Origin: Sulfurospirillaceae bacterium
Lineage (GTDB): Bacteria > Campylobacterota > Campylobacteria > Campylobacterales > Sulfurospirillaceae
Direction of reading: 5' to 3'
Assembly (NCBI GenBank): GCA_028684065.1
Contig: JAQUGO010000008.1
Location: 1 to 64,000 of the forward strand
Length of the DNA: 64,000 nucleotides
Notes under the pieces: generated by a model
The model's database searches: none
The model's input: the letters and a program-made list of their open reading frames with translations, nothing else
Told to the model about the DNA's origin: nothing
Made by a program: the position numbers and the translations under genes
Shown here: piece after piece, positions 1-64,000 of the stretch
Layout: every line of letters begins with the position of its first letter
Numbering within the stretch: the first letter of the stretch is position 1

Positions 1-1449
1 GAACTCTTTTTGTATTTATTTGCCATTAATTTTTTGATGTATTTTTATTATTTCGTTATTAACCGAAGTCGAATTCAAAAAGATAAAACACTGGTTATCT
101 ATGGCGCTGGTAAAGCAGGTTTGAAGCTTGAAGAAGAGTATCGAGATAGTACCTATAAAATACGTTTTTTTGTGGATGATGATAAAAGTCTTCAAAAAAG
201 AAGTATTGATGGAATTAAAATTATCTCTAAAGACGTTTTGAGAACAAAAATTGGTGAGCACAAGTATGATTTGCTTTTAATTGCTATGCCCTCGGCAACA
301 CCTCGAAGAATAAATCTTATTTATGAAAGACTTAAACCTTATTTTCTTGAGATCAAGATACTGCCATCATTAGAAAAAATTTTATCTTCTGATTCGCTAT
401 CGCATCAGCTTAAAGAGATTACGGTTGAAGATCTCCTTGCGCGACATCCTAAAGATTTAGATAAAGGTATGATTTCACAATTTATCAACGGTAAAACAGT
501 GATGATTAGTGGGGCTGGTGGAAGCATCGGGAGTGAAATTGTACGACAATGTTTACGATACGGCGCCCAACAAATCATCGCTATTGACCATAGTGAATAT
601 AATCTATACCAACTTGTGGAAGAACTGCAAAACGATAAAGTCATCCCCGTTATGCAAAGTGTTTTAAATGAATCTTTACTTGAAAAAACATTTGCCACTT
701 TCCAACCACAGATATTTGTACATGCTGCAGCCTACAAACATGTGCCTTTGGTTGAAGACAATATTGAAGAGGGAATTATCAATAATATTTTAGGTACAAA
801 AATTTGCATTGATTTTGCTATCAAATATTGTGTCGAAAAATTCATTTTAATTTCAACTGATAAAGCTGTTCGTCCGACGAATGTGATGGGTACGACAAAA
901 CGTATTTGCGAATTATATGCGCAAAATATAGACTCTAAAAAGACTCAGATTGTTGCGGTTCGCTTTGGTAATGTGCTAGGTAGCAGTGGTTCAGTTATCC
1001 CAAAATTTAAAGCACAAATCGAAAAAGGTGGGCCTATCACCGTGACACATCCTGATATTACGCGTTATTTTATGCTTATACCAGAAGCGTGCGAATTAGT
1101 TTTACAAGTGGGGGCGATTGGCAAAGCAGGAGAGCTTTTTATCCTAGATATGGGTAAACCTATTAAAATAGCCGATTTGGCCCGTAAAATGATAGATTTA
1201 TCCGGTAAACGTGATGTAGAGATACAATTTTCAGGTTTGCGACCAGGCGAAAAACTTTATGAAGAGTTACTGATTGATGATAGCAATAAAAAAACGCAAT
1301 ACGAATCCATTTTTGTAGCACAGCAAACAAAAGTCAATGTTGAAAGATTGAAAAACGATATCAATGAACTCTTTACATGTAAGGATAAGCTTTCAAAACT
1401 CAAAGAAATTGTGCCAGAATTTAATCATAATACAAACAAGGGAAAATAA
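1..1449 (+). CDS. pglF: UDP-N-acetylglucosamine 4,6-dehydratase PglF, 5' end outside window
   Basis: This is a membrane-anchored nucleotide-sugar 4,6-dehydratase that starts the UDP-diacetylbacillosamine pathway for N-linked glycans. The reading frame is open to base 1, so the N-terminal membrane segments lie outside the window; a TTG at 10 is only the first possible start codon inside it. Visible are a CoA-binding-like Rossmann domain (VIYGAGKAG near residue 30), a second, catalytic SDR Rossmann fold (ISGAGGSIGSEI near 165), and the family signature STDKAVRPTNVMG near 285, followed by the C-terminal RPGEKLYEELL motif. About 480 residues are visible of a family usually near 590. It is followed after 3 bases by the Wzz-like gene and then pglB, so it is the upstream member of a pgl operon. 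Identification is firm; the only gap is the missing start. Confidence 0.93.
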   Translation, partial: ELFLYLFAINFLMYFYYFVINRSRIQKDKTLVIYGAGKAGLKLEEEYRDSTYKIRFFVDDDKSLQKRSIDGIKIISKDVLRTKIGEHKYDLLLIAMPSATPRRINLIYERLKPYFLEIKILPSLEKILSSDSLSHQLKEITVEDLLARHPKDLDKGMISQFINGKTVMISGAGGSIGSEIVRQCLRYGAQQIIAIDHSEYNLYQLVEELQNDKVIPVMQSVLNESLLEKTFATFQPQIFVHAAAYKHVPLVEDNIEEGIINNILGTKICIDFAIKYCVEKFILISTDKAVRPTNVMGTTKRICELYAQNIDSKKTQIVAVRFGNVLGSSGSVIPKFKAQIEKGGPITVTHPDITRYFMLIPEACELVLQVGAIGKAGELFILDMGKPIKIADLARKMIDLSGKRDVEIQFSGLRPGEKLYEELLIDDSNKKTQYESIFVAQQTKVNVERLKNDINELFTCKDKLSKLKEIVPEFNHNTNKGK

Positions 1450-1452
1450 CGA

Positions 1453-2580
1453 ATGCAAGAAGCTAAAATTTATAATCAGATGGACGATGAAATTGATTTA
1501 AGAGAATTGTGGAAAACAATCGTAAAACGTAACAAAATGATTGTACTTCTAACAGGGGTAGTGACATGTGGAGCAATTATCTATGCTCTTGTTAAAACAC
1601 CCATATATGAAAAAAAAGCCGTATTAAAAATAGGCTTTTTTAGCAATGGTGATCAAACTGAATATATTGATAAAACCAAGCGATTAGCACAAGAACTAAA
1701 AGTTATATTTATTGATAGTAAGAAACGAATGAAAAATGAAGAGGTAAGTATAGAAAAAATTGATCCCTTAAAAGGATTCGATAGCTTTTTTGAAGTTGTG
1801 GCTCAATGTACGAATGAAGCATTATGCTTTAAGGAGATTGATGCTGTCGTTCATTTTATCCAAGAAAATCATCAAAAGATTATTGATGAAAAAATTAATG
1901 TTATCAAATATAAGATTAATAATATAGATAGAAAGATTGGCTTTACAAAAGAGCAAACACTGGCTCAAATTGATAATGAGATCGATATGCTAAAAAATGA
2001 TACTTTAAAAGGTATCGAAGAAAAAATACATTCATTAAAAATAACCAAACTTCAAGTTTTGGATAAAAAATTAATAATGTACAGAAAAGATATTGCTAAA
2101 TATCAAGCTCAATTGGACGAGTTAATACGAAATTTACATGATATTCAAAATAAAGATTCTTCTTTAGTCTCGTTACACATGATTGAAAAAAGAGATATAC
2201 AAAATCGTATTTTATCTACTGAAGCAACAATATTAGATGTTCAAGCTGAACAAGAATCAGTTATCAGTACAGAGTTGCCTCAGTTGCTCAGAGATAAAGA
2301 AAATATCATTCATCTTCAATTACCAATATTACAAAAAAAGCGAGAGGTCGTAGCCCTAAATGAACTTGCAAGACTTCAAGAAGAAAAAGAAATATTACAA
2401 AAGTCAATTAATCCAAACAATTATCATAATACAAATATCGTAGGAGAGATTCTAGGAGAGGATTATCCTATAAAACCAAAGAAAACACTCATTGTTGCAG
2501 TGGCTATGGTGACAGGTCTGATCTTATCCATTTTTTTAGCGTTTTTCTTAGAGTTTATCGGCAAAAATGAACATGAATAG
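1453..2580 (+). CDS. Wzz/chain-length-determinant-like inner-membrane protein
   Basis: This 375-residue protein has the architecture of a polysaccharide co-polymerase (Wzz family): a short cytoplasmic N-terminus with DLRELWKTIVKRNK, a first membrane segment at about 29-48, a long charged, Lys/Glu-rich periplasmic region with strong coiled-coil character (about 120-335), and a second membrane segment at about 345-366. The proline-rich stretch PIKPKK just before the second segment is typical of the family. It lies 3 bases after pglF and its 3' end overlaps pglB by 14 bases, so the three are probably co-transcribed and partly translationally coupled. Campylobacter N-glycan loci have no Wzz gene that I know of, so its role here is open: length control of another surface glycan, or scaffolding. 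No tyrosine-kinase domain is attached. Confidence 0.75.
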   Translation: MQEAKIYNQMDDEIDLRELWKTIVKRNKMIVLLTGVVTCGAIIYALVKTPIYEKKAVLKIGFFSNGDQTEYIDKTKRLAQELKVIFIDSKKRMKNEEVSIEKIDPLKGFDSFFEVVAQCTNEALCFKEIDAVVHFIQENHQKIIDEKINVIKYKINNIDRKIGFTKEQTLAQIDNEIDMLKNDTLKGIEEKIHSLKITKLQVLDKKLIMYRKDIAKYQAQLDELIRNLHDIQNKDSSLVSLHMIEKRDIQNRILSTEATILDVQAEQESVISTELPQLLRDKENIIHLQLPILQKKREVVALNELARLQEEKEILQKSINPNNYHNTNIVGEILGEDYPIKPKKTLIVAVAMVTGLILSIFLAFFLEFIGKNEHE

Positions 2581-4699
2581 TTGGCATGTCAATGTAAAGG
2601 TTGTTTTTTATATCTTGATAGCGTTTCTTTTTAGTTTTGTAGTTCGTCTCATTTGGGTTTATCAGTTTGGTGAAATTGAGAGTTTTAAATTTGCTGGGCA
2701 ATTTATGATCAATACCAACGATGGGTATTATTGGGCGGAAGGTGCACGGGATCTTCTAAGCGGGGTACACCAAAAGTTTGATCTTTCTCCTATTGACCAA
2801 GCACCGTCCTTGCTGACGTATCTTTTAGCTAAAATTTTACCATTTTCTTTTGAAACGATTATTTTTTATATGCCTTCAATCTTAGGTTCACTCATCGTGA
2901 TACCGATAATTTTAATTGCCCATAATCTAAAAATGTTAGATGTAGGGTTACTTGCGGCACTTTTAGCTTCGATTGCTGTTAGTTATTATAATCGTACGAT
3001 GGTAGGGTATTATGATACCGATATGCTCACGATTGTCTTTCCTGTCTTTTTAGTGTGGTCACTAATTTTAGCTTTTCGGACAAAAGAAGAAAAGTATCTG
3101 CTCCTCACTGCCTTAGAAATTATTGCGTATCGATGGTGGTATCCACAAAGTTATTCATTAGAATTTGCTTTTGCCGGCTTAATTCTTTTGTATGCTCTTG
3201 TATATGAGCGAAAAAATGGATTTTATTTTCAATTGTTAAGCATGATGCTGTTTGCCATGATGGGATTACCAAGTCTTGCGCGTATTGTTCTGGTTGTACT
3301 TGTTTATTTGATAATCAAGCAAAAAAAGTTTTTCAAGTACACATGGTATCTTTTAGGGCTCGCTATAATCCTCTTTTTTGTAACAGGCGGCTTTGCTCCT
3401 ATTTGGGGTCAACTAAAAAGTTTTGTTTTTAAAGATGCGATTGATGTGAGTCGTGATGCTTTGTCGTTACATTTTTTTTCTGTCAATCAAACGATTAGAG
3501 AAGCAGGGCAAATTCCTTTTAGTATTTTTGCAGAGCGCATTAGCGGGCATACCATCACTTTTATTGTATCCGTTATAGGTTATCTTCTGATGGTGTGGCG
3601 CTATAGAGTCATGCTTTTAGGCCTTCCTTTGCTTGGACTTGGGTTTTTAGCACTATTTGGAGGACTTCGTTTTACGATTTATGCTGTACCGATTTGTGCG
3701 TTTGGCATAGCGTATTTACTCTTTACATTGAGCGCTTATACGCAAGGATTGTTTGATAATCCAAAAACTGGACAGCTCATCAAATCGTTGATTGTGATAC
3801 TAGGAAGCTTAGCTATTCTTTACCCTAATATTTTGCATATTATTGGTTACCGAGTACCCACCGTTTTTACAAAAGCGGAAGTAGAAATTTTAGATAAACT
3901 CAAGAAGATTACAAATCGAGAAGACTATGTTGTATCGTGGTGGGATTATGGTTATCCTATTCGTTATTATAGTGATACAAAAACGTTGATTGATGGCGCA
4001 AAGCATAGCGGAGATGTGAATTTTCCCGTGAGCTACATGTTGACAAACACTGAAGAAAGAGCTTCCAAGTTGGCACGATTAGAAGTCGAATATACTGAAC
4101 AAGGCTTTGCAAAAAGTGAAGCCAATCAAAGCGTGATGAATAATACCGCACAAATGACATTAGATTATGGACTGAAAGACGCTAATGATTTTTTAGAGTC
4201 CTTAGATACCAATATCACATTACCCTCTAAAACACGGGATATTTATTTTTATCTTCCGTTTAGGATGTTGAGTATCTTTCCTACAGTAGCCCAATTTAGC
4301 AATGTTGATGTTATGAGTGGTAAACCTATGCGTGAACCTTTCTTCTTTCAATCTAGCCGTTTCCAAGATAGCCCAACAGCACTTAATTTAGGGCAAGGGG
4401 TTGTTCTTGAAAAAAATAGAGGTACTATTAAAATAGGCCAGCAAGAGGTAACTATCAAATATTTTATTACTACTGGCTATACTAAAGAAAAAAAATTATT
4501 TAAGGAAGAAAAGCTCGTCAATCCTCAAGGGCAAATGTCGATGATTTACATGCAAGCTTACAATACATTTCTTGTCGTTGATGAGGCAATGTTAAATTCT
4601 AGTTATATACAGCTTTTTGTACTTGAGAGGTATGATGAAAGATTTTTTGAGCCAGTTATTTTAGAGCCCGCGGTTAAGGTCTATAAAGTAAAAATGTAG
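2567..4699 (+). CDS. pglB: Oligosaccharyltransferase PglB (STT3 family)
   Basis: PglB transfers a lipid-linked glycan to asparagine in periplasmic sequons. The 710-residue protein has a hydrophobic N-terminal half with about a dozen membrane helices and a soluble periplasmic C-terminal domain. The STT3 signature WWDYG is at residues 458-462, almost the same position as in the C. jejuni enzyme. The first external loop holds the catalytic aspartate in NTNDGYYW (Asp52), and YYDTDML carries the conserved acidic pair. The ATG at 2567 overlaps the Wzz-like gene by 14 bases; an in-frame ATG two codons later is also possible. Downstream pglG begins after 43 bases. The length matches the family. The glycan donor cannot be inferred from the window because the glycosyltransferase genes lie outside it. 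Confidence 0.95.
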   Translation: MNMNSWHVNVKVVFYILIAFLFSFVVRLIWVYQFGEIESFKFAGQFMINTNDGYYWAEGARDLLSGVHQKFDLSPIDQAPSLLTYLLAKILPFSFETIIFYMPSILGSLIVIPIILIAHNLKMLDVGLLAALLASIAVSYYNRTMVGYYDTDMLTIVFPVFLVWSLILAFRTKEEKYLLLTALEIIAYRWWYPQSYSLEFAFAGLILLYALVYERKNGFYFQLLSMMLFAMMGLPSLARIVLVVLVYLIIKQKKFFKYTWYLLGLAIILFFVTGGFAPIWGQLKSFVFKDAIDVSRDALSLHFFSVNQTIREAGQIPFSIFAERISGHTITFIVSVIGYLLMVWRYRVMLLGLPLLGLGFLALFGGLRFTIYAVPICAFGIAYLLFTLSAYTQGLFDNPKTGQLIKSLIVILGSLAILYPNILHIIGYRVPTVFTKAEVEILDKLKKITNREDYVVSWWDYGYPIRYYSDTKTLIDGAKHSGDVNFPVSYMLTNTEERASKLARLEVEYTEQGFAKSEANQSVMNNTAQMTLDYGLKDANDFLESLDTNITLPSKTRDIYFYLPFRMLSIFPTVAQFSNVDVMSGKPMREPFFFQSSRFQDSPTALNLGQGVVLEKNRGTIKIGQQEVTIKYFITTGYTKEKKLFKEEKLVNPQGQMSMIYMQAYNTFLVVDEAMLNSSYIQLFVLERYDERFFEPVILEPAVKVYKVKM

Positions 4700-4742
4700 G
4701 AACCCTTAGCTAAAATACAGAAAAAGTTTCAAAAGGGTACTG

Positions 4743-5648
4743 ATGGTAATTCGTGAAATTCAGCAGTTTGCTGAGGTAAGACCAAGAGCAAGAGCGTATT
4801 TGTGCTATCTTTTTACACGCAATATGCCCAATCGCTTGCCCGAACCAAGCCTTGAGGTTATTTCAGCAGGGCTTGATAAGATTGTCCATGAAGTAGAAGA
4901 TTTTGAGGCACTTTATTTGTTGAACCATAGGGGTGAACAAGTGATGGACAACATTACGGAAGACCCCCACAATAAAGGTGGAATGGGGCAAAATCGTAGT
5001 GCAAAATCCTATTATTATCGTGCAGTTCGTGAAAAACGCTGTGTTTTAAGTGACCCTTATCCCTCTTCTTTAACGAATGATTTAACGGTTACGGCATCAT
5101 TTCCTATCTATGACGATCAAGGGAGTTTGAAATACATCGCATGTATTGATGTCTCTTTGGAACATATCCTTAAAATAGCGCACCCTTCTTCGTTGCAGTC
5201 AGCTTTTGGTAGAAGTTCGCAAATAATTTATACGATTTTTTCATTATCTTTGCTTGCTATTGCGATGTTACTGTTGTTTAATGGTATGCGAAGTCTCTTT
5301 ATGCATGGATTACAATTTGATTTACTCGATATTAAAGCAATGTTTGAATCGACAATTTTGATTACACTTTCTTTAGCAATATTTGACCTTGTAAAAACAA
5401 TTTTTGAAGAGGAAGTATTAGGGCGTAATGAAAAAGAGGACAATGGTGGAATGCATAAAACAATGGTACGTTTTCTAGGTTCCATTATCATCGCTTTAGC
5501 CATTGAAGCACTGATGCTTGTCTTCAAATTTGCGATTATTGATGCAGCCCATATTTTATATGCGGTTTATCTTATTGGTGGAGTGACAATGCTTCTTTTT
5601 GGATTGGCATTTTATCTCAAATCATTACCACAAAAGAGAGATTTATGA
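4743..5648 (+). CDS. pglG: PglG-like membrane protein with Cache (PDC) sensor fold
   Basis: This 301-residue protein has an extracytoplasmic-type Cache/PDC region (about 15-145, including NHRGEQVMDNI and TVTASFPIYDDQGSLKYI) followed by four predicted membrane helices (about 160-182, 195-220, 238-265, 270-292). It has no kinase, cyclase or chemoreceptor output domain. By position (after pgl genes and upstream of cheY-prmA-ftsH) and by length it corresponds to C. jejuni PglG (Cj1119c), a pgl-locus protein of unknown function. The Cache part starts almost at the N-terminus, without the usual preceding helix. The start ATG has AAAAGGG upstream at normal spacing. That SD is complementary to ACCCTT just after the pglB stop, so a hairpin could mask it. 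The stop overlaps hisH by 4 bases. Function is not known. Confidence 0.75.
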   Translation: MVIREIQQFAEVRPRARAYLCYLFTRNMPNRLPEPSLEVISAGLDKIVHEVEDFEALYLLNHRGEQVMDNITEDPHNKGGMGQNRSAKSYYYRAVREKRCVLSDPYPSSLTNDLTVTASFPIYDDQGSLKYIACIDVSLEHILKIAHPSSLQSAFGRSSQIIYTIFSLSLLAIAMLLLFNGMRSLFMHGLQFDLLDIKAMFESTILITLSLAIFDLVKTIFEEEVLGRNEKEDNGGMHKTMVRFLGSIIIALAIEALMLVFKFAIIDAAHILYAVYLIGGVTMLLFGLAFYLKSLPQKRDL

Positions 5649-6256
5649 TAGGGTTAATTGATTATAATATGGGGAATCTTAGAAGTGTGGTGAACGCTTT
5701 TGAAACACTCGGTGTGACTATAAAAATCGTCAAAAATCCAGATGAAGTGGAGACTTTTGATAAAATTATACTTCCTGGAGTCGGTGCTTTTAAAGATGCT
5801 ATGGAGTGTTTGCAAAAAGATGGTATGAGTGATGCTGTAAAAGCTTTTGCTTCTTCAAAAAAGCCATTGCTTGGTATTTGTCTTGGTATGCAATTGCTAT
5901 TTGAGAGTAGTACGGAATTTGGTGAAACCAAAGGTTTGGGCCTTATTGAGGGTGAAATTGTAAAATTTGATAGGACACGATTTAGTCAAAAACTCAAAGT
6001 TCCACACATGGGTTGGAATGAATTATTTATTCGTCAAAATTCACCGCTATTTGCAAATATGCCAGAATCATTTTATCTTTATTTTGTGCATAGTTTTCAT
6101 GCACAGTGCGATTCTCAATATATCATAGGTGAGACGATGTATGGCTATGATTTTCCAAGTGCTGTGCAGAAAGATAATGTATTTGGTTTTCAGCCACATC
6201 CTGAAAAATCTCACGCCAATGGATTAAAAATTTTAAAGAATTTTGTGGAGTTATAA
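5645..6256 (+). CDS. hisH: Imidazole glycerol phosphate synthase, glutaminase subunit HisH
   Basis: HisH is a class I glutamine amidotransferase that feeds ammonia to HisF in histidine synthesis. The catalytic triad is visible: nucleophile Cys79 in LLGICLGMQ, and His185 and Glu187 in FQPHPEKS. The oxyanion-strand region PGVGAFKDAM is intact. The 203-residue length is normal. The ATG overlaps the pglG stop (ATGA) and hisA follows with no gap, so pglG-hisH-hisA is translationally coupled. Its partner HisF is not in the window. HisH paralogues also act in flagellin or surface-sugar modification in this phylum, but the adjacent hisA argues for histidine synthesis. Confidence 0.93.
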   Translation: MIGLIDYNMGNLRSVVNAFETLGVTIKIVKNPDEVETFDKIILPGVGAFKDAMECLQKDGMSDAVKAFASSKKPLLGICLGMQLLFESSTEFGETKGLGLIEGEIVKFDRTRFSQKLKVPHMGWNELFIRQNSPLFANMPESFYLYFVHSFHAQCDSQYIIGETMYGYDFPSAVQKDNVFGFQPHPEKSHANGLKILKNFVEL

Positions 6257-6991
6257 ATGGAAATCTTACCAGCGATTGATTTAAAAGATGGCAAAGCAGT
6301 ACGTTTGAGTAAAGGGTTGATGCACAGTGCAAAAATCTACTCAGACGAGCCTTGGCATGTAGCAAAAATGTTTGAAGAAATGGGTTCTCAATGGTTACAT
6401 TTAGTAGATTTAAATGGAGCTTTTGCGGGTGAACCTAAAAATCTTGAACAGGTTGCAAAGATACGTAAACATTGTAATTTAAAGTTAGAATTAGGTGGTG
6501 GAATACGCGATGAAGCAACGATTCAGAAGTATGTAGATTTAGGAATTGACCGTGTTATTCTAGGTTCCATCGCCTTGAAAAACCCTGTATTTGTTAAACA
6601 AATGTGCAAAAAATACCGTGTCGTAGTAGGTATTGACGCTATAGATGGTTTTGTTGCCGTAGAGGGATGGGCAGAAAAATCGACTATGAAAGCAACCGAT
6701 TTAGCACGTGAATTTGCTAATGCTGGGGTTGAAGCAATCATTTGTACAGATGTAGGAAGAGATGGGATGCTTAATGGTGTTAATATTGATTTTACACTTG
6801 CAATTGCAGAAGCATCAGGTATTGCTACTATCGCTAGTGGTGGCGTTAAAGATATTGAAGATATTAAAGCATTAATCGCAAGCCAAAAAATTTCTGGAGT
6901 TATCGTAGGCAAAGCATTCTACGAAGATAGGCTTGATTTGCATGAAGCATTTAAGCTTGCCTCTGTTGCGAAGGCTGCTTTAAAATATTAA
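6257..6991 (+). CDS. hisA: Phosphoribosylformimino-AICAR-phosphate isomerase HisA
   Basis: HisA catalyses the Amadori isomerisation of ProFAR to PRFAR, the substrate of HisF-HisH. It is a TIM barrel of 244 residues. The catalytic aspartates are present at Asp8 ([13 protein letters not shown]) and Asp127 ([10 protein letters not shown]). The two phosphate-binding half-barrel signatures are visible as LELGGGIR (about 78-84) and [10 protein letters not shown]. It begins immediately after the hisH stop. The following 67 bases contain the cheY promoter region and no obvious terminator. Confidence 0.95.
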
Positions 6992-7058
6992 AGTAAGTTC
7001 AAAGTAAAATTAGCTAGAATATAGTCATTAACAATACTTTTAAATTAAAGGAGTGACA

Positions 7059-7424
7059 TTGAAACTACTTGTAGTAGATGATAGCTCAACAATGCGCCGG
7101 ATTATAAAAAATACTTTAGCAAGACTTGGTTTCAACGATGTCTTGGAGGCTGAACATGGCTTGGAAGGCTGGCAAGTGATGGAAAAAACAGGCGATATTA
7201 ATGTGTTGATTACTGATTGGAACATGCCAGAAATGAATGGCTTAGAGCTTGTTAGAAAAGTACGTGCTGAACGAAAATATGATAATGTGCCTATTATTAT
7301 GGTAACAACAGAAGGCGGAAAAACGGAAGTTATCACAGCTCTGAAAGCAGGTGTCAACAACTATATCGTTAAGCCTTTTACACCACAGGTTTTAAAAGAG
7401 AAACTTGAGGATGTTTTAGGTTAG
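7059..7424 (+). CDS. cheY: Chemotaxis response regulator CheY
   Basis: CheY is the single-domain receiver that binds the flagellar switch. Numbered from the TTG at 7059, it is 121 residues with the acidic pocket Asp7-Asp8, phosphoacceptor Asp53 (ITDWNMPEMNG), Thr83 and Lys105 (YIVKPF), all canonical. I chose TTG 7059 over the in-frame GTG at 7053 because AAGGAG (7048-7053) then sits 5 bases upstream, whereas it would overlap the GTG; the N-terminus MKLLVVDDSSTMRRII also matches Campylobacter CheY. The downstream order prmA-ftsH-Psd-like-pssA matches C. jejuni Cj1118c-Cj1114c, so chemotaxis output here is tied to a housekeeping operon rather than a che cluster. A possible -10 is the AATATAG stretch near 7018-7024. 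Confidence 0.96.
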   Translation: MKLLVVDDSSTMRRIIKNTLARLGFNDVLEAEHGLEGWQVMEKTGDINVLITDWNMPEMNGLELVRKVRAERKYDNVPIIMVTTEGGKTEVITALKAGVNNYIVKPFTPQVLKEKLEDVLG

Positions 7425-7429
7425 TCTGG

Positions 7430-8257
7430 ATGAAAAAAACCTATAACGAACTGCAAATAACCCCCAGTGAGAACTATCCTTATTTTGTAGATTTTATTTT
7501 AAGTTTAAGTGATGAAGCAATCGAAGAAGTAGATGGAACTATCATTTTACGCAGTGAAGAGGACCTGACGCTGATTCTATTTGGTATAGAAACTTTTACC
7601 CAAAAACTCTCATCTTCACTTTCCAAAGAAATTTTTGTAGAAACAAAACTTTTAGTAAAAGAAAATGAAGATTGGATTGCCAAGTATCGCAGTTCTGTGC
7701 AACCTTTACATGTAGGTGAGTTTTATGTCCATCCAAGTTGGATTACGGGTGAAAAAGATAAGAAAAATATTTTAATTGACCCAGCTCTTGCCTTTGGGTC
7801 TGGTCATCATGAAACTACTTATGGCTGTTTAATGCTTTTACAAAAATATATAAGTTCTCATCAAAGTGTTTTAGATGTTGGCTGTGGAAGTGGTATTCTT
7901 TCTATTGCCGCTCGAAAATTAGGGGCCATTGTAGATTTATGTGATACGGATGAACAAGCTACCGATAGTGCTAAAGAGAATTTTGTATTAAATCACGAAA
8001 CATATCATAGAGTGTGGACAGGGTCTGTTCAAAAAAGAGAGCAAGAATATGATGTTGTTATCGCCAATATTATTGCTGATGTACTCATTATGCTTGCATC
8101 TGATTTAAAAAATGCTACGAAGTTGGGTGGAATTTTAATTTTATCGGGTATTTTGGATAAGTATGTCGATAAGGTAGAAGCTAAATTTTCAAGTTTAGAA
8201 TTACTTGAAAAATATAAAAAAGAAGAGTGGTATACACTCGTTTTTAAAAGGAAATAG
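7430..8257 (+). CDS. prmA: Ribosomal protein L11 methyltransferase PrmA
   Basis: PrmA is an S-adenosylmethionine-dependent enzyme that trimethylates ribosomal protein L11. The C-terminal half is a class I methyltransferase fold with the SAM loop DVGCGSGILSIAARKLGA at about 147-164, the family motif DPALAFGSGHHETT just before it, and the catalytic-region motif VIANIIADVL near 210. The N-terminal domain that recognises L11 is less conserved, as usual. Length is 275 residues, slightly short of the gamma-proteobacterial form. It sits 5 bases after cheY and abuts ftsH without a gap, as in Campylobacter. Confidence 0.92.
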   Translation: MKKTYNELQITPSENYPYFVDFILSLSDEAIEEVDGTIILRSEEDLTLILFGIETFTQKLSSSLSKEIFVETKLLVKENEDWIAKYRSSVQPLHVGEFYVHPSWITGEKDKKNILIDPALAFGSGHHETTYGCLMLLQKYISSHQSVLDVGCGSGILSIAARKLGAIVDLCDTDEQATDSAKENFVLNHETYHRVWTGSVQKREQEYDVVIANIIADVLIMLASDLKNATKLGGILILSGILDKYVDKVEAKFSSLELLEKYKKEEWYTLVFKRK

Positions 8258-10222
8258 ATGACTCCAAATAATAATCAAGACAATAACGACAAAAAGAATT
8301 TCTTTAACCAAAATCCAATTTTAGTTTTTGCAATTTTTTCTATTGTAATTATTTTAATTTTTAAGAATTTTATGTCTTCCCCTGATAATGGTATGGAAAA
8401 TAATAATTTTGGCTCCAACAGTGTTGCTAAAACCATAAATTATTATGAGTTAAAAGAACTTATCAAAGGCAATAAAGTCAATTATGTTGCGATTGGACAA
8501 ACAACAATCAAAGCATTTGCGAATGATGCTTCTCCTAAAGTTGTTTATAATGTCAAAAAAGTGGGTGAAGACAGTACTCTTATCCCTTTGATGGATGAGA
8601 AAAAGATTAGTTATGGTGGCTTTAACGAAACAAATATACTCACCGAAATACTTTTTTCATGGGTCCTTCCAGTCTTTGTATTCTTTGGTATTTGGATGTT
8701 TTTGGCAAACAAAATGCAAAAAAATATGGGTGGTGGAATTTTAGGAATGGGCAGTAGTAAAAAGCTTGTCAATTCCGAGAAACCAAATGTAAAATTTGAT
8801 GATGTTGCGGGTGTTGAAGAGGCAAAAGAGGAAGTTAAAGAGATTGTTGACTTTTTAAAGCACCCTGATCGCTATATGAATTTGGGTGCAAAAATCCCTA
8901 AAGGTGTTTTGTTAGTAGGACCTCCTGGTACGGGAAAAACATTACTTGCTAAAGCTGTTGCAGGCGAGGCAAGTGTTCCGTTCTTCTCTGTTTCTGGCTC
9001 AAGTTTTATTGAAATGTTCGTTGGTGTAGGTGCTAGTCGTGTTAGAGACCTTTTTGAAAATGCAAAAAAAGAAGCCCCAGCTATTGTTTTTATCGACGAA
9101 ATTGATGCAATTGGTAAAAGTAGAGCGGCCAATGGTATGATGGGTGGCAATGATGAAAGAGAACAAACACTTAATCAATTGCTGGCTGAAATGGATGGTT
9201 TTAGCTCCGATAAATCCCCCGTTATTGTACTTGCTGCCACTAATAGACCAGAAGTTTTGGATGCGGCACTTTTAAGACCAGGTCGTTTTGATAGACAAGT
9301 TTTAGTGGATAAGCCAGATTTTCAAGGCAGAAAAGATATTTTAAAAGTTCACAGTACCGACATCAAACTTGGTAAAGATATTAATCTTGAAGAGATCGCA
9401 AGACTTACAGCGGGTTTGGCGGGAGCAGATTTAGCTAATATTATTAATGAAGCAGCTCTTTTGGGTGGGCGTAAAAGTAAAGCATATGTCGAACAAGTAG
9501 ATATGGTCGAAGCCGTTGAACGTGCCATTGCTGGATTGGAAAAAAAGAGCAGACGCATTAACCCTGAAGAGAAACGTATTGTTGCGTATCATGAAAGTGG
9601 GCATGCTTTAATAGCAGAAACAACCAAAGGTGCCAAAAGAGTCTCTAAAGTTTCTATCATCCCAAGAGGATTAGCAGCTTTAGGTTATACGCTTAATACG
9701 CCTGAAGAGAATAAATTTTTAATGCAAAAGCATGAATTGGTAGCGGAAGTTGATGTCCTTTTAGGTGGTCGTGCAGCTGAAGAGTTATTTATCGGAGAGA
9801 TTTCCACCGGAGCAGGTAACGATTTAGAGCGTGCAACAGATATCGTCAAATCAATGGCTGGAATTTATGGAATGAGTGATATTGCTGGTTTAATGGTTTT
9901 AGAAAAACAGCGCAATACCTTTTTGAATGGTGGAACGTCAAAAGATTATAGTGATAAAATGGCTGAAAAGCTAGATGAACATATTAAGAGTATGTTACAA
10001 GAGCGCTATGAAATTGTCAAAATTCGCTTAGAAGAATATAGAGAGTGTATTGAGAGTATTGTTGCATCTCTCAATGAGCATGAAACTATTGATGGTGAGC
10101 ATTTACGAGAATTAATCAGTGCCTATGAAAATAAAAAAGGGATAGTATCAGAGATTCGTATTATCAATAAAGAAGATACAATCGTGGTAGCTCCTAAAGA
10201 AGATGAAGAGGGCGATGCATAA
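8258..10222 (+). CDS. ftsH: ATP-dependent zinc metalloprotease FtsH
   Basis: FtsH is a membrane-bound AAA+ protease that degrades misfolded membrane proteins and regulatory targets. In order: a first membrane helix (about 23-40), a small periplasmic domain, a second helix (about 130-148), the AAA+ module with Walker A GPPGTGKT near 221, Walker [11 protein letters not shown] and the second region of homology ([20 protein letters not shown]), then the M41 protease with zinc motif HESGH at 445-449 and the third ligand in [10 protein letters not shown]. Length 654 is normal. The start directly follows the prmA stop, with AGGAAATAG as SD. The last base is shared with the start of the Psd-like gene, so translation is coupled. 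Confidence 0.97.
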
Positions 10223-10875
10223 TGCTAAGCCACACAACGACACAAATAATCGCAAAGGAAGGATGGAGTCAAAGTGTTTTTACTTTGATGCTTTTTGTTC
10301 TTTCTTATACGATTTCATGTGTACCGTGGTTTTTTTTCGGCATTTTTATTTTTACACTTTTCTTATACAGAAATCCAGAACGACTATACGAAGAAGAAGA
10401 CGAGTATAGTTTTCTTTCTCCGTGTGATGGAAAAATTATTGATATTCAAAAGGTAACACTTAAAGAGGGTACACAAAAACTCAGTGTCGTTATTCAAAAA
10501 TCTATTTTTAATGTAGGAATATTAAGAGCACCTATGACACTTAGTATTTTAGAAACACATAAAAGAAATGGTTTATTTTTACCTAGAACCTCTCCTTTGG
10601 CATTACAATTAGGTGAAAAAAATACTCTTACATGTCGAAGTGTTTTTGGTGAAATTAAACTGGTGCTACGCTGTGGAGCGTGGAGTCAAAAAATGGAACT
10701 TATTAAGAGTATTGGGCCATTAAAACTAGGGCAACGCTTTGCTTTTTTAAATGAAGGTGATGTTACTTTACTTCTTCCCCTAGATGCAAGATTGAAAGTC
10801 TCTTTGAATGATGATGTCAAGGCAGGTACAACAGTACTTGGCTATTTTGATTATAAGGGTCACGATGATAAATAA
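10222..10875 (+). CDS. Phosphatidylserine decarboxylase-related protein lacking the pyruvoyl-forming motif
   Basis: The 217-residue protein resembles the short form of phosphatidylserine decarboxylase: an N-terminal membrane anchor (about 15-50), then SPCDGKIIDIQKV near 70 and a C-terminal barrel. Active enzymes self-cleave at a serine in an FGSS/LGST-type motif to make the pyruvoyl group. Here the corresponding stretch (about 169-190) reads LGQRFAFLNEGDVTLLLP, with no Gly-Ser pair. It directly precedes pssA, which makes phosphatidylserine, and C. jejuni has a similar psd-related gene (Cj1115c) in the same place. So the context says phospholipid metabolism, but decarboxylation by the normal mechanism looks impossible. 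A scaffold or lipid-binding role is inference. Confidence 0.7.
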   Translation: MLSHTTTQIIAKEGWSQSVFTLMLFVLSYTISCVPWFFFGIFIFTLFLYRNPERLYEEEDEYSFLSPCDGKIIDIQKVTLKEGTQKLSVVIQKSIFNVGILRAPMTLSILETHKRNGLFLPRTSPLALQLGEKNTLTCRSVFGEIKLVLRCGAWSQKMELIKSIGPLKLGQRFAFLNEGDVTLLLPLDARLKVSLNDDVKAGTTVLGYFDYKGHDDK

Positions 10876-11602
10876 TACTGGTAACAAATTACAATTGATT
10901 TATATTTTCCCTAATCTTTTCACAGCCGCGAGTGCTTTTTTAGGAGTTATTAGTATTTTAGCTTCTGCTGCCGGTGAGTTTGAAAAAGCAGCTGGGTTTA
11001 TTTTACTTTCATTGATATTTGATGGGCTTGATGGCAGAGTTGCACGTATGACCAATACTACAAGTCAATTTGGTGCAGAATTTGATTCTTTGGCAGATAT
11101 AGTAGCCTTTGGTGTCGCGCCTGCAATGCTTTTTTATTTTAGTATTGGGCATTCTTTTGGTAAATTAGGCTCACTGATGTGTGCGATGTATGTTGTTTTT
11201 GGTGCTATCCGACTAGCACGCTTCAATGTGATGATTGGGGTCAGTGAACCTTCTGTTTTTATAGGTGTTCCTATTCCTACTGCTGCAGTTGTTGTAGCGA
11301 TGTGGATTTTATTTTATCAAGAGCATGCTTTTATGCAAGGCTTAGAATGGACAGCTTTAATAGGACTAGGCATCTTGTCTTTCTTAATGGTTAGTAATAT
11401 TCGATACCCAAGTTTTAAAAAGATTGATTTTAAAAAAGCCAATTTAATTAAAATTTTAGTCTATTTAGTGCTTTCATTTTCAATTTTGTATCTTTTTCCT
11501 ATTGAAGCTGGAACAGGTTTAGTGACAGCTTATCTTTTTTATGGGTTAGGAAGAGGTATTTATAATTTCGTAATTGCAAAATACCATAAAAATTCAGTAT
11601 AA
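10865..11602 (+). CDS. pssA: CDP-diacylglycerol-serine O-phosphatidyltransferase PssA
   Basis: PssA makes phosphatidylserine from CDP-diacylglycerol and L-serine at the inner membrane. The CDP-alcohol phosphotransferase motif D-x2-DG-x2-AR-x8-G-x3-D-x3-D is complete in DGLDGRVARM...FGAEFDSLAD (about 49-74). The rest is membrane helices, giving about 245 residues, typical of the type II enzyme. I start at ATG 10865 (MINNTGNKLQ), overlapping the upstream gene by 11 bases; an upstream in-frame ATG at 10808 would add 19 polar residues deep inside that gene. The TATAAT repeats at the 3' end look like the promoter of the next transcript. Confidence 0.93.
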   Translation: MINNTGNKLQLIYIFPNLFTAASAFLGVISILASAAGEFEKAAGFILLSLIFDGLDGRVARMTNTTSQFGAEFDSLADIVAFGVAPAMLFYFSIGHSFGKLGSLMCAMYVVFGAIRLARFNVMIGVSEPSVFIGVPIPTAAVVVAMWILFYQEHAFMQGLEWTALIGLGILSFLMVSNIRYPSFKKIDFKKANLIKILVYLVLSFSILYLFPIEAGTGLVTAYLFYGLGRGIYNFVIAKYHKNSV

Positions 11603-11608
11603 TATAAT
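11598..11608 (+). promoter_or_regulatory. Probable -10 elements for the leuA leader transcript
   Basis: Two overlapping TATAAT hexamers (11598-11603 and 11603-11608) straddle the pssA stop codon. A transcript from here would begin around 11612-11618, at the base of the long hairpin, and run through the leader peptide into leuA. A strong -35 is not obvious, which is common for sigma-70 promoters in this phylum. Confidence 0.5.
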
Positions 11609-11611
11609 ATC

Positions 11612-11654
11612 TTGCATCTTATAGGACTATTATCAAAAGTTCTATAAGATGCAA
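11612..11654 (+). other. Long perfect hairpin at the start of the leuA leader
   Basis: TTGCATCTTATAG (11612-11624) is exactly complementary to 11642-11654, and pairing extends four more steps (one G-U) to a 9-base loop. No T-run follows on either strand, so it is not a standard intrinsic terminator for pssA. It would sit at the very 5' end of the leuA transcript, where it could protect the mRNA or serve in regulation. Confidence 0.6.
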
Positions 11655-11680
11655 AGCTATCAATTAAGAAAGGAGAGACG

Positions 11681-11776
11681 ATGAATAGCGTGAATATTGG
11701 TATCATAAAATCCATCAAAATTTTACCCAAAATAGAGATAAAAAACGCTCTCCTGCAACTACAACTCCTCTTCTAA
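11681..11776 (+). CDS. leuL: Leucine-rich leader peptide of leuA
   Basis: A 31-codon open frame starts at ATG 11681, with AAGGAGAG (11670-11677) upstream as a near-perfect ribosome-binding site, and ends at TAA 11774-11776, 54 bases before leuA. The peptide ends ALLQLQLLF: five of the last eight residues are leucine, encoded CTC, CTG, CTA, CTC, CTC. These CTN codons contrast with the TTA/TTG that dominate neighbouring genes, including TTA at the leader's own Leu15. This is the layout of an amino-acid-sensing leader peptide, where ribosomes stall on leucine codons when charged tRNA-Leu is scarce. The stretch CTCTCCT (11748-11754), spanning the first Leu codons, is complementary to the leader's SD AGGAGAG. 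No clear terminator hairpin follows, so the mechanism may act on translation or RNA stability. The gene name is by analogy only. Confidence 0.75.
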   Translation: MNSVNIGIIKSIKILPKIEIKNALLQLQLLF

Positions 11777-11830
11777 TTAACCTTTTTATTTTACAAATCA
11801 ACTAAGCAAAACAAACTTAAGGATTATACT

Positions 11831-13384
11831 ATGAGTAATATTATTAAAATTTTTGATACAACGTTACGTGATGGTGAGCAGAGTCCTGGTGCTTCAATGA
11901 ATACGGAAGAGAAAATACAAATTGCCTTACAATTACAAAAATTGGGAGTTGATATTATTGAAGCTGGATTTGCCGCAGCAAGCCCGGGGGATTTTGATGC
12001 TATTGCCCGTATAAGTGAGATGATTACGCATAGTACGGTATGTTCTTTGGCACGTTCTTTAGAAAAAGATATTAAAGCAGCAGGCGAAGCAGTGGCTCGT
12101 GCAAAGATGAGACGTATCCATACGTTTATCGCTACTAGTCAAATCCATATGCAGTATAAACTTAAGATGACACCCGATCAAGTCATCAAAAAAGCTGTTG
12201 AAGCGGTTCAATACGCAAAAACTTTTTGTGATGATATTGAGTTTAGCTGTGAGGACGCAGGACGTAGTGATGTAAGTTTTATGAAAGAAGTTCTTGATGC
12301 GGTTATTCAAGCAGGTGCTACTACCCTTAATATCCCAGATACAGTAGGGTACCGTTTACCGAATGAAATGGGTGCTATCATTAAGTCCTTATATGAGTTT
12401 GTAGGGGATAGAGCAATTATTTCTGTGCATAATCACAATGATTTGGGATTAGCCGTTGCAAACTCTTTGGCATGTATTGAAAATGGAGCACGTCAGGTTG
12501 AATGTACGATTAATGGTTTAGGCGAGCGTGCAGGGAACGCTGCACTTGAAGAGATTGTGATGATCTTAAAGACGCGAAAAGATCATTTTTCTCAGTTTGA
12601 TACGAATATTAATATTAAAGAAATTTATCCAACAAGTAAATTAGTATCTTCTATCACGGGACTTGAGCCACAACCCAATAAAGCCATCGTAGGTAAGAAT
12701 GCGTTTTCCCATGAGAGTGGAATACATCAAGACGGTGTCTTAAAGCATACACAGACATATGAAATAATGAATGCAAAAGATATAGGACTTGATAAAAACT
12801 CAATTGTTTTAGGAAAACATTCAGGTCGTCATGCCTTTAAAGATAAATTGAAAAGCTTGGGTTATGATTTAAAAGATGAAGATATAAATGAAGCATTTGA
12901 GCGTTTTAAAATTGTAGCTGACCAGAAAAAAGAGATGTTTGATGATGATATTAGAGCTTTGGTAGCCGAAGAAATTACAAAGATTCCTCAAGTATTTGAA
13001 TTGATTACATTACAACTTTCAGATTGCTCTCCTGGAGGTGTTCCAAGTGCTGCTGTTACAATTCGTCATGAGGGCATTGATATTACGGATGCTGCTATTG
13101 GTAATGGTACTATGGATGCTGTCTTTAAAGTCATTGATCGTGTCTGTAAGGTCAGTGGTGAGCTTAAGGATTATAAAGTTGATGCAGTAACACAAGGCAA
13201 AGATGCAATGGCTAGAGTATTGGTTAAAGTTGTTTTTGATGAAAGTAAACCAGCGATTATGGGACATGGTCTTAGTGTTGATACGATGCTTGCAACAGCA
13301 AAGGCATATATCGGTGCACTCAATAGTTATATGTCTATGCGAGATGGCCTTAGGAATATTAACGCGAAAGCAAATAGTATCTAA
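11831..13384 (+). CDS. leuA: 2-isopropylmalate synthase LeuA
   Basis: LeuA condenses acetyl-CoA with 2-ketoisovalerate in the first committed step of leucine synthesis. The N-terminal TIM barrel has [13 protein letters not shown] (about 8-20, with metal-binding Asp) and the metal ligands in [14 protein letters not shown] near 200. The C-terminal LeuA regulatory domain (about 390-510), which binds leucine for feedback inhibition, is intact. Length 517 is that of the classic bacterial enzyme. The ATG has AAGGA at 11819-11823. A leucine-rich leader peptide lies directly upstream, so control is probably both by feedback and by leucine-dependent leader translation. leuB, leuC and leuD do not follow; the gene ends at a strong terminator facing pflB. 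Confidence 0.97.
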
Positions 13385-13387
13385 TCA

Positions 13388-13426
13388 AAGGTCACATGTA
13401 GAAGAAATTTTTCTACATGTGACCTT
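13388..13426. terminator. Bidirectional terminator between leuA and pflB
   Basis: A perfect 16-base stem (13388-13403 with 13411-13426) with a 7-base loop sits between two convergent genes. Its right arm reaches into the pflB stop codon at 13425-13427. The arms begin AAGGTCACATGTAGAA, so A/T-rich ends flank the stem on both strands, as expected for shared use. Confidence 0.8.
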
Positions 13427-15764
13427 ATCTTGTAATATCAAAACTAAAATACTGAGAAATAAAACTACTATTTCCAATCGTTCGATATTGCGTTGCCGCT
13501 CCTTCAAAATTACCTATTTCCTGATAAAGAAGGCCTAGTGCATAGCGGCTTTCATCATTTGTTGGATCAATTAATTTAGAAAGCTCTAAAAGCGCAATAG
13601 CATTTTCATTATGTCCAGCACCTATTGCTGCAACAGAAGCTAAAAAAATTGTGTGTGTATCTTGCTGATTAAAATCATCAATTAATTTGTTGTAGAGTGT
13701 AAATGCTTCTTCAAAATTATTGGTATAAATTTCCAAAAAAGCAAGGGTTTGCATAATAGAGGAAATATCAGAATGCTCTTCTTCCATGCGCTCACGAACG
13801 ATGTCTTTTTTTTGATAGACCAACCCACCGATTTGCAGTAATTTAACATACTGCTCTTTCACAATTTTTGGACCAAAATAAAAAGAATCATAATTAAGAT
13901 TTAAGGTGTTAAATTCGATTTGGATAGCTTTAGCATAACTTTTAATATCTTCATTTAAATGTCTAATATTAAAGGCCAAGAGATTAGCGATAATATCTTT
14001 AGGAAGTAAGGCTTGCAGTTTTTGAGAGCTTAAACGATACATATGTTCATTATTTAATTTATAGGCAGCAATTGTATCGAGAACTAAGCTCAATGGTGTT
14101 TCATCTTTACTCTTTTCAATCCAACGTGCCAAAGAGAAGTCATTACCATCGGTAAGATAAATGAGTGAAGTATAGAGGTTATCTTTTTCTAAGGTAGAGT
14201 TTTTTCCCAAACTTTCTTTAACGTCTTCACTCAATTTGCCAATATCCTTACCAATAAGTTTACCAGTCATGAGGGCAAATACACCTGCTAAATAATTATT
14301 GTTATCTAAATGGTAACTTTTAGAAAAATGTTTATAAGCAAGATTATAGTCACCCATTTGTGCATAAGTGAGGGCTAAATCATAATGTAAAACAGAGTGA
14401 TTTTTATACTCATCGACCATCTTTAAAAAAATATCATTGGCTTCATAAATATGAAAATCGAGGGCCTTTTTGATGCCTTTACTCATAGCGATATTCACTT
14501 TTGAAATAGTAGAACTCGCTTTAAGATAGGAAAGAGCAGGGCCAATTTCATCAATAAAGATGTTCATACTTCCTTTACGAATATAATCAATTGTTTGCTT
14601 CGCATTGAAGACTTTATAAGGGGCATAATAAAAGATAAGATTATAGGTGTTTTCATTGTTAAAAAAGAGTTCTTTCTCAAATTCAGCTTGTGCTTTTTGA
14701 ATATCAAACAAAGAGGGTTTGAGCATAGCGTGAGTTTTAAAGATAGGCTTAGCATCTGGTTCTGTGATTTTATAAACTTCTGTGAGTAAAGATGCACTGT
14801 TTTCTAAATTACCAAGTTTGTTTTCGACCAATGAGAGGGCTGCTTTGATAGGTAAATCTTCAGGTGCATTACGTAAGGCACGTAAGAGATAGTCTTTGGC
14901 TTTAGGGAATTCGCCAAGTTTAGCATACAAAAGTCCCAATGTGAAATTATCACTTTCTTTAGCGATACTAGTAAGCAATTGTTGCGCGTGTTTGGTGTAT
15001 TTTAAGCTTGCTAAAATTTTTGAAGCAAGATAGGTTTGTTCATCTTGATAAAAATCATTGCTAGGATGTGAAATGGCACTGAGTGCTTCATAATAGTAGT
15101 TTTTATAATAATTAACCAATCCAACATAATAGGAATAAAGAGGAGCATTACTCTCTTCTGGAAGATAGGCATAAGCCAGATCAATATAGTAGCGAAAGAG
15201 TTTAGGATCATTGAGTTCGATAGCACAAACAGCGGCATTAATAGCGCTGATACAGCGATGTTCTTTATTTTGAATAGCTTTTTTAAAACTCTCAAGGGCC
15301 TCTTTGAAATTTTGTTCTTTAAGTTTTGCGACACCGATATTGTAAAAAGAGATGGCTTCATTAAAGGTAGCAATGCGCTCATAAATTTTTAAAGCATCAT
15401 CCTTATTACCACGTTCGTATAAAACATTGGCTTTTCTAATCATTGTATCAAGTTTTGATGGGCTGAACTGCTCCTTAAGTTTAGGAGGTTCTACTTGTGT
15501 TATATTTAAAGGCTCTTGGGGAGGTTTTGGCGTTTTCTGTTTAAGAATAAAAAGAAGAGCAATAATCATAGAAAGCAAAAGGATTGCACTAGCAATTACT
15601 AAAAATAGTAGCTTTTTTCTAGAACGGCTACCTGCTAGTTTTTTCTTTTCACTAGCAAGATCCTCTTCGACTTGTTCTTCTGCATTTTCATCTAGCATAG
15701 GTGCGAAGTTTTCAGGTTTTTCTTCACTTCCTTCTAGGATGACAACTGCTTCTTCTTCTGCCAT
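13425..15764 (-). CDS. pflB: Flagellar motor TPR protein PflB-like (paralysed flagella)
   Basis: This 779-residue protein has an acidic cytoplasmic N-terminus (about 1-40), a basic SRSRKK stretch, one membrane helix (about 50-72) and a long periplasmic region made of many TPR-like helical repeats (for example YNIGVAKLKEQNFKEALESFKKA near 140, ALTYAQMGDYNLAYKHFSKSY and YALGLLYQEIGNFEGAATQY near the end). By topology, length and gene order (der-aroK-trpS-serS-this gene, as in Cj0386-Cj0390) it matches C. jejuni PflB, a scaffold of the enlarged polar flagellar motor needed to recruit stators. It starts one base after the serS stop, so it is the last gene of that operon. TPR sequence itself is not specific; the assignment rests mainly on synteny and topology. 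Confidence 0.8.
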   Translation of the reverse strand: MAEEEAVVILEGSEEKPENFAPMLDENAEEQVEEDLASEKKKLAGSRSRKKLLFLVIASAILLLSMIIALLFILKQKTPKPPQEPLNITQVEPPKLKEQFSPSKLDTMIRKANVLYERGNKDDALKIYERIATFNEAISFYNIGVAKLKEQNFKEALESFKKAIQNKEHRCISAINAAVCAIELNDPKLFRYYIDLAYAYLPEESNAPLYSYYVGLVNYYKNYYYEALSAISHPSNDFYQDEQTYLASKILASLKYTKHAQQLLTSIAKESDNFTLGLLYAKLGEFPKAKDYLLRALRNAPEDLPIKAALSLVENKLGNLENSASLLTEVYKITEPDAKPIFKTHAMLKPSLFDIQKAQAEFEKELFFNNENTYNLIFYYAPYKVFNAKQTIDYIRKGSMNIFIDEIGPALSYLKASSTISKVNIAMSKGIKKALDFHIYEANDIFLKMVDEYKNHSVLHYDLALTYAQMGDYNLAYKHFSKSYHLDNNNYLAGVFALMTGKLIGKDIGKLSEDVKESLGKNSTLEKDNLYTSLIYLTDGNDFSLARWIEKSKDETPLSLVLDTIAAYKLNNEHMYRLSSQKLQALLPKDIIANLLAFNIRHLNEDIKSYAKAIQIEFNTLNLNYDSFYFGPKIVKEQYVKLLQIGGLVYQKKDIVRERMEEEHSDISSIMQTLAFLEIYTNNFEEAFTLYNKLIDDFNQQDTHTIFLASVAAIGAGHNENAIALLELSKLIDPTNDESRYALGLLYQEIGNFEGAATQYRTIGNSSFISQYFSFDITR

Positions 15765-15765
15765 T

Positions 15766-17010
15766 TTACATATACTCTTTTAAAACTTCAGGAATAGCTA
15801 TGGTTCCATCTTCTTGCTGATAATTTTCCATAATTGCAATCAGTGTTCGACCCACAGCTAAAGATGAGCCATTAAGTGTATGGACAAGGCGATTTGCTTT
15901 TTCATCTTTAAAACGAATCTTGGCACGTCTGGCTTGAAAATCATGGGTATTGGAGACGGAACTGATTTCTCGGTATCTATTTTGACCAGGGAACCATACT
16001 TCTAAGTCTACTGTTTTAGCCGCACTAAAGCCTAAATCACCACCACATAGTAATAAATGACGATGTGCTAGCCCCAATGACGTTAAAAGATCAGAAGCAC
16101 AGTTAAGCATCTCTTCAAAGATAACTTCACTTTGCTCAGGAGTAGTAATACAGACTAACTCGACTTTATCAAATTGGTGTTGACGTATCATCCCTCGGGT
16201 GTCTTTACCAGCACTGCCTGCTTCTTTTCTAAAACATGCAGAATATGCTGTCATTTTAAGAGGCAACTCTTCTTTGGTAAGAATTTCATCTCTGAAAAGA
16301 TTGGTGACAGGCACTTCCGCTGTAGGAATCAAAAATAAATCTTCACCTTCAATTTTAAATAAATCATCTTCAAATTTTGGTAATTGTCCCGTTCCCATAA
16401 GGGTTTCCCGATTGACGATATATGGAACGGCGACTTCATGAAAGCCTCGTTTAGTATTAAAATCTAACATATAATTAATTAATGCACGTTCAAGTTTGGC
16501 TGCTTGATTTTTGAGAACTGAAAAACGACTTTTGGAAAGTTTTACGCCTCGCTCAAAGTCAATCCATTCTTGCTTATTATCGATATCCCAATGCTCTTTG
16601 GGTGTAAAACTAAAGGTTGGTGGTGTTAGAACACGTTTAAGCTCGATATTGTCATTTTCATCTTTCCCTTCGGGCACACACTCGTCTGGAGTATTAGGGA
16701 TAACCACAGCAAGCGCTTCAAGTTTCTCTTCTAGCGTTCTTACGTGCTCAAGCTCTTGGGCAATTTTTTGTTTATTTAAAGAGAGTTCTTCTTTAAGGGC
16801 TGTAGTATCTTTACCTTCTTTGGCATAAAGAGGAAAAAGTTTACTTTTCGCATTTTGTTCTGCTTGAAGAGGTTCAAGTTCTAATCGTGCTTTTTTAAGT
16901 TCTAGTGAGAGAGAACGTAAGGCTTCTAATAGAGTTTCATCAACATGTTTTTTGCGTAGTTTTGCGCAGATTGTTTCAAAATCATTTTGGATTAATTTAA
17001 TATCTAACAT
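15766..17010 (-). CDS. serS: Seryl-tRNA synthetase SerS
   Basis: SerS charges tRNA-Ser, including the tRNA-Ser(GCU) gene in this window. The N-terminal coiled-coil arm that grips the long variable arm spans about residues 25-105. The class II catalytic core has motif 2 ([21 protein letters not shown]) and motif 3 ([19 protein letters not shown]). Length 414 is typical. It begins 8 bases after the trpS stop region and is followed by pflB after one base, so a translation gene and a motility gene share an operon, as in Campylobacter. Confidence 0.97.
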
Positions 17011-17018
17011 ACTATTCC

Positions 17019-17984
17019 TTAGCGATAAATTCCGACAATTTCTCGGACCTGTATCATTTTTTCATTGGCAATTTTTCGAGCTTTATTAGCTCCATCTTCT
17101 AAAATATCCATCACTTCATTGGGATGGGCAAGATAATAGGCTCTTTTATCACGGGCCTCTTCAAAGAAATTCCAAATAAGACCTTGAAGATAGGCCTTAA
17201 AATGACCATAGCCTTCGCCACCTTTTTGGTAGCGTTGTTGCAATGCAAGTACTTCGTCATTTTCTAAAAAGAGTTTAGCTAAAGCATAAACATTGCATGT
17301 TGAAAAATCTTTGGGTTCTTCCATTGGTGTTGAGTCAGTGACAATTTTAGAGCATGCTTTTTTGAGCTCTTTTTCCGTGCAGAAAATATTAATGGTATTG
17401 CCATAACTTTTACTCATTTTGGCCCCATCAAGACCAGGAACGGTTGCAACAACTTCATCGACTTTATATTCGGGTATTGTAAACACATTTTCAAAGTCAT
17501 TATTAAATTTAATGGCGATATCACGGGCAATTTCTACATGTTGAATCTGATCCTTACCTACAGGGATGACTTCAGAGTCATAGAGTAAAATATCAGCCGC
17601 CATTAAAACGGGGTATGAAAACAGTGAATGGTTTGCCGCAATGCCTTTAGCTACTTTATCTTTATAACTATGCGCACGTTCCAAAAGTCCCATCGGTGTA
17701 TAGCCTGAAAGTATCCAATAAAGCTCTAAGACTTCTTTAACGTCTGATTGTACCCATAATGTTGCTTTTTGTGGGTCAATCCCTAAAGCCATAAAATTGA
17801 TAGCTGCATCAAGGGTATTATCACGTAAAGCCTTACCATCTTTGAGGGATGTTAGTGCATGATAATTGGGGATAAAAATATATAAATCACTGGTTTCTTG
17901 CAAATTGACCATTTGTTTGATAGCCCCAAAATAGTTTCCTAAATGGAGAGCTCCTGAAGGTTGAATTCCTGTTAAAACGCGCAT
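17019..17984 (-). CDS. trpS: Tryptophanyl-tRNA synthetase TrpS
   Basis: TrpS is a class I aminoacyl-tRNA synthetase for tryptophan. The HIGH-like motif is in [16 protein letters not shown] (residues 4-19) and the KMSKS motif is intact ([10 protein letters not shown], near 195). I start at ATG 17984 ([11 protein letters not shown]), which gives 321 residues and the standard N-terminus; an upstream ATG at 18059 would add 25 residues inside aroK. The gene lies 13 bases after the aroK stop in a der-aroK-trpS-serS-pflB operon. Confidence 0.96.
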
Positions 17985-17997
17985 AACGATTCCTAAA

Positions 17998-18525
17998 TTA
18001 TTTGAATTTGAGTTTTTTAATGATTTCATCGACGCAGACATCGACACTTTTATTTTCAACGGTAATGGTCATATCTGCTTTTTTGGCATAAGCGATCACA
18101 CGTTCATCAAAGAGTTTTTTAGCTTTTTCTAAATCTGAAAGTAGGGGTCTTTTTGCCAATTTTTGTTCAGCATTTTCATGGCTTTGAAGACGCGAAAGAA
18201 TGCCTTCAAAGCTAGATTGTAAGTATATAACGGTACCTATATCATCTAAGTTGTCTACTTTATAAAAACCTCCACCTGTGGAGATAATACAATTTGTGAC
18301 ATTTTTTTCTAACCATTTAGCTAATTTCTTTTCAAGAGTTCGAAAATAAGTTTCACCCTCTTCATCAAAAATAGTTTTGATTTTTCGATTTTCCATGCTT
18401 TCAATGATGTCATCAGTATCAAGGCTAATTTTTTTCATTTTTTTTATGAGTGCGCGTGCAATGGTACCTTTGCCTACGCCCATAAAACCGATCAAAACGA
18501 TATTTCTACTCTTACATTTAATCAT
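17998..18525 (-). CDS. aroK: Shikimate kinase AroK
   Basis: AroK phosphorylates shikimate in the common aromatic amino-acid pathway. The P-loop is GFMGVGKGTIARAL (about 13-26), the shikimate-binding DTDD follows near 39-42, and the GGG-containing segment STGGGFY is near 83. I start at ATG 18525 (MIKCKSRNIVLIG), which gives the usual 175 residues and overlaps der by 8 bases; the longer frame upstream runs through der and has no family support. The kinase P-loop has GKGT rather than the commoner GKST. Confidence 0.95.
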   Translation of the reverse strand: MIKCKSRNIVLIGFMGVGKGTIARALIKKMKKISLDTDDIIESMENRKIKTIFDEEGETYFRTLEKKLAKWLEKNVTNCIISTGGGFYKVDNLDDIGTVIYLQSSFEGILSRLQSHENAEQKLAKRPLLSDLEKAKKLFDERVIAYAKKADMTITVENKSVDVCVDEIIKKLKFK

Positions 18526-19933
18526 TATTTTCGTTTTCCATATCGTTATCGCGTTCACCTTTACCTCTTGGATAAAGTAAAATAGGCGTACCTTCAAGGG
18601 CAAAGTTCTCTCGAAGCTTATTGATAAGATAACGTTTGTAGCTAAAATGTAAAGCACGTGGTTTATTCATAACAAGAGCAATTCGTGGAGGTTTTGTACC
18701 ATATTGTGTCGCGAAATAAATTTTAACAGCTTTTGTTTTTTCACTCGGTATTTGATGTTTTATCGTAGCATCTTTGATAATTTCATTAAGACGTGATGTC
18801 GGAATTTTGAGACTATAATTTTGATAGACTTCTAAAATCATATCTTTAATTTTAGAAACACGCTGTTTAGTGAGTGCTGAGACAGTGATAACTGGGGCAT
18901 AAGAGAGAAATTTAAATTTATAACGAAGCTCTGCTACGGTCGTATCATAATCAGCCAATGCTTTGTCCCATTTGTTTAAAACAATGATGCATGCAAGATG
19001 GTTTTCATCAGCTAAAGAGGCGATACGTTCATCAAGCTCTTTAAAAGTTTCACTCGCATCAAGCACTAACAGTGCTATATTGGCACGCTCTAACATCTCT
19101 TTAGTGCGCATGAGGGCAAATTTTTCAATACCTTCAATTTTACCACGGCGCCTTAGCCCGGCTGTATCTACAAAGTTTAGAATTTTATCTGTGTATTCGA
19201 TACTTTCATCCACCGGGTCAATAGTTGTACCCTCAATGCTACTGACAACGGAGCGTTCTTTGCCAACAAGGGCATTAAGTAATGAACTTTTGCCGACATT
19301 AACACGCCCAATAATGCCGATATTGATTTGATTGGTTTCAACTTCTTCTTCAACAATGGCTTCAACAATTTCTTCTTCGTCCTCTAAAAAATCATCTTCG
19401 TCATCGTCATCATCCATTTCAGTTTCTGGTGTCACTGTCCCTTCTGGATTGGGCAATAAGTCTCCAATCCACGCCAGTAGAGCACTTACGCCACGGTTAT
19501 GTGAAACTGAGATAGGAAAAGTAACTTCAGCACCAAATTCGTCAAATTCCCATGCCCGCTCAATCTCTTTGTCATTATCAATTTTGTTAATAACCAAAGC
19601 GATGGGTTTATTAAGTGCTTGAAGTGTATAAAAAATCTTTTTTTCATAGTCACTAGGAAGCATTTTCCCATCGACAACCATTAAAATAATATCTGCCTTT
19701 TTGGAAGTATTCATCGACATTTGGCGGACATTTTCAAAGAGTTCACTGGAGCTATCAAGCCCACCAGTATCAAGGATAATGCACGGTTTTTCTGTAATCA
19801 TTACTGAATGAGATTTGATATCACGTGTTGTTCCACTAAAATCTGACGTTATCGCAATGCGCTGTTTGGCGATGCGATTAAAAAGAGAGCTTTTACCCAC
19901 ATTGGGAAGCCCTATAATGGCTATTTTTTTCAT
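18518..19933 (-). CDS. der: Ribosome-associated GTPase Der (EngA)
   Basis: Der has two tandem GTPase domains and a KH-like C-terminus and acts in 50S subunit assembly. G1 motifs are GLPNVGKSSLFN (about 7-18) and GRVNVGKSSLLN (about 208-219); G3 DTGG and DTAG and both NKxD motifs (NKID, NKWD) are visible. The 471-residue length is normal. The linker between the GTPase domains is strikingly acidic, with a run of Asp/Glu over about 170-200. It is the first gene of the operon continuing through aroK, trpS, serS and pflB, and has its own promoter-like TATAAT upstream on the minus strand. Confidence 0.97.
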   Translation of the reverse strand: MKKIAIIGLPNVGKSSLFNRIAKQRIAITSDFSGTTRDIKSHSVMITEKPCIILDTGGLDSSSELFENVRQMSMNTSKKADIILMVVDGKMLPSDYEKKIFYTLQALNKPIALVINKIDNDKEIERAWEFDEFGAEVTFPISVSHNRGVSALLAWIGDLLPNPEGTVTPETEMDDDDDEDDFLEDEEEIVEAIVEEEVETNQINIGIIGRVNVGKSSLLNALVGKERSVVSSIEGTTIDPVDESIEYTDKILNFVDTAGLRRRGKIEGIEKFALMRTKEMLERANIALLVLDASETFKELDERIASLADENHLACIIVLNKWDKALADYDTTVAELRYKFKFLSYAPVITVSALTKQRVSKIKDMILEVYQNYSLKIPTSRLNEIIKDATIKHQIPSEKTKAVKIYFATQYGTKPPRIALVMNKPRALHFSYKRYLINKLRENFALEGTPILLYPRGKGERDNDMENENND

Positions 19934-19956
19934 AAAAACCTTGAATGATGTAATTT

Positions 19957-19983
19957 TGTTACTTTTGATGTAACACTTATTAT
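19957..19983 (-). promoter_or_regulatory. Probable der promoter with overlapping palindrome
   Basis: On the minus strand, a TATAAT hexamer (complement of 19978-19983) is followed immediately by an inverted repeat TGTTAC-N7-GTAACA (19957-19962 and 19970-19975). The palindrome would lie over the transcription start of the der operon, the usual place for a repressor. Which protein binds, if any, is unknown. Confidence 0.35.
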
Positions 19984-19998
19984 AGCGTTACTTTGCTT

Positions 19999-21069
19999 TT
20001 ATTTTGGTAAGCTTTCAATATAGAGCGATTGCGATGGGAATGCAAAAAGGGCTTTATGATTTGCAACAATTTGCATAATTTTTAAGTTAATATCTTCCCT
20101 TACATGTAAATACTCTTCCCACTGAATTGTTTTGGTGAAAAAATAGAGAAAAATGCTCAATGAGCTATCGGAAAATTCATCAAAACTCACTAAAATAGTC
20201 TCTTGATGAATATCCTTGTGTGATTTTAGCATCGCTTTGATTTCCTGAACGATAGTTTTCATTTGTTCAGGGTTGCTACTGTAGGTTAGGCCAATGCGCG
20301 TTTTGATACGTCGCTTGCCCATTTTAGACCAGTTGGTGATGGAAGCATCGGCCATTTTAGCATTGGGGACATGTACAAGTGCTTGAGCAAAAGTACGTAT
20401 TTTGGTAGAGCGAATGCCAATTTCTTCGATAAAGCCTTCTACAAAAGTAGTTTCTACCCAGTCTCCGACTTTAAAAGGACGATCTGTGAAAATAACTAAA
20501 GAGCCGAAGAGATTAGCTACGGTATCTTTGGCTGCTAAAGCAACGGCTAACCCACCTAACCCTAAAGATGCAACAAAAGCACTGACATTGATACCCCATT
20601 CTTGTAAAATGGACATAATTCCTAAGATAATGACGATAAAACGTAATGTTTTTTTAATAAAATTTTCAATATCGTGATGCAGTTCTTTACCAAATTTCGC
20701 ACTAAAATGGCTAAAGATATAAGCAAACTGATCAATAACGCGGTACAAAATCCAAAAGATAATAAAAATAAAAAATGACCGAATAAAGACATCTATAAAA
20801 AGGTCGAATTTCGTAAAGGGCAACCATGCTTTTGCTAAATAGGTACCTATTAAAACAATAGAAAGTTTTAGGGGCTCTTCTATGATATCTAAAAAGTTAT
20901 CGTCTGCATTTGTCTTAGTCTTACTCGCAAGACGGCGTAAGCTTACTAAGAGAGTTTTTGCAATTATCCTGCGTAGCAGTAACGAGAGAGAAAAAATAGT
21001 GATGGCTATAGCAATATGTGCTGCTTCAATCCCAAAGAGTTTATAATTTATAATTGCATCGAACGTCAT
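19999..21069 (-). CDS. MscS-family mechanosensitive channel
   Basis: The protein (about 356 residues) has four or five N-terminal membrane helices and the conserved MscS core: a glycine/alanine-rich pore helix (VASLGLGGLAVALAAKDTVANLFGS, about 178-202), the beta domain with FTDRPFKVGDWVE, and a C-terminal alpha/beta vestibule ending in PFPSQSLYIE-like sequence (AFPSQSLYIESLPK). I choose ATG 21069 (MTFDAIINYK) because AGGAAGAG lies just upstream; the longer frame starts at a TTG (21135) with no SD and overlaps the divergent transporter's leader. It interrupts an otherwise Campylobacter-like der/EamA/kdsA order. Confidence 0.88.
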   Translation of the reverse strand: MTFDAIINYKLFGIEAAHIAIAITIFSLSLLLRRIIAKTLLVSLRRLASKTKTNADDNFLDIIEEPLKLSIVLIGTYLAKAWLPFTKFDLFIDVFIRSFFIFIIFWILYRVIDQFAYIFSHFSAKFGKELHHDIENFIKKTLRFIVIILGIMSILQEWGINVSAFVASLGLGGLAVALAAKDTVANLFGSLVIFTDRPFKVGDWVETTFVEGFIEEIGIRSTKIRTFAQALVHVPNAKMADASITNWSKMGKRRIKTRIGLTYSSNPEQMKTIVQEIKAMLKSHKDIHQETILVSFDEFSDSSLSIFLYFFTKTIQWEEYLHVREDINLKIMQIVANHKALFAFPSQSLYIESLPK

Positions 21070-21152
21070 ATCTTCTCTTCCTTGTCTTAAAGTATCAACA
21101 GATTTTAACACATAAGAGATTAAGATTTCGTACAATGTAAAATGGAGAGACT

Positions 21153-22049
21153 GTGTTAGAAAATCTCAAAAATATCAATAGAGGCGTTTTATTTATGCTG
21201 ATTTCCTCTTTCAGCTTTGCGCTTGATAGCGCATTTGCAAAGATGCTCAGTTTGCATATGGACTCAATTGAAGTAGTATTTTTTCGTAATACAATTGGAA
21301 CATTGCTGGTTGCTGCAACTATCTTTAAAACTCCGATTGTACAAAAAGGTGGCAAACTATGGTTACTTGTTTTTAGAGCTTTCATTGGATTTGTTTCGAT
21401 GCTAGCCTTTTTTTACAACATTGCGCATATTCCTCTTGCTGATGCGATGACATTTTCACGTAGTGCCCCAATTTTCACAGCTATTTTTGCCTATATTTTT
21501 CTCAAAGAAAAGATTGGTGCACAAGGTTGGATTGCTGTTTTTATAGGTTTTTTAGGCATTGTATTGATTATGAAACCTAATGGCTTTATGCTTGATAAAA
21601 CGGATATTTTTGGTCTCTTCAGTGGTGTGGGTGCCGCACTTGCTTATACCAGTGTAAGAGAGCTTAAAAAATTTTATGATACGAGAAGTATTGTTTTAGC
21701 GTTTGTCTCATTAGGCACATTTATTCCGATTATCTTAATGGTATTGGGGGAGTATTATCCTTTGCCCATGTTTGATTTTATGGTAGGAAAATTTGTTATG
21801 CCGGTGGGAAGAATGTGGTTTTACATTATGTGTATGGGTGTTTTTGGTGCCATCGGGCAAGTGTATATGACAAAATCATTTGGGGTAGAGAGGGCAGGAA
21901 TTGTAGGTGCGGCTGGATATTCTATCATCTTTTTTTCCTTAATTATTGGTGTGATTTTAGGAGATGATTTACCAGATTTTATCGGACTATTTGGTATACT
22001 CTTGGTTATTATCAGTGGAATTATTGTAGCAAAGGAGAAACAAGGATGA
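21153..22049 (+). CDS. EamA/DMT-family transporter
   Basis: This 298-residue inner-membrane protein has ten predicted helices in two repeated EamA halves (about 5-135 and 150-295). Recognisable are [14 protein letters not shown] at the start, the [25 protein letters not shown] signature near 95-120, and a matching [23 protein letters not shown] in the second half. Substrate cannot be told from sequence. The start is GTG 21153 with GGAGAG 5-6 bases upstream. Its stop overlaps kdsA by 4 bases, as the equivalent membrane gene does in C. jejuni (Cj0385c next to kdsA). Confidence 0.87.
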
Positions 22050-22846
22050 TTTTAATAGCAGGACCATGCGTTATAGAGAGTAGAGACAATCTTTTTGCGG
22101 TCGCTGAAAAACTCGTAAAATACCATGAAGATGAAACCATAGATTTTTATTTTAAATCCAGCTTTGATAAAGCTAATCGCACCAGTATCGATAGTTTTCG
22201 AGGTCCTGGAATGGATGAGGGATTAAAACTTTTAGATGACGTCAGGCGTGAATTTGGCTTTAAACTTTTAACCGATATTCACGACTACACACAAGCAAAA
22301 CCAGTAGGTGAAGTGGTTGATGTGCTTCAAATTCCTGCTTTTTTATGTCGTCAGACGGATTTACTGGTAGCTGCCGCACAAACAAAATGTGTTGTAAACA
22401 TTAAAAAAGGACAGTTCTTAAACCCAGCGGATATGCGTTACTCGGTTAAAAAAGTGCTTGAAACCAGAGGTATAATCGAAGAGGGCCGTGAAATAGCACG
22501 TAAAGCAGGTGTTTGGTTAACGGAGCGCGGTTCAACATTTGGGTATGGCAATCTTGTGGTAGATGCGCGTAGCTTTATCATCATGCGAGCGTTTGCTCCT
22601 GTGATTTTTGATGCAACACATTCAGTTCAGATGCCAGGAGCGGAAGGTGGTAAAAGTGGTGGAAAACGTGAATTTGTTCGTCCCCTTTCACGCTCAGCCG
22701 CAGCTGTTGGTGTGGATGGATTTTTCTTTGAAACCCATATCAATCCATGTGATGCACTCTGTGATGGCCCTAATATGCTTGATTTAGAAGATTTAAGCCT
22801 TGCTATTGAGGATATTCAAAAAATACAAAAGAGTTTAGAAGGATAA
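22046..22846 (+). CDS. kdsA: 3-deoxy-8-phosphooctulonate synthase KdsA
   Basis: KdsA condenses phosphoenolpyruvate with arabinose 5-phosphate to make KDO-8-phosphate for lipopolysaccharide or lipooligosaccharide. The TIM-barrel signatures are clear: IAGPCVIES (about 3-11), the PEP-binding [11 protein letters not shown] near 38-48, and [11 protein letters not shown] near 205. The 266-residue length is normal. Its ATG overlaps the upstream transporter stop. In C. jejuni the next gene is ribH; here ovoA is inserted 3 bases downstream. Confidence 0.96.
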
Positions 22847-22849
22847 GGG

Positions 22850-24943
22850 ATGCAGGAGCTTATCCCCACACATAATATTGTCTTAAATACGGGCTCATTG
22901 ATTTATAAGCGAGTCCAAATACGTGAATATTTTCTCAAAACATATACTCTCTATGAAAAGCTTTTTGAAACACTCAAAGATGATGAGAGTTATTATTTAA
23001 CAGCAGACCCTCTTCGCCATCCTTTGGTTTTCTACTTTGGTCATACAGCCACTTTTTTTATCAACAAACTTGTTCTTGCTAAACTTTTAGATTCTCGGAT
23101 CAATCCGCGATATGAATCCATCTTTGCCATTGGTGTAGATGAAATGAGCTGGGATGATTTGAACCAATCCAATTATACATGGCCTAGTATTGATGAGATT
23201 AGGGTCTACCGTGAAAAGGTTAAAGTTTGTGTTCTTCAACTTATTGATACGTTGCCACTTCAACTACCTATTGATTGGGAAAGTCCTTTTTGGCCTATAA
23301 TGATGGGTATTGAACATGAACGAATTCATCTTGAAACCTCTTCAGTATTGATACGTCAGTTACCTCTTTTGCATGTTCGTCCTCAGCCTTTTTGGAAAGT
23401 CTGCCCGATAGATACACCTGTAGTTGACAATAGCCTTTTACATGTAAAAGGTAAGCAGGTACGTTTAGGAAAAGATAAAGATAACACCTATTATGGTTGG
23501 GATAATGAATATGGCTTACATATAAGTGACGTTAATGATTTTAAAGCTTCAAAATATCTTGTCAGTAATGCCGAATTTTTGACTTTCGTTGAAGAAGATG
23601 GTTATAACAAAGAGCAGTTCTGGAGCGAAGAGGGCTGGAAATGGCGTACATTTAAAGAAGCACAAATGCCTCTTTTTTGGCGTAAAGATAACGAAGGTTA
23701 TCATTTGCGTACTATGTGCGAAGAGATAACCATGCCGTGGAGTTGGCCCGTAGAGGTGAACTATCTTGAAGCAAAAGCATTTTGTAACTGGAAAAGCACT
23801 CAAACAGGCAAACCGATTCGCTTACCAAGTGAAGAAGAGTGGTATGTTTTGCGTGATCAATATATTAATGAAGAGGAACCACATTCTAAGAATACGCCAG
23901 CGAATATCAATTTAGAGTATTTTGCCTCCTCTGTTCCTGTTGATACATTTGCCTTTGGGGAGTTTTATGACCTTATTGGCAATGTATGGCAATGGAGTGA
24001 AACCCCAATGAATGGCTTTGATGGCTTCAAAGTTCACCCTTTGTATGATGATTTTTCGGTACCAACATTTGATGATAGACACAATATGATAAAAGGGGGC
24101 TCATGGATTAGTACCGGTAATGAAGTCTTGCGTTCAGCACGCTATGCATTTAGGCGCCATTTTTACCAACATGCAGGCTTCCGTTATGTCGAGTCAAATG
24201 AACCTGTTGTTGTAAAGTCTGTTTTTTATGAAACAGACTTTACGCTGAGCCAGATTTGTGAAGCGCATTTTGGTGATACTCAAAATAATTATTTTCAAGG
24301 TATTGCAGAATTTTGTCTAAGTTTGGATGGACCACGCAAAAAAGCTTTAGAAATAGGCTCCGGAGCGGGTCGAAGTACGTTTGAATTAGCGCGGCATTTT
24401 GATAAAGTCCATGGTATTGAATTTACTGCACGAGTTGTACGTCTGGCCACAGGTTTTAAAGAGAGTGGAAAGTTAAAATACGCTCTTAAAGAAGAGGGTG
24501 AGCTGGCAGAATTTTTTGAAAAAAGTTTACAAGATTTTAACTACATTGATGAGCCAAAAAAAGTAGAATTTTGGCAAGGAGACCCACATAATCTTAAACC
24601 TTATTTTCATGAGTATAATTTAGTGTTGGCCAATGATATTTTAGACACTTTGTATGACCCTAAACTTTTCTTGCAGACTATTCCTGAACGGATTGTAACG
24701 GGTGGGTATTTAGTGGTTGCAAGTAGTTATGATTGGAATGAAAGCAAAACACCGCGCGTAAAATGGCTCGGTGGTTTTAAGAAAAATGGCGAAAAATATA
24801 GTACTTTTGAGGCCTTAAGAGAAATTTTATCCAAGGACTTTGAATCCATTGGTGTACCTTGTGAAGTGCAATCAATATGGCATGAAAACAAACGTAAAAC
24901 CATTACAAAAGCTTTACAAGTGAGTGTATGGCGAAAAAAATAG
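22850..24943 (+). CDS. ovoA: 5-histidylcysteine sulfoxide synthase / mercaptohistidine N-methyltransferase OvoA
   Basis: OvoA links cysteine to histidine oxidatively and, through its C-terminal domain, methylates the imidazole to give ovothiol, a thiol antioxidant. The domain order fits: a DinB-like N-terminal helical domain with the iron-binding motif EHERIHLE (His156, His160, Glu162, plus an upstream histidine near 64), a formylglycine-generating-enzyme-like domain (about 205-455, with IRLPSEEEWYVL and WQWSETPMNGF), and a class I methyltransferase (about 495-690, ALEIGSGAGRSTFEL). Length 697 matches OvoA; the shorter EgtB lacks the methyltransferase. The cysteine-lyase step that finishes ovothiol is not in the window. 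It lies 3 bases after kdsA inside a block that is otherwise collinear with Campylobacter, so it looks like an operon insertion. Confidence 0.85.
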   Translation: MQELIPTHNIVLNTGSLIYKRVQIREYFLKTYTLYEKLFETLKDDESYYLTADPLRHPLVFYFGHTATFFINKLVLAKLLDSRINPRYESIFAIGVDEMSWDDLNQSNYTWPSIDEIRVYREKVKVCVLQLIDTLPLQLPIDWESPFWPIMMGIEHERIHLETSSVLIRQLPLLHVRPQPFWKVCPIDTPVVDNSLLHVKGKQVRLGKDKDNTYYGWDNEYGLHISDVNDFKASKYLVSNAEFLTFVEEDGYNKEQFWSEEGWKWRTFKEAQMPLFWRKDNEGYHLRTMCEEITMPWSWPVEVNYLEAKAFCNWKSTQTGKPIRLPSEEEWYVLRDQYINEEEPHSKNTPANINLEYFASSVPVDTFAFGEFYDLIGNVWQWSETPMNGFDGFKVHPLYDDFSVPTFDDRHNMIKGGSWISTGNEVLRSARYAFRRHFYQHAGFRYVESNEPVVVKSVFYETDFTLSQICEAHFGDTQNNYFQGIAEFCLSLDGPRKKALEIGSGAGRSTFELARHFDKVHGIEFTARVVRLATGFKESGKLKYALKEEGELAEFFEKSLQDFNYIDEPKKVEFWQGDPHNLKPYFHEYNLVLANDILDTLYDPKLFLQTIPERIVTGGYLVVASSYDWNESKTPRVKWLGGFKKNGEKYSTFEALREILSKDFESIGVPCEVQSIWHENKRKTITKALQVSVWRKK

Positions 24944-25070
24944 TTTCATGAGGTGTTTCGATAGTTGACATTTAGAAAGAGTCTTATGTTGGCTAAATAT
25001 AGCCTAATTAAACTGTAACGAAAAATGTTGTATCATTAAAAACAATTATGAGTTTGGTAGAAGGATAAAT

Positions 25071-25535
25071 ATGAATATCATTGAAGGAAATCTTTCACTC
25101 AAAGGGAGTGAAAAGGTAGCGATTATTAATAGTAGATTTAACCATATCATCACGGATAGATTGGTTGAAGGTGCCCGCGATGCTTTTATACGTCACGGTG
25201 GAGATGAAAAAAATCTTGATTTGATTTTAGTTCCCGGTGCCTATGAAATTCCTTTGGCGCTGGATAAAATTTTAAGTGCTGGTAAATACGATGCTGTATG
25301 TTGCGTTGGCGCTGTTATACGTGGAAGTACACCCCATTTTGATTATGTGGCAGCTGAAACAACCAAAGGTGTTGCTAATACGGCACTTAAGTATCAAAAA
25401 CCCGTAACATTTGGTGTTTTAACAACGGATACGATTGAACAAGCAATTGAGCGTGCAGGCAGTAAAGCTGGTAATAAAGGCTTTGAAGCGATGACAGGGT
25501 TGATTGAACTCATTAGTTTATATAAAAATCTATAA
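25071..25535 (+). CDS. ribH: 6,7-dimethyl-8-ribityllumazine synthase RibH
   Basis: RibH forms the direct precursor of riboflavin from 5-amino-6-ribitylaminouracil and dihydroxybutanone phosphate. The 154-residue protein has the family landmarks [12 protein letters not shown] (about 16-27), [12 protein letters not shown], the catalytic-loop [17 protein letters not shown] (about 81-97) and [17 protein letters not shown]. The ATG has AAGGATA upstream. The 127-base gap after ovoA contains a TTGACA near 24965 and a small GGCTA-aata-TAGCC hairpin, so a separate promoter is likely. NusB follows after 9 bases. Confidence 0.96.
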
Positions 25536-25544
25536 GGATTATTG

Positions 25545-25952
25545 TTGGCAACACGACATCAAGTAAGAGAAAGCATTGTTGGACTTTTGTACGCAGGAGA
25601 TATTGGCAATGAGGGGATAGATAAGTTTATTGATGAATTATTTGAAGAAAAGAAGATTCGTAATCTTCAAAAAGAGTTTGCGTTAGCCCTTTATCACGGT
25701 ATTAAAGAAAATATTGTACGTGTCGATGAAACGATTAATATGCATCTTAAAGAATGGGATTTGGCACAAATTGGAACCATTGAGCGTGCCATTTTAAGAC
25801 TTGGTACGTATGAGATCTTGTTTTCAGAACTTGATAATGCTGTGGTTATTAATGAAGCGATAGAATTAGCCAAAAAATTGTGTAATGAAACTAGCCCTAA
25901 ATTTATTAATGGTGTTTTAGATGCCATTTGCAAAGAGCAGGAAACGCATTGA
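25545..25952 (+). CDS. nusB: Transcription antitermination factor NusB
   Basis: NusB is an all-helical RNA-binding protein of the rRNA antitermination complex. The N-terminus MATRHQVRESIVGLLYAGD and the C-terminal VVINEAIELAKKLCNETSPKFINGVLDA are characteristic. Two TTG codons are adjacent (25542 and 25545); I use 25545, which gives 135 residues and the standard MATRHQ start, with AAGGA 7 bases upstream. No ATG fits. The ribH-nusB pairing is widespread, and the stop shares one base with the pyrF start. Confidence 0.94.
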   Translation: MATRHQVRESIVGLLYAGDIGNEGIDKFIDELFEEKKIRNLQKEFALALYHGIKENIVRVDETINMHLKEWDLAQIGTIERAILRLGTYEILFSELDNAVVINEAIELAKKLCNETSPKFINGVLDAICKEQETH

Positions 25953-26635
25953 TGCAGTTATGTGTTGCCCTTGATTTACCAAGTAAAGAAGAAAACTTAG
26001 CTCTTGTTAAAAAGCTAAAAAGTGAAAATATCTGGCTAAAAGTAGGGTTACGCTCTTTTATTCGAGATGGTGAAGCTCTTTTAAAAGAGATAAAGTCCAT
26101 CAACCCTTCGTTTAAAATTTTTTTAGATTTGAAAATTTATGACATTCCTAATACAATGGCAGATGCAGCAGAGTCTGTTTCCCTGCTAGGTATCGATATG
26201 TTTAATGTCCATGCTTCAAGTGGAAAAAAGGCGATGCAAACAGTAATGCAACGTATTAATGCTCTTCCCAATCCTCCTATCGTTTTAGCTGTTACGGCAT
26301 TAACAAGTTTTGACAATGAATCTTTCGAAGCTATCTATCATAGCAGTATTGCTGAAAAAGCGGCTCAATTTGCTAGAGATACCTATGAAAGTGGGATGAA
26401 TGGTGTGGTCTGCTCTGTATTTGAGAGTCGCCTTATTAAGGCGCATACAGCACCAACTTTTTTAACATTAACTCCTGGTATTCGGCCTTTTGGCGAAAGC
26501 AGTAATGATCAAGAAAGAGTGGCTGATTTAGAAACTGCAAAAGAAGAAAAATCTGATTTTATAGTGGTCGGAAGACCCATTTACCTTCATGCAGATCCCC
26601 TAAGTGTTGTTCAAAAGATACTTGAAAAGATATAG
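25952..26635 (+). CDS. pyrF: Orotidine 5'-phosphate decarboxylase PyrF
   Basis: PyrF makes UMP from OMP. The catalytic Asp-Lys-Asp array is in FLDLKIYDIPNTMADA (about 55-70), and the phosphate-binding TPGIRPFG and IVVGRPIY motifs follow near 178 and 210. I start at ATG 25952 (MQLCVALDLPSKEEN), which overlaps the nusB stop by one base and gives the usual 227 residues; an upstream start inside nusB would add eight residues not seen in the family. Confidence 0.95.
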   Translation: MQLCVALDLPSKEENLALVKKLKSENIWLKVGLRSFIRDGEALLKEIKSINPSFKIFLDLKIYDIPNTMADAAESVSLLGIDMFNVHASSGKKAMQTVMQRINALPNPPIVLAVTALTSFDNESFEAIYHSSIAEKAAQFARDTYESGMNGVVCSVFESRLIKAHTAPTFLTLTPGIRPFGESSNDQERVADLETAKEEKSDFIVVGRPIYLHADPLSVVQKILEKI

Positions 26636-26652
26636 CCTAATAAGGAAGTAGA

Positions 26653-28104
26653 ATGTTTCAAAAGTTAGTGTTAAGCGTGGTTTTATTTTGTGCTCTGAGT
26701 GTTGTCTCTTTTTTTCTTATTATGAAAGTTATCGATTTTAATGAATATAAACCAAAAATTCAAAAAATTATTAAAGAGAGTACAGGGTATGAATTAACCA
26801 TTCTTGGAGATATCGTTTTGTCACTTTCCCCTGTTGGTGTTAGCATCTCCGATATTGAAGTGAGCAACCCCTATTATAAAGAGGGTATCCCTTTTGTTAA
26901 ACTTGGCAATTTTGATGTTGCTGTTGAAATTGCTCCATTGTTTCATAAAGAGGTTAAAGTAAAGCATATTGCTTTAGAAAACTTGAATGTTTTGATTGAA
27001 AAGACTAAAGAAGGTAAGTATAACTTTGAAATGCCAGCATCAAAGAAAAGCGAGGAAAAACTAAAGGAAGAGCAAACTCTTTCACTCAGCGAATCTGATG
27101 GTATTTTTCCTTTAGTGAATGTTACACAAATAAAGTTTAGTGATGCAAACATTGAGTATAAAGATGAGAAAAATAGAAAAATACTGAATGTTGAAAAAAT
27201 CAATCTCAACCTTAATGATATTAATTATGACCCAAGTAAAAATAAACTTTATTCGGTAATATTGAAAGCTAATGCAAAGATAGGTAATGTGAAATATGAT
27301 GCACTACATGCAAAAGATATAGAAATGGCTTTTGATATGAAAGAGGCTATCGCGAATATTGAGTCTTTAAGATATACAATTTTTGATACTGTGATAAATG
27401 GGTCTGCAAAAGTTGACATCAGTGGGAAATTACCCAAAATAGTTTTAAAGAATAAAATAGTGGACTTGAAACTTTCTCAAGTATCAAAATATTTTTTAGG
27501 CTCAGAAATAGTCAATGGTACGGCTAATGGTGATTGCAAGCTAGCATTTGCATTAGGCGATATGTATACTATTAAAAGTACATTGAATGGAACTGTGCAA
27601 CTCACTGGTGAAGATATTGAGGTCAAAGGGTATGACATTGATAAAATATTATTGGCCGCCAATAATGATAAGGTTGCCCCTGAGCGTTTAAATTTCGCAT
27701 TTTTATTAACAGATTCATGGGATATCTATAAAGGGAATAATAGTATTTTAAAGCAAGTGAATACCAAATTAGACATTGGCTATTCAGAAGTACAACTAAG
27801 TGATGTCGCTATGAGTACTGCAAAAAATAGAGTTGCTTTTAAAGGAGCTCTTCAAATAAGTGAAGATAAGTTTTTAGACGTTAAAGTAGCTTTGCTGGAT
27901 ACAAAAGGGTGCCCAATTTTTGCGCAAACAATTTTAGGCTCATTTTTAAAACCCATAGCTCAACATAATGAAGTAGCTATTAATGCTATTTCCTCTATGG
28001 CTCTTTCTTTAGTTAAAGAACCAAAAACAGATGAACCTGCGCAAGCAAAAATACAGAATGATACTTGTATACCATTTTATGAAGGTCTCGTAAAGCAACC
28101 ATAA
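26653..28104 (+). CDS. AsmA-family membrane protein
   Basis: The 483-residue protein has one N-terminal membrane helix (about 5-27), then the AsmA signature region KIIKESTGYELTILGDI with LSPVGVSISDIEVSNP (about 36-75), and a mostly beta periplasmic remainder with repeated amphipathic strands. AsmA-like proteins are thought to bridge the periplasm and influence phospholipid or outer-membrane assembly; the specific role here is unknown. The length is short for the large AsmA/TamB group and fits the compact class. It follows pyrF after 17 bases and may be co-transcribed with it. Confidence 0.8.
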   Translation: MFQKLVLSVVLFCALSVVSFFLIMKVIDFNEYKPKIQKIIKESTGYELTILGDIVLSLSPVGVSISDIEVSNPYYKEGIPFVKLGNFDVAVEIAPLFHKEVKVKHIALENLNVLIEKTKEGKYNFEMPASKKSEEKLKEEQTLSLSESDGIFPLVNVTQIKFSDANIEYKDEKNRKILNVEKINLNLNDINYDPSKNKLYSVILKANAKIGNVKYDALHAKDIEMAFDMKEAIANIESLRYTIFDTVINGSAKVDISGKLPKIVLKNKIVDLKLSQVSKYFLGSEIVNGTANGDCKLAFALGDMYTIKSTLNGTVQLTGEDIEVKGYDIDKILLAANNDKVAPERLNFAFLLTDSWDIYKGNNSILKQVNTKLDIGYSEVQLSDVAMSTAKNRVAFKGALQISEDKFLDVKVALLDTKGCPIFAQTILGSFLKPIAQHNEVAINAISSMALSLVKEPKTDEPAQAKIQNDTCIPFYEGLVKQP

Positions 28105-28154
28105 TGGAATATATTTTGCTTTTTTAGGAAAATAAAATCTTAAAGGAGTAGTTT

Positions 28155-28298
28155 ATGGAAATTTTAGATGGCGTTAAACTAGTCGTTTTGCTCAAAGATA
28201 AGATTGAAGATGCGAAGAAAAATGACCAAGGTTCTGTTGCAAAACTTCAAAAATTACTTGATAAAGTATTGAAATCATCTGACGTAGCCTATGTATAA
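28155..28298 (+). CDS. Small conserved-looking protein of unknown function (47 aa)
   Basis: This short frame has a strong SD (AAGGAG at 28143-28148, 6 bases before ATG 28155) and stops just before a clear terminator, so it is very likely translated. The sequence begins MEILDGVKLVVLLKDKIEDA, is rich in Lys, Asp and Leu, and should form one or two amphipathic helices (about 8-42). It has no cysteine, signal peptide or membrane segment. I do not recognise a family. It may belong to the AsmA transcript (50 bases upstream). Confidence 0.65.
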   Translation: MEILDGVKLVVLLKDKIEDAKKNDQGSVAKLQKLLDKVLKSSDVAYV

Positions 28299-28303
28299 TT
28301 GTA

Positions 28304-28337
28304 TAATCTGCTTGAAATTTTTATTTTAAGCAGATTA
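28304..28337 (+). terminator. Intrinsic terminator after the 47-aa gene
   Basis: TAATCTGCTT (28304-28313) pairs perfectly with AAGCAGATTA (28328-28337), and inner A/T pairs extend the stem. It is followed by a T-rich stretch. It closes the transcript that includes the small protein gene and precedes the tRNA promoter. Confidence 0.7.
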
Positions 28338-28351
28338 TTATTTAGTTCTGC

Positions 28352-28357
28352 TATAAT
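28352..28357 (+). promoter_or_regulatory. -10 element of the tRNA-Ser gene
   Basis: A consensus TATAAT ends 21 bases before the first base of the tRNA. It gives a short 5' leader, which is normal for a single tRNA transcript. Confidence 0.6.
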
Positions 28358-28378
28358 CTCACTTCTATATTTTTACTT

Positions 28379-28469
28379 GGACAGATGGGTGAGTTGGCTG
28401 AAACCACATCCCTGCTAAGGATGCGTCGGGGTAACCTGACCGAGGGTTCGAATCCCTCTCTGTCCGCCA
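28379..28469 (+). tRNA. tRNA-Ser (anticodon GCT)
   Basis: A complete serine tRNA is visible. The acceptor arm GGACAGA pairs with TCTGTCC, the D-arm region is GGTGAGTTGGCTGAAACC, and the anticodon stem CATCC/GGATG encloses the loop CTGCTAA with anticodon GCT, reading AGC/AGT. A long variable arm (CGTCGGGGTAACCTGACC) and the T-arm GAGGGTTCGAATCCCTC follow. Discriminator G and an encoded CCA close it at 28469. The long variable arm is the class II feature recognised by SerS. Confidence 0.97.
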
Positions 28470-28647
28470 CCAACCTTCTAAATAACACTACTAGCGTCCT
28501 TTTAAAGACTTAAAACCCATTAGACATATTTTATAAGAATTCTATACTTGCACTTTTAAGTTTGAATATATAGTTAATTTTTTGGGTTTATCAAAAGATT
28601 GATATTTAGTATTTGATATTTGTGAGAAGATACTGTTCTAAAGAAAT

Positions 28648-31005
28648 TTACTTTAATTCTTCCCTAATTTTGATAAAGTCTTGAATATTGTCAAGGAAAA
28701 GGTCAACTAACTTAGGTTCAAAATGTTTCCCTCTTTCTTGTTTAAAGAGTTCAAAGATTGCTTCGTCCTCCCATGCTTGTTTATAACAACGTTCTGAGCC
28801 TAGAGCATCAAAAACATCAGCGATGGCTGTGATACGTCCGTAGATATGGATTTCATTTTCTTTTAGATGATTAGGGTAACCTGTGCCATCCCATTTTTCA
28901 TGATGTTGGAGAGCAACAAGAGAAGCCGTCTTAAAGATAACTCTTGAGGAATGTTTCAGCATATCATATCCAAGTTGGGTATGCGTTTGCATCAGTTTCC
29001 ATTCTTCATCAGAAAGCTTGGCAGGCTTTTGCAAGATGTCATCTGATATACCAATTTTGCCAATGTCATGCATCGGACTTGCTTGTTTGAGAAGTTCTGC
29101 CTCTTCTGCATTAAGGCCATATAACGTGGCTAAAAGTTTTGAATATTCAGCGACACGTTTGACATGATGTCCCGTTTCTTTAGAGCGTGATTCTCCAATG
29201 GCTCCCATTGTAAATATTACTTCTTTTTGGGTATCTTCAATTTCTTTATAAAGATTGTAGATTGGTGTTATATCATGACTAATGCACATGATTTCTTGTA
29301 ATATTTCATTCTCAACAATAGGAGAGAACGTTGCATCTAGAAAACATTTAATATCTTTTTTGTGATTGCATTCAATGACCCCTTTCCATGTTTTACCTTG
29401 ATTAACTTCTGCAAAAATGGTTTGAAATGTTTTTTCGGTTATAAGATTTGATGCTACTACATTTTGATGCAACAGTTCAGACTCTTCACATTGGCTAATT
29501 AGACACATGGTTTCATTGACGTATGTAATCACACCATCAGGATTAAATCTGCAAAAAGCAGATGCCTTTTCTATGGCATTTTGGTATTGTGTCACAAGAG
29601 CAATATGGTGCTTTAAATCATGGTTTGTATTGGATAATCGATGTTCTAAAAGTTCTCGATATGCTTCTAATTCAGTAATATCAAAACGAATCGCCATATA
29701 TTCTATAATGTTTCCATATTCATTTTTAAGAGGAATAATCGTGCTATTGACAGTATATCTTTCATCATTCTTTTTTTTATTGGTAATTTTACCTTGCCAA
29801 ATTTTTCCTTGTTGTATCATTGCCCACATGTTTTTAAAATTCTCTTTAGCCATTTCGGGAGCACGAATGATATTGTGAGAAGCGCCTATGAGCTCTTTTC
29901 TTGAATAGCCCGATAGTGCTACAAACGAGTCGTTTGCATAGGTAATTTTTCCATGAAGATCTGTTTTTGAAACCAGGGCTGTTATATCGACAATTTTTTT
30001 ATATTGTTCCAGTAAAACTTCACTGCGTAAATGTTTGCAATAGAGAAAATAGAGAAACCATAAAACGATTAAAGCACCACAATATTTAATGATTTGAACC
30101 AGTACAATGAGTAAATATTTACTTTCATTGTGGTGGGTTAGAAAATACCCACAAATTCTTGGTTATACGTGTAGAGTGGTAGAAGAGTCAGTAAATATGA
30201 TTGCATGTTAGATTTTATCTTTGTGTATACCATCCCATCTTCATTCATCATAGTTTTGATCAGACTATCTGTGAATAAGCCATTTATCTCAAGGTTCGAG
30301 AATAGTGGTAAATAATTTTTTTCAATACTATAATGCGCATTACTTGGTATATCTGAAAAATCATGGGGAGAGCTAGAATGAATCACTTCTTTTTTATAGA
30401 GAATAAGGGATTGTGATGTAAGTGTCGTGTCTATATCTTTGAGTATAACATCAAAAGAAAGGTATGGCAATTTCAATATAGCCGATTATAGAGCTATTAA
30501 TACTTAAAGGAGCAATATATTTAAATCCATGAAATTCAGCATCATAATCGTAACCATAAGTAATTTTATGCGTTTGTATGGCATGTTGAAGTAAAATATT
30601 GTGTCCTAGCGAAGAGTGTTTATGACCTTCTTGATGCTCAACTAAATCTAAAAGTAATTCTCCAGATAAAGAGTAAATACTCAAATGTGTCATACCTTCT
30701 TCGTTTAGTGCTAAATCGCCCAATTCTTTTTGATGCATTAGCAGTAGCTCTTGAAGAGGTTTGGATTCTCGTTCAGGTAGATTCTTGACATAGGGTTGTA
30801 AAAATGTTGAGATAATTTTCAAGGATAATCCACTCATTTTTACAAGGTCATCTATTTTTTCTTCATAGTGGATATGTATTTCATAAAGCATATGCTGATG
30901 GTATTCACTTATCCTAACCTTGCCTTCAAGATAAAGAGATAATGCAAAAATAAAAGATAAAGTAGTGGCAATAATTAAAGCTATTTTTTGCTTTTTACTA
31001 TACAT
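28648..31005 (-). pseudogene. Membrane sensor PAS-PAS-HD-GYP c-di-GMP phosphodiesterase, split by two frameshifts
   Basis: Three minus-strand frames join into one protein of about 785 residues. 31005-30451 encodes a membrane helix and the start of an extracytoplasmic Cache-like domain. 30476-30138 continues that domain in a shifted frame. The third frame, open from about 30160 to 28648, encodes a second membrane helix, a PAS domain (TYANDSFVALSGYSRKELIG), a second PAS and an HD-GYP domain. HD-GYP motifs are intact: HDIGKIG and HHEKWDGTGYP. The first shift is one extra base near 30455-30475. The second is one missing base at an A4 run (30142-30145); restoring one A gives FVGIFLTHHNES in frame. 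The 29853-28648 part has its own ATG but would lack half of the first PAS. It follows the CZB gene after 6 bases. Sequencing error or phase variation are alternatives to true decay. Confidence 0.75.
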
Positions 31006-31011
31006 TGTATG

Positions 31012-31509
31012 TTATGCTTCCTTAATTATAGAATCAATAATGCCGAAAAGATCTTTACCTTTTGCAACCATCCATTTACCAAAACGACAGTGCTGATAGT
31101 TTTTTAAAGTGATATTTTTAGTAAAGAATATAGCATGGTAAGGATTAACTCTAAATAAAAGATGCTCTAAGTTTGCAAGATTGGCAAATAATTTATAAGA
31201 GACTAGTTGCGTATTATCCAGAATAGCATCACACCCGATAATAAGGGATTGAAGTTTATCTTTAAATCTTTTCAAATTATTTGAAGATGCATTTGCTTTT
31301 TGTGTACGTGCTGCTTCAATCGCTGCATTTAATGCTAAGAAATTGGTTCGATCTGCTATATCTTTGATCATGGTAATGACTTCTACAATAGACACAACAC
31401 GTTCCTTTAGATTGATTTCATTCCCTTTTTGCCATCGTTGTATATTTAATTCAAGAGTTGCGTATTTATTGATTAATAAAGAGACTTTTTTGAAAAAAGC
31501 ATCATTCAT
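31012..31509 (-). CDS. CZB-domain protein with shortened chemoreceptor signalling tip
   Basis: The 165-residue soluble protein starts with helices leading to [19 protein letters not shown] (about 50-68), the hairpin tip of methyl-accepting chemotaxis proteins. The return helix is replaced by unrelated sequence (NASSNNLKRFKDKL). The C-terminal half is a CZB zinc-binding domain: NLEHLLFRVNPYHAIFF (about 113-129) and the signature QHCRFGKWMVAKG (about 140-152). CZB domains sense zinc or oxidants such as hypochlorite in cytoplasmic chemoreceptors and in c-di-GMP enzymes. It has no membrane segment. It sits 6 bases upstream of the HD-GYP sensor gene, so it could be a sensory partner of that enzyme. 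Whether the truncated tip can still contact CheA or CheW is doubtful. Confidence 0.75.
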   Translation of the reverse strand: MNDAFFKKVSLLINKYATLELNIQRWQKGNEINLKERVVSIVEVITMIKDIADRTNFLALNAAIEAARTQKANASSNNLKRFKDKLQSLIIGCDAILDNTQLVSYKLFANLANLEHLLFRVNPYHAIFFTKNITLKNYQHCRFGKWMVAKGKDLFGIIDSIIKEA

Positions 31510-31623
31510 CTTGTTTCTTTAGTTTAAAACAATAAGAAAGGATAATATAAAGTAATTCAAAAATCAATGATTTAAATCAATAATTATAATTATATAAAAC
31601 TATGATATAAGGTTATCAAAAGT

Positions 31624-32241
31624 TTAAGCTGAGAGTTTTATAAAAAGTGTATAACCTCCAAAGAGTATCAATCCACTGCCTATTATTTTTTGAATAGGAT
31701 AGAGAAAGTCAAGGAGTTTACTGGCTTTTTGATGGCCCAATAAAAAAGCTACAAACATATCCCACACTAAGAGCAAACTTATCATCCAACCTGCGTAGGC
31801 TATCTTTACATGTAAGGCTGTTTGAGGTGATACGATGGTGAAAAGAATGGAGAGGTAAAAGAGGGTATTTTTAGGGTTTAAAATGGCAGAGAGAAAACCT
31901 GCATTAAAAAGTTTTAGGCGTGAAGGCAAAGAGTGTGCAATACCTCTTTGGTAAGTCGGTCTTGGCGCTGTTAGTAAAATATAGCCTAGATAGACTAAAA
32001 AAAGGCCCCCTAAAAGTTCAATCGTAGGAAGAAGAAAAGGAAATTGGATAAGCGTTTCATGTCCGATGTAGGCGAGGGCGATATAAAGCGTGTTGCCAAG
32101 GGCAATGCCAAAGCAACTCCACCATGCCAATTTATAGCCATGTAAAAGTGCCGTTCGTAAAATAAGAAAAAAATCCTGTCCTGGACTTAAGAGAGCTAAA
32201 AAATAGATAGATGTTAGGGTGATAAACTCGACGCTTAGCAT
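31624..32241 (-). CDS. LysE/RhtB-family amino-acid exporter
   Basis: The protein of about 205 residues has six predicted membrane helices and the family N-terminus with SPGQDFFLILRTALLHG (about 19-35) and the GIALGNTLYIALAYIG helix. These inner-membrane proteins export amino acids or analogues; the substrate cannot be read from sequence. I use ATG 32241 (MLSVEFITLT), preceded by AAAAGG; an upstream ATG at 32274 would add a non-hydrophobic 11 residues. An AraC-type regulator is transcribed in the same direction from 45 bases upstream and may control it. Confidence 0.87.
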   Translation of the reverse strand: MLSVEFITLTSIYFLALLSPGQDFFLILRTALLHGYKLAWWSCFGIALGNTLYIALAYIGHETLIQFPFLLPTIELLGGLFLVYLGYILLTAPRPTYQRGIAHSLPSRLKLFNAGFLSAILNPKNTLFYLSILFTIVSPQTALHVKIAYAGWMISLLLVWDMFVAFLLGHQKASKLLDFLYPIQKIIGSGLILFGGYTLFIKLSA

Positions 32242-32286
32242 AGTAAAACCTTTTTGCTTGCAAGTATAGAGCAATGCGCAAAAAGC

Positions 32287-33111
32287 TTATTGTATAAAAT
32301 TGACTTGGTATTCTTTAGGGCTAAGAGCAGTTTTACGTTTAAAAAAGCGGTGAAAGTGGCTTTGGTCATTAAAGCCACAATACTGTGCGCACAGCGCAAT
32401 GGGCATACCTTCTTGCAAAAGTTTTTTAGCATGATGGATTTTTAAATCTAACCAATAATGTTTTGGCGGGCAACCAAAGGTTTTTTTGAAACGTCGAATA
32501 AGCACATATGGGTTGAGTCCAAAACGAGAGGCTAACATATCTAGTCGCACAGGTTCATCCAAGCGCTCACTGAGAAAATGCGCTATATCATCGATGGTGG
32601 TTTGCGATGGCGGCACATTGACACGATTAGTGTAAAGCCAAAAAAACTTCTCTAACCATACCTCCAATGCCTTTATATGGAAGGCATTAGCATCAATCAA
32701 GAAATTATTCATTAGGGCTAAAAAACTCTCAAATAAGGCTTTATGATGCACCAGTGGCGTTTTTAAAGGCAACAGTTTTGATGAGGACATGTGAAAAAGT
32801 CTATTTTGAATGGAAAGGCAAAAGGTGGCATCGAGATAGACCATAAAATAGGTGCGTTTAGCACCAAGACGAGGGTTACATGTATGTTGAACGTGAGGCT
32901 CAATAATAGCAAGGCTACCGTAAGTGAGTAAAAAATCACCTTTTGGAATGTGGAAAACTGTATCACCTTCGGCTAAAATTCCAATAGAAAGAGTAGGATG
33001 CGCGTGGGCTTCATAGGCTCTATCACTTGCTTTAGTGTAGCGAATTTCCACAAAAGGAAAGTTTGGATTGTGGATAATGCGTGAATGTGTACTCGTGTTG
33101 TTTGGCTTCAT
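32287..33111 (-). CDS. AraC-family transcriptional regulator
   Basis: The protein has an N-terminal cupin-like ligand domain (YEAHAHPTLSIGILAEGDTVFHIP, first third) and a C-terminal double helix-turn-helix of AraC type (about 175-270: RLDMLASRFGLNPYVLIRRFKK, then CGFNDQSHFHRFFKRKTALSPKEY). I start at ATG 33111 (MKPNNTST), giving about 274 residues; the longer frame to 33192 would overlap the divergent Sel1 gene and its promoter. The SD at 33111 is weak. The LysE-type gene downstream on the same strand is the obvious candidate target; the inducer is unknown, though amino-acid efflux regulators of this pairing are common. Confidence 0.87.
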   Translation of the reverse strand: MKPNNTSTHSRIIHNPNFPFVEIRYTKASDRAYEAHAHPTLSIGILAEGDTVFHIPKGDFLLTYGSLAIIEPHVQHTCNPRLGAKRTYFMVYLDATFCLSIQNRLFHMSSSKLLPLKTPLVHHKALFESFLALMNNFLIDANAFHIKALEVWLEKFFWLYTNRVNVPPSQTTIDDIAHFLSERLDEPVRLDMLASRFGLNPYVLIRRFKKTFGCPPKHYWLDLKIHHAKKLLQEGMPIALCAQYCGFNDQSHFHRFFKRKTALSPKEYQVNFIQ

Positions 33112-33157
33112 AAGAGTATTGTAATATAATTTCAAAAATAAAGACAAGGTAGGCAAA

Positions 33158-33844
33158 ATGAAAAAAGCAGTTTTTGTGATGAGCATACTCATTTTGACGG
33201 TAACTTTGAGTGCGTTGGATTTTGAGCGAGAGAGTATGTATCAAAATGAGTGTGATACGGGAAATCTGACCAGCTGTCTTCTTTTAGGGACAATGTATCA
33301 TACGGGTGATGGGGTAAATCAAAATTTTTCGCATGCCAAACAATTGTACACCAAAGCATGTGATGCTGGTTTAGCAGAGGCGTGTTCCCATCTTGGTTTT
33401 ATGTATGAAAGTGGACATGCAGGACTTAGTTTTGAAAAAGCGATTGATGCATATGAAAAAGCGTGTGGGCTCAATGATGCAGAAGGATGTGCTAATTTGG
33501 GACGTTTTTATGAAAATGGTAAAGGTGTTGCTATCGATATGGATGAGGCGGTTGCGTATTATGACAAAGCGTGTGACAATGGGAATGGCGAGAGTTGTGC
33601 TCATTTAGCACTTATGTATGAAGATGCGCAGGATTATATCAGTGCAGTAGATTACTATGAAAAGGCATGCAATACTGGTGAAGTTGATGCTTGCGTGGCA
33701 CTGGGTGTGATGTATTATAATGGCTCACATGGCACATCACAAGATGAGCAAAAAGCATTAGATTTTTTTCAAAAGGCGTGTACTTTAGGGGATGAAAAAA
33801 GTTGTCAAAATATCACTATTATCAATAGTTCAGTTAAGCAATAA
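33158..33844 (+). CDS. Secreted Sel1-like repeat protein, cysteine-rich
   Basis: The 228-residue protein has a signal peptide (MKKAVFVMSILILTVTLSA) and five or six Sel1-like repeats of about 36 residues (for example HLGFMYESGHAGLSFEKAIDAYEKAC, NLGRFYENGKGVAIDMDEAV). Most repeats carry a pair of cysteines spaced as in the Helicobacter cysteine-rich (Hcp) proteins, suggesting disulfide-bonded periplasmic or secreted solenoids. The start has AAGGTAGGC upstream. It is divergent from the araC gene and convergent with the FIST-EAL gene. Function is unknown beyond protein binding. Confidence 0.85.
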   Translation: MKKAVFVMSILILTVTLSALDFERESMYQNECDTGNLTSCLLLGTMYHTGDGVNQNFSHAKQLYTKACDAGLAEACSHLGFMYESGHAGLSFEKAIDAYEKACGLNDAEGCANLGRFYENGKGVAIDMDEAVAYYDKACDNGNGESCAHLALMYEDAQDYISAVDYYEKACNTGEVDACVALGVMYYNGSHGTSQDEQKALDFFQKACTLGDEKSCQNITIINSSVKQ

Positions 33845-33854
33845 GCATCAAGGA

Positions 33855-36629
33855 TTAAGGGAGTTGTTCAATAGGCAGTGGTTCTGCGTGAAAATAACCT
33901 TGTGCAAAATCAATATGTAACTCTTTAACAATGTCATCAATATCTTTGTTACAAACAAATTCAGCAACGGTTTGCATACCTAGTCTTTTTGCAAAATCAT
34001 TAATAGCTGCAGCGATTTGGTAACTGTTGTCATCGCTTGCGATTGTTTTAATAATCGTCCCATCAATTTTAAGAATATTGGCATTAAATTGTGCAAGATA
34101 CGCAAAATTTGAGTAACCACTACCAAAGTCATCAATAGCAATTTTGATACCTAAAGCTTTAAATACTTTGATAAAAGAGGTTATTGTTTGATAATCTCTA
34201 ATCGCTTCCGTTTCAGTTAATTCAAAAATAATACGTGAAGGTTCAGGAAAATTCATAACAGCATCTTTGATAAAATTTACTGTTGCCGTATCTTCGATAT
34301 CTTCAACTGAAAGATTGATAGCAACACTTTCTGTGCGTGTTTTAAAATCAGTCAGAGTTTTTTCAATCATCATTCGTGTGAGGGTAGAGTAATATTTTGA
34401 TTTTTTAGCAACTTCGAGGAAAAAATAAGGGGTATAGAGGATACCATTTTCATCGATAAGTCGTATTAAGCTTTCATATTTGGTTATACGCCTTGTTTTA
34501 ACGTGGAGTATTGCTTGATAATAAGGAATAATTCTATCGTGTTCAATGGCATGTTTTAAAGTATTGAGCATTTGAAAATTTTGTTCATGAATGGCTTCTT
34601 CTTTTTCACTGGAGAGAAACCAAAATACATGTCTCGAACGCGCTTGTTTTAAAGCTTCTTCGGCACGTGAGAGAATTTGTGCTTTCTCTGTGGCAATACC
34701 AGCGCTAATGCGTGTTGTAATCCCTTGAAGATGAGGTAAAAATTCGTGTTCATGAATGCGGAAAATAATATTTTCAATTTTTGAACAGAATGTATTGGTT
34801 TGTTCATCGTCGGTTATAACAATAAAATTGTCAGCGCCAAGGCTGTAGAGTGAATAATGTGTTGAATAGAGCAAAAAGAGCAATTTTTTTGAAAATTCTT
34901 TTAAAAGGGCATTACCCGTTTCAAATCCATAAAAGCGATTGATTTCACCAAAACTATCAATATTAATAAGGGCAATTAAGGGGTTTTGATAGTTTTCAAG
35001 ATCTTCAAAAAATTTAATTCTATTGGGTAAATGTGTTAAAGAATCCGTTGTTTGTTTTTGGATTGTTTGCTGTTGTTTGATAATTTCTGTCAAGTCATTT
35101 CGGGTTGAAATATATTCAACAATCTTTTGATTTTCATCAAATAAGGGTACGATGGTAGTATCCACATAATAGGGTTCACCTGATTTGGCTTTGTTAATAA
35201 TCATCCCTTTCCAAACTTTTCCAGAAGTAATGGTTTTCCACATAGTTTGAAAGGTGCTATTGGGAACATCGGGGTGGCGAATAATACTGTGTGATTGTCC
35301 GATAAGTTCAATACGTGAATAACCTGATATTTTGACAAAGAGATCATTAACATAGGTTATAATGCCTTCTGTATTGGTTCTTGAAACAATAGAGTTAGCA
35401 TCGAGTGCAAGTTTATAGGCATCCAGTGTTTTAATGGTTTGCTCTAGTTCTTGCACGACAGCATTGGTAAGACGAGACATCACTGCAATATTCTGATGCG
35501 TTTCATCTAACGTTTGAACACTCGCTTTGGGCAATAATTCACATTTTTCTTGTTCACTCAATGCTAAAACAGTTGTTGTAAGATTTAACATTTGCGTAGA
35601 CCGCGGTGTTTTAAAGAATTCTCCATACGTAAAAAATCCTGCGGTTGTTCTTACTGCATTACACAATTGAAACTCTTGTTCAAGAATCGTACCAGCAAAG
35701 GCTTTGCGCCCCATACACGAATAAATCCACAATACTTCTGGTTGATATTGAAGGGTAGAGTCGGTGTTGTCAATAATACCATCGATATTGGCAATACCAA
35801 AGCGAACCTTTTCTCCATTTGTGAAATTTCCAGCAAAAATCAGAGAATTTTTTGTTACAGCGATAGGTGCTCTTGCAATATTAACACCATTTTCCGTTTT
35901 AATAAGAGGAAATTTGACAATACTTGAGGGAAGATTTTCGACGATACCATCACCAAAATAATGACGTATAATATCAAAAATTGGTTTTGAATCAAGTTCA
36001 TAAATAGCATTGTTCACGGCTTTGGTGATAAGCATAGGTTTGCCTATAGGATTCCAATTCAGCTTCCAAGCATTAAAGACTCTTAAAGAGGCATTGTGAA
36101 AAGCAACTCCAACAACACCGTGCTCATAAACAATCCCATTGAGTGAAATGAGCGTTAAGGAAAACGTTCCATAATCAGCAGCGGCTCCTCCTGCAATGGT
36201 AAGCTCATGATGACATGTATGAATGCCTTGTAAAAACTCTTCAGGGTGGCCAGCCAAACCTTCGCTAAATAAAATAGCTGCTTTAACTGCATCCTTTGGG
36301 AGTGTTTTCGCTAATGTCTGTCCACCCTTAAAATCACATGTTCGACTCAAAAGCGGAATGAGCTTCGTATGGGAGAAAGCACAAAAAGAAAGTACAACAG
36401 AGTTTTCATACATGTGAGCATCAAAAATTTCTCCCGCTGTTGTAGCCCCTATAATAACAGCATTAGGAAGTAAAAAGGCTAAAGTAGAAGCCATTTCGCT
36501 AAAAAGTTCTTGGTGATTGCGTCCATCAAAAAATTGAACTAAAAGAGCAGGTTCATTTCTATAATCATTATTTTTAATAAGTTCAGTAAGGGATGAATAA
36601 TCTTGAAAAATAGTATTAAATACTTTCAC
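33855..36629 (-). CDS. FIST-PAS-GGDEF-EAL signalling protein, probable c-di-GMP phosphodiesterase
   Basis: This cytoplasmic 924-residue protein has, in order, FIST and FIST_C sensory domains (about 1-370), a PAS domain (about 405-520, with ANSIVSRTNTEGIITYVNDLF), a GGDEF domain (about 535-665) and an EAL domain (about 675-915). The GGDEF motif is degenerate (YSLGADNFIVI instead of GGDEF), so it is unlikely to make c-di-GMP. The EAL domain keeps the key residues: YESLIRL, AINLSVED, ELTETEAI, IAIDDFGSGYSN, LKIDGTII and FAQGYFHAEPLP. FIST domains are thought to bind small ligands such as amino acids. A second FIST protein, a chemoreceptor, lies at 61303-63306. No membrane segment is seen. It is single-gene, with convergent Sel1 downstream. 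Confidence 0.9.
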   Translation of the reverse strand: MKVFNTIFQDYSSLTELIKNNDYRNEPALLVQFFDGRNHQELFSEMASTLAFLLPNAVIIGATTAGEIFDAHMYENSVVLSFCAFSHTKLIPLLSRTCDFKGGQTLAKTLPKDAVKAAILFSEGLAGHPEEFLQGIHTCHHELTIAGGAAADYGTFSLTLISLNGIVYEHGVVGVAFHNASLRVFNAWKLNWNPIGKPMLITKAVNNAIYELDSKPIFDIIRHYFGDGIVENLPSSIVKFPLIKTENGVNIARAPIAVTKNSLIFAGNFTNGEKVRFGIANIDGIIDNTDSTLQYQPEVLWIYSCMGRKAFAGTILEQEFQLCNAVRTTAGFFTYGEFFKTPRSTQMLNLTTTVLALSEQEKCELLPKASVQTLDETHQNIAVMSRLTNAVVQELEQTIKTLDAYKLALDANSIVSRTNTEGIITYVNDLFVKISGYSRIELIGQSHSIIRHPDVPNSTFQTMWKTITSGKVWKGMIINKAKSGEPYYVDTTIVPLFDENQKIVEYISTRNDLTEIIKQQQTIQKQTTDSLTHLPNRIKFFEDLENYQNPLIALINIDSFGEINRFYGFETGNALLKEFSKKLLFLLYSTHYSLYSLGADNFIVITDDEQTNTFCSKIENIIFRIHEHEFLPHLQGITTRISAGIATEKAQILSRAEEALKQARSRHVFWFLSSEKEEAIHEQNFQMLNTLKHAIEHDRIIPYYQAILHVKTRRITKYESLIRLIDENGILYTPYFFLEVAKKSKYYSTLTRMMIEKTLTDFKTRTESVAINLSVEDIEDTATVNFIKDAVMNFPEPSRIIFELTETEAIRDYQTITSFIKVFKALGIKIAIDDFGSGYSNFAYLAQFNANILKIDGTIIKTIASDDNSYQIAAAINDFAKRLGMQTVAEFVCNKDIDDIVKELHIDFAQGYFHAEPLPIEQLP

Positions 36630-36755
36630 AGTATCTCTTTAGTATGAGTTTTATCATTAAAAATAATAAACTTGATTATTATACCTTGTTTTATATCTAT
36701 ATCCAATAATCTCATTTTGGTATAATAATCATAATCAACAAAGAAAGGAAAGGTT

Positions 36756-37583
36756 ATGGAGCAAGAAATACAAAATTTACAAAAGTTTTACACTATCGTG
36801 ATTGAGTTTTTAACCAATTATAGTTTTCAGCTAGTTGGTGCCTTGATTATTGTTTTGATTGGATGGTTTACTTCTAAATATGTTTTTAAACTATTGATGA
36901 AATTTTTTCTCAAACACAATTTTGACGTCACTCTCGCCAAATTTATGGCGCATCTTGCTAGAGTTTTAGTTTTAATGGCAATGGTGGTGATAGCTCTAGG
37001 CAAGATTGGTATTTCCATTGCTCCTTTTATCGCAGCCATTGGTGCTATATCTTTAACAGCAGGTTTGGCTTTGCAAGGGAGTGTTTCAAATTATGCCGCA
37101 GGGGTACTTTTGATCATCAGTCGTCCTTTTAAAGTTGGAGATACCATTGCAATGGCAAATGTGTATGGTGTCGTAGAAGATATAAAATTAGCCTATACAA
37201 TGCTTCGCAATGAAGATGAAGAATTGATTACGATACCAAATAAACGACTTATTGGTGACATTATGGTTAACTCCTTTGAATATCGCATCGTTGAATCAAG
37301 TGTGGGTATTGGTTATAACAATGAGCCAAAAATAGCTATTTCTGCCATTAAAGAGGTCTTGTCTCAGCATGCAGATGTATCAAAAACAAATGAACCAATT
37401 ATTGGTATTGCTCAATTTGGCGAGAGTTCCATAGACTTGGGGCTTCGTTATTGGGTACCAACAAAAAGCTATTTTAAAACACAATATGCTATTAATTTAG
37501 CAATTTTTGAAGCTTTACATGTCAAGGGTATTACTATTCCGTATCCGCAACGTGAGATAAAAATACTGCAGGAGAAAATGTGA
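36756..37583 (+). CDS. Small-conductance MscS-family channel
   Basis: The 275-residue protein matches classic MscS in size: three N-terminal membrane helices (about 25-105), the pore helix with AIGAISLTAGLALQGSVSNYAAGVLL (about 93-118), the beta-domain motif ISRPFKVGDTI, and the C-terminal vestibule ending in ITIPYPQREIKIL, which is the family's usual last strand. It should release solutes on hypo-osmotic shock. It is shorter than the other MscS protein in the window (19999-21069). The ATG is preceded by AGGAAAGG. Its stop overlaps a DUF2798-type gene by 4 bases (ATGTGA). Confidence 0.92.
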   Translation: MEQEIQNLQKFYTIVIEFLTNYSFQLVGALIIVLIGWFTSKYVFKLLMKFFLKHNFDVTLAKFMAHLARVLVLMAMVVIALGKIGISIAPFIAAIGAISLTAGLALQGSVSNYAAGVLLIISRPFKVGDTIAMANVYGVVEDIKLAYTMLRNEDEELITIPNKRLIGDIMVNSFEYRIVESSVGIGYNNEPKIAISAIKEVLSQHADVSKTNEPIIGIAQFGESSIDLGLRYWVPTKSYFKTQYAINLAIFEALHVKGITIPYPQREIKILQEKM

Positions 37584-37807
37584 TTCCTAAAAAGTATGAA
37601 TTCATCACCTTTGCATTTTTGATGTCACTGTTTATGACATTTTTGATGTCTTTTGTGGTTACCTTTATTAACATTGGTTTTGTCGATGGTTTTTTTATGC
37701 TGTGGGCAAAAGCTTTTTGGAAAGCTTATATCGTTGCTTTTCCTGCTGTTTTAACCGTCGTCCCGATTGTGCGCAGATTGGTTAAAAAGTTGGTAGCAAG
37801 CTCTTAG
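37580..37807 (+). CDS. DUF2798-type small membrane protein
   Basis: This 75-residue protein has two predicted membrane helices (about 9-33 and 46-66), beginning IPKKYEFITFAFLMSLFM and ending VVPIVRRLVKKLV, the pattern of DUF2798 proteins. Function is unknown. It starts at GTG 37580, inside the mscS stop (ATGTGA), so it is translationally coupled to the channel gene and may modify or accompany it; that link is inference. Confidence 0.8.
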   Translation: MIPKKYEFITFAFLMSLFMTFLMSFVVTFINIGFVDGFFMLWAKAFWKAYIVAFPAVLTVVPIVRRLVKKLVASS

Positions 37808-37841
37808 AACTTTGATGATTCTATGAGATCTACCACGTGAT

Positions 37842-37871
37842 ATAGAGACTACAAAAAATGCTAGTCTCTAT
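37842..37871. terminator. Terminator between convergent DUF2798 and RND genes
   Basis: ATAGAGACTA (37842-37851) pairs exactly with TAGTCTCTAT (37862-37871) across a 10-base A-rich loop. The right arm includes the RND transporter's stop codon. Both genes point into it. Confidence 0.65.
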
Positions 37872-40800
37872 TGGCTATTACTTTATCTTTTTCGTGTGAA
37901 TGCGTTGAAAAAAAATGCTTCACATCATCTATAATCATATAAATTGCTGGAACAATAATGAGTGAAATAATTGTTGAAAAAAGGATACCATACCCCAATG
38001 AAATGGCCATTGGAATCATAAATTTAGCTTGAATCGAACGTTCAAAAATCATTGGTGCAAGTCCACCAAAAGTGGTTGCTGTGGTCAGTAAAATAGGTCT
38101 AAAACGCCTTGTTCCTGCCATAATGATAGATTCTTTAGCATTATTACCTTCGAGTCTCATATGATTGGCATAATCGACCATAACAAGGGTGTCATTGACA
38201 ACCACACCACAGAGCGCAACAATTCCCATAACACTAATCATACTCAGACTATATCCCATCACCATATGTCCTAAAAAGGCTCCAATGATGCCAAAAGGAA
38301 TAGCGAGCATAACAATGAGAGGTTGAATATAACTGGCAAAGGGAATAGCGAGCATAATATATAAAATTGCAAGTACGAGAATAAAACTTGAGATAAGACT
38401 TTGCTTACTCTCTTTGGTTTCAGCTTGCCTACCTTGGTATTGAATTTCAAGTTCGGGGTATTTTTGTTGGAGCTGTGGTAAATACTCATCATTTAAAGAG
38501 GCAATGATTTGAGGAGTATTGTATTCAGGTTCAACATTGGCGGTAACACTGATGGTGCGTTTACCTTCACGTCTTGAAATTTGAGTGTAGGCATTGCCTT
38601 CTTTTTTTTGAGCAACATCACCTAGTCGCACAAAACCACCACTAGGTATTTTGATTTTAATATTATCAATACTGGCTTCACTATCACGTTCATCTTCACT
38701 TTGGCGCACCATGATTTTGACTTCATTTCGACCGTGTTGTTCACGGATAGACTCTTTCCCATAAGTTACATAACGTACTTGCCGTGCAACTTCATAGGCG
38801 GTAAGCCCTAGTTTTTGTCCTAAAGGAAGGAGCGTAAAATCAACTTGACGTTTGCCAGAAGAGGTTCCGTCATCAATGTCTTTAGTGATGGTGAAGTTTT
38901 TCAAAATATTAGCTAAATCAACACTAGCATTTTCTAGTAGAGCTGTATTGCGGTGACTTAACTCAATAGTCAAAGCGGAACGTCCACCACCAGGTCCTCC
39001 AATATCTTTTTTAAAGACTAAAGAATCGACCCCCGCAAGTTTACCGAGATTTTTGCGCCATATTTCGTTAAAATAGCCTGTTGAGGTTTTTCTCTCTTCA
39101 CCATCAATAAGGTAAAATGTTACCTGAATACTGTTTTCATTAATTTTACTTCTATAGCCTTGTTCTAAATGAGGCTCATTAATGTCAGTAACAGTTTTTA
39201 ATCCTGCGGCGATAATCTTTTGATTGATTTCTTCCATAAGAGAATGAGGTGCTCCTATGGGGAGTGTTGCATAGACAACGGCACGATTTGATTCAACACG
39301 GGGCATCATCTCAAAGCCAAGTCTTCCACTGATAGCATAGGATAAGACAAGCACTAAAATCATCATACTTGCAATGACCGTAGTGTAACGATTACGAATG
39401 CAAAAGAGTAACGAAGGTTTATATACTTTTTCAACCCAAGTATCAAGCCCTTTGGAAATTTTTTGTTGTTGTATCCATAATTTATGTGACCAACTTCCCT
39501 CTTTGGCCTCTTTTTTATAGGCTATATGTGCGGGTAAAATTAAAATAGATTCAACCCATGAGATGACAAAAACAATGGTTACAACAATAGGAATAACGCC
39601 AAAGATTTTCCCAAGCATTCCTGGAAGATAGATAAGTGGAATAAAGGCGACGATATTGGTTAGGATACTAAAGCTCACAGGAACAGCAACATCTTTGGTA
39701 CCTTGAACAGCTGCATCAATATAGTTCATCCCTTTTTGGCGGTATTCATAAACGTTTTCTCCTACGATAATCGCATCATCGACAACAATACCCAAAGCAA
39801 TGATAAAGGCAAACATCGAAATCATATTGATAGAGACACCAAAAGATTCTAAGAAAAGTAAAGAGCCTAAAAAGGATGTGGGAATACCGAGTGCCACCCA
39901 AAACGCAAGCTTAAATTCTAAAAACATACCTAAAATAAGCACGACTAAAATAAGACCTTGTAAGCCATTTTGGAGGAGTAGCTGCAATCTCGCATCATAA
40001 ACTTTAGATTGGTCATCATTGATAATCAACTGATAGGGTGCAGGCAACTCATCGCTGAGGTCATCAACAACAGCATGTACTGCTTTAGAGACACTTTTGG
40101 GTGTTTCTTTGCCTATACGATAAACATCGAGTGCGATGGCCGGTTTATTGTTGTAGGTAAAATAGGTATTATCATCAACAAACGTTTCGTGAATCGTTGC
40201 AATATCCCCTAAGGTGAGTGTGGTACCTGTAGTGCTTGTTACAATAGGGAGGGATTTAAATTCTGAAGCTTGAATTCTACGTGTTTTAACACGCAAAAGC
40301 ATCTCTCCCGCATCACTTTTAACACTGCCTCCGGAGAGTTCAACAGATTCTTTAGCGATAATATCTGAGATATTTTGAATGGAGAGGCCATATTTTTCCA
40401 TCGCTAATTTATCGACAGTAATTTCTGTTTCGTATGTTTTTGCACCAATAAGATCTACCTGCGTAATATCGGTATGTTGTAACAGTCTATCACGTACTTT
40501 TTCTGTCAATTCTCTTAAGACGAGAGGGTCTTTATCGCCTGTCAACGTCAAAGAGAGAACATGACGTTTGCGTAAGCTCATAGAAATATTGGGTGTTTCA
40601 GTATCTTCTGGAAAAGTGGTGATACCATCAACGGCTTGTTTAATATCTTGATAGGTCCGCGTTTTATTGCTGCCCTCCGCAAGTTCGACCATAACAGTAC
40701 CAAGACTCTCTTTTGCGGAAGCTGTTATCTCTTTAATCCCTTCAATGCCTCTTACTTTTTCTTCAATTGATAAAATAACCCCTTGTTCAACTTCCTCGGG

Positions 40801-40980
40801 GCTCGCCCCAGGGTAGGCAACTGAAATGGTGACCATATCGAGCTCAAATTCAGGGAAAACCTCCTTTTTTATCAGAAGGCCCATATACACGCCGCCCAGT
40901 AAAAAAACAAGCATTGCAATATTGGCAGTGACTTTATTTTTTACAATCCATTCAAGGATGGAATTTGGCTTTTTATGCAT
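37861..40980 (-). CDS. RND efflux transporter, inner-membrane pump
   Basis: The 1039-residue protein is a resistance-nodulation-division pump with 12 membrane helices and two large periplasmic loops. The N-terminus (NKVTANIAMLVFLLGGVYMGL), FPEFELDMVTISVAYPGASPEEVE and the proton-relay aspartates in IVVDDAIIVGEN (about 400-411) are typical of AcrB-like HAE pumps; the CzcA-type metal motif is not evident, so drugs, bile-like compounds or solvents are likelier than metals. The C-terminal half repeats the pattern (VALCGVVVNDTLVMVDY). Its start shares one base with the membrane-fusion gene's stop, in a three-gene OMF-MFP-RND operon. Confidence 0.94.
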   Translation of the reverse strand: MHKKPNSILEWIVKNKVTANIAMLVFLLGGVYMGLLIKKEVFPEFELDMVTISVAYPGASPEEVEQGVILSIEEKVRGIEGIKEITASAKESLGTVMVELAEGSNKTRTYQDIKQAVDGITTFPEDTETPNISMSLRKRHVLSLTLTGDKDPLVLRELTEKVRDRLLQHTDITQVDLIGAKTYETEITVDKLAMEKYGLSIQNISDIIAKESVELSGGSVKSDAGEMLLRVKTRRIQASEFKSLPIVTSTTGTTLTLGDIATIHETFVDDNTYFTYNNKPAIALDVYRIGKETPKSVSKAVHAVVDDLSDELPAPYQLIINDDQSKVYDARLQLLLQNGLQGLILVVLILGMFLEFKLAFWVALGIPTSFLGSLLFLESFGVSINMISMFAFIIALGIVVDDAIIVGENVYEYRQKGMNYIDAAVQGTKDVAVPVSFSILTNIVAFIPLIYLPGMLGKIFGVIPIVVTIVFVISWVESILILPAHIAYKKEAKEGSWSHKLWIQQQKISKGLDTWVEKVYKPSLLFCIRNRYTTVIASMMILVLVLSYAISGRLGFEMMPRVESNRAVVYATLPIGAPHSLMEEINQKIIAAGLKTVTDINEPHLEQGYRSKINENSIQVTFYLIDGEERKTSTGYFNEIWRKNLGKLAGVDSLVFKKDIGGPGGGRSALTIELSHRNTALLENASVDLANILKNFTITKDIDDGTSSGKRQVDFTLLPLGQKLGLTAYEVARQVRYVTYGKESIREQHGRNEVKIMVRQSEDERDSEASIDNIKIKIPSGGFVRLGDVAQKKEGNAYTQISRREGKRTISVTANVEPEYNTPQIIASLNDEYLPQLQQKYPELEIQYQGRQAETKESKQSLISSFILVLAILYIMLAIPFASYIQPLIVMLAIPFGIIGAFLGHMVMGYSLSMISVMGIVALCGVVVNDTLVMVDYANHMRLEGNNAKESIIMAGTRRFRPILLTTATTFGGLAPMIFERSIQAKFMIPMAISLGYGILFSTIISLIIVPAIYMIIDDVKHFFSTHSHEKDKVIANRD

Positions 40981-42167
40981 TAGTCAGCCTTTTTACTTTT
41001 TTTAAAGCTGGATAATTCAACCACTTTCATACCTTCAACAGGAGCAGTTAAGTAGGTGGTGATGATTTTATCGTTGGGTGTAAGTCCTTCATCAATGAGG
41101 ATAGATTGGTTGTTTTTATAGAGGACATGTACGGGTTTAATAGAGAGCTCATTTTTATCTGTCATAACCCAAACGGTACTATTCGCGCGCAGTAAAGAGG
41201 ATGGCATGGCAAAAATATTTTCATAGCGCTTTCCTTGGATATGGACACTAAGTGTATCCCCTAATAAAATCGTACGATTCATCTCTTTGGAATGGTGTAA
41301 ATTAAGTGGGTCTTTGATGGCAATGAGTAGTTGTGCTTGTTTGGTGATATTATCAAGTTCAGGGAGAAGTTTAATGATTTTAGCACTTACATGTAAAGAT
41401 TCATTTTTATCCAAAAGAGTTATCGGTAGTTTTGAGAGGTCTTGCTCATCCATGGTATTTAAAAATTTTAGATATGAAAGGGGAATGTTCGCTTTAATCC
41501 AAAATGTATTAGTAGCAACCACTTCTGCAATAGTGCTTTGATTGGTGACATAGCTTCCTAATTCAGAAGATTTTTTTGTAATAACACCATCATAAGGAGC
41601 TTTAACGGTTGTTTCGTTGAGGTTGTTTTGAGCGATTTCATACGCTGCTTCATATTGTAAAATCGTAGCTTTAGCCTGTTCAAGTTGAGGCTCTCTTAAA
41701 ACCAGTGATTTACTAAGCTCAGTAGGCTGCATGGTCGAAAGTTCAAGTTCTTTTTTGGCTGAAGCCTGTTGCCCTAACTCAATTTGTAAAGCCGCCTTGG
41801 CAGAGAGTAAAGCTGCTTTGGCTTGATTTAATGCTGCGTGATAATCAGTTTTATCAATCTGGACTAAAACATCACCTTTTTTAACAATTCCACCCAGGAG
41901 AAAATTTGGATTTATTTCGATAATACGGCCTGCAACTTTAGCACTAATAATGGTTGATGCAGAGGCTTCTATGCTACCAATGGTTTGAATAATAATGGGC
42001 TGTGTTGAAGGAGCAATATTGATTGTTTCGATAATCGTTCCAGTAGTGATTTGTTTTTGTTTGGGGGCTTGAGGTGCTGTAGTGAGAAGTTTTTGACTTA
42101 CTAAAAAACCTATACCTAGAATGAGAAGTGATGCTCCAATATTAATGATTATGCGTTTAGTTGTCAT
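40980..42167 (-). CDS. RND periplasmic adaptor (membrane fusion protein)
   Basis: The 395-residue adaptor links the inner-membrane pump to the outer-membrane channel. It has an N-terminal membrane anchor (about 8-27), a lipoyl half-motif (SAKVAGRIIEINPNFLLGGIVKKGDVL, about 79-105), a coiled-coil hairpin (about 113-185), the second half-motif (TTVKAPYDGVITKKSSELGSYV) and a beta-barrel C-terminal part. The usual N-terminal lipobox cysteine is absent, so it is held by the helix. Overlaps with both neighbours (1 base with the pump, 11 bases with the outer-membrane gene) imply coupled translation. Confidence 0.92.
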   Translation of the reverse strand: MTTKRIIINIGASLLILGIGFLVSQKLLTTAPQAPKQKQITTGTIIETINIAPSTQPIIIQTIGSIEASASTIISAKVAGRIIEINPNFLLGGIVKKGDVLVQIDKTDYHAALNQAKAALLSAKAALQIELGQQASAKKELELSTMQPTELSKSLVLREPQLEQAKATILQYEAAYEIAQNNLNETTVKAPYDGVITKKSSELGSYVTNQSTIAEVVATNTFWIKANIPLSYLKFLNTMDEQDLSKLPITLLDKNESLHVSAKIIKLLPELDNITKQAQLLIAIKDPLNLHHSKEMNRTILLGDTLSVHIQGKRYENIFAMPSSLLRANSTVWVMTDKNELSIKPVHVLYKNNQSILIDEGLTPNDKIITTYLTAPVEGMKVVELSSFKKSKKAD

Positions 42168-43533
42168 AGTTTTTCCATTCCTTATCTACGTCATGAGTGA
42201 TAAAAGCGCCCCCTAAAGAGCGGTACAGAGCGATACGGTACTTAATGTTTTCAAGCTCTTTCGAGAGTTTCATTTGTTCTAAATCTTGCAATGATTGTTG
42301 TGCGCTTAAAACGTTTAAATATTCAACGATACCGTATAAGTATTTGGTTTGTTGTCGTTCTAAGATAGAGCGAGCAAGCTTTAACCTCTCATCAAGTTGT
42401 GTGTTATAACGTGTCTGCATGGATTCTTTATGCGCGGCTTCTAAGGTTTCATTAAAGGCTACAATTAATGTTTGTTGATAGGTATAAGAGCGCTCTTTAG
42501 TAATAAAACGTGCTTTTTTCACTAAAGCTTCTTTATTGCCTCCATCGTAAAGCGTTCCGCTAATTGTACCCGTTGCAGTCGCAATAATCGTATCCAAAAG
42601 ATTCGAAAATTGTGTGCTAGAGGCAAGGGTAGAGAGGCTAATAGAAAAAGATGGGTATTGGTTTTTAATCGCCTCAGCTAAATCATAATGTGCAGATTGT
42701 AATGTATAAAAGGCTTGTTGAACATCAGGTCGTGCTAAAAGTTTTGTTGCAGGTATTCCTACATCTGGGATAGGCGGTAAGGGTATGAGTTTTGCCTGAG
42801 ATGTACTCGGTAAAGCACTTAAAGGAGAACGTCCAAGTAAGATATTTAAAGAGCGAATTTGGGTATCAGTATCTGCTTGAAGTGTTAGGACTTGCGCCTC
42901 AAGTGATTTGATGTATTGTTCTTGTTGCCATACATCGGTGATAGAATTTTTGCCACGCTCATGCGTAAGCTTCGTAATGGTTAAAATCTTTTGAGCCACT
43001 TTGATTTGCTCTTGTAAAAGGACTAAGCTCTCTTGCTTTTGGGCTAAAGTGTACCATGCAATAGAAATTTCGGCAGCTAAACTAATACTGCTGACATGTA
43101 AGGCTTCTTGCATGGCCTTAAAGCTTGCTTCTGATGCATTGGTTGCATCTTCTTTTTTACCAAAAAGGTCTATTTCATAGGAAGCGTTTAATGTTGCGGT
43201 ATAGGTATCTTTTTGAGATTCTACGCCCTTGAGTTCATCTTGACGACCCGCCGTTCCTGTAGCTCCTAGTGAAGGCATCGTTGATGCACGTTTCATTTGC
43301 AATGTCGCATAGGCTTGAAGGACTCTCTCTTTGGCCGCAGCTAAACTCAGACTTTCTTTAAGGGCATCGTCAATGAGCTGATTGAGGTTTGTATCTTGAA
43401 ATTCTTCCCACCAACGATTATCGGTAATCTGAGTATGCTGAGATGGTTGTAATGGCAATGGTGGAATATCAGGATTGATACAGCCACTGAGGAAGAAGAC
43501 CATCATACTGAGAAGAAAAGCTCTTTTTTGCAT
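42157..43533 (-). CDS. Outer-membrane efflux lipoprotein (TolC/NodT family)
   Basis: The 458-residue protein has a lipoprotein signal peptide ending FLSGC (Cys18) followed by two outer-membrane-efflux-protein repeats, each with long helical hairpins (about 55-230 and 260-440) and strands such as SYEIDLFGKKEDATNA that form the barrel. It is the exit duct of the RND system and the first gene of the operon. The ATG (43533) has GGAG at close spacing, and a TATAAT promoter lies upstream on the minus strand with a GTTAA-N8-TTAAC palindrome. No dedicated regulator gene adjoins it. Confidence 0.92.
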   Translation of the reverse strand: MQKRAFLLSMMVFFLSGCINPDIPPLPLQPSQHTQITDNRWWEEFQDTNLNQLIDDALKESLSLAAAKERVLQAYATLQMKRASTMPSLGATGTAGRQDELKGVESQKDTYTATLNASYEIDLFGKKEDATNASEASFKAMQEALHVSSISLAAEISIAWYTLAQKQESLVLLQEQIKVAQKILTITKLTHERGKNSITDVWQQEQYIKSLEAQVLTLQADTDTQIRSLNILLGRSPLSALPSTSQAKLIPLPPIPDVGIPATKLLARPDVQQAFYTLQSAHYDLAEAIKNQYPSFSISLSTLASSTQFSNLLDTIIATATGTISGTLYDGGNKEALVKKARFITKERSYTYQQTLIVAFNETLEAAHKESMQTRYNTQLDERLKLARSILERQQTKYLYGIVEYLNVLSAQQSLQDLEQMKLSKELENIKYRIALYRSLGGAFITHDVDKEWKNYDN

Positions 43534-43558
43534 TCATACTCCAAAATTTTGATAAAAC

Positions 43559-43592
43559 ATTATACAAAGCAAGTGTTAATAACATGGTTAAC
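43559..43592 (-). promoter_or_regulatory. Promoter and candidate operator of the RND efflux operon
   Basis: On the minus strand, TATAAT (complement of 43559-43564) lies about 26 bases before the first efflux gene. Just upstream is the inverted repeat GTTAA-N8-TTAAC (43575-43579 and 43588-43592), positioned over the -35 region, where a TetR- or MarR-type repressor often binds. Such a regulator is not encoded next to the operon. The rest of the 226-base gap up to proC shows a TATAAT for proC near 43723 (GGTATAATTC) and nothing else I recognise. Confidence 0.45.
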
Positions 43593-43759
43593 GTTTTCTT
43601 TTTTAGGCTTACAGATTCTCAAGATAGCGGGCCAAAATTAAATTTTGAGTATACTAAAATGTCAATTTTTGATTATTACTGGCTAAAAAAGAGAATCTAT
43701 GGAGCTTCTTCACTATCAATAATGCGGTATAATTCATAAAATTATAGATAGGATATTGA

Positions 43760-44506
43760 ATGAAACTACTTTTAATTGGTGCAGGGAATATGGGTGGGGC
43801 TATGCTTAAAGGCTTACATGTGAAGGAAATCACCGTCGTCGAACGTAATCTTACAAGAGCTGATGTACTCAAACAAAAATATCCTACGATAACAGTGGTG
43901 CAAGAGATTCCTTCACTGGATGGTTTTTTAGTCATTGTTGCCGTTAAACCTCAGGCTTTTCCATCATTAGTCACTCATGGAAAAGCAAAAGGTGTTATTT
44001 CGATAATGGCGGGTATTAGCCTCGCAAAATTAAAAGAAGGTATTGCAGCAGAGCATTATGTACGAGCAATGCCCAATATGGCGGCTCTTGTCCAAAAATC
44101 AGCCACTTCCATATGTGGAGATAATGCATTGAAAGAAGAGGTCTTGAATGTGTTAGGTTCCATCGGAAGGTGCTTTTGGTTAGAGAGTGAAAAGGACCTT
44201 GATATTGCATCCGGAATTGCGGGTTGTTCCCCTGCATGGATGGCCTTAGTTGCAGAATCTTTAAGTGATGGTGCTGTAAATTTAGGATTAAAACGCGATA
44301 TAAGTTATCAGCTGGTTGCCGCTTTGTTTGAAGGTATGGGTGAATTGCTTAAAAGTGAACATCCAGCCCTTTTAAAAGATAAAGTGATGTCTCCCGCAGG
44401 TACAACGGTGGCTGGCTATGCAAAGTTAGAAGAAGGGCGAGTTCGTGATAGTTTTATTAAGGCAATGGAAGCTTCGTATGAAAGGACAAAAAGCCTAGCC
44501 AAATAA
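43760..44506 (+). CDS. proC: Pyrroline-5-carboxylate reductase ProC
   Basis: ProC performs the last step of proline synthesis. The N-terminal Rossmann fold begins LLIGAGNMGGAMLKGL (about 4-19), and the C-terminal helical domain has the family signature MSPAGTTVAGYAKLEEGRVR (about 214-233). Length 248 is slightly short, because the Rossmann part is compact in this phylum. It is a single gene with its own promoter upstream and a shared terminator downstream. Confidence 0.94.
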   Translation: MKLLLIGAGNMGGAMLKGLHVKEITVVERNLTRADVLKQKYPTITVVQEIPSLDGFLVIVAVKPQAFPSLVTHGKAKGVISIMAGISLAKLKEGIAAEHYVRAMPNMAALVQKSATSICGDNALKEEVLNVLGSIGRCFWLESEKDLDIASGIAGCSPAWMALVAESLSDGAVNLGLKRDISYQLVAALFEGMGELLKSEHPALLKDKVMSPAGTTVAGYAKLEEGRVRDSFIKAMEASYERTKSLAK

Positions 44507-44519
44507 ACTTTTTGTTGTT

Positions 44520-44554
44520 AAAAAGGCTTGTTAATCATTAGAACAAGTCTTTTT
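44520..44554. terminator. Bidirectional terminator between proC and the carboxypeptidase gene
   Basis: AAAAAGGCTTGTT (44520-44532) pairs with AACAAGTCTTTTT (44542-44554) with one mismatch, giving an A-run before and a T-run after the stem, so it works on both strands. It ends in the stop codon of the minus-strand gene. Confidence 0.85.
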
Positions 44555-45476
44555 AAGCGACTGTTTTTGAACTTCTTTTTTTACTATGTGTATGTGCATG
44601 TTTCGAAGGTTTTGAAGATTTAATCATTTGAGGTTCAGATTTTGTTTTACTATCGGTTACTTCAGGCATAACATCTTCAAAAATAACACGAATATCTTTC
44701 CATCGGTGTTCGGAATTGAGCATAACGACCAAAATATCTTTATTGTCTTTTTTGGCGCGGGCAATAAGACAAGGACCTGCTTTTTGCGTGAATCCGGTTT
44801 TAATACCAACAGCATATTTATAATTATTTAATAGACGATTGTGAGTGTAAGCTGCATAAGAACGTCTTGTATTGAGTGATCTGAAATCATGACGTTTAAG
44901 CTTTGCCATTTCGTTAAAGGCACTATTTTTAATAGCATATTCACTTAACTTCATTAAGTCCCAAGCAGTCGAGTAGTGATTTCCTATATCAAAACCACAT
45001 GGATTTGTAAAATGAGTGTTATTCATGCCTAGCTGTTTTGCTTTTTGATTCATTTTTTGCACAAAATGGTCCACATTCCCATCCCCTAGGTAAACACCTA
45101 TTGCCATTGCCGCATCATTGGCGGACATCACCATTGCTGCTTTGACTAAGTCGCGTAAATAAAATTTTTCACCAACACGAAGATTGGCTTTTGTCGGTTC
45201 AACACGAATCATCTCTTTAGTAATCGTAACAACGTCATTCATTCGACCACTTTCAAGGGCTAATGTTGCTGTCATTATTTTGGTAAGGCTTGCAGGTTGA
45301 ATGGTTTTTTGTTCATCTTTGGAAAAAATAAGTTGCTTGCTATTTAAGTCTTTTGCGATAATGGAATCAACATTTTTACGAATTCTATCGGCGGTTTCTT
45401 TATCGAGATAATTAGCTGAAGTCGAGGTAAGGAATACACATAGGGTTAAAATAAATATAAAAAATGGCTGTTTCAT
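44553..45476 (-). CDS. D-alanyl-D-alanine carboxypeptidase (PBP5/DacA-like, peptidase S11)
   Basis: This penicillin-binding protein trims the terminal D-alanine of peptidoglycan stem peptides. It has a signal peptide (about 1-21) and the three active-site motifs: SLTK (Ser about 64), SANDA (SxN) and KTGFT near 226. It ends with a Lys/Ser/His-rich tail (KPSKHAHTHSKKRSSKTVA) and lacks the C-terminal amphipathic anchor of E. coli PBP5, so membrane association is uncertain. Length 307. It probably influences cell shape. It is a single gene convergent with proC. Confidence 0.9.
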   Translation of the reverse strand: MKQPFFIFILTLCVFLTSTSANYLDKETADRIRKNVDSIIAKDLNSKQLIFSKDEQKTIQPASLTKIMTATLALESGRMNDVVTITKEMIRVEPTKANLRVGEKFYLRDLVKAAMVMSANDAAMAIGVYLGDGNVDHFVQKMNQKAKQLGMNNTHFTNPCGFDIGNHYSTAWDLMKLSEYAIKNSAFNEMAKLKRHDFRSLNTRRSYAAYTHNRLLNNYKYAVGIKTGFTQKAGPCLIARAKKDNKDILVVMLNSEHRWKDIRVIFEDVMPEVTDSKTKSEPQMIKSSKPSKHAHTHSKKRSSKTVA

Positions 45477-45640
45477 GAATTCCTTTTCAAATTGTGATGT
45501 GTGATTATAGTTTAAGTTTCTTAAAATATTGCTTTTAAAAATGGCTTTTTTAGGGCTTTATAAAAGAAATAGCTCTATTCAAGAGCAAAATGAATATTTT
45601 TTTCTTACTAGAAAGGAGTAAAGAGTAGTCGTGTAAACTA

Positions 45641-45677
45641 GCTTAGAAAGAGAGGCTAAACAACATCTCTTTCTAGC
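45641..45677 (-). terminator. Hairpin after the mop gene
   Basis: GCTTAGAAAGAGA (45641-45653) pairs with TCTCTTTCTAGC (45666-45677) with one bulged base. It sits just after the stop of the minus-strand mop gene, but no long T-run follows, so termination may be weak. The rest of the 45477-45681 gap carries only AT-rich sequence and an unpartnered AAAGGAG near 45613. Confidence 0.45.
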
Positions 45678-45681
45678 AGTG

Positions 45682-45891
45682 TTATTCTTTAATCAGTAAA
45701 ACGCTAACAGCTTTAACGACAACTTTGACTTTGTCTCCTTCTTTAATATCCATTTCATTAATAGAATCCAAGGTCATCACCGAACACATGCCATTGGCAA
45801 CAATATCACCCACATCAACTTGACACATTACAGTACCTTTTTTGATTTTTTTGACCGTTGCTGTAATTTCATTACGTGCACCATATTTCAT
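45682..45891 (-). CDS. Molbindin-like molybdopterin/molybdate-binding protein (Mop, TOBE)
   Basis: The 69-residue protein is a single Mop/TOBE domain: SARNEITATV-type start (GARNEITATVKKIKKG), VMCQVDVG in the middle and the C-terminal strand VKVVVKAVSVLLIK. Such small proteins assemble into hexamers that bind oxyanions of molybdenum or tungsten. It is divergent from modE, 164 bases away, and the two ModE-like palindromes lie between them, so both genes may be under one control. The start has AAAGGAG close upstream. Confidence 0.9.
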   Translation of the reverse strand: MKYGARNEITATVKKIKKGTVMCQVDVGDIVANGMCSVMTLDSINEMDIKEGDKVKVVVKAVSVLLIKE

Positions 45892-45977
45892 GAAAACTCC
45901 TTTAAATTGATATAAGTGATTCTAGTGCGAAGCTTTATAACATGTCAATACAAAACGCTAGTGGTTAAAAATTATGC

Positions 45978-46016
45978 AGTATACCGTTATGTCTTTTAAG
46001 GTTATAACGGTATACT
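45978..46016. promoter_or_regulatory. Candidate ModE operator 1 (large inverted repeat)
   Basis: AGTATACCGTTAT (45978-45990) and its exact complement ATAACGGTATACT (46004-46016) flank a 13-base spacer. The inner halves CGTTAT/ATAACG are like the known ModE half-site CGTTATATA. It lies between the divergent mop and modE genes. Confidence 0.6.
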
Positions 46017-46024
46017 TTCCAAGT

Positions 46025-46049
46025 CGTTATATACTATAACTATATAAGG
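46025..46049 (+). promoter_or_regulatory. Candidate ModE operator 2, overlapping modE expression signals
   Basis: CGTTATATA (46025-46033), a 7-base spacer and TATATAAGG (46041-46049) form a near-palindrome closer to the classical ModE box than operator 1. It overlaps the modE SD region, so occupancy would block modE itself (autoregulation). This is inference from sequence similarity and position. Confidence 0.55.
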
Positions 46050-46055
46050 GGTTTT

Positions 46056-46838
46056 ATGAATACATCATTTTTTTCAGGGGTTATGCGCTTTGACAAGCCT
46101 GAACTTCTTGAAAAACGAATTGGTTTACTTGAAGCCATCGGAGAAATGGGCTCTATCAGTAGTGCTGCTAAAAAAGTAGGCTTAAGTTACAAAGCTGCAT
46201 GGGAAGCTGTAGATACGATGAACAATCTCTCGCATGTTCCTGTTGTTGTCAAAATGACAGGAGGTAGTGGAGGGGGTGGAACGACGCTCACAGATGTGGG
46301 AAGAGAGATGGTCAAAAACTATGTTGTTTTGAAGCACGAATATGAGCGTTTTATTACAACACTCTCAAGCATTTCAGAATTTAATATTGAAAATATAAAA
46401 AATCTACAAAGGATAGCCATGCAAATTAGTGCACGAAATCAGCTAATGGGAAAAATTGGCGAGATTAAACAAGCTAAGGTTAATGCAGAGATACACATAG
46501 TGTTGAAAAGTGGTGTTGAATTGATTTCAACCGTCACGAATAGTGCTGTAGAAGAGATGGGACTCCAGGTTGGTGATGAAGTGATTGGCATCATTAAAGC
46601 TTCCAGTGTATTGTTGAGTACAACGCTGGATTTAGCAACCAGTGCTCGCAATAAAATTGTCGGTAAAGTGATAGATATCAAAACGGGAGAAGTCAATTCT
46701 CAAGTGAGTCTTGACGTGGGCAATGGGGATGTTGTCATCTCAACGATTACAACAGAATCTGTCAAAGTATTAGGTCTAGTACCTGGTATTCAGGCATGTG
46801 CCTTAATCAAATCAAGTAGTATTTTAATCGGAAAATAA
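46056..46838 (+). CDS. modE: ModE-like molybdate-responsive regulator
   Basis: ModE represses molybdate uptake genes when molybdate is plentiful. The 260-residue protein has an N-terminal winged helix (RIGLLEAIGEMGSISSAAKKVGLSYKAAWEAVDTMNN, about 21-57) and two Mop/TOBE domains at about 128-195 and 198-260, beginning SARNQLMG and SARNKIVG and each ending with a strand like IKASSVLLS and IKSSSILIG. The glycine-rich TGGSGGGGTTLT linker is typical. The ATG has AAGGGG at close spacing. It is the first gene of the mod operon, and two palindromes upstream are probably its own binding sites. Confidence 0.93.
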   Translation: MNTSFFSGVMRFDKPELLEKRIGLLEAIGEMGSISSAAKKVGLSYKAAWEAVDTMNNLSHVPVVVKMTGGSGGGGTTLTDVGREMVKNYVVLKHEYERFITTLSSISEFNIENIKNLQRIAMQISARNQLMGKIGEIKQAKVNAEIHIVLKSGVELISTVTNSAVEEMGLQVGDEVIGIIKASSVLLSTTLDLATSARNKIVGKVIDIKTGEVNSQVSLDVGNGDVVISTITTESVKVLGLVPGIQACALIKSSSILIGK

Positions 46839-46848
46839 AGGAGAAACA

Positions 46849-47598
46849 ATGTTGAGAAAAATTTTAGTAACACTTGTTTTAAGTGTAGGATTGATGGCAG
46901 GTGAAGTAAGTTTAGCCGTAGCGGCGAATTTAGGAGATGTTATAGAAGTGCTTAAAAAAGAGTTTATGCAAACACATCCTGATACTAAAGTCAGTAGCGT
47001 CTTAGGTTCTAGTGGAAAGCTTTCTGCTCAAATTATTGCGGGTGCTCCTTATGATGTATTTTTAAGTGCGAATATGAAGTTCCCTGAAAACCTCTATAAC
47101 GATGGTATTGCAACCAATAAACCAATTGTATATGCCAGTGGAGCCCTTGCTATGATGAGTGTTAAAGGGCTTGACTTAAGTCGTGGCATTACAATTGTCA
47201 ATGATGCTAAAGCTGAAAAAATTTCATTAGCCAACCCTAAAACAGCTCCTTATGGTACGGCTACCGTTGAAGCGCTGAAAAACGCTGGTGTGTATAATAA
47301 AACTGAGCCTAAATTAGTCTATGCTGAAAGCATTTCTCAAGCAGTGCAATTTGCAACGACAGCTGCGGATATTGGATTTGTCAATAAATCTGCATTTTAC
47401 AGTGATAAAATGAAAGCTTTTGTCGAGGGTAAAGATTGGGTAGCCGTTGATACAAAGCTTTATAAGCCTATTGCACAAGGTATTGTATTACTTAAAAAAG
47501 CTGAGAAGAATGCTGAGGCAAAAGCATTTTATGACTTTATTTTAAGTGCTAAAGCGCAGAAGATTTTTAAAGATTTTGGATACGTTGTTAATGAATAG
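46849..47598 (+). CDS. modA: Molybdate ABC transporter substrate-binding protein ModA
   Basis: ModA is the periplasmic receptor for molybdate or tungstate. The 249-residue protein has a signal peptide (about 1-17, with AGEVSLAVAANLGDVIEVL after it). The oxyanion-binding signature SSGKL (GSSGKLSAQIIAGAPYDVFLSA, about 49-70) and ASGALAMM are present. It lies 10 bases after modE, with AAGGAG upstream. Its stop overlaps the next gene, a TOBE protein. The order modA-TOBE-modB-modC matches C. jejuni Cj0303c-Cj0300c. Confidence 0.93.
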   Translation: MLRKILVTLVLSVGLMAGEVSLAVAANLGDVIEVLKKEFMQTHPDTKVSSVLGSSGKLSAQIIAGAPYDVFLSANMKFPENLYNDGIATNKPIVYASGALAMMSVKGLDLSRGITIVNDAKAEKISLANPKTAPYGTATVEALKNAGVYNKTEPKLVYAESISQAVQFATTAADIGFVNKSAFYSDKMKAFVEGKDWVAVDTKLYKPIAQGIVLLKKAEKNAEAKAFYDFILSAKAQKIFKDFGYVVNE

Positions 47599-47992
47599 AC
47601 TCAGTGCTATTGTCACCAGAATAGAAGGTGAGCAAAATCTACATATTATCAGTTTTGATTTTCAAGGGGTGCCACTTAGTATGATGGGGTTGGATCTCCC
47701 CTTTGGATTAGAAATAGGCTCCCATGTTATATTGGGAGCCAAACCTTCGCATATTGCTATTGCTAAAGAGCTTCAAGGGGTGCTTAGTTATTCCAATCAA
47801 TTGGAAGCAAAGATTTTACGCATTGAAAATGGTACCTTACTGTGTAGTATTCTTTTACATGTAAAAGGTATAGCTTTACAAAGTTTTATTACCAGACGTT
47901 CCAGCGAGCGTATGGGGTTAGTGGAGGGGGAGAATGTTACGGTACTGATTAAAGCGAGTGAGTTGTTTGTTTTGGAGGTACTCGATGTTTGA
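47591..47992 (+). CDS. TOBE-domain protein of the molybdate operon
   Basis: The 133-residue protein starts [15 protein letters not shown] at an ATG overlapping the modA stop by 8 bases; an upstream in-frame start inside modA is unlikely. It contains one recognisable Mop/TOBE-like half (about 72-133, ending [14 protein letters not shown]) and a diverged N-terminal half. The equivalent C. jejuni gene (Cj0302c) lies in the same place. It probably binds molybdate or tungstate in the cytoplasm, as storage, delivery or sensing; the exact role is not known. It carries one of the LHVK/TTACATGTAA sites, within a 17-base near-palindrome. Confidence 0.8.
47852..47868. repeat. Copy of the recurrent TTACATGTAA palindrome
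   Basis: CTTTTACATGTAAAAGG contains the ten-base palindrome TTACATGTAA at 47855-47864 and reads Leu-Leu-His-Val-Lys-Gly in the TOBE gene. It is one of at least seven exact copies in the window; see findings. Confidence 0.6.
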
Positions 47993-48683
47993 GATAGTCA
48001 AGAATTTTGATTTTAGCCCATTTGTACTCTCTTTTAAATTAGCAGGTATGACAACGGCTATACTTTTTTCATTTGGTATCTTTTTAGCATGGTATCTTTC
48101 CCAAACAAAATCAAAAATGAAGCCTATTTTTGAAGCCATTACCGCACTCCCAATCGTCCTACCACCATCCGTTTTGGGTTTTTATATTCTTTTTGCTCTT
48201 TCTCAAAATTCGCCTATAGGTGCTTTTTTTAATGAATATTTTGGCATTAAGATGGTTTTCAATTTTACAGGACTTGTGGTTGCTAGCTGTTTATACTCAA
48301 TGCCCTTTATGGTGCAACCTTTGCAAAGTGGCTTTGAGGCTTTGCCTAAAAATATGCTTGAAGCTTCTTATATTGCAGGAAAAAGTAAATTTGTGACACT
48401 TTTCAAAGTAGCACTTCCTAACATTAAGCCCTCTTTGATGACAGCCATTGTTATTACATTTGCCCACACCGTAGGTGAGTTTGGGGTTGTTTTGATGGTG
48501 GGTGGAAGTATCCCAAATGAAACAAAAGTAGCCTCTGTTGCGATTTATGAGATGGTGGAAATTATGGATTATACAACGGCACATATTTACAGTGGCATTA
48601 TGGTTACAATAAGTTTTTGTGTGCTTTTGTCCGTCTATCTTTTTAATCGTAAACAGAATCATCGTATTGGAGGTCTTTCATGA
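47985..48683 (+). CDS. modB: Molybdate ABC transporter permease ModB
   Basis: ModB is the inner-membrane channel subunit. The 232-residue protein has five or six membrane helices and the ABC-permease loop with [29 protein letters not shown] (about 126-154), which contacts ModC. The N-terminal helix and the [16 protein letters not shown] region are typical of ModB. I start at ATG 47985 ([10 protein letters not shown]), overlapping the TOBE stop by 8 bases. Its stop overlaps modC by 4 bases. Confidence 0.93.
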
Positions 48684-49540
48684 TAGAAATAGCCATTGAA
48701 AAAGAGCTTTTAGGTTCCCATGGCAAAATGCCTTTACATGTAACCCTCAGTATCGAAGATAAAAGTTTTGTGGCCTTAAGTGGGCAAAGTGGTAGTGGTA
48801 AAACGACACTTTTACGTATTTTGGCGGGACTTGAAAATGCGCGTGGTACGATTCGTGTGGATGGTGAAGAGTGGCTTAATGAAAAATATATGTTAGCACC
48901 ACAGCAAAGAGGTATTGGTTTTGTTTTTCAAGATTATGCGCTTTTCCCCAATATGAGTGTTATCGAAAACCTACTTTTTGTCAGACAAGATAAAGCTTTG
49001 GCACAGCATCTTTTAAAATTAATTGAGATGGATGAGCTCGCGCAAAGAAAGCCCAATACGCTTTCAGGGGGACAAAAACAACGTGTCAGTTTATGTCGCG
49101 CTATGATGAATCATCCTAAACTTTTGTTAATGGATGAGCCTCTTTCCGCACTTGATCCTCTCATGCGAACCAAATTACAACACGAAATTTTAACACTCCA
49201 TAAAGAGTTTGAAACGACAACGATTATGGTAAGTCACGATCCTAGTGAAATCTATCGGTTAAGTAATCGCGTTATTGTTTTAAACCAAGGAAACGTTATT
49301 CAAGATGGTGACGCTAAAAGTGTCTTACTGAAAACACAAGGTAGTCAAAAGTTTTCTTTTGAGGGAGAGTTGTTGGATATTATCAAAGTTGATGTTATTT
49401 ATGTGGCTATTGTTTCTATTGGACAGCAAATTGTTGAAGTGGTTTTAGATGAGAGTGAAGCAAGAGAATTGCATGTAGGCAGTGTTGTCAATATTAGTAC
49501 AAAAGCATTTGCACCTGTTATTCAAACATCCAAACGTTAA
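48680..49540 (+). CDS. modC: Molybdate ABC transporter ATP-binding protein ModC
   Basis: ModC powers the transporter. The 286-residue protein has Walker [19 protein letters not shown] (about 37-54), a Q-loop ([13 protein letters not shown]), the signature [16 protein letters not shown] (about 131-146), Walker [13 protein letters not shown], and the H-loop SHDPSE. The C-terminal part (about 220-286) is a short diverged regulatory region with only part of a TOBE domain. It is the only ATPase gene in the mod cluster although two permease genes are present, so it probably serves both. Confidence 0.95.
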
Positions 49541-49549
49541 GGAGAGAAA

Positions 49550-50263
49550 ATGGTCAAGATATTGTTGAGTTTTTTAGTGCTTTTTATCGGAAGCATACTG
49601 AGTGCTGAGAGCCTAAAAATTGCCGCAGGGGCTGGGTATAAAAAGCCATTAATTGACGTTTTAAAAGTTTATGAACAAACTCATCCTAAAATTGATGCGA
49701 TGTTTGGTAATATGGCACAAATTTTCGCCCATGCCAAACAAGGTGAAGTCTCCTTATTGATTGGAGATAAAAAGTTTTTGGAAAAGCAAAAAGAGGTTGT
49801 CTTTAGCAGCTATCAAACGATAGGCTATGGAAAGGCTGTAATTGCGTATGCAAAAGGAGTGAAGTTTTCTAAAGTGGAAGACTTGCAGGCTCCGAGCATG
49901 ACTAAAATTGCACTACCGGATACCACTAAGGCGATATACGGCATTGCAGGAATGGAATTCTTAAAGAATAGTCAATTATACGATGTGATTAAAGATAAAT
50001 TGCTTATTGTGGCCACTGTTCCACAGGTAATTACCTATGTTATCACGCATGAAGTGGATGCGGGTATTGTGAATCTTACCGCCGCATTGGATGCTAAAGA
50101 TAAAATCGGAGGCTACCTCGAAATTCCAGCAGCTCTTTATACGCCAATCGAAATTGTTGCAGGTCGTTTGGATACCTGCTCTAAAAATAAAGAATGTACC
50201 GATTTTGTGGCATTCTTAAATTCAAATAGTGCTAAAGAGATTTTCCATCGTTATGGACTTTAA
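49550..50263 (+). CDS. Second ModA-like oxyanion-binding protein
   Basis: This 237-residue periplasmic protein has a signal peptide (about 1-19, then ESLKIAAGAGYKKPLIDVL) and a ModA-like fold. The usual SSG(K/Q) oxyanion loop is changed to MFGNMAQIFAHAKQGEVSLLIG, so the ligand or affinity may differ from that of ModA 1. A Cys pair (CSKNKEC, about 214-220) near the C-terminus may form a disulfide. It follows modC by 9 bases and its stop overlaps the second modB, giving a second modA-modB pair without its own ATPase. Tungstate versus molybdate specialisation is possible but not shown. Confidence 0.8.
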   Translation: MVKILLSFLVLFIGSILSAESLKIAAGAGYKKPLIDVLKVYEQTHPKIDAMFGNMAQIFAHAKQGEVSLLIGDKKFLEKQKEVVFSSYQTIGYGKAVIAYAKGVKFSKVEDLQAPSMTKIALPDTTKAIYGIAGMEFLKNSQLYDVIKDKLLIVATVPQVITYVITHEVDAGIVNLTAALDAKDKIGGYLEIPAALYTPIEIVAGRLDTCSKNKECTDFVAFLNSNSAKEIFHRYGL

Positions 50264-50924
50264 CGCTATTTGGCACCCTTTGTTTTTGAGTTTCAAAACA
50301 GTGGGTGCCTCCTTTATACTTTTTGTTTTAATGGGTATTCCTTTGGCTTTTTTGTTGGCTAAAGAAAACTTAGCCAACAAATGGCTTTACGAAGCTCTTG
50401 TAACTTTACCACTTATCTTCCCACCCATTGCTATTGGTTTTTTACTCTTACTTCTTTTGGGTAGGAATGGCTGGATAGGTAGTTATTTTCATCATATTAA
50501 TATCAATTTCATTTTTGATTTTAAAGGGTTAGTTATTGCGGGTTTTATCTCAGGACTTCCTTTGTTGGTGAAGCCTTTGCAAGCGGCTATTGAGCTTTTC
50601 CCAAAAGCGATTCGTGAGGCGTCATATGTGAGTGGCAAAAACAGTTTGCAAACTTTCATTTGGATTGTTTTACCGAGCATTCGACCTACGGTGATAGCTG
50701 CTCTTTTAGTGGCTTCAGCGAGGGCTTTAGGTGAAGTAGGCATTACCCTTATGTTGGGTGGTAATATCGTAGGTAAAACCGATACGATGTCCTTAGCGAT
50801 TTACAATGCAGTTTTTGATGGGGATTATAATTTAGCACTTATTTTATGTGCTTTTTTAATCGTCATCTCTATAGGAATATTTTTTGCCTTAAACATGATG
50901 GCTTCCGCAAAACGAGCACTTTAA
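50253..50924 (+). CDS. Second ModB-like ABC permease
   Basis: The 223-residue permease has five or six helices and the coupling-loop motif REASYVSGKNSLQTFIWIVLPSIRPTVIAA (about 117-145), closely paralleling modB 1 ([24 protein letters not shown]). The LPLIFPPIAIGFLLLLLLGR region fills the role of [14 protein letters not shown] start at ATG 50253 (MDFNAIWHPL), overlapping the preceding stop by 11 bases. It is the last gene of the operon; no clear terminator follows. The shared ModC-docking loop suggests both permeases use the single ModC. Confidence 0.87.
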   Translation: MDFNAIWHPLFLSFKTVGASFILFVLMGIPLAFLLAKENLANKWLYEALVTLPLIFPPIAIGFLLLLLLGRNGWIGSYFHHININFIFDFKGLVIAGFISGLPLLVKPLQAAIELFPKAIREASYVSGKNSLQTFIWIVLPSIRPTVIAALLVASARALGEVGITLMLGGNIVGKTDTMSLAIYNAVFDGDYNLALILCAFLIVISIGIFFALNMMASAKRAL

Positions 50925-51054
50925 TCATATTTCGTTACAATAACATTAGATTTCTTACCAAACTCTCGCTTAACGGATAAAGCCTCCCTACGGTCTGAGC
51001 CTCATGAGATACTTTTTCAAGAAGTCTATTTAAAATTAGAATCAGGAAATATGA
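50925..51054 (+). other. Intergenic stretch after the mod operon
   Basis: The 130 bases hold no recognised gene. They include a locally GC-richer segment (about 50967-51010) unlike the AT-rich spacers around it. In the modB2 frame, the sequence stays open for 47 sense codons after the stop, but has no usable start codon until its end. No known riboswitch fold was recognised. The SD AGGA at 51043-51046 serves yigZ. Confidence 0.3.
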
Positions 51055-51639
51055 TTGCAAAGTGTTGATACTATAACGCAGGCGACGCTTGAAGTTAAGA
51101 AATCTCTTTTTATAAGCTATTTAGTTCCATTAAGTGAATTTGATAACTTACATGTCAAGCTTAAAAATGAACATCCCAAAGCAGCTCATATTGTTTGGGC
51201 AAAACGCTCATTAAATGAATATAAACAAGTAGTAGAAAATAATAGTGATGATGGTGAACCTAAAGGTACTTCTGGGCCACCTGTGCTGAATGTGATGCGA
51301 GGCAGTGAACTTATCGAAGTAGGTATTTTAATCGTGCGCTATTTTGGGGGTATAAAATTAGGAACGGGTGGATTGGTTAGGGCTTATGGAAGCAGTGCCA
51401 AAGAAGTAATAGCCAGTGCCGAGCTCAAAATATTTGTTACAAAAGAGCAAGTTATCTTTACATGTGAATACTCGCTAGTTCCTCGTTTTGAGCATTATTT
51501 CTTGACCCATGCATTGGTATTTGAGAGAAAATTTGATGTCCATAATGTAATATGGACGATGCAGATGAGCCAAGAAGAAAAAGAGGCTTTTCTTCTCTTT
51601 GCTCATCCTTTTGAAAGAGATGGTTTTATGCTTTTATAA
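51055..51639 (+). CDS. YigZ/IMPACT-family protein
   Basis: The 194-residue protein has the N-terminal UPF0029/IMPACT domain with the signatures KAAHIVWAKR, SDDGEPKGTSGPPVLNVM (about 63-80) and VRYFGGIKLGTGGLVRAYG (about 93-111). Members are linked to translation or nucleic-acid binding, but the function is not defined in this group. The start is TTG 51055, with AGGA 8 bases upstream; the nearby ATG at 51051 is out of frame. It is convergent with yceI, with a 6-base overlap. Confidence 0.9.
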   Translation: MQSVDTITQATLEVKKSLFISYLVPLSEFDNLHVKLKNEHPKAAHIVWAKRSLNEYKQVVENNSDDGEPKGTSGPPVLNVMRGSELIEVGILIVRYFGGIKLGTGGLVRAYGSSAKEVIASAELKIFVTKEQVIFTCEYSLVPRFEHYFLTHALVFERKFDVHNVIWTMQMSQEEKEAFLLFAHPFERDGFMLL

Positions 51640-52200
51640 CTCTATCGCTTCAACATCAATTGCCAGTTTAACATCTTCGCTGACAGTTAATCCACCACCT
51701 TCTAGGATCTTATTCCATGTTAGTCCAAAATCTTTACGATTGATGACACCTTCTAGTGTAAAACCTACACGCTGATGTCCTTGAAAATCTTTAATGACGC
51801 CATGGATTTTAACATCTAAAACAACATCTTTGGTAATCCCATGTATACTAAGTTTTCCATAAACTTTGCCATCTTTCATACTGCTCATAACAAAATCAAT
51901 AGTTTTATATTTGGCAGCATCAAAAAAGTCAGCACTTCTGAGGTGATCATCTCTTTTTACAATACCTGTATCGACAGAAGATGCTTCAATTTTTGCCGTT
52001 AATTTACTAAATTGTTTTGTAGCGGGATCAAATTCTATATCACCACTATAAATGTTGAATTTCCCTTTTACATTTGAAATCATCATATGTGTAACATTAA
52101 ATCCAACAGTTGTATGTGTGTTGTCAATAATAAACTCTTTAGCATGTGTCATACTAACGAGAAATGTCAAAACAAGCAACAGTCTTACATAATATTTCAT
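51634..52200 (-). CDS. YceI-family periplasmic lipid-binding-like protein
   Basis: The 188-residue protein has a signal peptide (about 1-20) and a YceI lipocalin-like beta barrel: IDNTHTTVGFNVTHMMISNVKGKF (about 25-48), KRDDHLRSADFFDAAKYKTI and a C-terminal GGLTVSEDVKLAIDVE strand. YceI proteins bind long isoprenoid chains in the periplasm. The physiological ligand is unknown. It is a single gene ending inside yigZ's last codons. Confidence 0.9.
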   Translation of the reverse strand: MKYYVRLLLVLTFLVSMTHAKEFIIDNTHTTVGFNVTHMMISNVKGKFNIYSGDIEFDPATKQFSKLTAKIEASSVDTGIVKRDDHLRSADFFDAAKYKTIDFVMSSMKDGKVYGKLSIHGITKDVVLDVKIHGVIKDFQGHQRVGFTLEGVINRKDFGLTWNKILEGGGLTVSEDVKLAIDVEAIEL

Positions 52201-52282
52201 GGTATATCCTTTTGCTGAAATTTTTAAATTATAATACCAAAAAACTTACGGACACAATGTGATAAAAAAGTAATATTTTGGT

Positions 52283-52735
52283 TTAAAGCATTTGTGACAG
52301 TTGAAAGAGAGCAGCGCTACAAATACCTGCAACAATACCTGCCACGACATCATCACCCATGACTCCCACACCCCCTTTGACATTGCGATCAATTTTACCA
52401 ATGATAGAAGGTTTCCAAATATCAAAAAGGCGAAAAAAAGCGAATGATGCAAGGACTTGTAGAAGTGTTCCAGAACTTAAAACAAGGGCTATCCAGACAC
52501 CGACTACTTCATCAATCACGATGCTTTTATCATCATGCTCGCCACCATTTGTTTCATAGGTGTTGATAGCCTTGATACCTAAAATACTCAGAAGAATCGT
52601 CAATAAAAAGAGTGTTTCCATGGAAAGATACGTATAAATAAATACCCCAACAATGGTAGCAAGAATGCTACCAGCCGTTCCAGGCGCTTTTGGGGAAAGA
52701 CCCGTATAAAAAAAAGTTAAAAATAGCTTTTGCAT
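52283..52735 (-). CDS. pgpA: Phosphatidylglycerophosphatase A PgpA
   Basis: PgpA dephosphorylates phosphatidylglycerophosphate to phosphatidylglycerol at the inner membrane. The 150-residue protein has the family motifs GLSPKAPGTAGSI (about 12-24), IVIDEVVGVWIAL (about 72-84, with the metal-binding Asp/Glu) and RLFDIWKPSIIGKIDRN, ending in GGVGVMGDDVVAGIVAG. The gene order pgpA/ATP-sulfurylase-like/regulator/ispDF/mrp/dapD is that of C. jejuni Cj1610-Cj1605. It follows its upstream neighbour by 8 bases. Confidence 0.94.
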   Translation of the reverse strand: MQKLFLTFFYTGLSPKAPGTAGSILATIVGVFIYTYLSMETLFLLTILLSILGIKAINTYETNGGEHDDKSIVIDEVVGVWIALVLSSGTLLQVLASFAFFRLFDIWKPSIIGKIDRNVKGGVGVMGDDVVAGIVAGICSAALFQLSQML

Positions 52736-52743
52736 TAATACCC

Positions 52744-53934
52744 CTATGTTAAAGAGGTTGTTTGGTGCAAGCGCATCAATTCAAGGTAAAACTCTCGCTC
52801 GTTATGCTCTTCTAAAAGACCACTGTTCGGGAAGATGGCATCGTAAATTTTACCAATATTCTCAAAACGATTTTTGAATAATTCACTAAGCATCAGAGCG
52901 GAGATGTCTTTTCGCATAAAGATTGCGGGTGGAAGCATTCCTGCTTTTAAAATTTCAAAAAGTGCATCAGCGTGATATTTAATATGGTGATGTCCTCCAT
53001 GTGGGCATGTGATAGTGCTAACGAGCGTTTTACATTCGTTGCAGTAGACAAATTCAGGAATAATTTCGATTTCGATATCCAAATCTTCATACTGATCAAG
53101 AAGAGATTTTACTTTGTTTTTGTCATAATACATGCCTATACCATTGTGTTTTTGACCTAAAACAAGTTTATTACAACCAAAATTATAAGCACAAATGCTG
53201 TCTAAGATAGCATTTTTATAACTGGTGAAAAGGTAAGTATTTTCAAAAGGAACGAGTACAACTCTATTTTTTGGAACGTAGTTATCGACAAAATAACGTA
53301 GTGCTTTTAACCGTAACTGATAAGAGAGTTTGTCTTGTTTATAAGGCTTAAGTAAAAAGATAACGAGTAGGTCACATTTTTCAAGGGTAATTCGAATAAG
53401 CCTTTCATGTGCTCGATGAAAAGGTTTTGAATTAAACATAAGTGCTGAAATATTTTTAGCTCCCAGTCGTTCTTTGGCTTCTAAAATAGTATTTTTAACC
53501 ATTTTAATATCATCAAAATCGAGTTCATACTCACCACATACAGCAACATCTCCTAGGCGTTTTAAGAAGAGTTGTGTGTCTGGATTATTCGTATCATAGG
53601 TTCCAAAAATTTGCTCTATACGCTTTTTTTTGTCAACATCAAAGACTTCATCTACGACGATATGACCTTTGATTTTTCCATCCACGACAAAATCGAGTAT
53701 TTCACCTTGGTAGGCAGATACTAGAATCTCTCTATTCTTATGGCCTGAAGGTGCAATAATAAAAGGGAAGGGGAAAGGTTTTCCTTTAAAATGCCCAGTT
53801 TCATCTACTTCTTGAGACTCTGCTTTATTCATAAGTCTTTCAACAGGATATAAAATACCTTCTTTGGCAAGTGCTAATGTAGCTAAGAACTCTTTATCGA
53901 TGAATAGTTGTCTATTTTTTCTTATTGATTCCAT
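52744..53934 (-). CDS. ATP-sulfurylase-like nucleotidyltransferase with altered active-site motif
   Basis: The 396-residue protein has the fold and length of sulfate adenylyltransferase: an N-terminal PUA-like part (about 1-160) and a catalytic part with the HxxH motif in PFHRAHE (His173, His176). The canonical QTRNP before the histidines is FNSKP, so the sulfate-contacting Gln and Arg are both changed, while GQKHNGIGMYY replaces the usual GRDHAG-type loop. A CxxC...CPHG cluster (about 298-312) resembles a zinc site. It lies between pgpA and a degenerate regulator that overlaps its start by 23 bases; APS kinase, reductase and sulfate transport genes are absent. It may be an enzyme with another substrate, so I give no gene symbol. 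C. jejuni Cj1609 appears equivalent. Confidence 0.7.
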   Translation of the reverse strand: MESIRKNRQLFIDKEFLATLALAKEGILYPVERLMNKAESQEVDETGHFKGKPFPFPFIIAPSGHKNREILVSAYQGEILDFVVDGKIKGHIVVDEVFDVDKKKRIEQIFGTYDTNNPDTQLFLKRLGDVAVCGEYELDFDDIKMVKNTILEAKERLGAKNISALMFNSKPFHRAHERLIRITLEKCDLLVIFLLKPYKQDKLSYQLRLKALRYFVDNYVPKNRVVLVPFENTYLFTSYKNAILDSICAYNFGCNKLVLGQKHNGIGMYYDKNKVKSLLDQYEDLDIEIEIIPEFVYCNECKTLVSTITCPHGGHHHIKYHADALFEILKAGMLPPAIFMRKDISALMLSELFKNRFENIGKIYDAIFPNSGLLEEHNEREFYLELMRLHQTTSLT

Positions 53935-54799
53935 ACTTTTTCCTTTTTTCCCATAGACTTTTACGTGATATTCCTAGTTTTTTTGAGAGCTCTGTATCGG
54001 GGAATTTGTTTTGAAAATTACTAATGATATATTTGACATAATCATCAATGCATAAAATTTCGCCTTGATCTAAGATTTTATTGTCATTGTTGATTTCGAT
54101 TTCGGTGAGTGTTGATTCTTCATTCGGATCAGTGCTACACAAAATAGCGCGTTTACCTTCAATCATCGCATAAACTTTAATCTTTTCACTTTTTTTGAGA
54201 TTTTGTAGGTCGATAATATAAATCAACTCATCATTGGTCGTGCGCGCAATTTTTTCATAGGCGTTGTTTTGGGTCAGTGAGACAAATATAAAAGCTTCAT
54301 TTTGGGCCGTTGCATAGTTAAATACTAAAGCATCAGCATTTTTTTGAAAATTAGTTTTAATAAGAATAGGAAATTTTACCTTTTTCTCAATTGGCTCTAA
54401 ATTGGCTGTAGCAAAAAGATTTTTCACATATTCTTTGTACGTTACATTTTCTTTTTTAAGCGTTTTAAAATCACTCAAATGTTGTAATTTTCGCATTAAC
54501 TCTTCAATCATAAAAGGCTTTTGAATATAATCACATGCACCTGCTTTGATAGGGTTTGTTACCGTATCGTTACTAATATATGAAATCATCAAAATAATGA
54601 TAGACGAACGATGTTTTTCAATCACAGGGTAAAAATTTTGTCCTGAGATATTGGTTGAAAGTAAAACGGCTTCATATTTTTCATCTCTGAGTGCATCTTT
54701 AATGCTGGTAGCAATTTCACAAACATGACCAATTTCCATGAGTTTTGAGGCAATGCTCTGGGCGAGGTAAATTTCATTTTCTACTATAAGTATCTTCAT
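53912..54799 (-). CDS. Atypical response-regulator-like protein with Fis-type HTH
   Basis: The 295-residue protein has a receiver-like domain (about 1-115) in which the acidic pair is Glu7/Glu9-like and the phosphoacceptor Asp is replaced (LLSTNISG, Ser48), though the Lys in DYIQKPF is kept. The middle (about 135-235) looks like a decayed AAA+ region without Walker A or B. The end is a Fis-type helix-turn-helix (TELSKKLGISRKSLWEKRKKYG, about 269-290). So it has the layout of an NtrC-type regulator but probably cannot be phosphorylated or drive sigma-54. The ATG overlaps the ispDF stop (ATGA). C. jejuni Cj1608 is at the same place. Its targets are unknown. Confidence 0.75.
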   Translation of the reverse strand: MKILIVENEIYLAQSIASKLMEIGHVCEIATSIKDALRDEKYEAVLLSTNISGQNFYPVIEKHRSSIIILMISYISNDTVTNPIKAGACDYIQKPFMIEELMRKLQHLSDFKTLKKENVTYKEYVKNLFATANLEPIEKKVKFPILIKTNFQKNADALVFNYATAQNEAFIFVSLTQNNAYEKIARTTNDELIYIIDLQNLKKSEKIKVYAMIEGKRAILCSTDPNEESTLTEIEINNDNKILDQGEILCIDDYVKYIISNFQNKFPDTELSKKLGISRKSLWEKRKKYGINKKK

Positions 54800-55920
54800 G
54801 CATTCTTCCAATCGTAATATTTAAGTGTGGCTGTCGCACTGACACCAACACCTTCTTTTCTCCCGATAAAACCAAGTTTTTCAGTAGTCGTTGCTTTGAT
54901 ATTAACATGCTGTGGGGCAATGTTTAAAATGTGAGCTAAACAAAATCGCATCGTATCTTTGTGCACGCCAATGCGGGGAAATTCAGCCATGATTGTAATA
55001 TCACAATGGACAATTTCAAATCCCACTTTTTGTAAAAACGTGCAGACCTCCTTTAGTAAAATTCTTGAATCACAATTTTTATAACGCATATCGGTATCTG
55101 GGAAAAGCTCTCCAATGTCACCCGCACCACTTGCTCCTAAAAGAGCATCAATCAATGCGTGGATAGCAACATCACCATCAGAGTGTGCTTTAAATCCAAT
55201 GTTGGGATGTATCTCTACGCCGCCTAACATCATGACTTTGCCATCTTCGAAGCTGTGTACATCAAAGCCACTTCCCACAAAAGTAGTATTACTAGGGGCA
55301 CGAAGGCATGTCAGCATATCTATATCTTCTTTACGTGTAAGCTTTTTAGCTTTGATATCACCTAACACATAACCAATTTTCCCGCCCATGGCTTTGATGG
55401 CGCTACTGTCATCAGTATATTGAATAGGACTTAAAAGGGCTTGTTTCAACAGTGCCGTTTGAGAGAGTTGAGGTGTTTGAATCAGCTTTACAGATTCTCG
55501 TTCAATAGTAGAGTCTTCGTAAACAACTGTATCAACCACAGGAAGATAGGGAACCACGCAATCATACTGTTCTTTAGCCTTTAGGATTCTTTGCATCATA
55601 GCTTCATCAACGCAAGCTCTAGCACTATCACTGACTATAACATAAGGAGTATTGACATGTAAGAGTGCATTGTTTAAAGAATCTTGCCTACTCTCTCCAC
55701 CTTCTACAAAAGTGATGGTGTTGCTGAATTTACGGGCATAAGCGATTTCATCTTTACTTGCTGTAACAATAACTTTATCAAAAGGTCCATAGCAAAGTAA
55801 ATTATGCGTGGCGTAAAGCCATAAAGGCTCATCAGCGATACGCAACCATTGTTTTTTAGCATGGCCATTAAATCGTGACGATGAACCAGCACCTAATATC
55901 ACAAGGGTTAAATCGGGCAA
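54796..55920 (-). CDS. ispDF: Bifunctional MEP-pathway enzyme IspDF
   Basis: IspDF fuses two non-adjacent steps of isoprenoid synthesis. The N-terminal half (about 1-205) is the CTP:methylerythritol phosphate cytidylyltransferase with LGAGSSSRFNGHAKKQWL. The C-terminal half (about 214-374) is MECDP synthase with GSGFDVHSFEDG and HSDGDVAIHALIDALLGA, including the zinc-binding Asp/His residues. Length 374 is normal for the fusion. It starts just over 100 bases from the divergent mrp gene and its stop overlaps the regulator start. Confidence 0.96.
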   Translation of the reverse strand: MPDLTLVILGAGSSSRFNGHAKKQWLRIADEPLWLYATHNLLCYGPFDKVIVTASKDEIAYARKFSNTITFVEGGESRQDSLNNALLHVNTPYVIVSDSARACVDEAMMQRILKAKEQYDCVVPYLPVVDTVVYEDSTIERESVKLIQTPQLSQTALLKQALLSPIQYTDDSSAIKAMGGKIGYVLGDIKAKKLTRKEDIDMLTCLRAPSNTTFVGSGFDVHSFEDGKVMMLGGVEIHPNIGFKAHSDGDVAIHALIDALLGASGAGDIGELFPDTDMRYKNCDSRILLKEVCTFLQKVGFEIVHCDITIMAEFPRIGVHKDTMRFCLAHILNIAPQHVNIKATTTEKLGFIGRKEGVGVSATATLKYYDWKNA

Positions 55921-56026
55921 AAGTTGTCCTTTTTCTGAAGTGTTACAATATTATACATTTTGAAAGCTTTTTTTTATCTTTTTTGTGTTAAATTCCGCCA
56001 TAAATTAAAGAATAAGGAAAAGAGAT

Positions 56027-57184
56027 ATGTTAACAAAAGAGAACGTTCTTGCAAAACTGAAAGAAGTTAAGTATCCAGGTTTTGAAAAAGATATCGTGAC
56101 ATTTGGTTTTGTCAAAGATATTCAGATTAAGGATGAAAATATTTTTGTAGATGTTGAGATTGTTTCTTCCGCAAAAGAAGTAGGCGATGAACTCAAAGGT
56201 ACTATCGCAAGTGCTCTTGAAGCTATTGGTGCAAAACGTGTGGATGTCGCTGTTAAACAACCAAAACCTCCTGTGCAAAAAAGCAATTCTCAATCAGGTA
56301 AAAATATTGCTCCCCATGTCAAGAATTTTGTTATGGTGAGTAGTGGAAAAGGTGGTGTTGGTAAAACAACAACAACGGTTAACTTAGCGATTGCTCTTGC
56401 AAGCCAAGGTAAAAAAGTAGGGCTTTTAGATGCTGATATTTACGGACCAAATGTACCTCGTATGATGGGTGTTGTTGATACCAACCCTGAAATTGTGGGA
56501 CAAAAAGTTAAACCTATTATGGCCTATGGCGTTGAAATGATGAGTATGGGCTCTTTAATGGAAGGTGGACAATCACTGATTTGGAGAGGGGCTATGGTCA
56601 TGAAAGCCATTGAACAACTCTTACGTGATATTTTGTGGAGCGACTTGGATGTTCTTTTTATCGACATGCCTCCAGGAACAGGTGATGCTCAATTGACATT
56701 AGCGCAAAGTGTTCCTGTCACAACTGGAATTTGTGTTACAACCCCACAACAAGTAGCCCTCGATGATACAGAGAGAAGTTTAGATATGTTCCAAAAATTA
56801 CATATCCCCATCGCTGGAATTATGGAAAATATGAGTGGATTTATCTGCCCTGAAACCAATAAAGAGTACGATATTTTTGGTAAAGGTACCACTCGACCGT
56901 TGGCGGATAAATTTGAAACGATTGTTCTTGGAGAGATACCTATTGAGCCAGCTGTTCGCGAAGGTGGCGATGCAGGTAAGCCTGTTGTTTTCTTTCATCC
57001 TGAGAGCGAAACAGCAAAGCGTTATCAAGTGTGTGCCTCAAAATTGTGGGATAAAATCGAACAAATTAATGCTGAGGGTGGCGTAAGCAATGAATCGATT
57101 CAGCCAACAACACCTCCAGGTGTTAGTGCTTGTTCAACAGCGGGTGCAAAAAGTGATGATCATAGCTGTGGTTGTGGGCATTAA
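56027..57184 (+). CDS. mrp: Mrp/ApbC-family iron-sulfur cluster carrier
   Basis: The 385-residue protein has an N-terminal MIP18/DUF59 domain (about 5-85), then a deviant-Walker P-loop NTPase: SSGKGGVGKTTTTVNLAIAL (about 105-124), DADIYGPNVPRMMG, and DMPPGTGDAQLTL. It acts in Fe-S protein maturation. The CxxC-like site usual in ApbC is altered (GFICPETN), while the C-terminal tail has clustered cysteines (SACSTAG and HSCGCGH), which may carry the cluster instead. It precedes dapD by 39 bases, and shares that neighbour in C. jejuni. Confidence 0.9.
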   Translation: MLTKENVLAKLKEVKYPGFEKDIVTFGFVKDIQIKDENIFVDVEIVSSAKEVGDELKGTIASALEAIGAKRVDVAVKQPKPPVQKSNSQSGKNIAPHVKNFVMVSSGKGGVGKTTTTVNLAIALASQGKKVGLLDADIYGPNVPRMMGVVDTNPEIVGQKVKPIMAYGVEMMSMGSLMEGGQSLIWRGAMVMKAIEQLLRDILWSDLDVLFIDMPPGTGDAQLTLAQSVPVTTGICVTTPQQVALDDTERSLDMFQKLHIPIAGIMENMSGFICPETNKEYDIFGKGTTRPLADKFETIVLGEIPIEPAVREGGDAGKPVVFFHPESETAKRYQVCASKLWDKIEQINAEGGVSNESIQPTTPPGVSACSTAGAKSDDHSCGCGH

Positions 57185-57223
57185 GACATTAACAATAAAT
57201 TGATTAAAATAAGGAAGTAACAC

Positions 57224-58441
57224 ATGGCACTTAGAACGACAGTAAACGAGGAAGATTTTAAAGCGTTGATTGCTGAAATTGAATCAAGTGAAGGGTATAA
57301 AAGACCTATTGCTTTTGGTATTGCTAGAGTTGATCGAGGGCAACTACATGCAGATAAAATTTTGCAAGCAACTTTTCCTGTTGTAAACTGGAATGAAAAT
57401 TTTGGCAGCGCAGCTATTTTTATTGCTTCAGCTCAAGAGAGTGGTATTGAAGTTGATTTTAGTGGTAGCGAGTTTGTGTGCGATGTCAAGAAAAAATTTC
57501 TTAAAAGTGCTATGAATGCTTTCACACCTTATCTAAATTTAGCCTATGGCGATGCTCATACCAATGTTCAAGTTATTAAAACATTAGATTGGATTGCCCA
57601 GAGTGAGAAGATTAAAGGGGATTATCGCTTAGTTTTTTTATTTGAAGATGATAAACCTTTAAGTGCTGAAGCCGTATACCTTAAACTCTATGCGCTCTCC
57701 AGTGGAAAAGCTCCACTTCGCTCTATAAATCTAAATGGTGCTTTTGGCGTGCTCGAAAATGTGGCATGGTCACTAGGTCAGCCGATAGAATTAGCATGGC
57801 TTAGAGAGAATGAAATTGAGATGAAATTGATGGGAAGTTATCCGATTATTGAGTCTGTTGATAAATTTCCTCGTTTCCTCTCTCATATTATTCCTGCAGA
57901 TAATACGAGAATTCTTGATAGTTCAAAAGTACGCATGGGCGCACAACTTGCAGCTGGTACGACAATTATGCCAGGGGCAAGTTATGTAAACTTTAATGCA
58001 GGCACTACAGGAGCTGTTATGGTAGAAGGGCGGATTAGTTCTTCGGTTGTCGTGGGCCGTGGTAGTGATGTTGGTGGAGGGGCTAGTATCTTAGGGGTAC
58101 TCAGTGGTACTAATGGCAATCCTGTGAGTATTGGTGAAAATACTTTATTGGGTGCTAATTCAGTGACGGGGATTCCTTTAGGAGATGGCTGTATCGTTGA
58201 TGCGGGTATTGCTATTTTGGAAGGCACTAAGATAGGTGTTTTACATGCCGAATTGCTTAAGATAATCGAAGCTAATCCGAAAAAGAAATTAAAAAAAGTA
58301 TCAAAAGATGAGATGAGCTTTTTTAAAGGCTTAGAGCTTGCTGGTCTTGATGGTATTCATTACCGCCAAAATAGCGTTAATGGTATGATTATGGCGTATC
58401 GTAGTAAACGAGAGATTAAACTTAATAGTGAACTACATTAG
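57224..58441 (+). CDS. dapD: Tetrahydrodipicolinate N-succinyltransferase DapD
   Basis: DapD succinylates tetrahydrodipicolinate in the lysine/meso-diaminopimelate branch needed for peptidoglycan. The long N-terminal region (about 1-220) is typical of the epsilonproteobacterial/actinobacterial type, and the C-terminal left-handed beta helix follows (about 235-365: VRMGAQLAAGTTIMPGASYVNFNAGT, RISSSVVVGRGSDVGGGASILG). Length 405 fits that subtype. The ATG has AAGGAAG upstream. It is convergent with a small gene across a shared hairpin. Confidence 0.94.
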   Translation: MALRTTVNEEDFKALIAEIESSEGYKRPIAFGIARVDRGQLHADKILQATFPVVNWNENFGSAAIFIASAQESGIEVDFSGSEFVCDVKKKFLKSAMNAFTPYLNLAYGDAHTNVQVIKTLDWIAQSEKIKGDYRLVFLFEDDKPLSAEAVYLKLYALSSGKAPLRSINLNGAFGVLENVAWSLGQPIELAWLRENEIEMKLMGSYPIIESVDKFPRFLSHIIPADNTRILDSSKVRMGAQLAAGTTIMPGASYVNFNAGTTGAVMVEGRISSSVVVGRGSDVGGGASILGVLSGTNGNPVSIGENTLLGANSVTGIPLGDGCIVDAGIAILEGTKIGVLHAELLKIIEANPKKKLKKVSKDEMSFFKGLELAGLDGIHYRQNSVNGMIMAYRSKREIKLNSELH

Positions 58442-58448
58442 TCTTATT

Positions 58449-58476
58449 GAGAGGTAGGCTATTGGCCTATCTTCTC
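58449..58476. terminator. Hairpin between dapD and the small minus-strand gene
   Basis: GAGAGGTAGGC (58449-58459) pairs with GCCTATCTTCTC (58465-58476) with one bulge, right after the dapD stop and across the stop of the convergent gene (58467). T-runs are short, so strength is uncertain. Confidence 0.5.
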
Positions 58477-58682
58477 AAAAGAGCTTCATTAAAAGCTTCA
58501 GCCCATTGAAGTGAAACTTTTTGATAGGTTTTTTGTGCTACTTCGTTATCTTTTAAAATCCAGTTTCCGCAATTAGAGCATTTGGTGGCATATTTTTCAA
58601 GTGTGTGTAAATCCATGGAATCAATTTCGACTAATCGTGCTTTACATTCTGCAATGGAACACTTAAGTTCATTTTGTGACAT
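58467..58682 (-). CDS. Small four-cysteine protein of unknown function (71 aa)
   Basis: The 71-residue protein has four cysteines, two in the N-terminal part (LKCSIAEC) and a CSNCGNW pair in the middle, suggesting a small zinc-ribbon-like or redox site. No membrane segment or signal is present. I do not recognise a family. The start codon is ATG with AGAGGTA upstream (weak SD). It sits between convergent dapD and the GGDEF gene, which is transcribed in the same direction 49 bases upstream. Confidence 0.6.
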   Translation of the reverse strand: MSQNELKCSIAECKARLVEIDSMDLHTLEKYATKCSNCGNWILKDNEVAQKTYQKVSLQWAEAFNEALLRR

Positions 58683-58730
58683 AAAATACCTCTAAAATAA
58701 TATTTTTATACGATTGTACATAAATTTACA

Positions 58731-59960
58731 TTATAATGAAATAAGGCAATTTCTACCGCTCTCTTTAGCTTGATACAAAGCATTATCGGCTATTTTGACA
58801 ATTTCTTCTGGGCTTTTTCCTTTACTACTACTTGCTACACCGATGCTTACCGTTAAACGCTCTTTTTTGATAGCCTTTTTTTCACGTATAGGGTGTGGTG
58901 CTTTCGTGGGACGCTCTTTGTCTCGTAAAACAAAACCTCTTTTAAAAATAGATTCTCTAATTTCTTCAAGGGCTAAGATACAATCTTCTTTCTTTTTCCC
59001 ACGAAAAAGTACCGTAAATTCTTCACCTCCATAGCGAAAAACTTTTCCTCCATTTTTGACATGACTGAGTTCTGTTGCTATAAGTTTTAAAACGTCATCA
59101 CCGATATCGTGCCCAAATTTATCATTAAACTTTTTAAAAAAATCAATATCAACCATTGCAATCGTATAGTGAGAGCTTAATCGTAAAAAGGCTTCTTCAA
59201 GGGCGCGTCTTCCAGGAATTCCTGTGAGAGTATCAATATATGCCATGCGGTAGGCATCGTGCGAGAGAGCTGCAATAGCGATCAGTGAAGTGATAAGTGA
59301 AAAAAGAATAAAACTATTTTTATCATGTAAAAATAAAAAGGCAATCATCTGTGCAAAGAGCATCCAAAAGGGTGCTTTTTGACTTTTTGCTTCAAATAAA
59401 AGAGATATAAGTAAAATAAATGAGAGCGATATAACCGATAAAATGGTTACGAAATCACTGGCTTTTGTGAGCTTACCGAGGCTTGCAGGCAAGAGACTAG
59501 AGCTCAATGCTGTTTGCATTTCAGAGGAAAAGTTTTTTAAAGCCGTATAGGCAATCATAAGAAAAAACAATCCAATGCTACTTCTCACTAAACCAAAAGA
59601 GCTAAAAAGACCTCTTTCTTGTAAAGCATAAATAATTAGAAAACCAAGAGCCGTGCATAAAGGAGCAATATGCCAAAAAGCAGTCACGCTTAATTTGTTA
59701 AAAAAGGTGGTAGGAAAGGCGAGTGCTAAATTAAAGAAGAGAGGAAATAGGAGTAATACAAAAAGTTTGCTTTTATTAAAATAGATACTCAGGGCAATAG
59801 CTAACAGTAAAAATACGAAGGTACTCTGCCATAAAAAATAGTAAGCATAATTGGGAATCAATGCCCCTTCAAAAGCAATCCACCCTAACAAAATTGCTCC
59901 AAAGCAAAGCATGTGAAAAGAGTAGAATTTATCTTTAATATAAGGCATTGCATATCCCAT
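58731..59960 (-). CDS. Membrane-bound diguanylate cyclase (GGDEF)
   Basis: The 409-residue protein has about eight N-terminal membrane helices (about 12-225) and a C-terminal GGDEF domain (about 245-405) with an intact FRYGGEEF motif near 320, so it should make c-di-GMP. The DTLTGIPGRRALEEAF start of the domain and DIDFFKKFNDKFGHDIGDDVL are canonical. There is no RxxD inhibitory site five residues before GGEEF (the sequence is HVKNGGKVF), so product feedback may be absent. An insert of charged residues (RDKERPTKAPHPIREKKAIKK, after the motif) is unusual. Start choice is uncertain between ATG 59960 and ATG 59948. Confidence 0.9.
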   Translation of the reverse strand: MGYAMPYIKDKFYSFHMLCFGAILLGWIAFEGALIPNYAYYFLWQSTFVFLLLAIALSIYFNKSKLFVLLLFPLFFNLALAFPTTFFNKLSVTAFWHIAPLCTALGFLIIYALQERGLFSSFGLVRSSIGLFFLMIAYTALKNFSSEMQTALSSSLLPASLGKLTKASDFVTILSVISLSFILLISLLFEAKSQKAPFWMLFAQMIAFLFLHDKNSFILFSLITSLIAIAALSHDAYRMAYIDTLTGIPGRRALEEAFLRLSSHYTIAMVDIDFFKKFNDKFGHDIGDDVLKLIATELSHVKNGGKVFRYGGEEFTVLFRGKKKEDCILALEEIRESIFKRGFVLRDKERPTKAPHPIREKKAIKKERLTVSIGVASSSKGKSPEEIVKIADNALYQAKESGRNCLISL

Positions 59961-59971
59961 GTTTTTTGCGA

Positions 59972-60757
59972 TTATAGCAGATTAAACTCATAATCCCATA
60001 AATCTGCTCTTAGCGGTACTTCTAAATGAGGCTTATTTAATAAGAGTTTTACAACTTCAGCACTTTGTATTGCAGCGGCGAAGGCTACTGTAAATGAAGG
60101 ATTTCCATATGTTTTTTCAGCACCATCTCCTTCTTGCATGTAAAGGTCATCAATAAGGCGAGAAGTGCAAAATTGAGCACTATAACCAGCAATAGCTGCA
60201 TGGACAAATGCTTTATGGTGTGTTTTACAATACCTTGCAAGAGAGGTTTTCATTGTTGGATTATCCAAAGCATCTACAACAACATCAGCATTCTCAAGCA
60301 GTGAAACGTGTTTGTCCAATTCAAAAAAGGAAGGGATACTCGTGACATGCAAAGCAGGATTAATGGCTTCAAGGGCACTTTTCACAACAGCACTTTTTGA
60401 TGAGCCTAAGGCCTTGATAGAAGAGAAGTTTTGACGATTGAGATTATGTTCTTCAAAGATATCTCCATCCATTAAAATCAGATTACCTACACCAATACGT
60501 GTTAAAAATTCACTGACAAAACCACCTAAGCCACCACATCCTAGGATAAAGACAGTAGCATTAAAAAGTTGGCACTGCTCTTGTACGCTAATAGTTTTTT
60601 GGTTACGTTTATAACGGAGTGGAGTTATATTGTTTTCAAGTGCTATATGCTCAATTTCACGAAAGCTACATGCAAAGGTCTCCATGGCTTTAAAGTGTGC
60701 GGCTAAAGGTAAAAAACCATCTGAAGAATGTTCTGTCAAAAAAGTTACTGTATTCAT
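59972..60757 (-). CDS. ThiF/MoeB/HesA-family E1-like adenylyltransferase
   Basis: The 261-residue protein activates the C-terminus of a ubiquitin-like sulfur carrier by adenylation. The nucleotide loop is FILGCGGLGGFVSEFLTRIG (about 70-89), with NLNRQNF and DALDNPTMKTSL (about 163-174) as further landmarks. The zinc-binding CxxC pairs of MoeB are absent. A likely partner, a MoaD-like protein, is encoded divergently 41 bases away. The pair may therefore handle sulfur transfer for a pterin cofactor. The sequence cannot tell MoeB, ThiF and HesA types apart, so no symbol is given. Confidence 0.82.
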   Translation of the reverse strand: MNTVTFLTEHSSDGFLPLAAHFKAMETFACSFREIEHIALENNITPLRYKRNQKTISVQEQCQLFNATVFILGCGGLGGFVSEFLTRIGVGNLILMDGDIFEEHNLNRQNFSSIKALGSSKSAVVKSALEAINPALHVTSIPSFFELDKHVSLLENADVVVDALDNPTMKTSLARYCKTHHKAFVHAAIAGYSAQFCTSRLIDDLYMQEGDGAEKTYGNPSFTVAFAAAIQSAEVVKLLLNKPHLEVPLRADLWDYEFNLL

Positions 60758-60798
60758 TTTATCTCTACTTTGCGGTATAATTTTTTAAAGGATTTATC

Positions 60799-61083
60799 AT
60801 GCATATTATACTCAATGCTTTTTCATTTTTAAGAGAAAAACTTACAGATCAAGGATATAACTATCTTGATGCCCCTATGAGTTTACCAGAAAATATAAGT
60901 ATTGGTGGTTTAATCGACCTTATGGGATTGAAGCAAGAGAGCGTCGAAGCTGTTTTTGTTAACCATAAAGTAATGCCAAAAGAGACCATCTTACACGATG
61001 GTGACAGAATCGCTTTACTGCCCCCTGGAACACCTGGTTCTTATCGTTTGATGCTCGGAATAAAGAAAATAGAAAAAGATTAA
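60799..61083 (+). CDS. MoaD/ThiS-like sulfur-carrier protein with C-terminal extension
   Basis: The 94-residue protein has the beta-grasp fold of MoaD/ThiS: INA-type start (MHIILNAFSFLREKL), VFVNHKVMPKETILHDGDRIALLPPGTPG (about 53-81). Unlike MoaD, it does not end in Gly-Gly: PPGTPGSYRLMLGIKKIEKD runs 13 residues past the usual C-terminus, with PGTPG in place of the GG. Small MoaD-like proteins of this form are known near tungsten/pterin oxidoreductases (recalled, not checked). Divergent from the ThiF-like gene. Whether processing of the tail is needed for activity is unknown. 61084-61302 beyond it contains only AT-rich sequence with possible promoters. Confidence 0.8.
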   Translation: MHIILNAFSFLREKLTDQGYNYLDAPMSLPENISIGGLIDLMGLKQESVEAVFVNHKVMPKETILHDGDRIALLPPGTPGSYRLMLGIKKIEKD

Positions 61084-61302
61084 TTTCCACTAACTTTAGT
61101 CAATCAGACCATTAAACCCAATCATATTACCCATAATTCACATACAAAGATACTCATTGAATAGGGATAAGTCCAGTCCGTCAAATGAGGTTTGTTGTGG
61201 GCGTAGAATGTTTTAAACATGCTATGTTCGCGCTATAAACAATATGTATAATTTAATAGTATATAAGAAATAAAACTTATAATATTATTAAAAGGAAAAC
61301 AT

Positions 61303-63306
61303 ATGTTGAGCTTTTTCAAGAACGAAAGAAGACAAGAGAAAGTGAAAGAAACCTCCATGAGTGCAATCGTGACAATAACTTTAACTGAGTTTGAGCTTGC
61401 GAATGGGAAACTCGATAATCTTTCTATTGTTCCAAAAGTAGTAATAGGTTTTGTTTCGCCTGCCCTTGATTTTGCTTCAGTATCGACAACGCTTCAAAAG
61501 TCTTTTCCTGTAGGCGTAACGTTGATACTCTCCACGACCGCTGGTGAGCTGTGTAGTTTTGATAAGTCCACACCTCTAACACATCTTTATTCTCAAGCGA
61601 GTGCGGGAGAAGGCAATAATATTGTTTTGATGCTTTTTGATCAATCTATGATTAGCAATGTTTTTGTAGCAGCTATCCCTCTTAGAAGTGACGATATGGC
61701 AACAAGTTCACTTAGTGTGGCACAAAGAATTTCCGCCATCTCAGAAGAACTTCGCAAGGTTCATGTCCCTTTTAAAACGTCTCACGAGGATACAATCGGT
61801 TACACCCTCATTGATGGACTTTCGGCAAGTGAAAGTTTCTTTATGGAAGCTGTTTACAATGTGGGTAGTTTTCCATGCTTACTTATAGGAGGTAGTGCGG
61901 GTGGTAAACTTGATTTTAAAAATACCTATGTTTATGATGGAAAGCGTACTTTGCGCCATCACGCACTCATAACATTTATAAAATTTACACCAAAGTATCG
62001 CTTTGGTATTTTTAAAAGTCAAAATTTTAAAAAAACTTCTACAAAATTTTCAGTGCTTGTTGCCAATCCACTGCAACGAACAGTTTCTGCTTTCTTAGAT
62101 ATCAAAACCAATGCACATATTGGTATTATTGAAGCATTGTGTACCCATTTTTCGTGTTCTTCAGAACAACTTGATGCAAAGCTTGCTAATTTTACGTTTG
62201 GTATAGAAGTAGATGGCGAGCTTTATGTCCGATCCATTGCTGCAATTGATAGCGTAGCACGTTGTGTTCATTTCTATTGTGATATTGAAGCCGGTGAAGA
62301 GTTATTATTGCTAGAAAAAACAGATTTTATTAAAACCACAAGTGATAATTATACTCAGTTTAGTCGGAATAAGCCAAAAGCCATTGGAGGAATTTTTAAT
62401 GATTGCATTTTAAGGCGACTTTTTAATGCACAAAATCTTAATAATCTTAATGTCTTTAAAGATGTCCCAATTGCGGGATTTTCTACTTTTGGTGAACTTT
62501 TAGGCATTAATATTAATCAAACACTAACCGCTATCTTCTTTTATTATAGTGAAGATTATAGCTCATTTGAAGATGAATATATGGATAGTTTTGTTCAAAA
62601 ATATGCAGGTTTTAAAAGCTATTTTCTTCTTCGAAAGATTAATCGACATGTGATGGTTGGTAATATCAATAAGGCAATGCTTATGCAAATGAAAGAGAGT
62701 ATGCCCGTGATTCAAACCATAGGAGATACACTTTGTGGTGCTGTTGAATCCATTAATCAGATAGAGGGAAACCTTGGAACAATCAAAAGTAGATTTTCTA
62801 TTTTTTCAAATGATATGGAAAAAAATAGTGCAAGTAATGTTGAGTTGTTAAAAGAAGCCGAAAATCTAACAAGCTATGTTAATGATATTCGCTCTGTACT
62901 TGGCGTCATTTCTGACATTGCAGACCAAACGAATCTTCTAGCCCTTAATGCTGCTATTGAAGCGGCACGGGCAGGAGAACACGGTAGAGGCTTTGCTGTT
63001 GTAGCTGATGAAGTACGCAAACTTGCTGAGAGAACTCAAAAAAGTCTTTCTGAAACGAATGTTTCTGTAAATACAACAGTACAAGCGGTTGAAAATATTG
63101 GTATGGCTATGGGAAATGTGAGTAAAAGTCTTTTTGGTATGTCAAAAAACAGTTCTCAGCTTTCTTGTGAGATAGAAGAATTGTCCAAACAAAGTCAAAA
63201 TATTTCTACGAAATTACATTCTCAATCGCTATTAACACAGCATCTTAATGTTGAGCTTACAAAATTGACTGTTTATGAGAGAACGCTTGATATTTTAAAC
63301 CATTAA
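61303..63306 (+). CDS. Soluble FIST-domain methyl-accepting chemotaxis protein
   Basis: The 667-residue protein has N-terminal FIST and FIST_C domains (about 15-410) and a C-terminal MCP signalling domain with the invariant tip [41 protein letters not shown] (about 545-585). No membrane helix is visible, so it is a cytoplasmic receptor. It has about 20 residues before the FIST domain that are basic and may help localisation. FIST domains are thought to bind small solutes such as amino acids, so it may give an energy- or nutrient-taxis signal to CheA-CheY. The ATG has AAAAGGA upstream. It is single, followed by a terminator and by a convergent regulator gene. Confidence 0.92.
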
Positions 63307-63321
63307 AAAATTCAATCAAGA

Positions 63322-63349
63322 GGAAAAAATGGACAGATACGTTTTTTCC
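63322..63349. terminator. Terminator between convergent FIST-MCP and regulator genes
   Basis: GGAAAAAA (63322-63329) pairs with TTTTTTCC (63342-63349). The stem carries A- and T-runs on both sides, so it can terminate both genes, which point toward it. Confidence 0.7.
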
Positions 63350-63358
63350 TTTCTCTTC

Positions 63359-64000
63359 TTATGATATTTCTTTAGCACATGGAATTTTAATCATATACCC
63401 TATGCCTCTAATATTGATAATGAAATCTTCTTTTAAATTATTTTTTAAGCGATTTATTTCTGTTCTTATCGTCGCATCATCAATGTCAAAATCGTCCCAT
63501 ACAGCTTCTCTAAACATATCATAACTACATACAAGTCCCCGATTATGTGTTAGGAATTCGATAATTTGAAGTTGTCGCTTTGATAAAACTTGCGGTTCTT
63601 CTTTAAAATAAAGTGTCATACTTTCGCAATTAAAACTGTAAGAAGGGGAGAGTCTTTTGTGATGTAAACTTATGTTGGCGGATTTTGAAATTCTGTCTAT
63701 TCTTAGGTTGAGTTCTTTTAAATGGAAAGGTTTTTTTAAATAATCATAGCATCCTAGCTCGAAAGCTCTTGATATATCCTCGATGTCAATAAGTGTCGAA
63801 ATAAAGATGACAGGCATCATTTTTTTTTGAGAGTGTAATGTTTCCAAAATGGTTAAACCATCAATATTAGGTACATTAATATCAAAAACAAGCAAATCAA
63901 ATTTTTCTTTTTCTAAAATACTTAAGCAGACATTGCCATCACGCACAGAAGTAATCGCATGTCCAACTGTCATTAGGTATTTGGTTATAGACTCATTCAG
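63359..64000 (-). CDS. OmpR/PhoB-type response regulator, start outside window
   Basis: The frame is open to the window end, so the first residues (including the acidic pocket) are missing. Visible is most of a receiver domain (phosphoacceptor Asp in LLVFDINVPNIDGL, near residue 40 of the visible part; Lys in YLKKPFHL) and an OmpR-type winged helix (about 120-210, with VLSKRQLQIIEFLTHNRGLVCS and IRTEINRLKNNL, ending IINIRGIGYMIKIP). Unlike the regulator at 53912-54799, this receiver keeps its phosphorylation site. The cognate histidine kinase would be outside the window. Targets are unknown. Confidence 0.9.
   Translation of the reverse strand: MNESITKYLMTVGHAITSVRDGNVCLSILEKEKFDLLVFDINVPNIDGLTILETLHSQKKMMPVIFISTLIDIEDISRAFELGCYDYLKKPFHLKELNLRIDRISKSANISLHHKRLSPSYSFNCESMTLYFKEEPQVLSKRQLQIIEFLTHNRGLVCSYDMFREAVWDDFDIDDATIRTEINRLKNNLKEDFIINIRGIGYMIKIPCAKEIS

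Follow-up and report, generated by a model that had tools for sequence, protein, structure and literature searches.

The leader peptide LeuL upstream of leuA in six families of Campylobacterota carries a conserved body motif ahead of its regulatory leucine codons

Introduction

Does a leader peptide upstream of leuA act through its leucine codons alone, or does the encoded peptide itself contribute to control? The question is raised by a short frame in the window, by which we mean the whole analysed stretch of 64,000 nucleotides from a Sulfurospirillaceae genome. The frame lies in the 228 bases that separate the pssA stop at 11602 from the leuA start at 11831. Amino-acid leader peptides are normally viewed as runs of regulatory codons, the peptide itself being irrelevant. 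In the enterobacterial leuL/leuABCD attenuator, leuA is preceded by a leader peptide that contains Leu codons. The element described here shares this arrangement and differs in that no terminator/antiterminator was found and in that a conserved body motif is present.

The leuL element itself is already known in Campylobacterota, where it was predicted in 2013 (PMC3847290). LeuL was named in C. jejuni as a 28-aa peptide with five rare CUA/CUC/CUG codons, encoded 5′ of leuABCD (Porcelli et al. 2013, PMC3847290), and LeuL-like peptides occur in most Epsilonproteobacteria having leucine genes (PMC3847290). The C. jejuni leader RNA stops shortly past the leader stop codon (PMC3847290), and LeuL is translated there, its translation start having been seen by ribosome profiling (PMC11955535). 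The frame in the window (31 aa, SD AGGAGAG, 54 nt between its stop and leuA, rare C-terminal CTC/CTG/CTA codons) has in common with LeuL of C. jejuni and other Epsilonproteobacteria the position 5′ of leuA, an SD-led frame of 20–35 aa, rare C-terminal CTN Leu codons and the target, leucine biosynthesis. It differs in two respects. In C. jejuni leuABCD lie together, whereas here leuA stands alone and leuD-leuB are found at another locus; and the portions of text on LeuL in the published work name only Leu codons (PMC3847290, PMC11955535), whereas LeuL here also possesses a body motif, LPKIEIKN. The motif is apparently unreported: the string was absent from the literature searched, sequences in supplementary figures lying outside that search. 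As no C. jejuni locus was present among the motif matches of a species scan (see below), the C. jejuni leader probably lacks LPKIEIKN.

Results

The features of the locus are compiled in Table 1. The short frame with a strong SD and the 54-base spacing described in the initial annotation were recovered as claimed, and so was its leucine-rich end, with five Leu among the last eight residues, all encoded by CTC, CTG or CTA (CTC 11750, CTG 11753, CTA 11759, CTC 11765 and CTC 11768). When the gap was shuffled 20,000 times with dinucleotides preserved, only one shuffle yielded a comparable frame, defined as SD-preceded, 15 aa or longer and with at least five Leu in the last nine residues. The accompanying statement that neighbouring genes mostly use TTA/TTG was wrong, however, as CTN accounts for 51% of the Leu codons, mainly as CTT, in the 48 long ORFs of the window. 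The codons CTC/CTA/CTG make up 22.6% of the Leu codons in the same ORFs, and five out of five would occur by chance with a probability of ca. 6e-4. The leuL peptide had no match in Pfam or NCBIfam, and an Rfam search of the window matched only a tRNA elsewhere and thus no riboswitch, T-box or attenuator family. A second TATAAT, overlapping the predicted promoter, is found at 11603-11608, and a TATAAT-like -10 box lies just 5′ of the leader in most relatives. Since leuD and leuB are adjacent on another contig (around 102767-104325), far from leuA, leuL in this genome governs leuA alone. The distance between leuD and its preceding gene is only 60 nt, which leaves little room for a leader there.

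Table 1. Features of the leuL-leuA region (coordinates of the window).
Feature	Position	Strand	Remarks
Predicted sigma-70 promoter TTGCAA, 18 nt, TATAAT	11574..11603	+	prediction only
17-bp hairpin at the expected transcript 5′ end	11612..11654	+	from folding; genus-level feature, sequences differ in relatives
Shine-Dalgarno sequence of leuL, AGGAGAG	11671..11677	+	AGGAG-type SD in most relatives
leuL, leader peptide MNSVNIGIIKSIKILPKIEIKNALLQLQLLF	11681..11776	+	31 aa, ATG 11681 to TAA 11776
Codons for LPKIEIKN (residues 15-22), after conserved G7, K10, K13	11723..11746	+	
Regulatory Leu codons CTC CTG. CTA. CTC CTC	11750..11770	+	first two are the invariant Leu-Leu of all type-A leaders
C-rich, G-poor, unstructured stretch up to the leuA SD; candidate Rho-loading region	11750..11818	+	from composition
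leuA, 2-isopropylmalate synthase, regulated gene	11831..13384	+	TIGR00973, NF002086

The upstream regions of leuA were surveyed order-wide, the regions being chosen by leuA and not by the leader, with region G185 left out. An SD-led Leu-rich short frame was found 5′ of most surveyed leuA genes, namely in 29 of 30 cases in the window's family and in most other families. The alignment with other Campylobacterota proposed in the initial annotation thus revealed conserved Leu-rich short frames, and conservation lends strong support to its leader peptide 5′ of leuA, a peptide already published as LeuL (PMC3847290, PMC11955535). What that annotation overlooked is the main feature, a peptide motif conserved immediately ahead of the Leu codons. 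The pattern G-x2-K-x2-K-x-LPKIEIKN-x-L-L is near-invariant in 55 distinct survey leaders from six families (f1, f3, f9, f10, f18 and f21), referred to as type A, and within the window's family the same body is present in 24 of 30 leuA upstream regions, while five carry a different Leu-rich leader and one has none. All 55 survey leaders are identical at L, K, I, E and N of the core and at both following L, and the upstream G (54/55), the two upstream K (53/55 and 54/55) and P (54/55) are almost as constant; as type A was assigned by the core L[PT]KIE..N, part of this invariance is definitional, but the assignment made no use of the upstream G, of the two upstream K or of the L-L pair. The pattern is either present in full or absent altogether, because none of the remaining leaders had a partly degraded core.

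In comparisons between families, the LPKIEIKN codons display a pS of 0.91 and a pN of 0.037 (a large contrast, even though the pairs are not independent), and for the 16-codon segment that runs from G to N the values are 0.78 and 0.16, respectively. Synonymous sites in LPKIEIKN are therefore saturated, which points to selection acting on the peptide. An RNA signal was considered for the motif and rejected, since third positions vary freely and the residues do not. In line with arrest peptides, residue-level conservation is located ahead of the Leu-Leu pair, and the spacing LPKIEIKN-x-LL is invariant.

The specificity of the motif was assessed by searching 84,980 species for the degenerate pattern LPKIE[IT][KR]NxLL and close variants. 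About nine matches fell by chance in unrelated frames. All other matches are small frames that lie before leuA wherever the contig is long enough, or else at contig ends, and all are from Campylobacterota; two records labelled only Proteobacteria resemble the Campylobacterota matches. Named records with the motif include Sulfurospirillum, Campylobacter concisus, C. majalis, Hydrogenimonas and Nitratiruptor. In the window's genome the motif occurs once, and no second copy was found before other genes. It therefore offers a simple and highly specific tag for locating such leaders. These data also bear on the idea that LeuL is a trans-acting small protein, for example one operating on LeuA or a regulator, which is encoded in the leader by happenstance. 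Trans-acting leader peptides exist elsewhere, and the strong conservation at the peptide level would suit such a role. However, the constant position just 5′ of leuA wherever the contig permits a check, the freely varying C-terminal tail of LeuL and a conserved codon choice at Leu-Leu (see below), needless for a peptide acting in trans, render this explanation highly improbable.

Other leader types were also recorded. Members of f5 (L055, L059, L067, L070, L072, L073, L074, L076) carry a second type without LPKIEIKN and with a weak body pattern of approximately [IT]F[KT]xD-x-x-LLLL. In genera g4 and g5 of the window's family (L011, L022, L024, L026, L030) a third body, approximately HVxxISxxKRNNxLLLL, replaces the motif and the Leu run is longer. 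The leuL-leuA spacer of L027 and L029 is widened to about 160-230 nt and contains a further SD-led small frame starting MNNYRA. No SD-led Leu-rich leader was found in f15 (L088, L090, L092, L093, L099, L112); because leuA there seems to follow directly after the promoter, leader control seems to have been lost or never gained in this family.

Codon choice was compared within 101 motif leaders. The Leu of the motif itself is encoded by TTA/TTG in 85 of them, while the first regulatory Leu (Leu9) is CTN in 101/101 and TTR in 0/101, and the second (Leu10) is CTG or CTA in every leader. Within families, synonymous change is low (pS 0.10) in the three codons that include the Leu-Leu pair. Because codon choice flips within one peptide and pS and pN contrast as described, conservation concerns the residues in the body but the codons at the Leu pair, and this combination is the trace expected of an arrest dependent on both the nascent chain and decoding. 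Only two regulatory Leu codons are present in 9 of the 101 motif leaders (e.g. KNYLLR), whereas most motif-free leaders have at least five Leu in the last 12 residues, as expected if the nascent chain aids the arrest.

The RNA between leuL and leuA was analysed with respect to termination signals. As stated in the initial annotation, no terminator/antiterminator pair follows the leader: no intrinsic terminator was found before leuA in the window, shuffled sequences fold as well as the RNA between the Leu codons and leuA (mean z -0.02, 55 leaders), and no conserved structure or alternative pairing was detected 3′ of the Leu codons. A classical terminator/antiterminator attenuator was accordingly rejected. 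Of the 69 nt that run from the first Leu codon to the leuA SD, 19 are C and 2 are G. A C minus G excess of this size is reached in 0.13% of plus-strand windows, and over 94 leaders the spacer has 23.7% C and 8.1% G. Rho is encoded in the genome, and by its composition the spacer is a candidate rut-like region. Ordinary leucine attenuation, as in enterobacterial leuL and the C. jejuni model, would imply that only hungry Leu codons matter and that terminator/antiterminator hairpins decide on read-through. The Leu-rich CTN tail, the place before leuA and the short C. jejuni leader RNAs (PMC3847290) agree with it, as do T-runs past the stop codon in many Sulfurospirillum (f1) leaders, where some form of intrinsic termination may occur. 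Yet the terminator search and the folding results just given speak against this explanation, which also leaves the invariant LPKIEIKN with its saturated synonymous sites unexplained, and we consider it unlikely.

A further proposal of the initial annotation was a control of translation or mRNA stability by pairing of the leader SD with the CTCTCCT sequence over the first Leu codons. The complementarity is indeed present in the window (7 bp), and it mostly amounts to 6-8 bp in f1, parts of f3 and f9, and f21; the low synonymous change at Leu-Leu would likewise be compatible with it. It is not conserved in other families, however. Neither the Campylobacter concisus group (f10; SD AGGAGAGCG versus TCT CTA CTG) nor the relatives of Nitratiruptor (f18; SD AAGGAAAA versus CTC CTC CTG) retain the pairing, although the Leu-Leu codons stay. 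Moreover, CTC-CTN is automatically anti-SD, and permuted partners pair almost equally well (5.11 bp compared to 5.26 bp for the actual ones). The pairing was rejected as a conserved switch, and regulation of this type is very doubtful.

Folding of the leuA upstream region, also suggested at the outset, led to the perfect 17-bp hairpin of Table 1. Within the genus it is located directly after the TATAAT box, and its sequence varies while its pairing is kept by compensatory changes. In an alignment of 17 genus members 87.4% of the cells are paired, with a covariation of 0.274 versus 0.170 in shuffled and 0.05-0.12 in slid versions; the window's own sequence aligns poorly in this set, and its hairpin rests on folding. 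The hairpin may protect the transcript 5′ end. In most other families the predicted 5′ leader is about 15-30 nt long and without a hairpin.

Discussion

On the basis of the sequence comparisons we infer ribosome stalling, a role of the nascent chain, a mode of sensing (charged tRNA or free leucine) and a Rho step, and we propose the following scenario, which we regard as somewhat probable: leuL is a cis-acting leader on which ribosomes stall at Leu-Leu when charged tRNA-Leu is scarce, the nascent chain assists the stall, and transcription of leuA thereby continues, most plausibly in a Rho-gated manner. A ribosome would start on leuL soon after the promoter has been passed and, upon scarcity of charged tRNA-Leu, would halt at the invariant Leu-Leu codons (rare CTC-CTG/CTA). 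The nascent G-x2-K-x2-K-x-LPKIEIKN segment, then residing in the upper exit tunnel, might set or prolong the arrest. The parked ribosome would shield the C-rich, G-poor stretch between the Leu codons and leuA, such that RNA polymerase continues. With plentiful leucine the ribosome would complete leuL and leave, the unstructured stretch would be exposed, and transcription would end shortly past the leader. Rho is the most plausible agent of this last step because no intrinsic terminator was found.

Several elements of the proposed scenario have counterparts in TnaC (E. coli tnaCAB) and SpeFL, in which conserved residues are likewise distributed along the nascent chain and the site of arrest is fixed; arrest on TnaC blocks Rho, comparable to the Rho gating proposed for LeuL. 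Differences are that TnaC and SpeFL have no obvious sequence relation to LeuL, that the regulatory codons of LeuL specify the end product of a biosynthetic pathway, and that ligand sensing is hypothetical for LeuL. A ligand-type arrest, in which nascent LeuL binds free leucine in the tunnel as TnaC does tryptophan and tRNA charging is not read, would be in keeping with the conserved run of ca. 19 residues with its fixed spacing to the arrest codons, which resembles the way essential residues are spread in ligand-sensing arrest peptides (TnaC, PMC8429421). The restriction of the regulatory Leu to CTN, and of Leu10 to CTG/CTA, points instead to the decoding of particular tRNAs, and a stall at high leucine would have to lower leuA expression, opposite to the logic of TnaC. 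We therefore judge a ligand-type arrest to be decidedly unlikely.

Extending the favoured scenario of a stalled ribosome assisted by its nascent chain to the phylum, we tentatively suggest, with less than even confidence, that most Campylobacterota LeuL peptides are leucine-specific nascent-chain arrest peptides, responding to charged tRNA-Leu at CTC-CTR or to free leucine, for which two codons suffice and whose arrested ribosome gates Rho. The G-K-K-LPKIEIKN chain within the tunnel would here render the ribosome acutely leucine-sensitive. Conservation of the body might also reflect a different function of LeuL. Leucine control as such can do without the motif, because f5, f8, f12, f13 and parts of f1 and f10 use other bodies.

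Leader regulation has been little studied in Campylobacterota. The element is of a known kind and carries an apparently unreported, strongly selected motif, and the contribution of the nascent chain is its most interesting testable claim. A control element of a biosynthetic pathway has kept a near-invariant peptide of ca. 19 residues across six families while synonymous sites became saturated. If this peptide assists stalling, LeuL would represent a naturally occurring arrest peptide tuned to leucine, in which control by tRNA charging and control by the nascent chain are combined.

Follow-up and report, generated by a model that had tools for sequence, protein, structure and literature searches.

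We propose that a gene for ovothiol biosynthesis, ovoA, entered a conserved gene block on the stem of the genus Sulfurospirillum, that its product acts with an OvoB-type lyase to make 5-thiohistidine, and that the last, methylating step of the pathway has been changed; we put the probability of this overall reading at roughly 0.5. The gene lies in the window, by which we mean the whole 64,000-nucleotide stretch of a Sulfurospirillaceae contig that was analyzed, and it has the following features:

22850 to 24943, forward strand: ovoA (697 aa), a 5-histidylcysteine sulfoxide synthase with a fused SAM-dependent methyltransferase domain (profile, PDB and fold matches)
22839 to 22843, forward strand: AAGGA, likely ribosome-binding site of ovoA, within the end of kdsA (read from the sequence)
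22877 to 24190, forward strand: sulfoxide-synthase half at the N-terminus (residues 10-447), combining DinB-like and FGE-sulfatase folds (TIGR04344, PF12867, PF03781 and 8khq)
23042 to 23044, forward strand: codon of His65, putative iron ligand (kept in 72/72 OvoAs outside the genus)
23315 to 23329, forward strand: codons of His156 and His160 in the motif EHERIHLE, putative iron ligands (kept in the same 72/72)
24227 to 24937, forward strand: C-terminal methyltransferase domain in a genus-specific divergent form (TIGR04345, divergence, and fold match to OvoM)

Judged by profile and structure-database matches, this reading frame encodes a genuine, full-length OvoA. It begins with an ATG 3 bases past the kdsA stop codon, and the AAGGA inside the end of kdsA makes translational coupling of the two genes possible. 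Both halves exceed curated NCBIfam cut-offs, which places the N-terminal half in the OvoA family (TIGR04344, ovoA_Nterm; 702 bits against 400) and the C-terminal half in the OvoA C-terminal/OvoM family (TIGR04345, ovoA_Cterm; 266.5 bits against 170), in agreement with the original prediction of a full-length OvoA directly behind kdsA. In a PDB sequence search, the best-matching OvoA structure was OvoA_Th2 (8khq; 808 bits across residues 21-696), presumably from Hydrogenimonas thermophila, a member of the Campylobacterota, which has the same two-domain architecture, iron ligands and N-domain motifs and is 49% identical by structural alignment. A selenium or ergothioneine enzyme was rejected: OvsA (8u41), which acts with OvsM (9bxh) in the ovoselenol pathway and shares the same enzyme folds, scores only 72 bits against the 808 of OvoA, and the NCBIfam cut-offs of SenA (163 bits of 420 required) and EgtB (177 of 360) were missed. 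His65, His156 and His160, which we take to be the iron ligands of the OvoA family, are retained here as in all 72 aligned OvoAs from outside the genus, and the loss of metal-binding residues that had been named in advance as grounds for refutation was therefore not found.

The known pathway has three steps, assigned to OvoA, OvoB and a methyltransferase domain (PMC12631010). The sequence comparisons described below show that ovoA was inserted, that a partner gene exists, and that the methyltransferase half has diverged and is under constraint; we infer the chemistry throughout. Going by its family, metal ligands and fold, the N-terminal iron domain would join histidine and cysteine to give 5-histidylcysteine sulfoxide, and an unlinked PatB-family lyase (OvoB) would cleave this to 5-thiohistidine. 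The C-terminal domain, with its SAM-binding methyltransferase fold retained, a predicted acceptor pocket apparently rebuilt on the genus stem, and strong purifying selection acting on it since, would then methylate another position or another acceptor than in the N-pi methylation of 5-thiohistidine that yields ovothiol A. An ovothiol-type pathway is thus likely in this bacterium, given the complete OvoA and an OvoB homolog, as was originally supposed; ovothiol A is not assured as its end product because the genus carries a strongly altered methyltransferase half.

The genes surrounding ovoA are those named in the original prediction, now confirmed by profiles: kdsA, der, ribH, nusB and pyrF exceed curated NCBIfam cut-offs, and EamA and MscS exceed Pfam cut-offs, as does AsmA, a further neighbor. 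Those nearest to ovoA in the window are:

19999 to 21135, reverse strand: MscS-type channel gene (Pfam cut-off)
21153 to 22049, forward strand: EamA-family transporter gene, overlapping the kdsA start (Pfam cut-off)
22046 to 22846, forward strand: kdsA, upstream neighbor of ovoA (NCBIfam cut-off)
25071 to 25535, forward strand: ribH, downstream neighbor of ovoA; directly after kdsA in most other Campylobacterota sampled (NCBIfam cut-off)
25542 to 26635, forward strand: nusB and pyrF (NCBIfam cut-off)

The block der..EamA-kdsA-ovoA-ribH-nusB-pyrF-asmA recurs in all 14 other genus genomes that were mapped, and in a separate scan of partly overlapping genomes ovoA adjoins kdsA and/or ribH in 15/15 loci. 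Outside the genus, ribH and nusB come next after kdsA in 11 of 14 Campylobacterota genomes of other families (the remaining three have a wider kdsA-ribH gap or ribH out of reach) and directly by ribH, at a spacing of about 19 to 75 bases, in three of the seven genomes from other Sulfurospirillaceae genera; in the three other genera of the family ovoA is located elsewhere (5/5 loci). Since the slot is kept genus-wide and kdsA usually adjoins ribH elsewhere, the ovoA insertion is derived and has become fixed in the genus, and gene order dates the gene's arrival between kdsA and ribH to the Sulfurospirillum ancestor. The idea that ovoA had been added to an older gene order is borne out by these comparisons; the accompanying statement that ovoA and mscS were the only additions holds loosely, as just 10/14 of the other genus genomes have the MscS-type gene. 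Recent insertion of an ovoA of foreign origin into this one strain's genome would explain why the gene breaks an order otherwise conserved across the phylum, but it is refuted by the slot shared with 14/14 other genus genomes, by the scan, and by the single, fully supported clade that the genus OvoAs form, and we give it practically no chance.

The kdsA-ribH slot seems to accept additional genes besides ovoA. A GPR1/FUN34/YaaH-family transporter gene (PF01184) is found between ovoA and ribH in seven of the 14 other genus genomes (L044 7062-7676, reverse strand; equivalents in L045, L046, L048, L049, L051 and L052) and is absent from the window. Around ovoA, neither promoter-like sites (11; shuffle mean 12.8) nor terminator-like sites (4; shuffle mean 3.7) are in excess.

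The ovothiol trait originally proposed for this bacterium is not peculiar to it but genus-wide: OvoA is matched in 15/15 genomes of the genus Sulfurospirillum and in 5/7 from the family's other genera, and TIGR04344 exceeds its cut-off in 119 of 397 Campylobacterota genomes in a phylum sample. The occurrence of OvoA in Campylobacterota, solved structures included, is already known and not new. One genus member (L057, genome G056) has a frameshift near residues 61-72 of ovoA in an otherwise complete genome, through either decay or sequencing error. In trees of the N-domain, the OvoAs of the family fall into three lineages, namely the window genus as one clade with full support, two genera (g2 and g3) together with OvoAs of another family that have a shortened C-terminal part, and a further genus (g4) nested in the main clade of that other family. 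Vertical inheritance within the family, with the genus and the five OvoAs of other genera held together, was rejected (p-AU 9e-56), as was a clade of the window genus with only the g2/g3 OvoAs (p-AU 7e-5). In a quick tree, the genus grouped with four OvoAs from Gammaproteobacteria (SH-aLRT 92); this grouping is absent from the careful tree, in which the branch from the genus to the next group has support of 75/84, and a clade of genus plus gammaproteobacterial sequences was not rejected as a constraint (p 0.228, with five OvoAs from outside the phylum). The phylogeny proposed as a check on the original prediction thus rejects family-level vertical descent, and with five extra-phylum OvoAs it places no donor. 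Viral contig and phage collections contained no match to suggest viral or phage carriage of ovoA.

A search for an OvoB cysteine-lyase elsewhere in the genome had likewise been proposed, and it recovered an unlinked PatB-family homolog among the genome's 16 PF00155 matches:

contig C5, 162625 to 163737, reverse strand: PatB-family C-S lyase, OvoB homolog (TIGR04350, 437 bits; cut-off 340)

Its best PDB sequence match is 5z0q (370 bits; next 301), entitled 'Crystal Structure of OvoB', the C-S lyase of ovothiol synthesis from what we take to be Erwinia tasmaniensis. A model of the lyase (mean pLDDT 92) superimposes on this structure with a Z of 54.2 and an rmsd of 1.4 over 376 residues, at 44% identity; the second-ranked structure in the fold search (Z 53.9) is tied with 5z0q, and it is the sequence score that makes the distinction. 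The protein is therefore a PatB/MalY-type PLP lyase nearest to the characterized OvoB, differing from the 5z0q system in that its gene is unlinked to ovoA. Across the phylum, a PatB-family lyase above cut-off occurs in 119/119 OvoA-positive versus 74/278 OvoA-negative genomes, counts that are uncorrected for relatedness, and within the family neither of the two genomes lacking OvoA has one above cut-off; this co-occurrence offers a usable marker for real producers. The lyase's best match in a plasmid collection is in an Aeromonas caviae record that also carries OvoA, and in a careful tree the lyases of the family group with the A. caviae lyase (99/92). The unlinked lyase is most likely the OvoB of the genus and would be the enzyme that cleaves 5-histidylcysteine sulfoxide.

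Lyase and ovoA share a locus in 38 of 80 mapped loci, within 140 bases in 37, and the two genes are likewise linked in Sulfurovum mangrovi. The ovoA-linked lyases belong to other PatB branches than that of Sulfurospirillum, and for the linked S. mangrovi lyase 5z0q ranks only 12th among PDB matches. The family has one lyase lineage (loci L181-L185, with L166-L180 from the genus) versus three OvoA lineages, a pattern suggesting that OvoA was exchanged in the family while its lyase stayed.

The original prediction spoke of a full OvoA domain set, and both halves do exceed their cut-offs, but the methyltransferase half is strongly altered throughout the genus; alignment reveals a divergent C-domain beside an ordinary N-domain, a contrast that had been missed. 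C-domain identity is 36-38% between the genus and other OvoAs versus 53% among the others, with corresponding N-domain values of 54-55% and 55%. Conservation was scored over 60 full-length OvoAs from outside the genus (12 shorter ones were excluded); of the columns at 90% or above, the genus has replaced 15/69 (strict) or 20/69 (looser) in the C-domain and 3/137 in the N-domain (p 2.9e-8, by Fisher tests that assume independent columns, and with reference sequences that are related). The same test on six other full-length clades gave 0 to 2 replaced C-domain columns, one clade of just two sequences gave 2, and three sets of shortened OvoAs gave 25 to 36, as expected from their missing parts. 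TIGR04345 scores are 266-291 bits in four genus members versus 313-335 in eight other full-length OvoAs. The genus stem measures 1.42 changes per column in a C-domain tree (quick method) versus 0.38-0.41 in N-domain trees, making it about 3.5-fold longer, and within the genus the median omega is 0.078 for the C-domain and 0.058 for the N-domain (35 of 91 pairs, the unsaturated ones), which indicates strong purifying selection on both halves. The SAM motif ExGxGxG is intact. In a non-exhaustive scan of genome contigs with the C-domain alignment and two patterns only, no variant methyltransferase was found outside the genus: the 15 loci recovered all come from Sulfurospirillum, Sulfurospirillaceae or Campylobacterota/Proteobacteria MAGs and all carry genes of the genus block. 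A search of openly licensed papers found no mention of an altered OvoA methyltransferase.

Three of the replaced residues stand out by their position:

24635 to 24649, forward strand: Asp596 and Thr600, after strand beta-4 (Asn in 58/60 and Arg in 59/60 others; strands from the model)
24731 to 24733, forward strand: Asp628, after strand beta-5 (Thr in 54/60 others; strands from the model)

Asn596 is replaced by Asp in 14/15 genus members, and Arg600 by Thr and Thr628 by Asp in 15/15, so that the genus departs from the OvoA C-terminal pattern of columns conserved at 90% or above in these residues, which are among the 15 to 20 of 69 columns replaced. Class I methyltransferases hold the acceptor in the region after strands beta-4 and beta-5, and in the OvoA model (mean pLDDT 86.9) residues 596, 600 and 628 follow these strands; on this topology, they are predicted to lie at the acceptor pocket. 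Conserved columns at the strand-end rim are replaced more often than elsewhere (13/26 versus 7/43, p 0.005, for rim windows chosen after the fact), and the new residues are conserved genus-wide at the predicted SAM and acceptor rim. The nearest known enzymes retain the three residues. In alignments, equivalents of N596, R600 and T628 are kept in the methyltransferase half of 8khq, in the selenium enzyme OvsM (9bxh), whose fold the C-domain matches with a Z of 33.8, and in OvoM (9bxl-9bxn), a stand-alone 5-thiohistidine N-methyltransferase from Sulfuricurvum sp. whose entry 9bxn is the complex with 5-thiohistidine. The solved OvoM chain is a methyltransferase alone and shares the fold of the C-domain model (Z 34.3 and rmsd 1.4 over 238 residues with 9bxl, 35% identity), yet where it keeps the residues after beta-4 and beta-5, Sulfurospirillum has Asp, Thr and Asp. 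The gain of D596 and D628 with the loss of Arg600 suggests an acceptor held by an amine instead of a carboxylate; candidate alternatives would be N-alpha methylation, or decarboxylated or peptide-bound 5-thiohistidine as acceptor.

A burst of change on the stem followed by constraint, in one domain only and centered on the acceptor side, therefore suggests a change in methylation, and because the predicted acceptor pocket was rebuilt and then constrained, the last step has probably changed. That the methyltransferase half has been retooled for another acceptor or atom, such that its end product is some 5-thiohistidine derivative different from ovothiol A, we advance tentatively and at less than even odds. 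Against the overall reading, the C-domain still scores above the TIGR04345 equivalog cut-off in the four members scored, rapid change in a gene acquired by horizontal transfer, offset by compensating changes, could give the same pattern, and OvoA is unlinked to a lyase from a family whose enzymes have other substrates. Since that cut-off is still exceeded, a conventional pathway, in which OvoA and OvoB work as they do in characterized systems and the divergent domain still N-pi-methylates 5-thiohistidine to ovothiol A, is nearly as likely as a changed methylation. The OvoM-like fold and the retained SAM motif favor the conventional pathway too, while the replacement of residues that OvoM, OvsM and 8khq all keep, and a stem lengthened some 3.5-fold where six other full-length clades replaced 0-2 columns, speak against it.

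The C-terminal half of OvoA looks evolutionarily unstable in Campylobacterota. In genus g39 (L091-L093 and L121), OvoAs of 472-491 aa have no methyltransferase domain and a PatB-family lyase gene lies about 90-140 bases away, and four others (L081, L095, L096 and L097) have a shortened domain that scores 100-135 bits, under the TIGR04345 cut-off of 170. An unmethylated product therefore seems to be tolerated in the phylum, which lends something to the idea that Sulfurospirillum has lost methyltransferase catalysis, keeping the domain for stability and producing plain 5-thiohistidine. This is nonetheless improbable, as the C-domain's low omega and the new residues conserved genus-wide at the SAM and acceptor rim are unlike decay.

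If the last step has indeed changed, a genus-wide conserved alteration confined to the methylation half would allow the idea of a new 5-thiohistidine product to be tested. Sulfurospirillum-type bacteria are mostly anaerobic to microaerophilic, which makes an O2-requiring antioxidant pathway in them a puzzle. What 5-thiohistidines do in bacterial physiology is a wider question: the introduction of PMC12631010 states that the usefulness of ovothiol is poorly understood, and a 5-thiohistidine N-acetyltransferase is described in the same paper as evidence of a chemically wider compound class. Bacterial OvoA and OvoB have been surveyed, OvoA-like proteins without a methyltransferase among them (PMC9103826), and of the openly licensed PMC papers searched, none proved relevant to ovothiol in Sulfurospirillum or Campylobacter.

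Two plasmid-borne loci outside the phylum were also observed. On a Rahnella aquatilis megaplasmid (L124), a gene for a site-specific integrase immediately precedes ovoA, which hints at a route of OvoA mobility. On a plasmid of Streptomyces sp. RerS4 (L128), a divergent OvoA is flanked by metK and by genes for a methyltransferase and an aminotransferase, and the locus may be a natural-product cluster.
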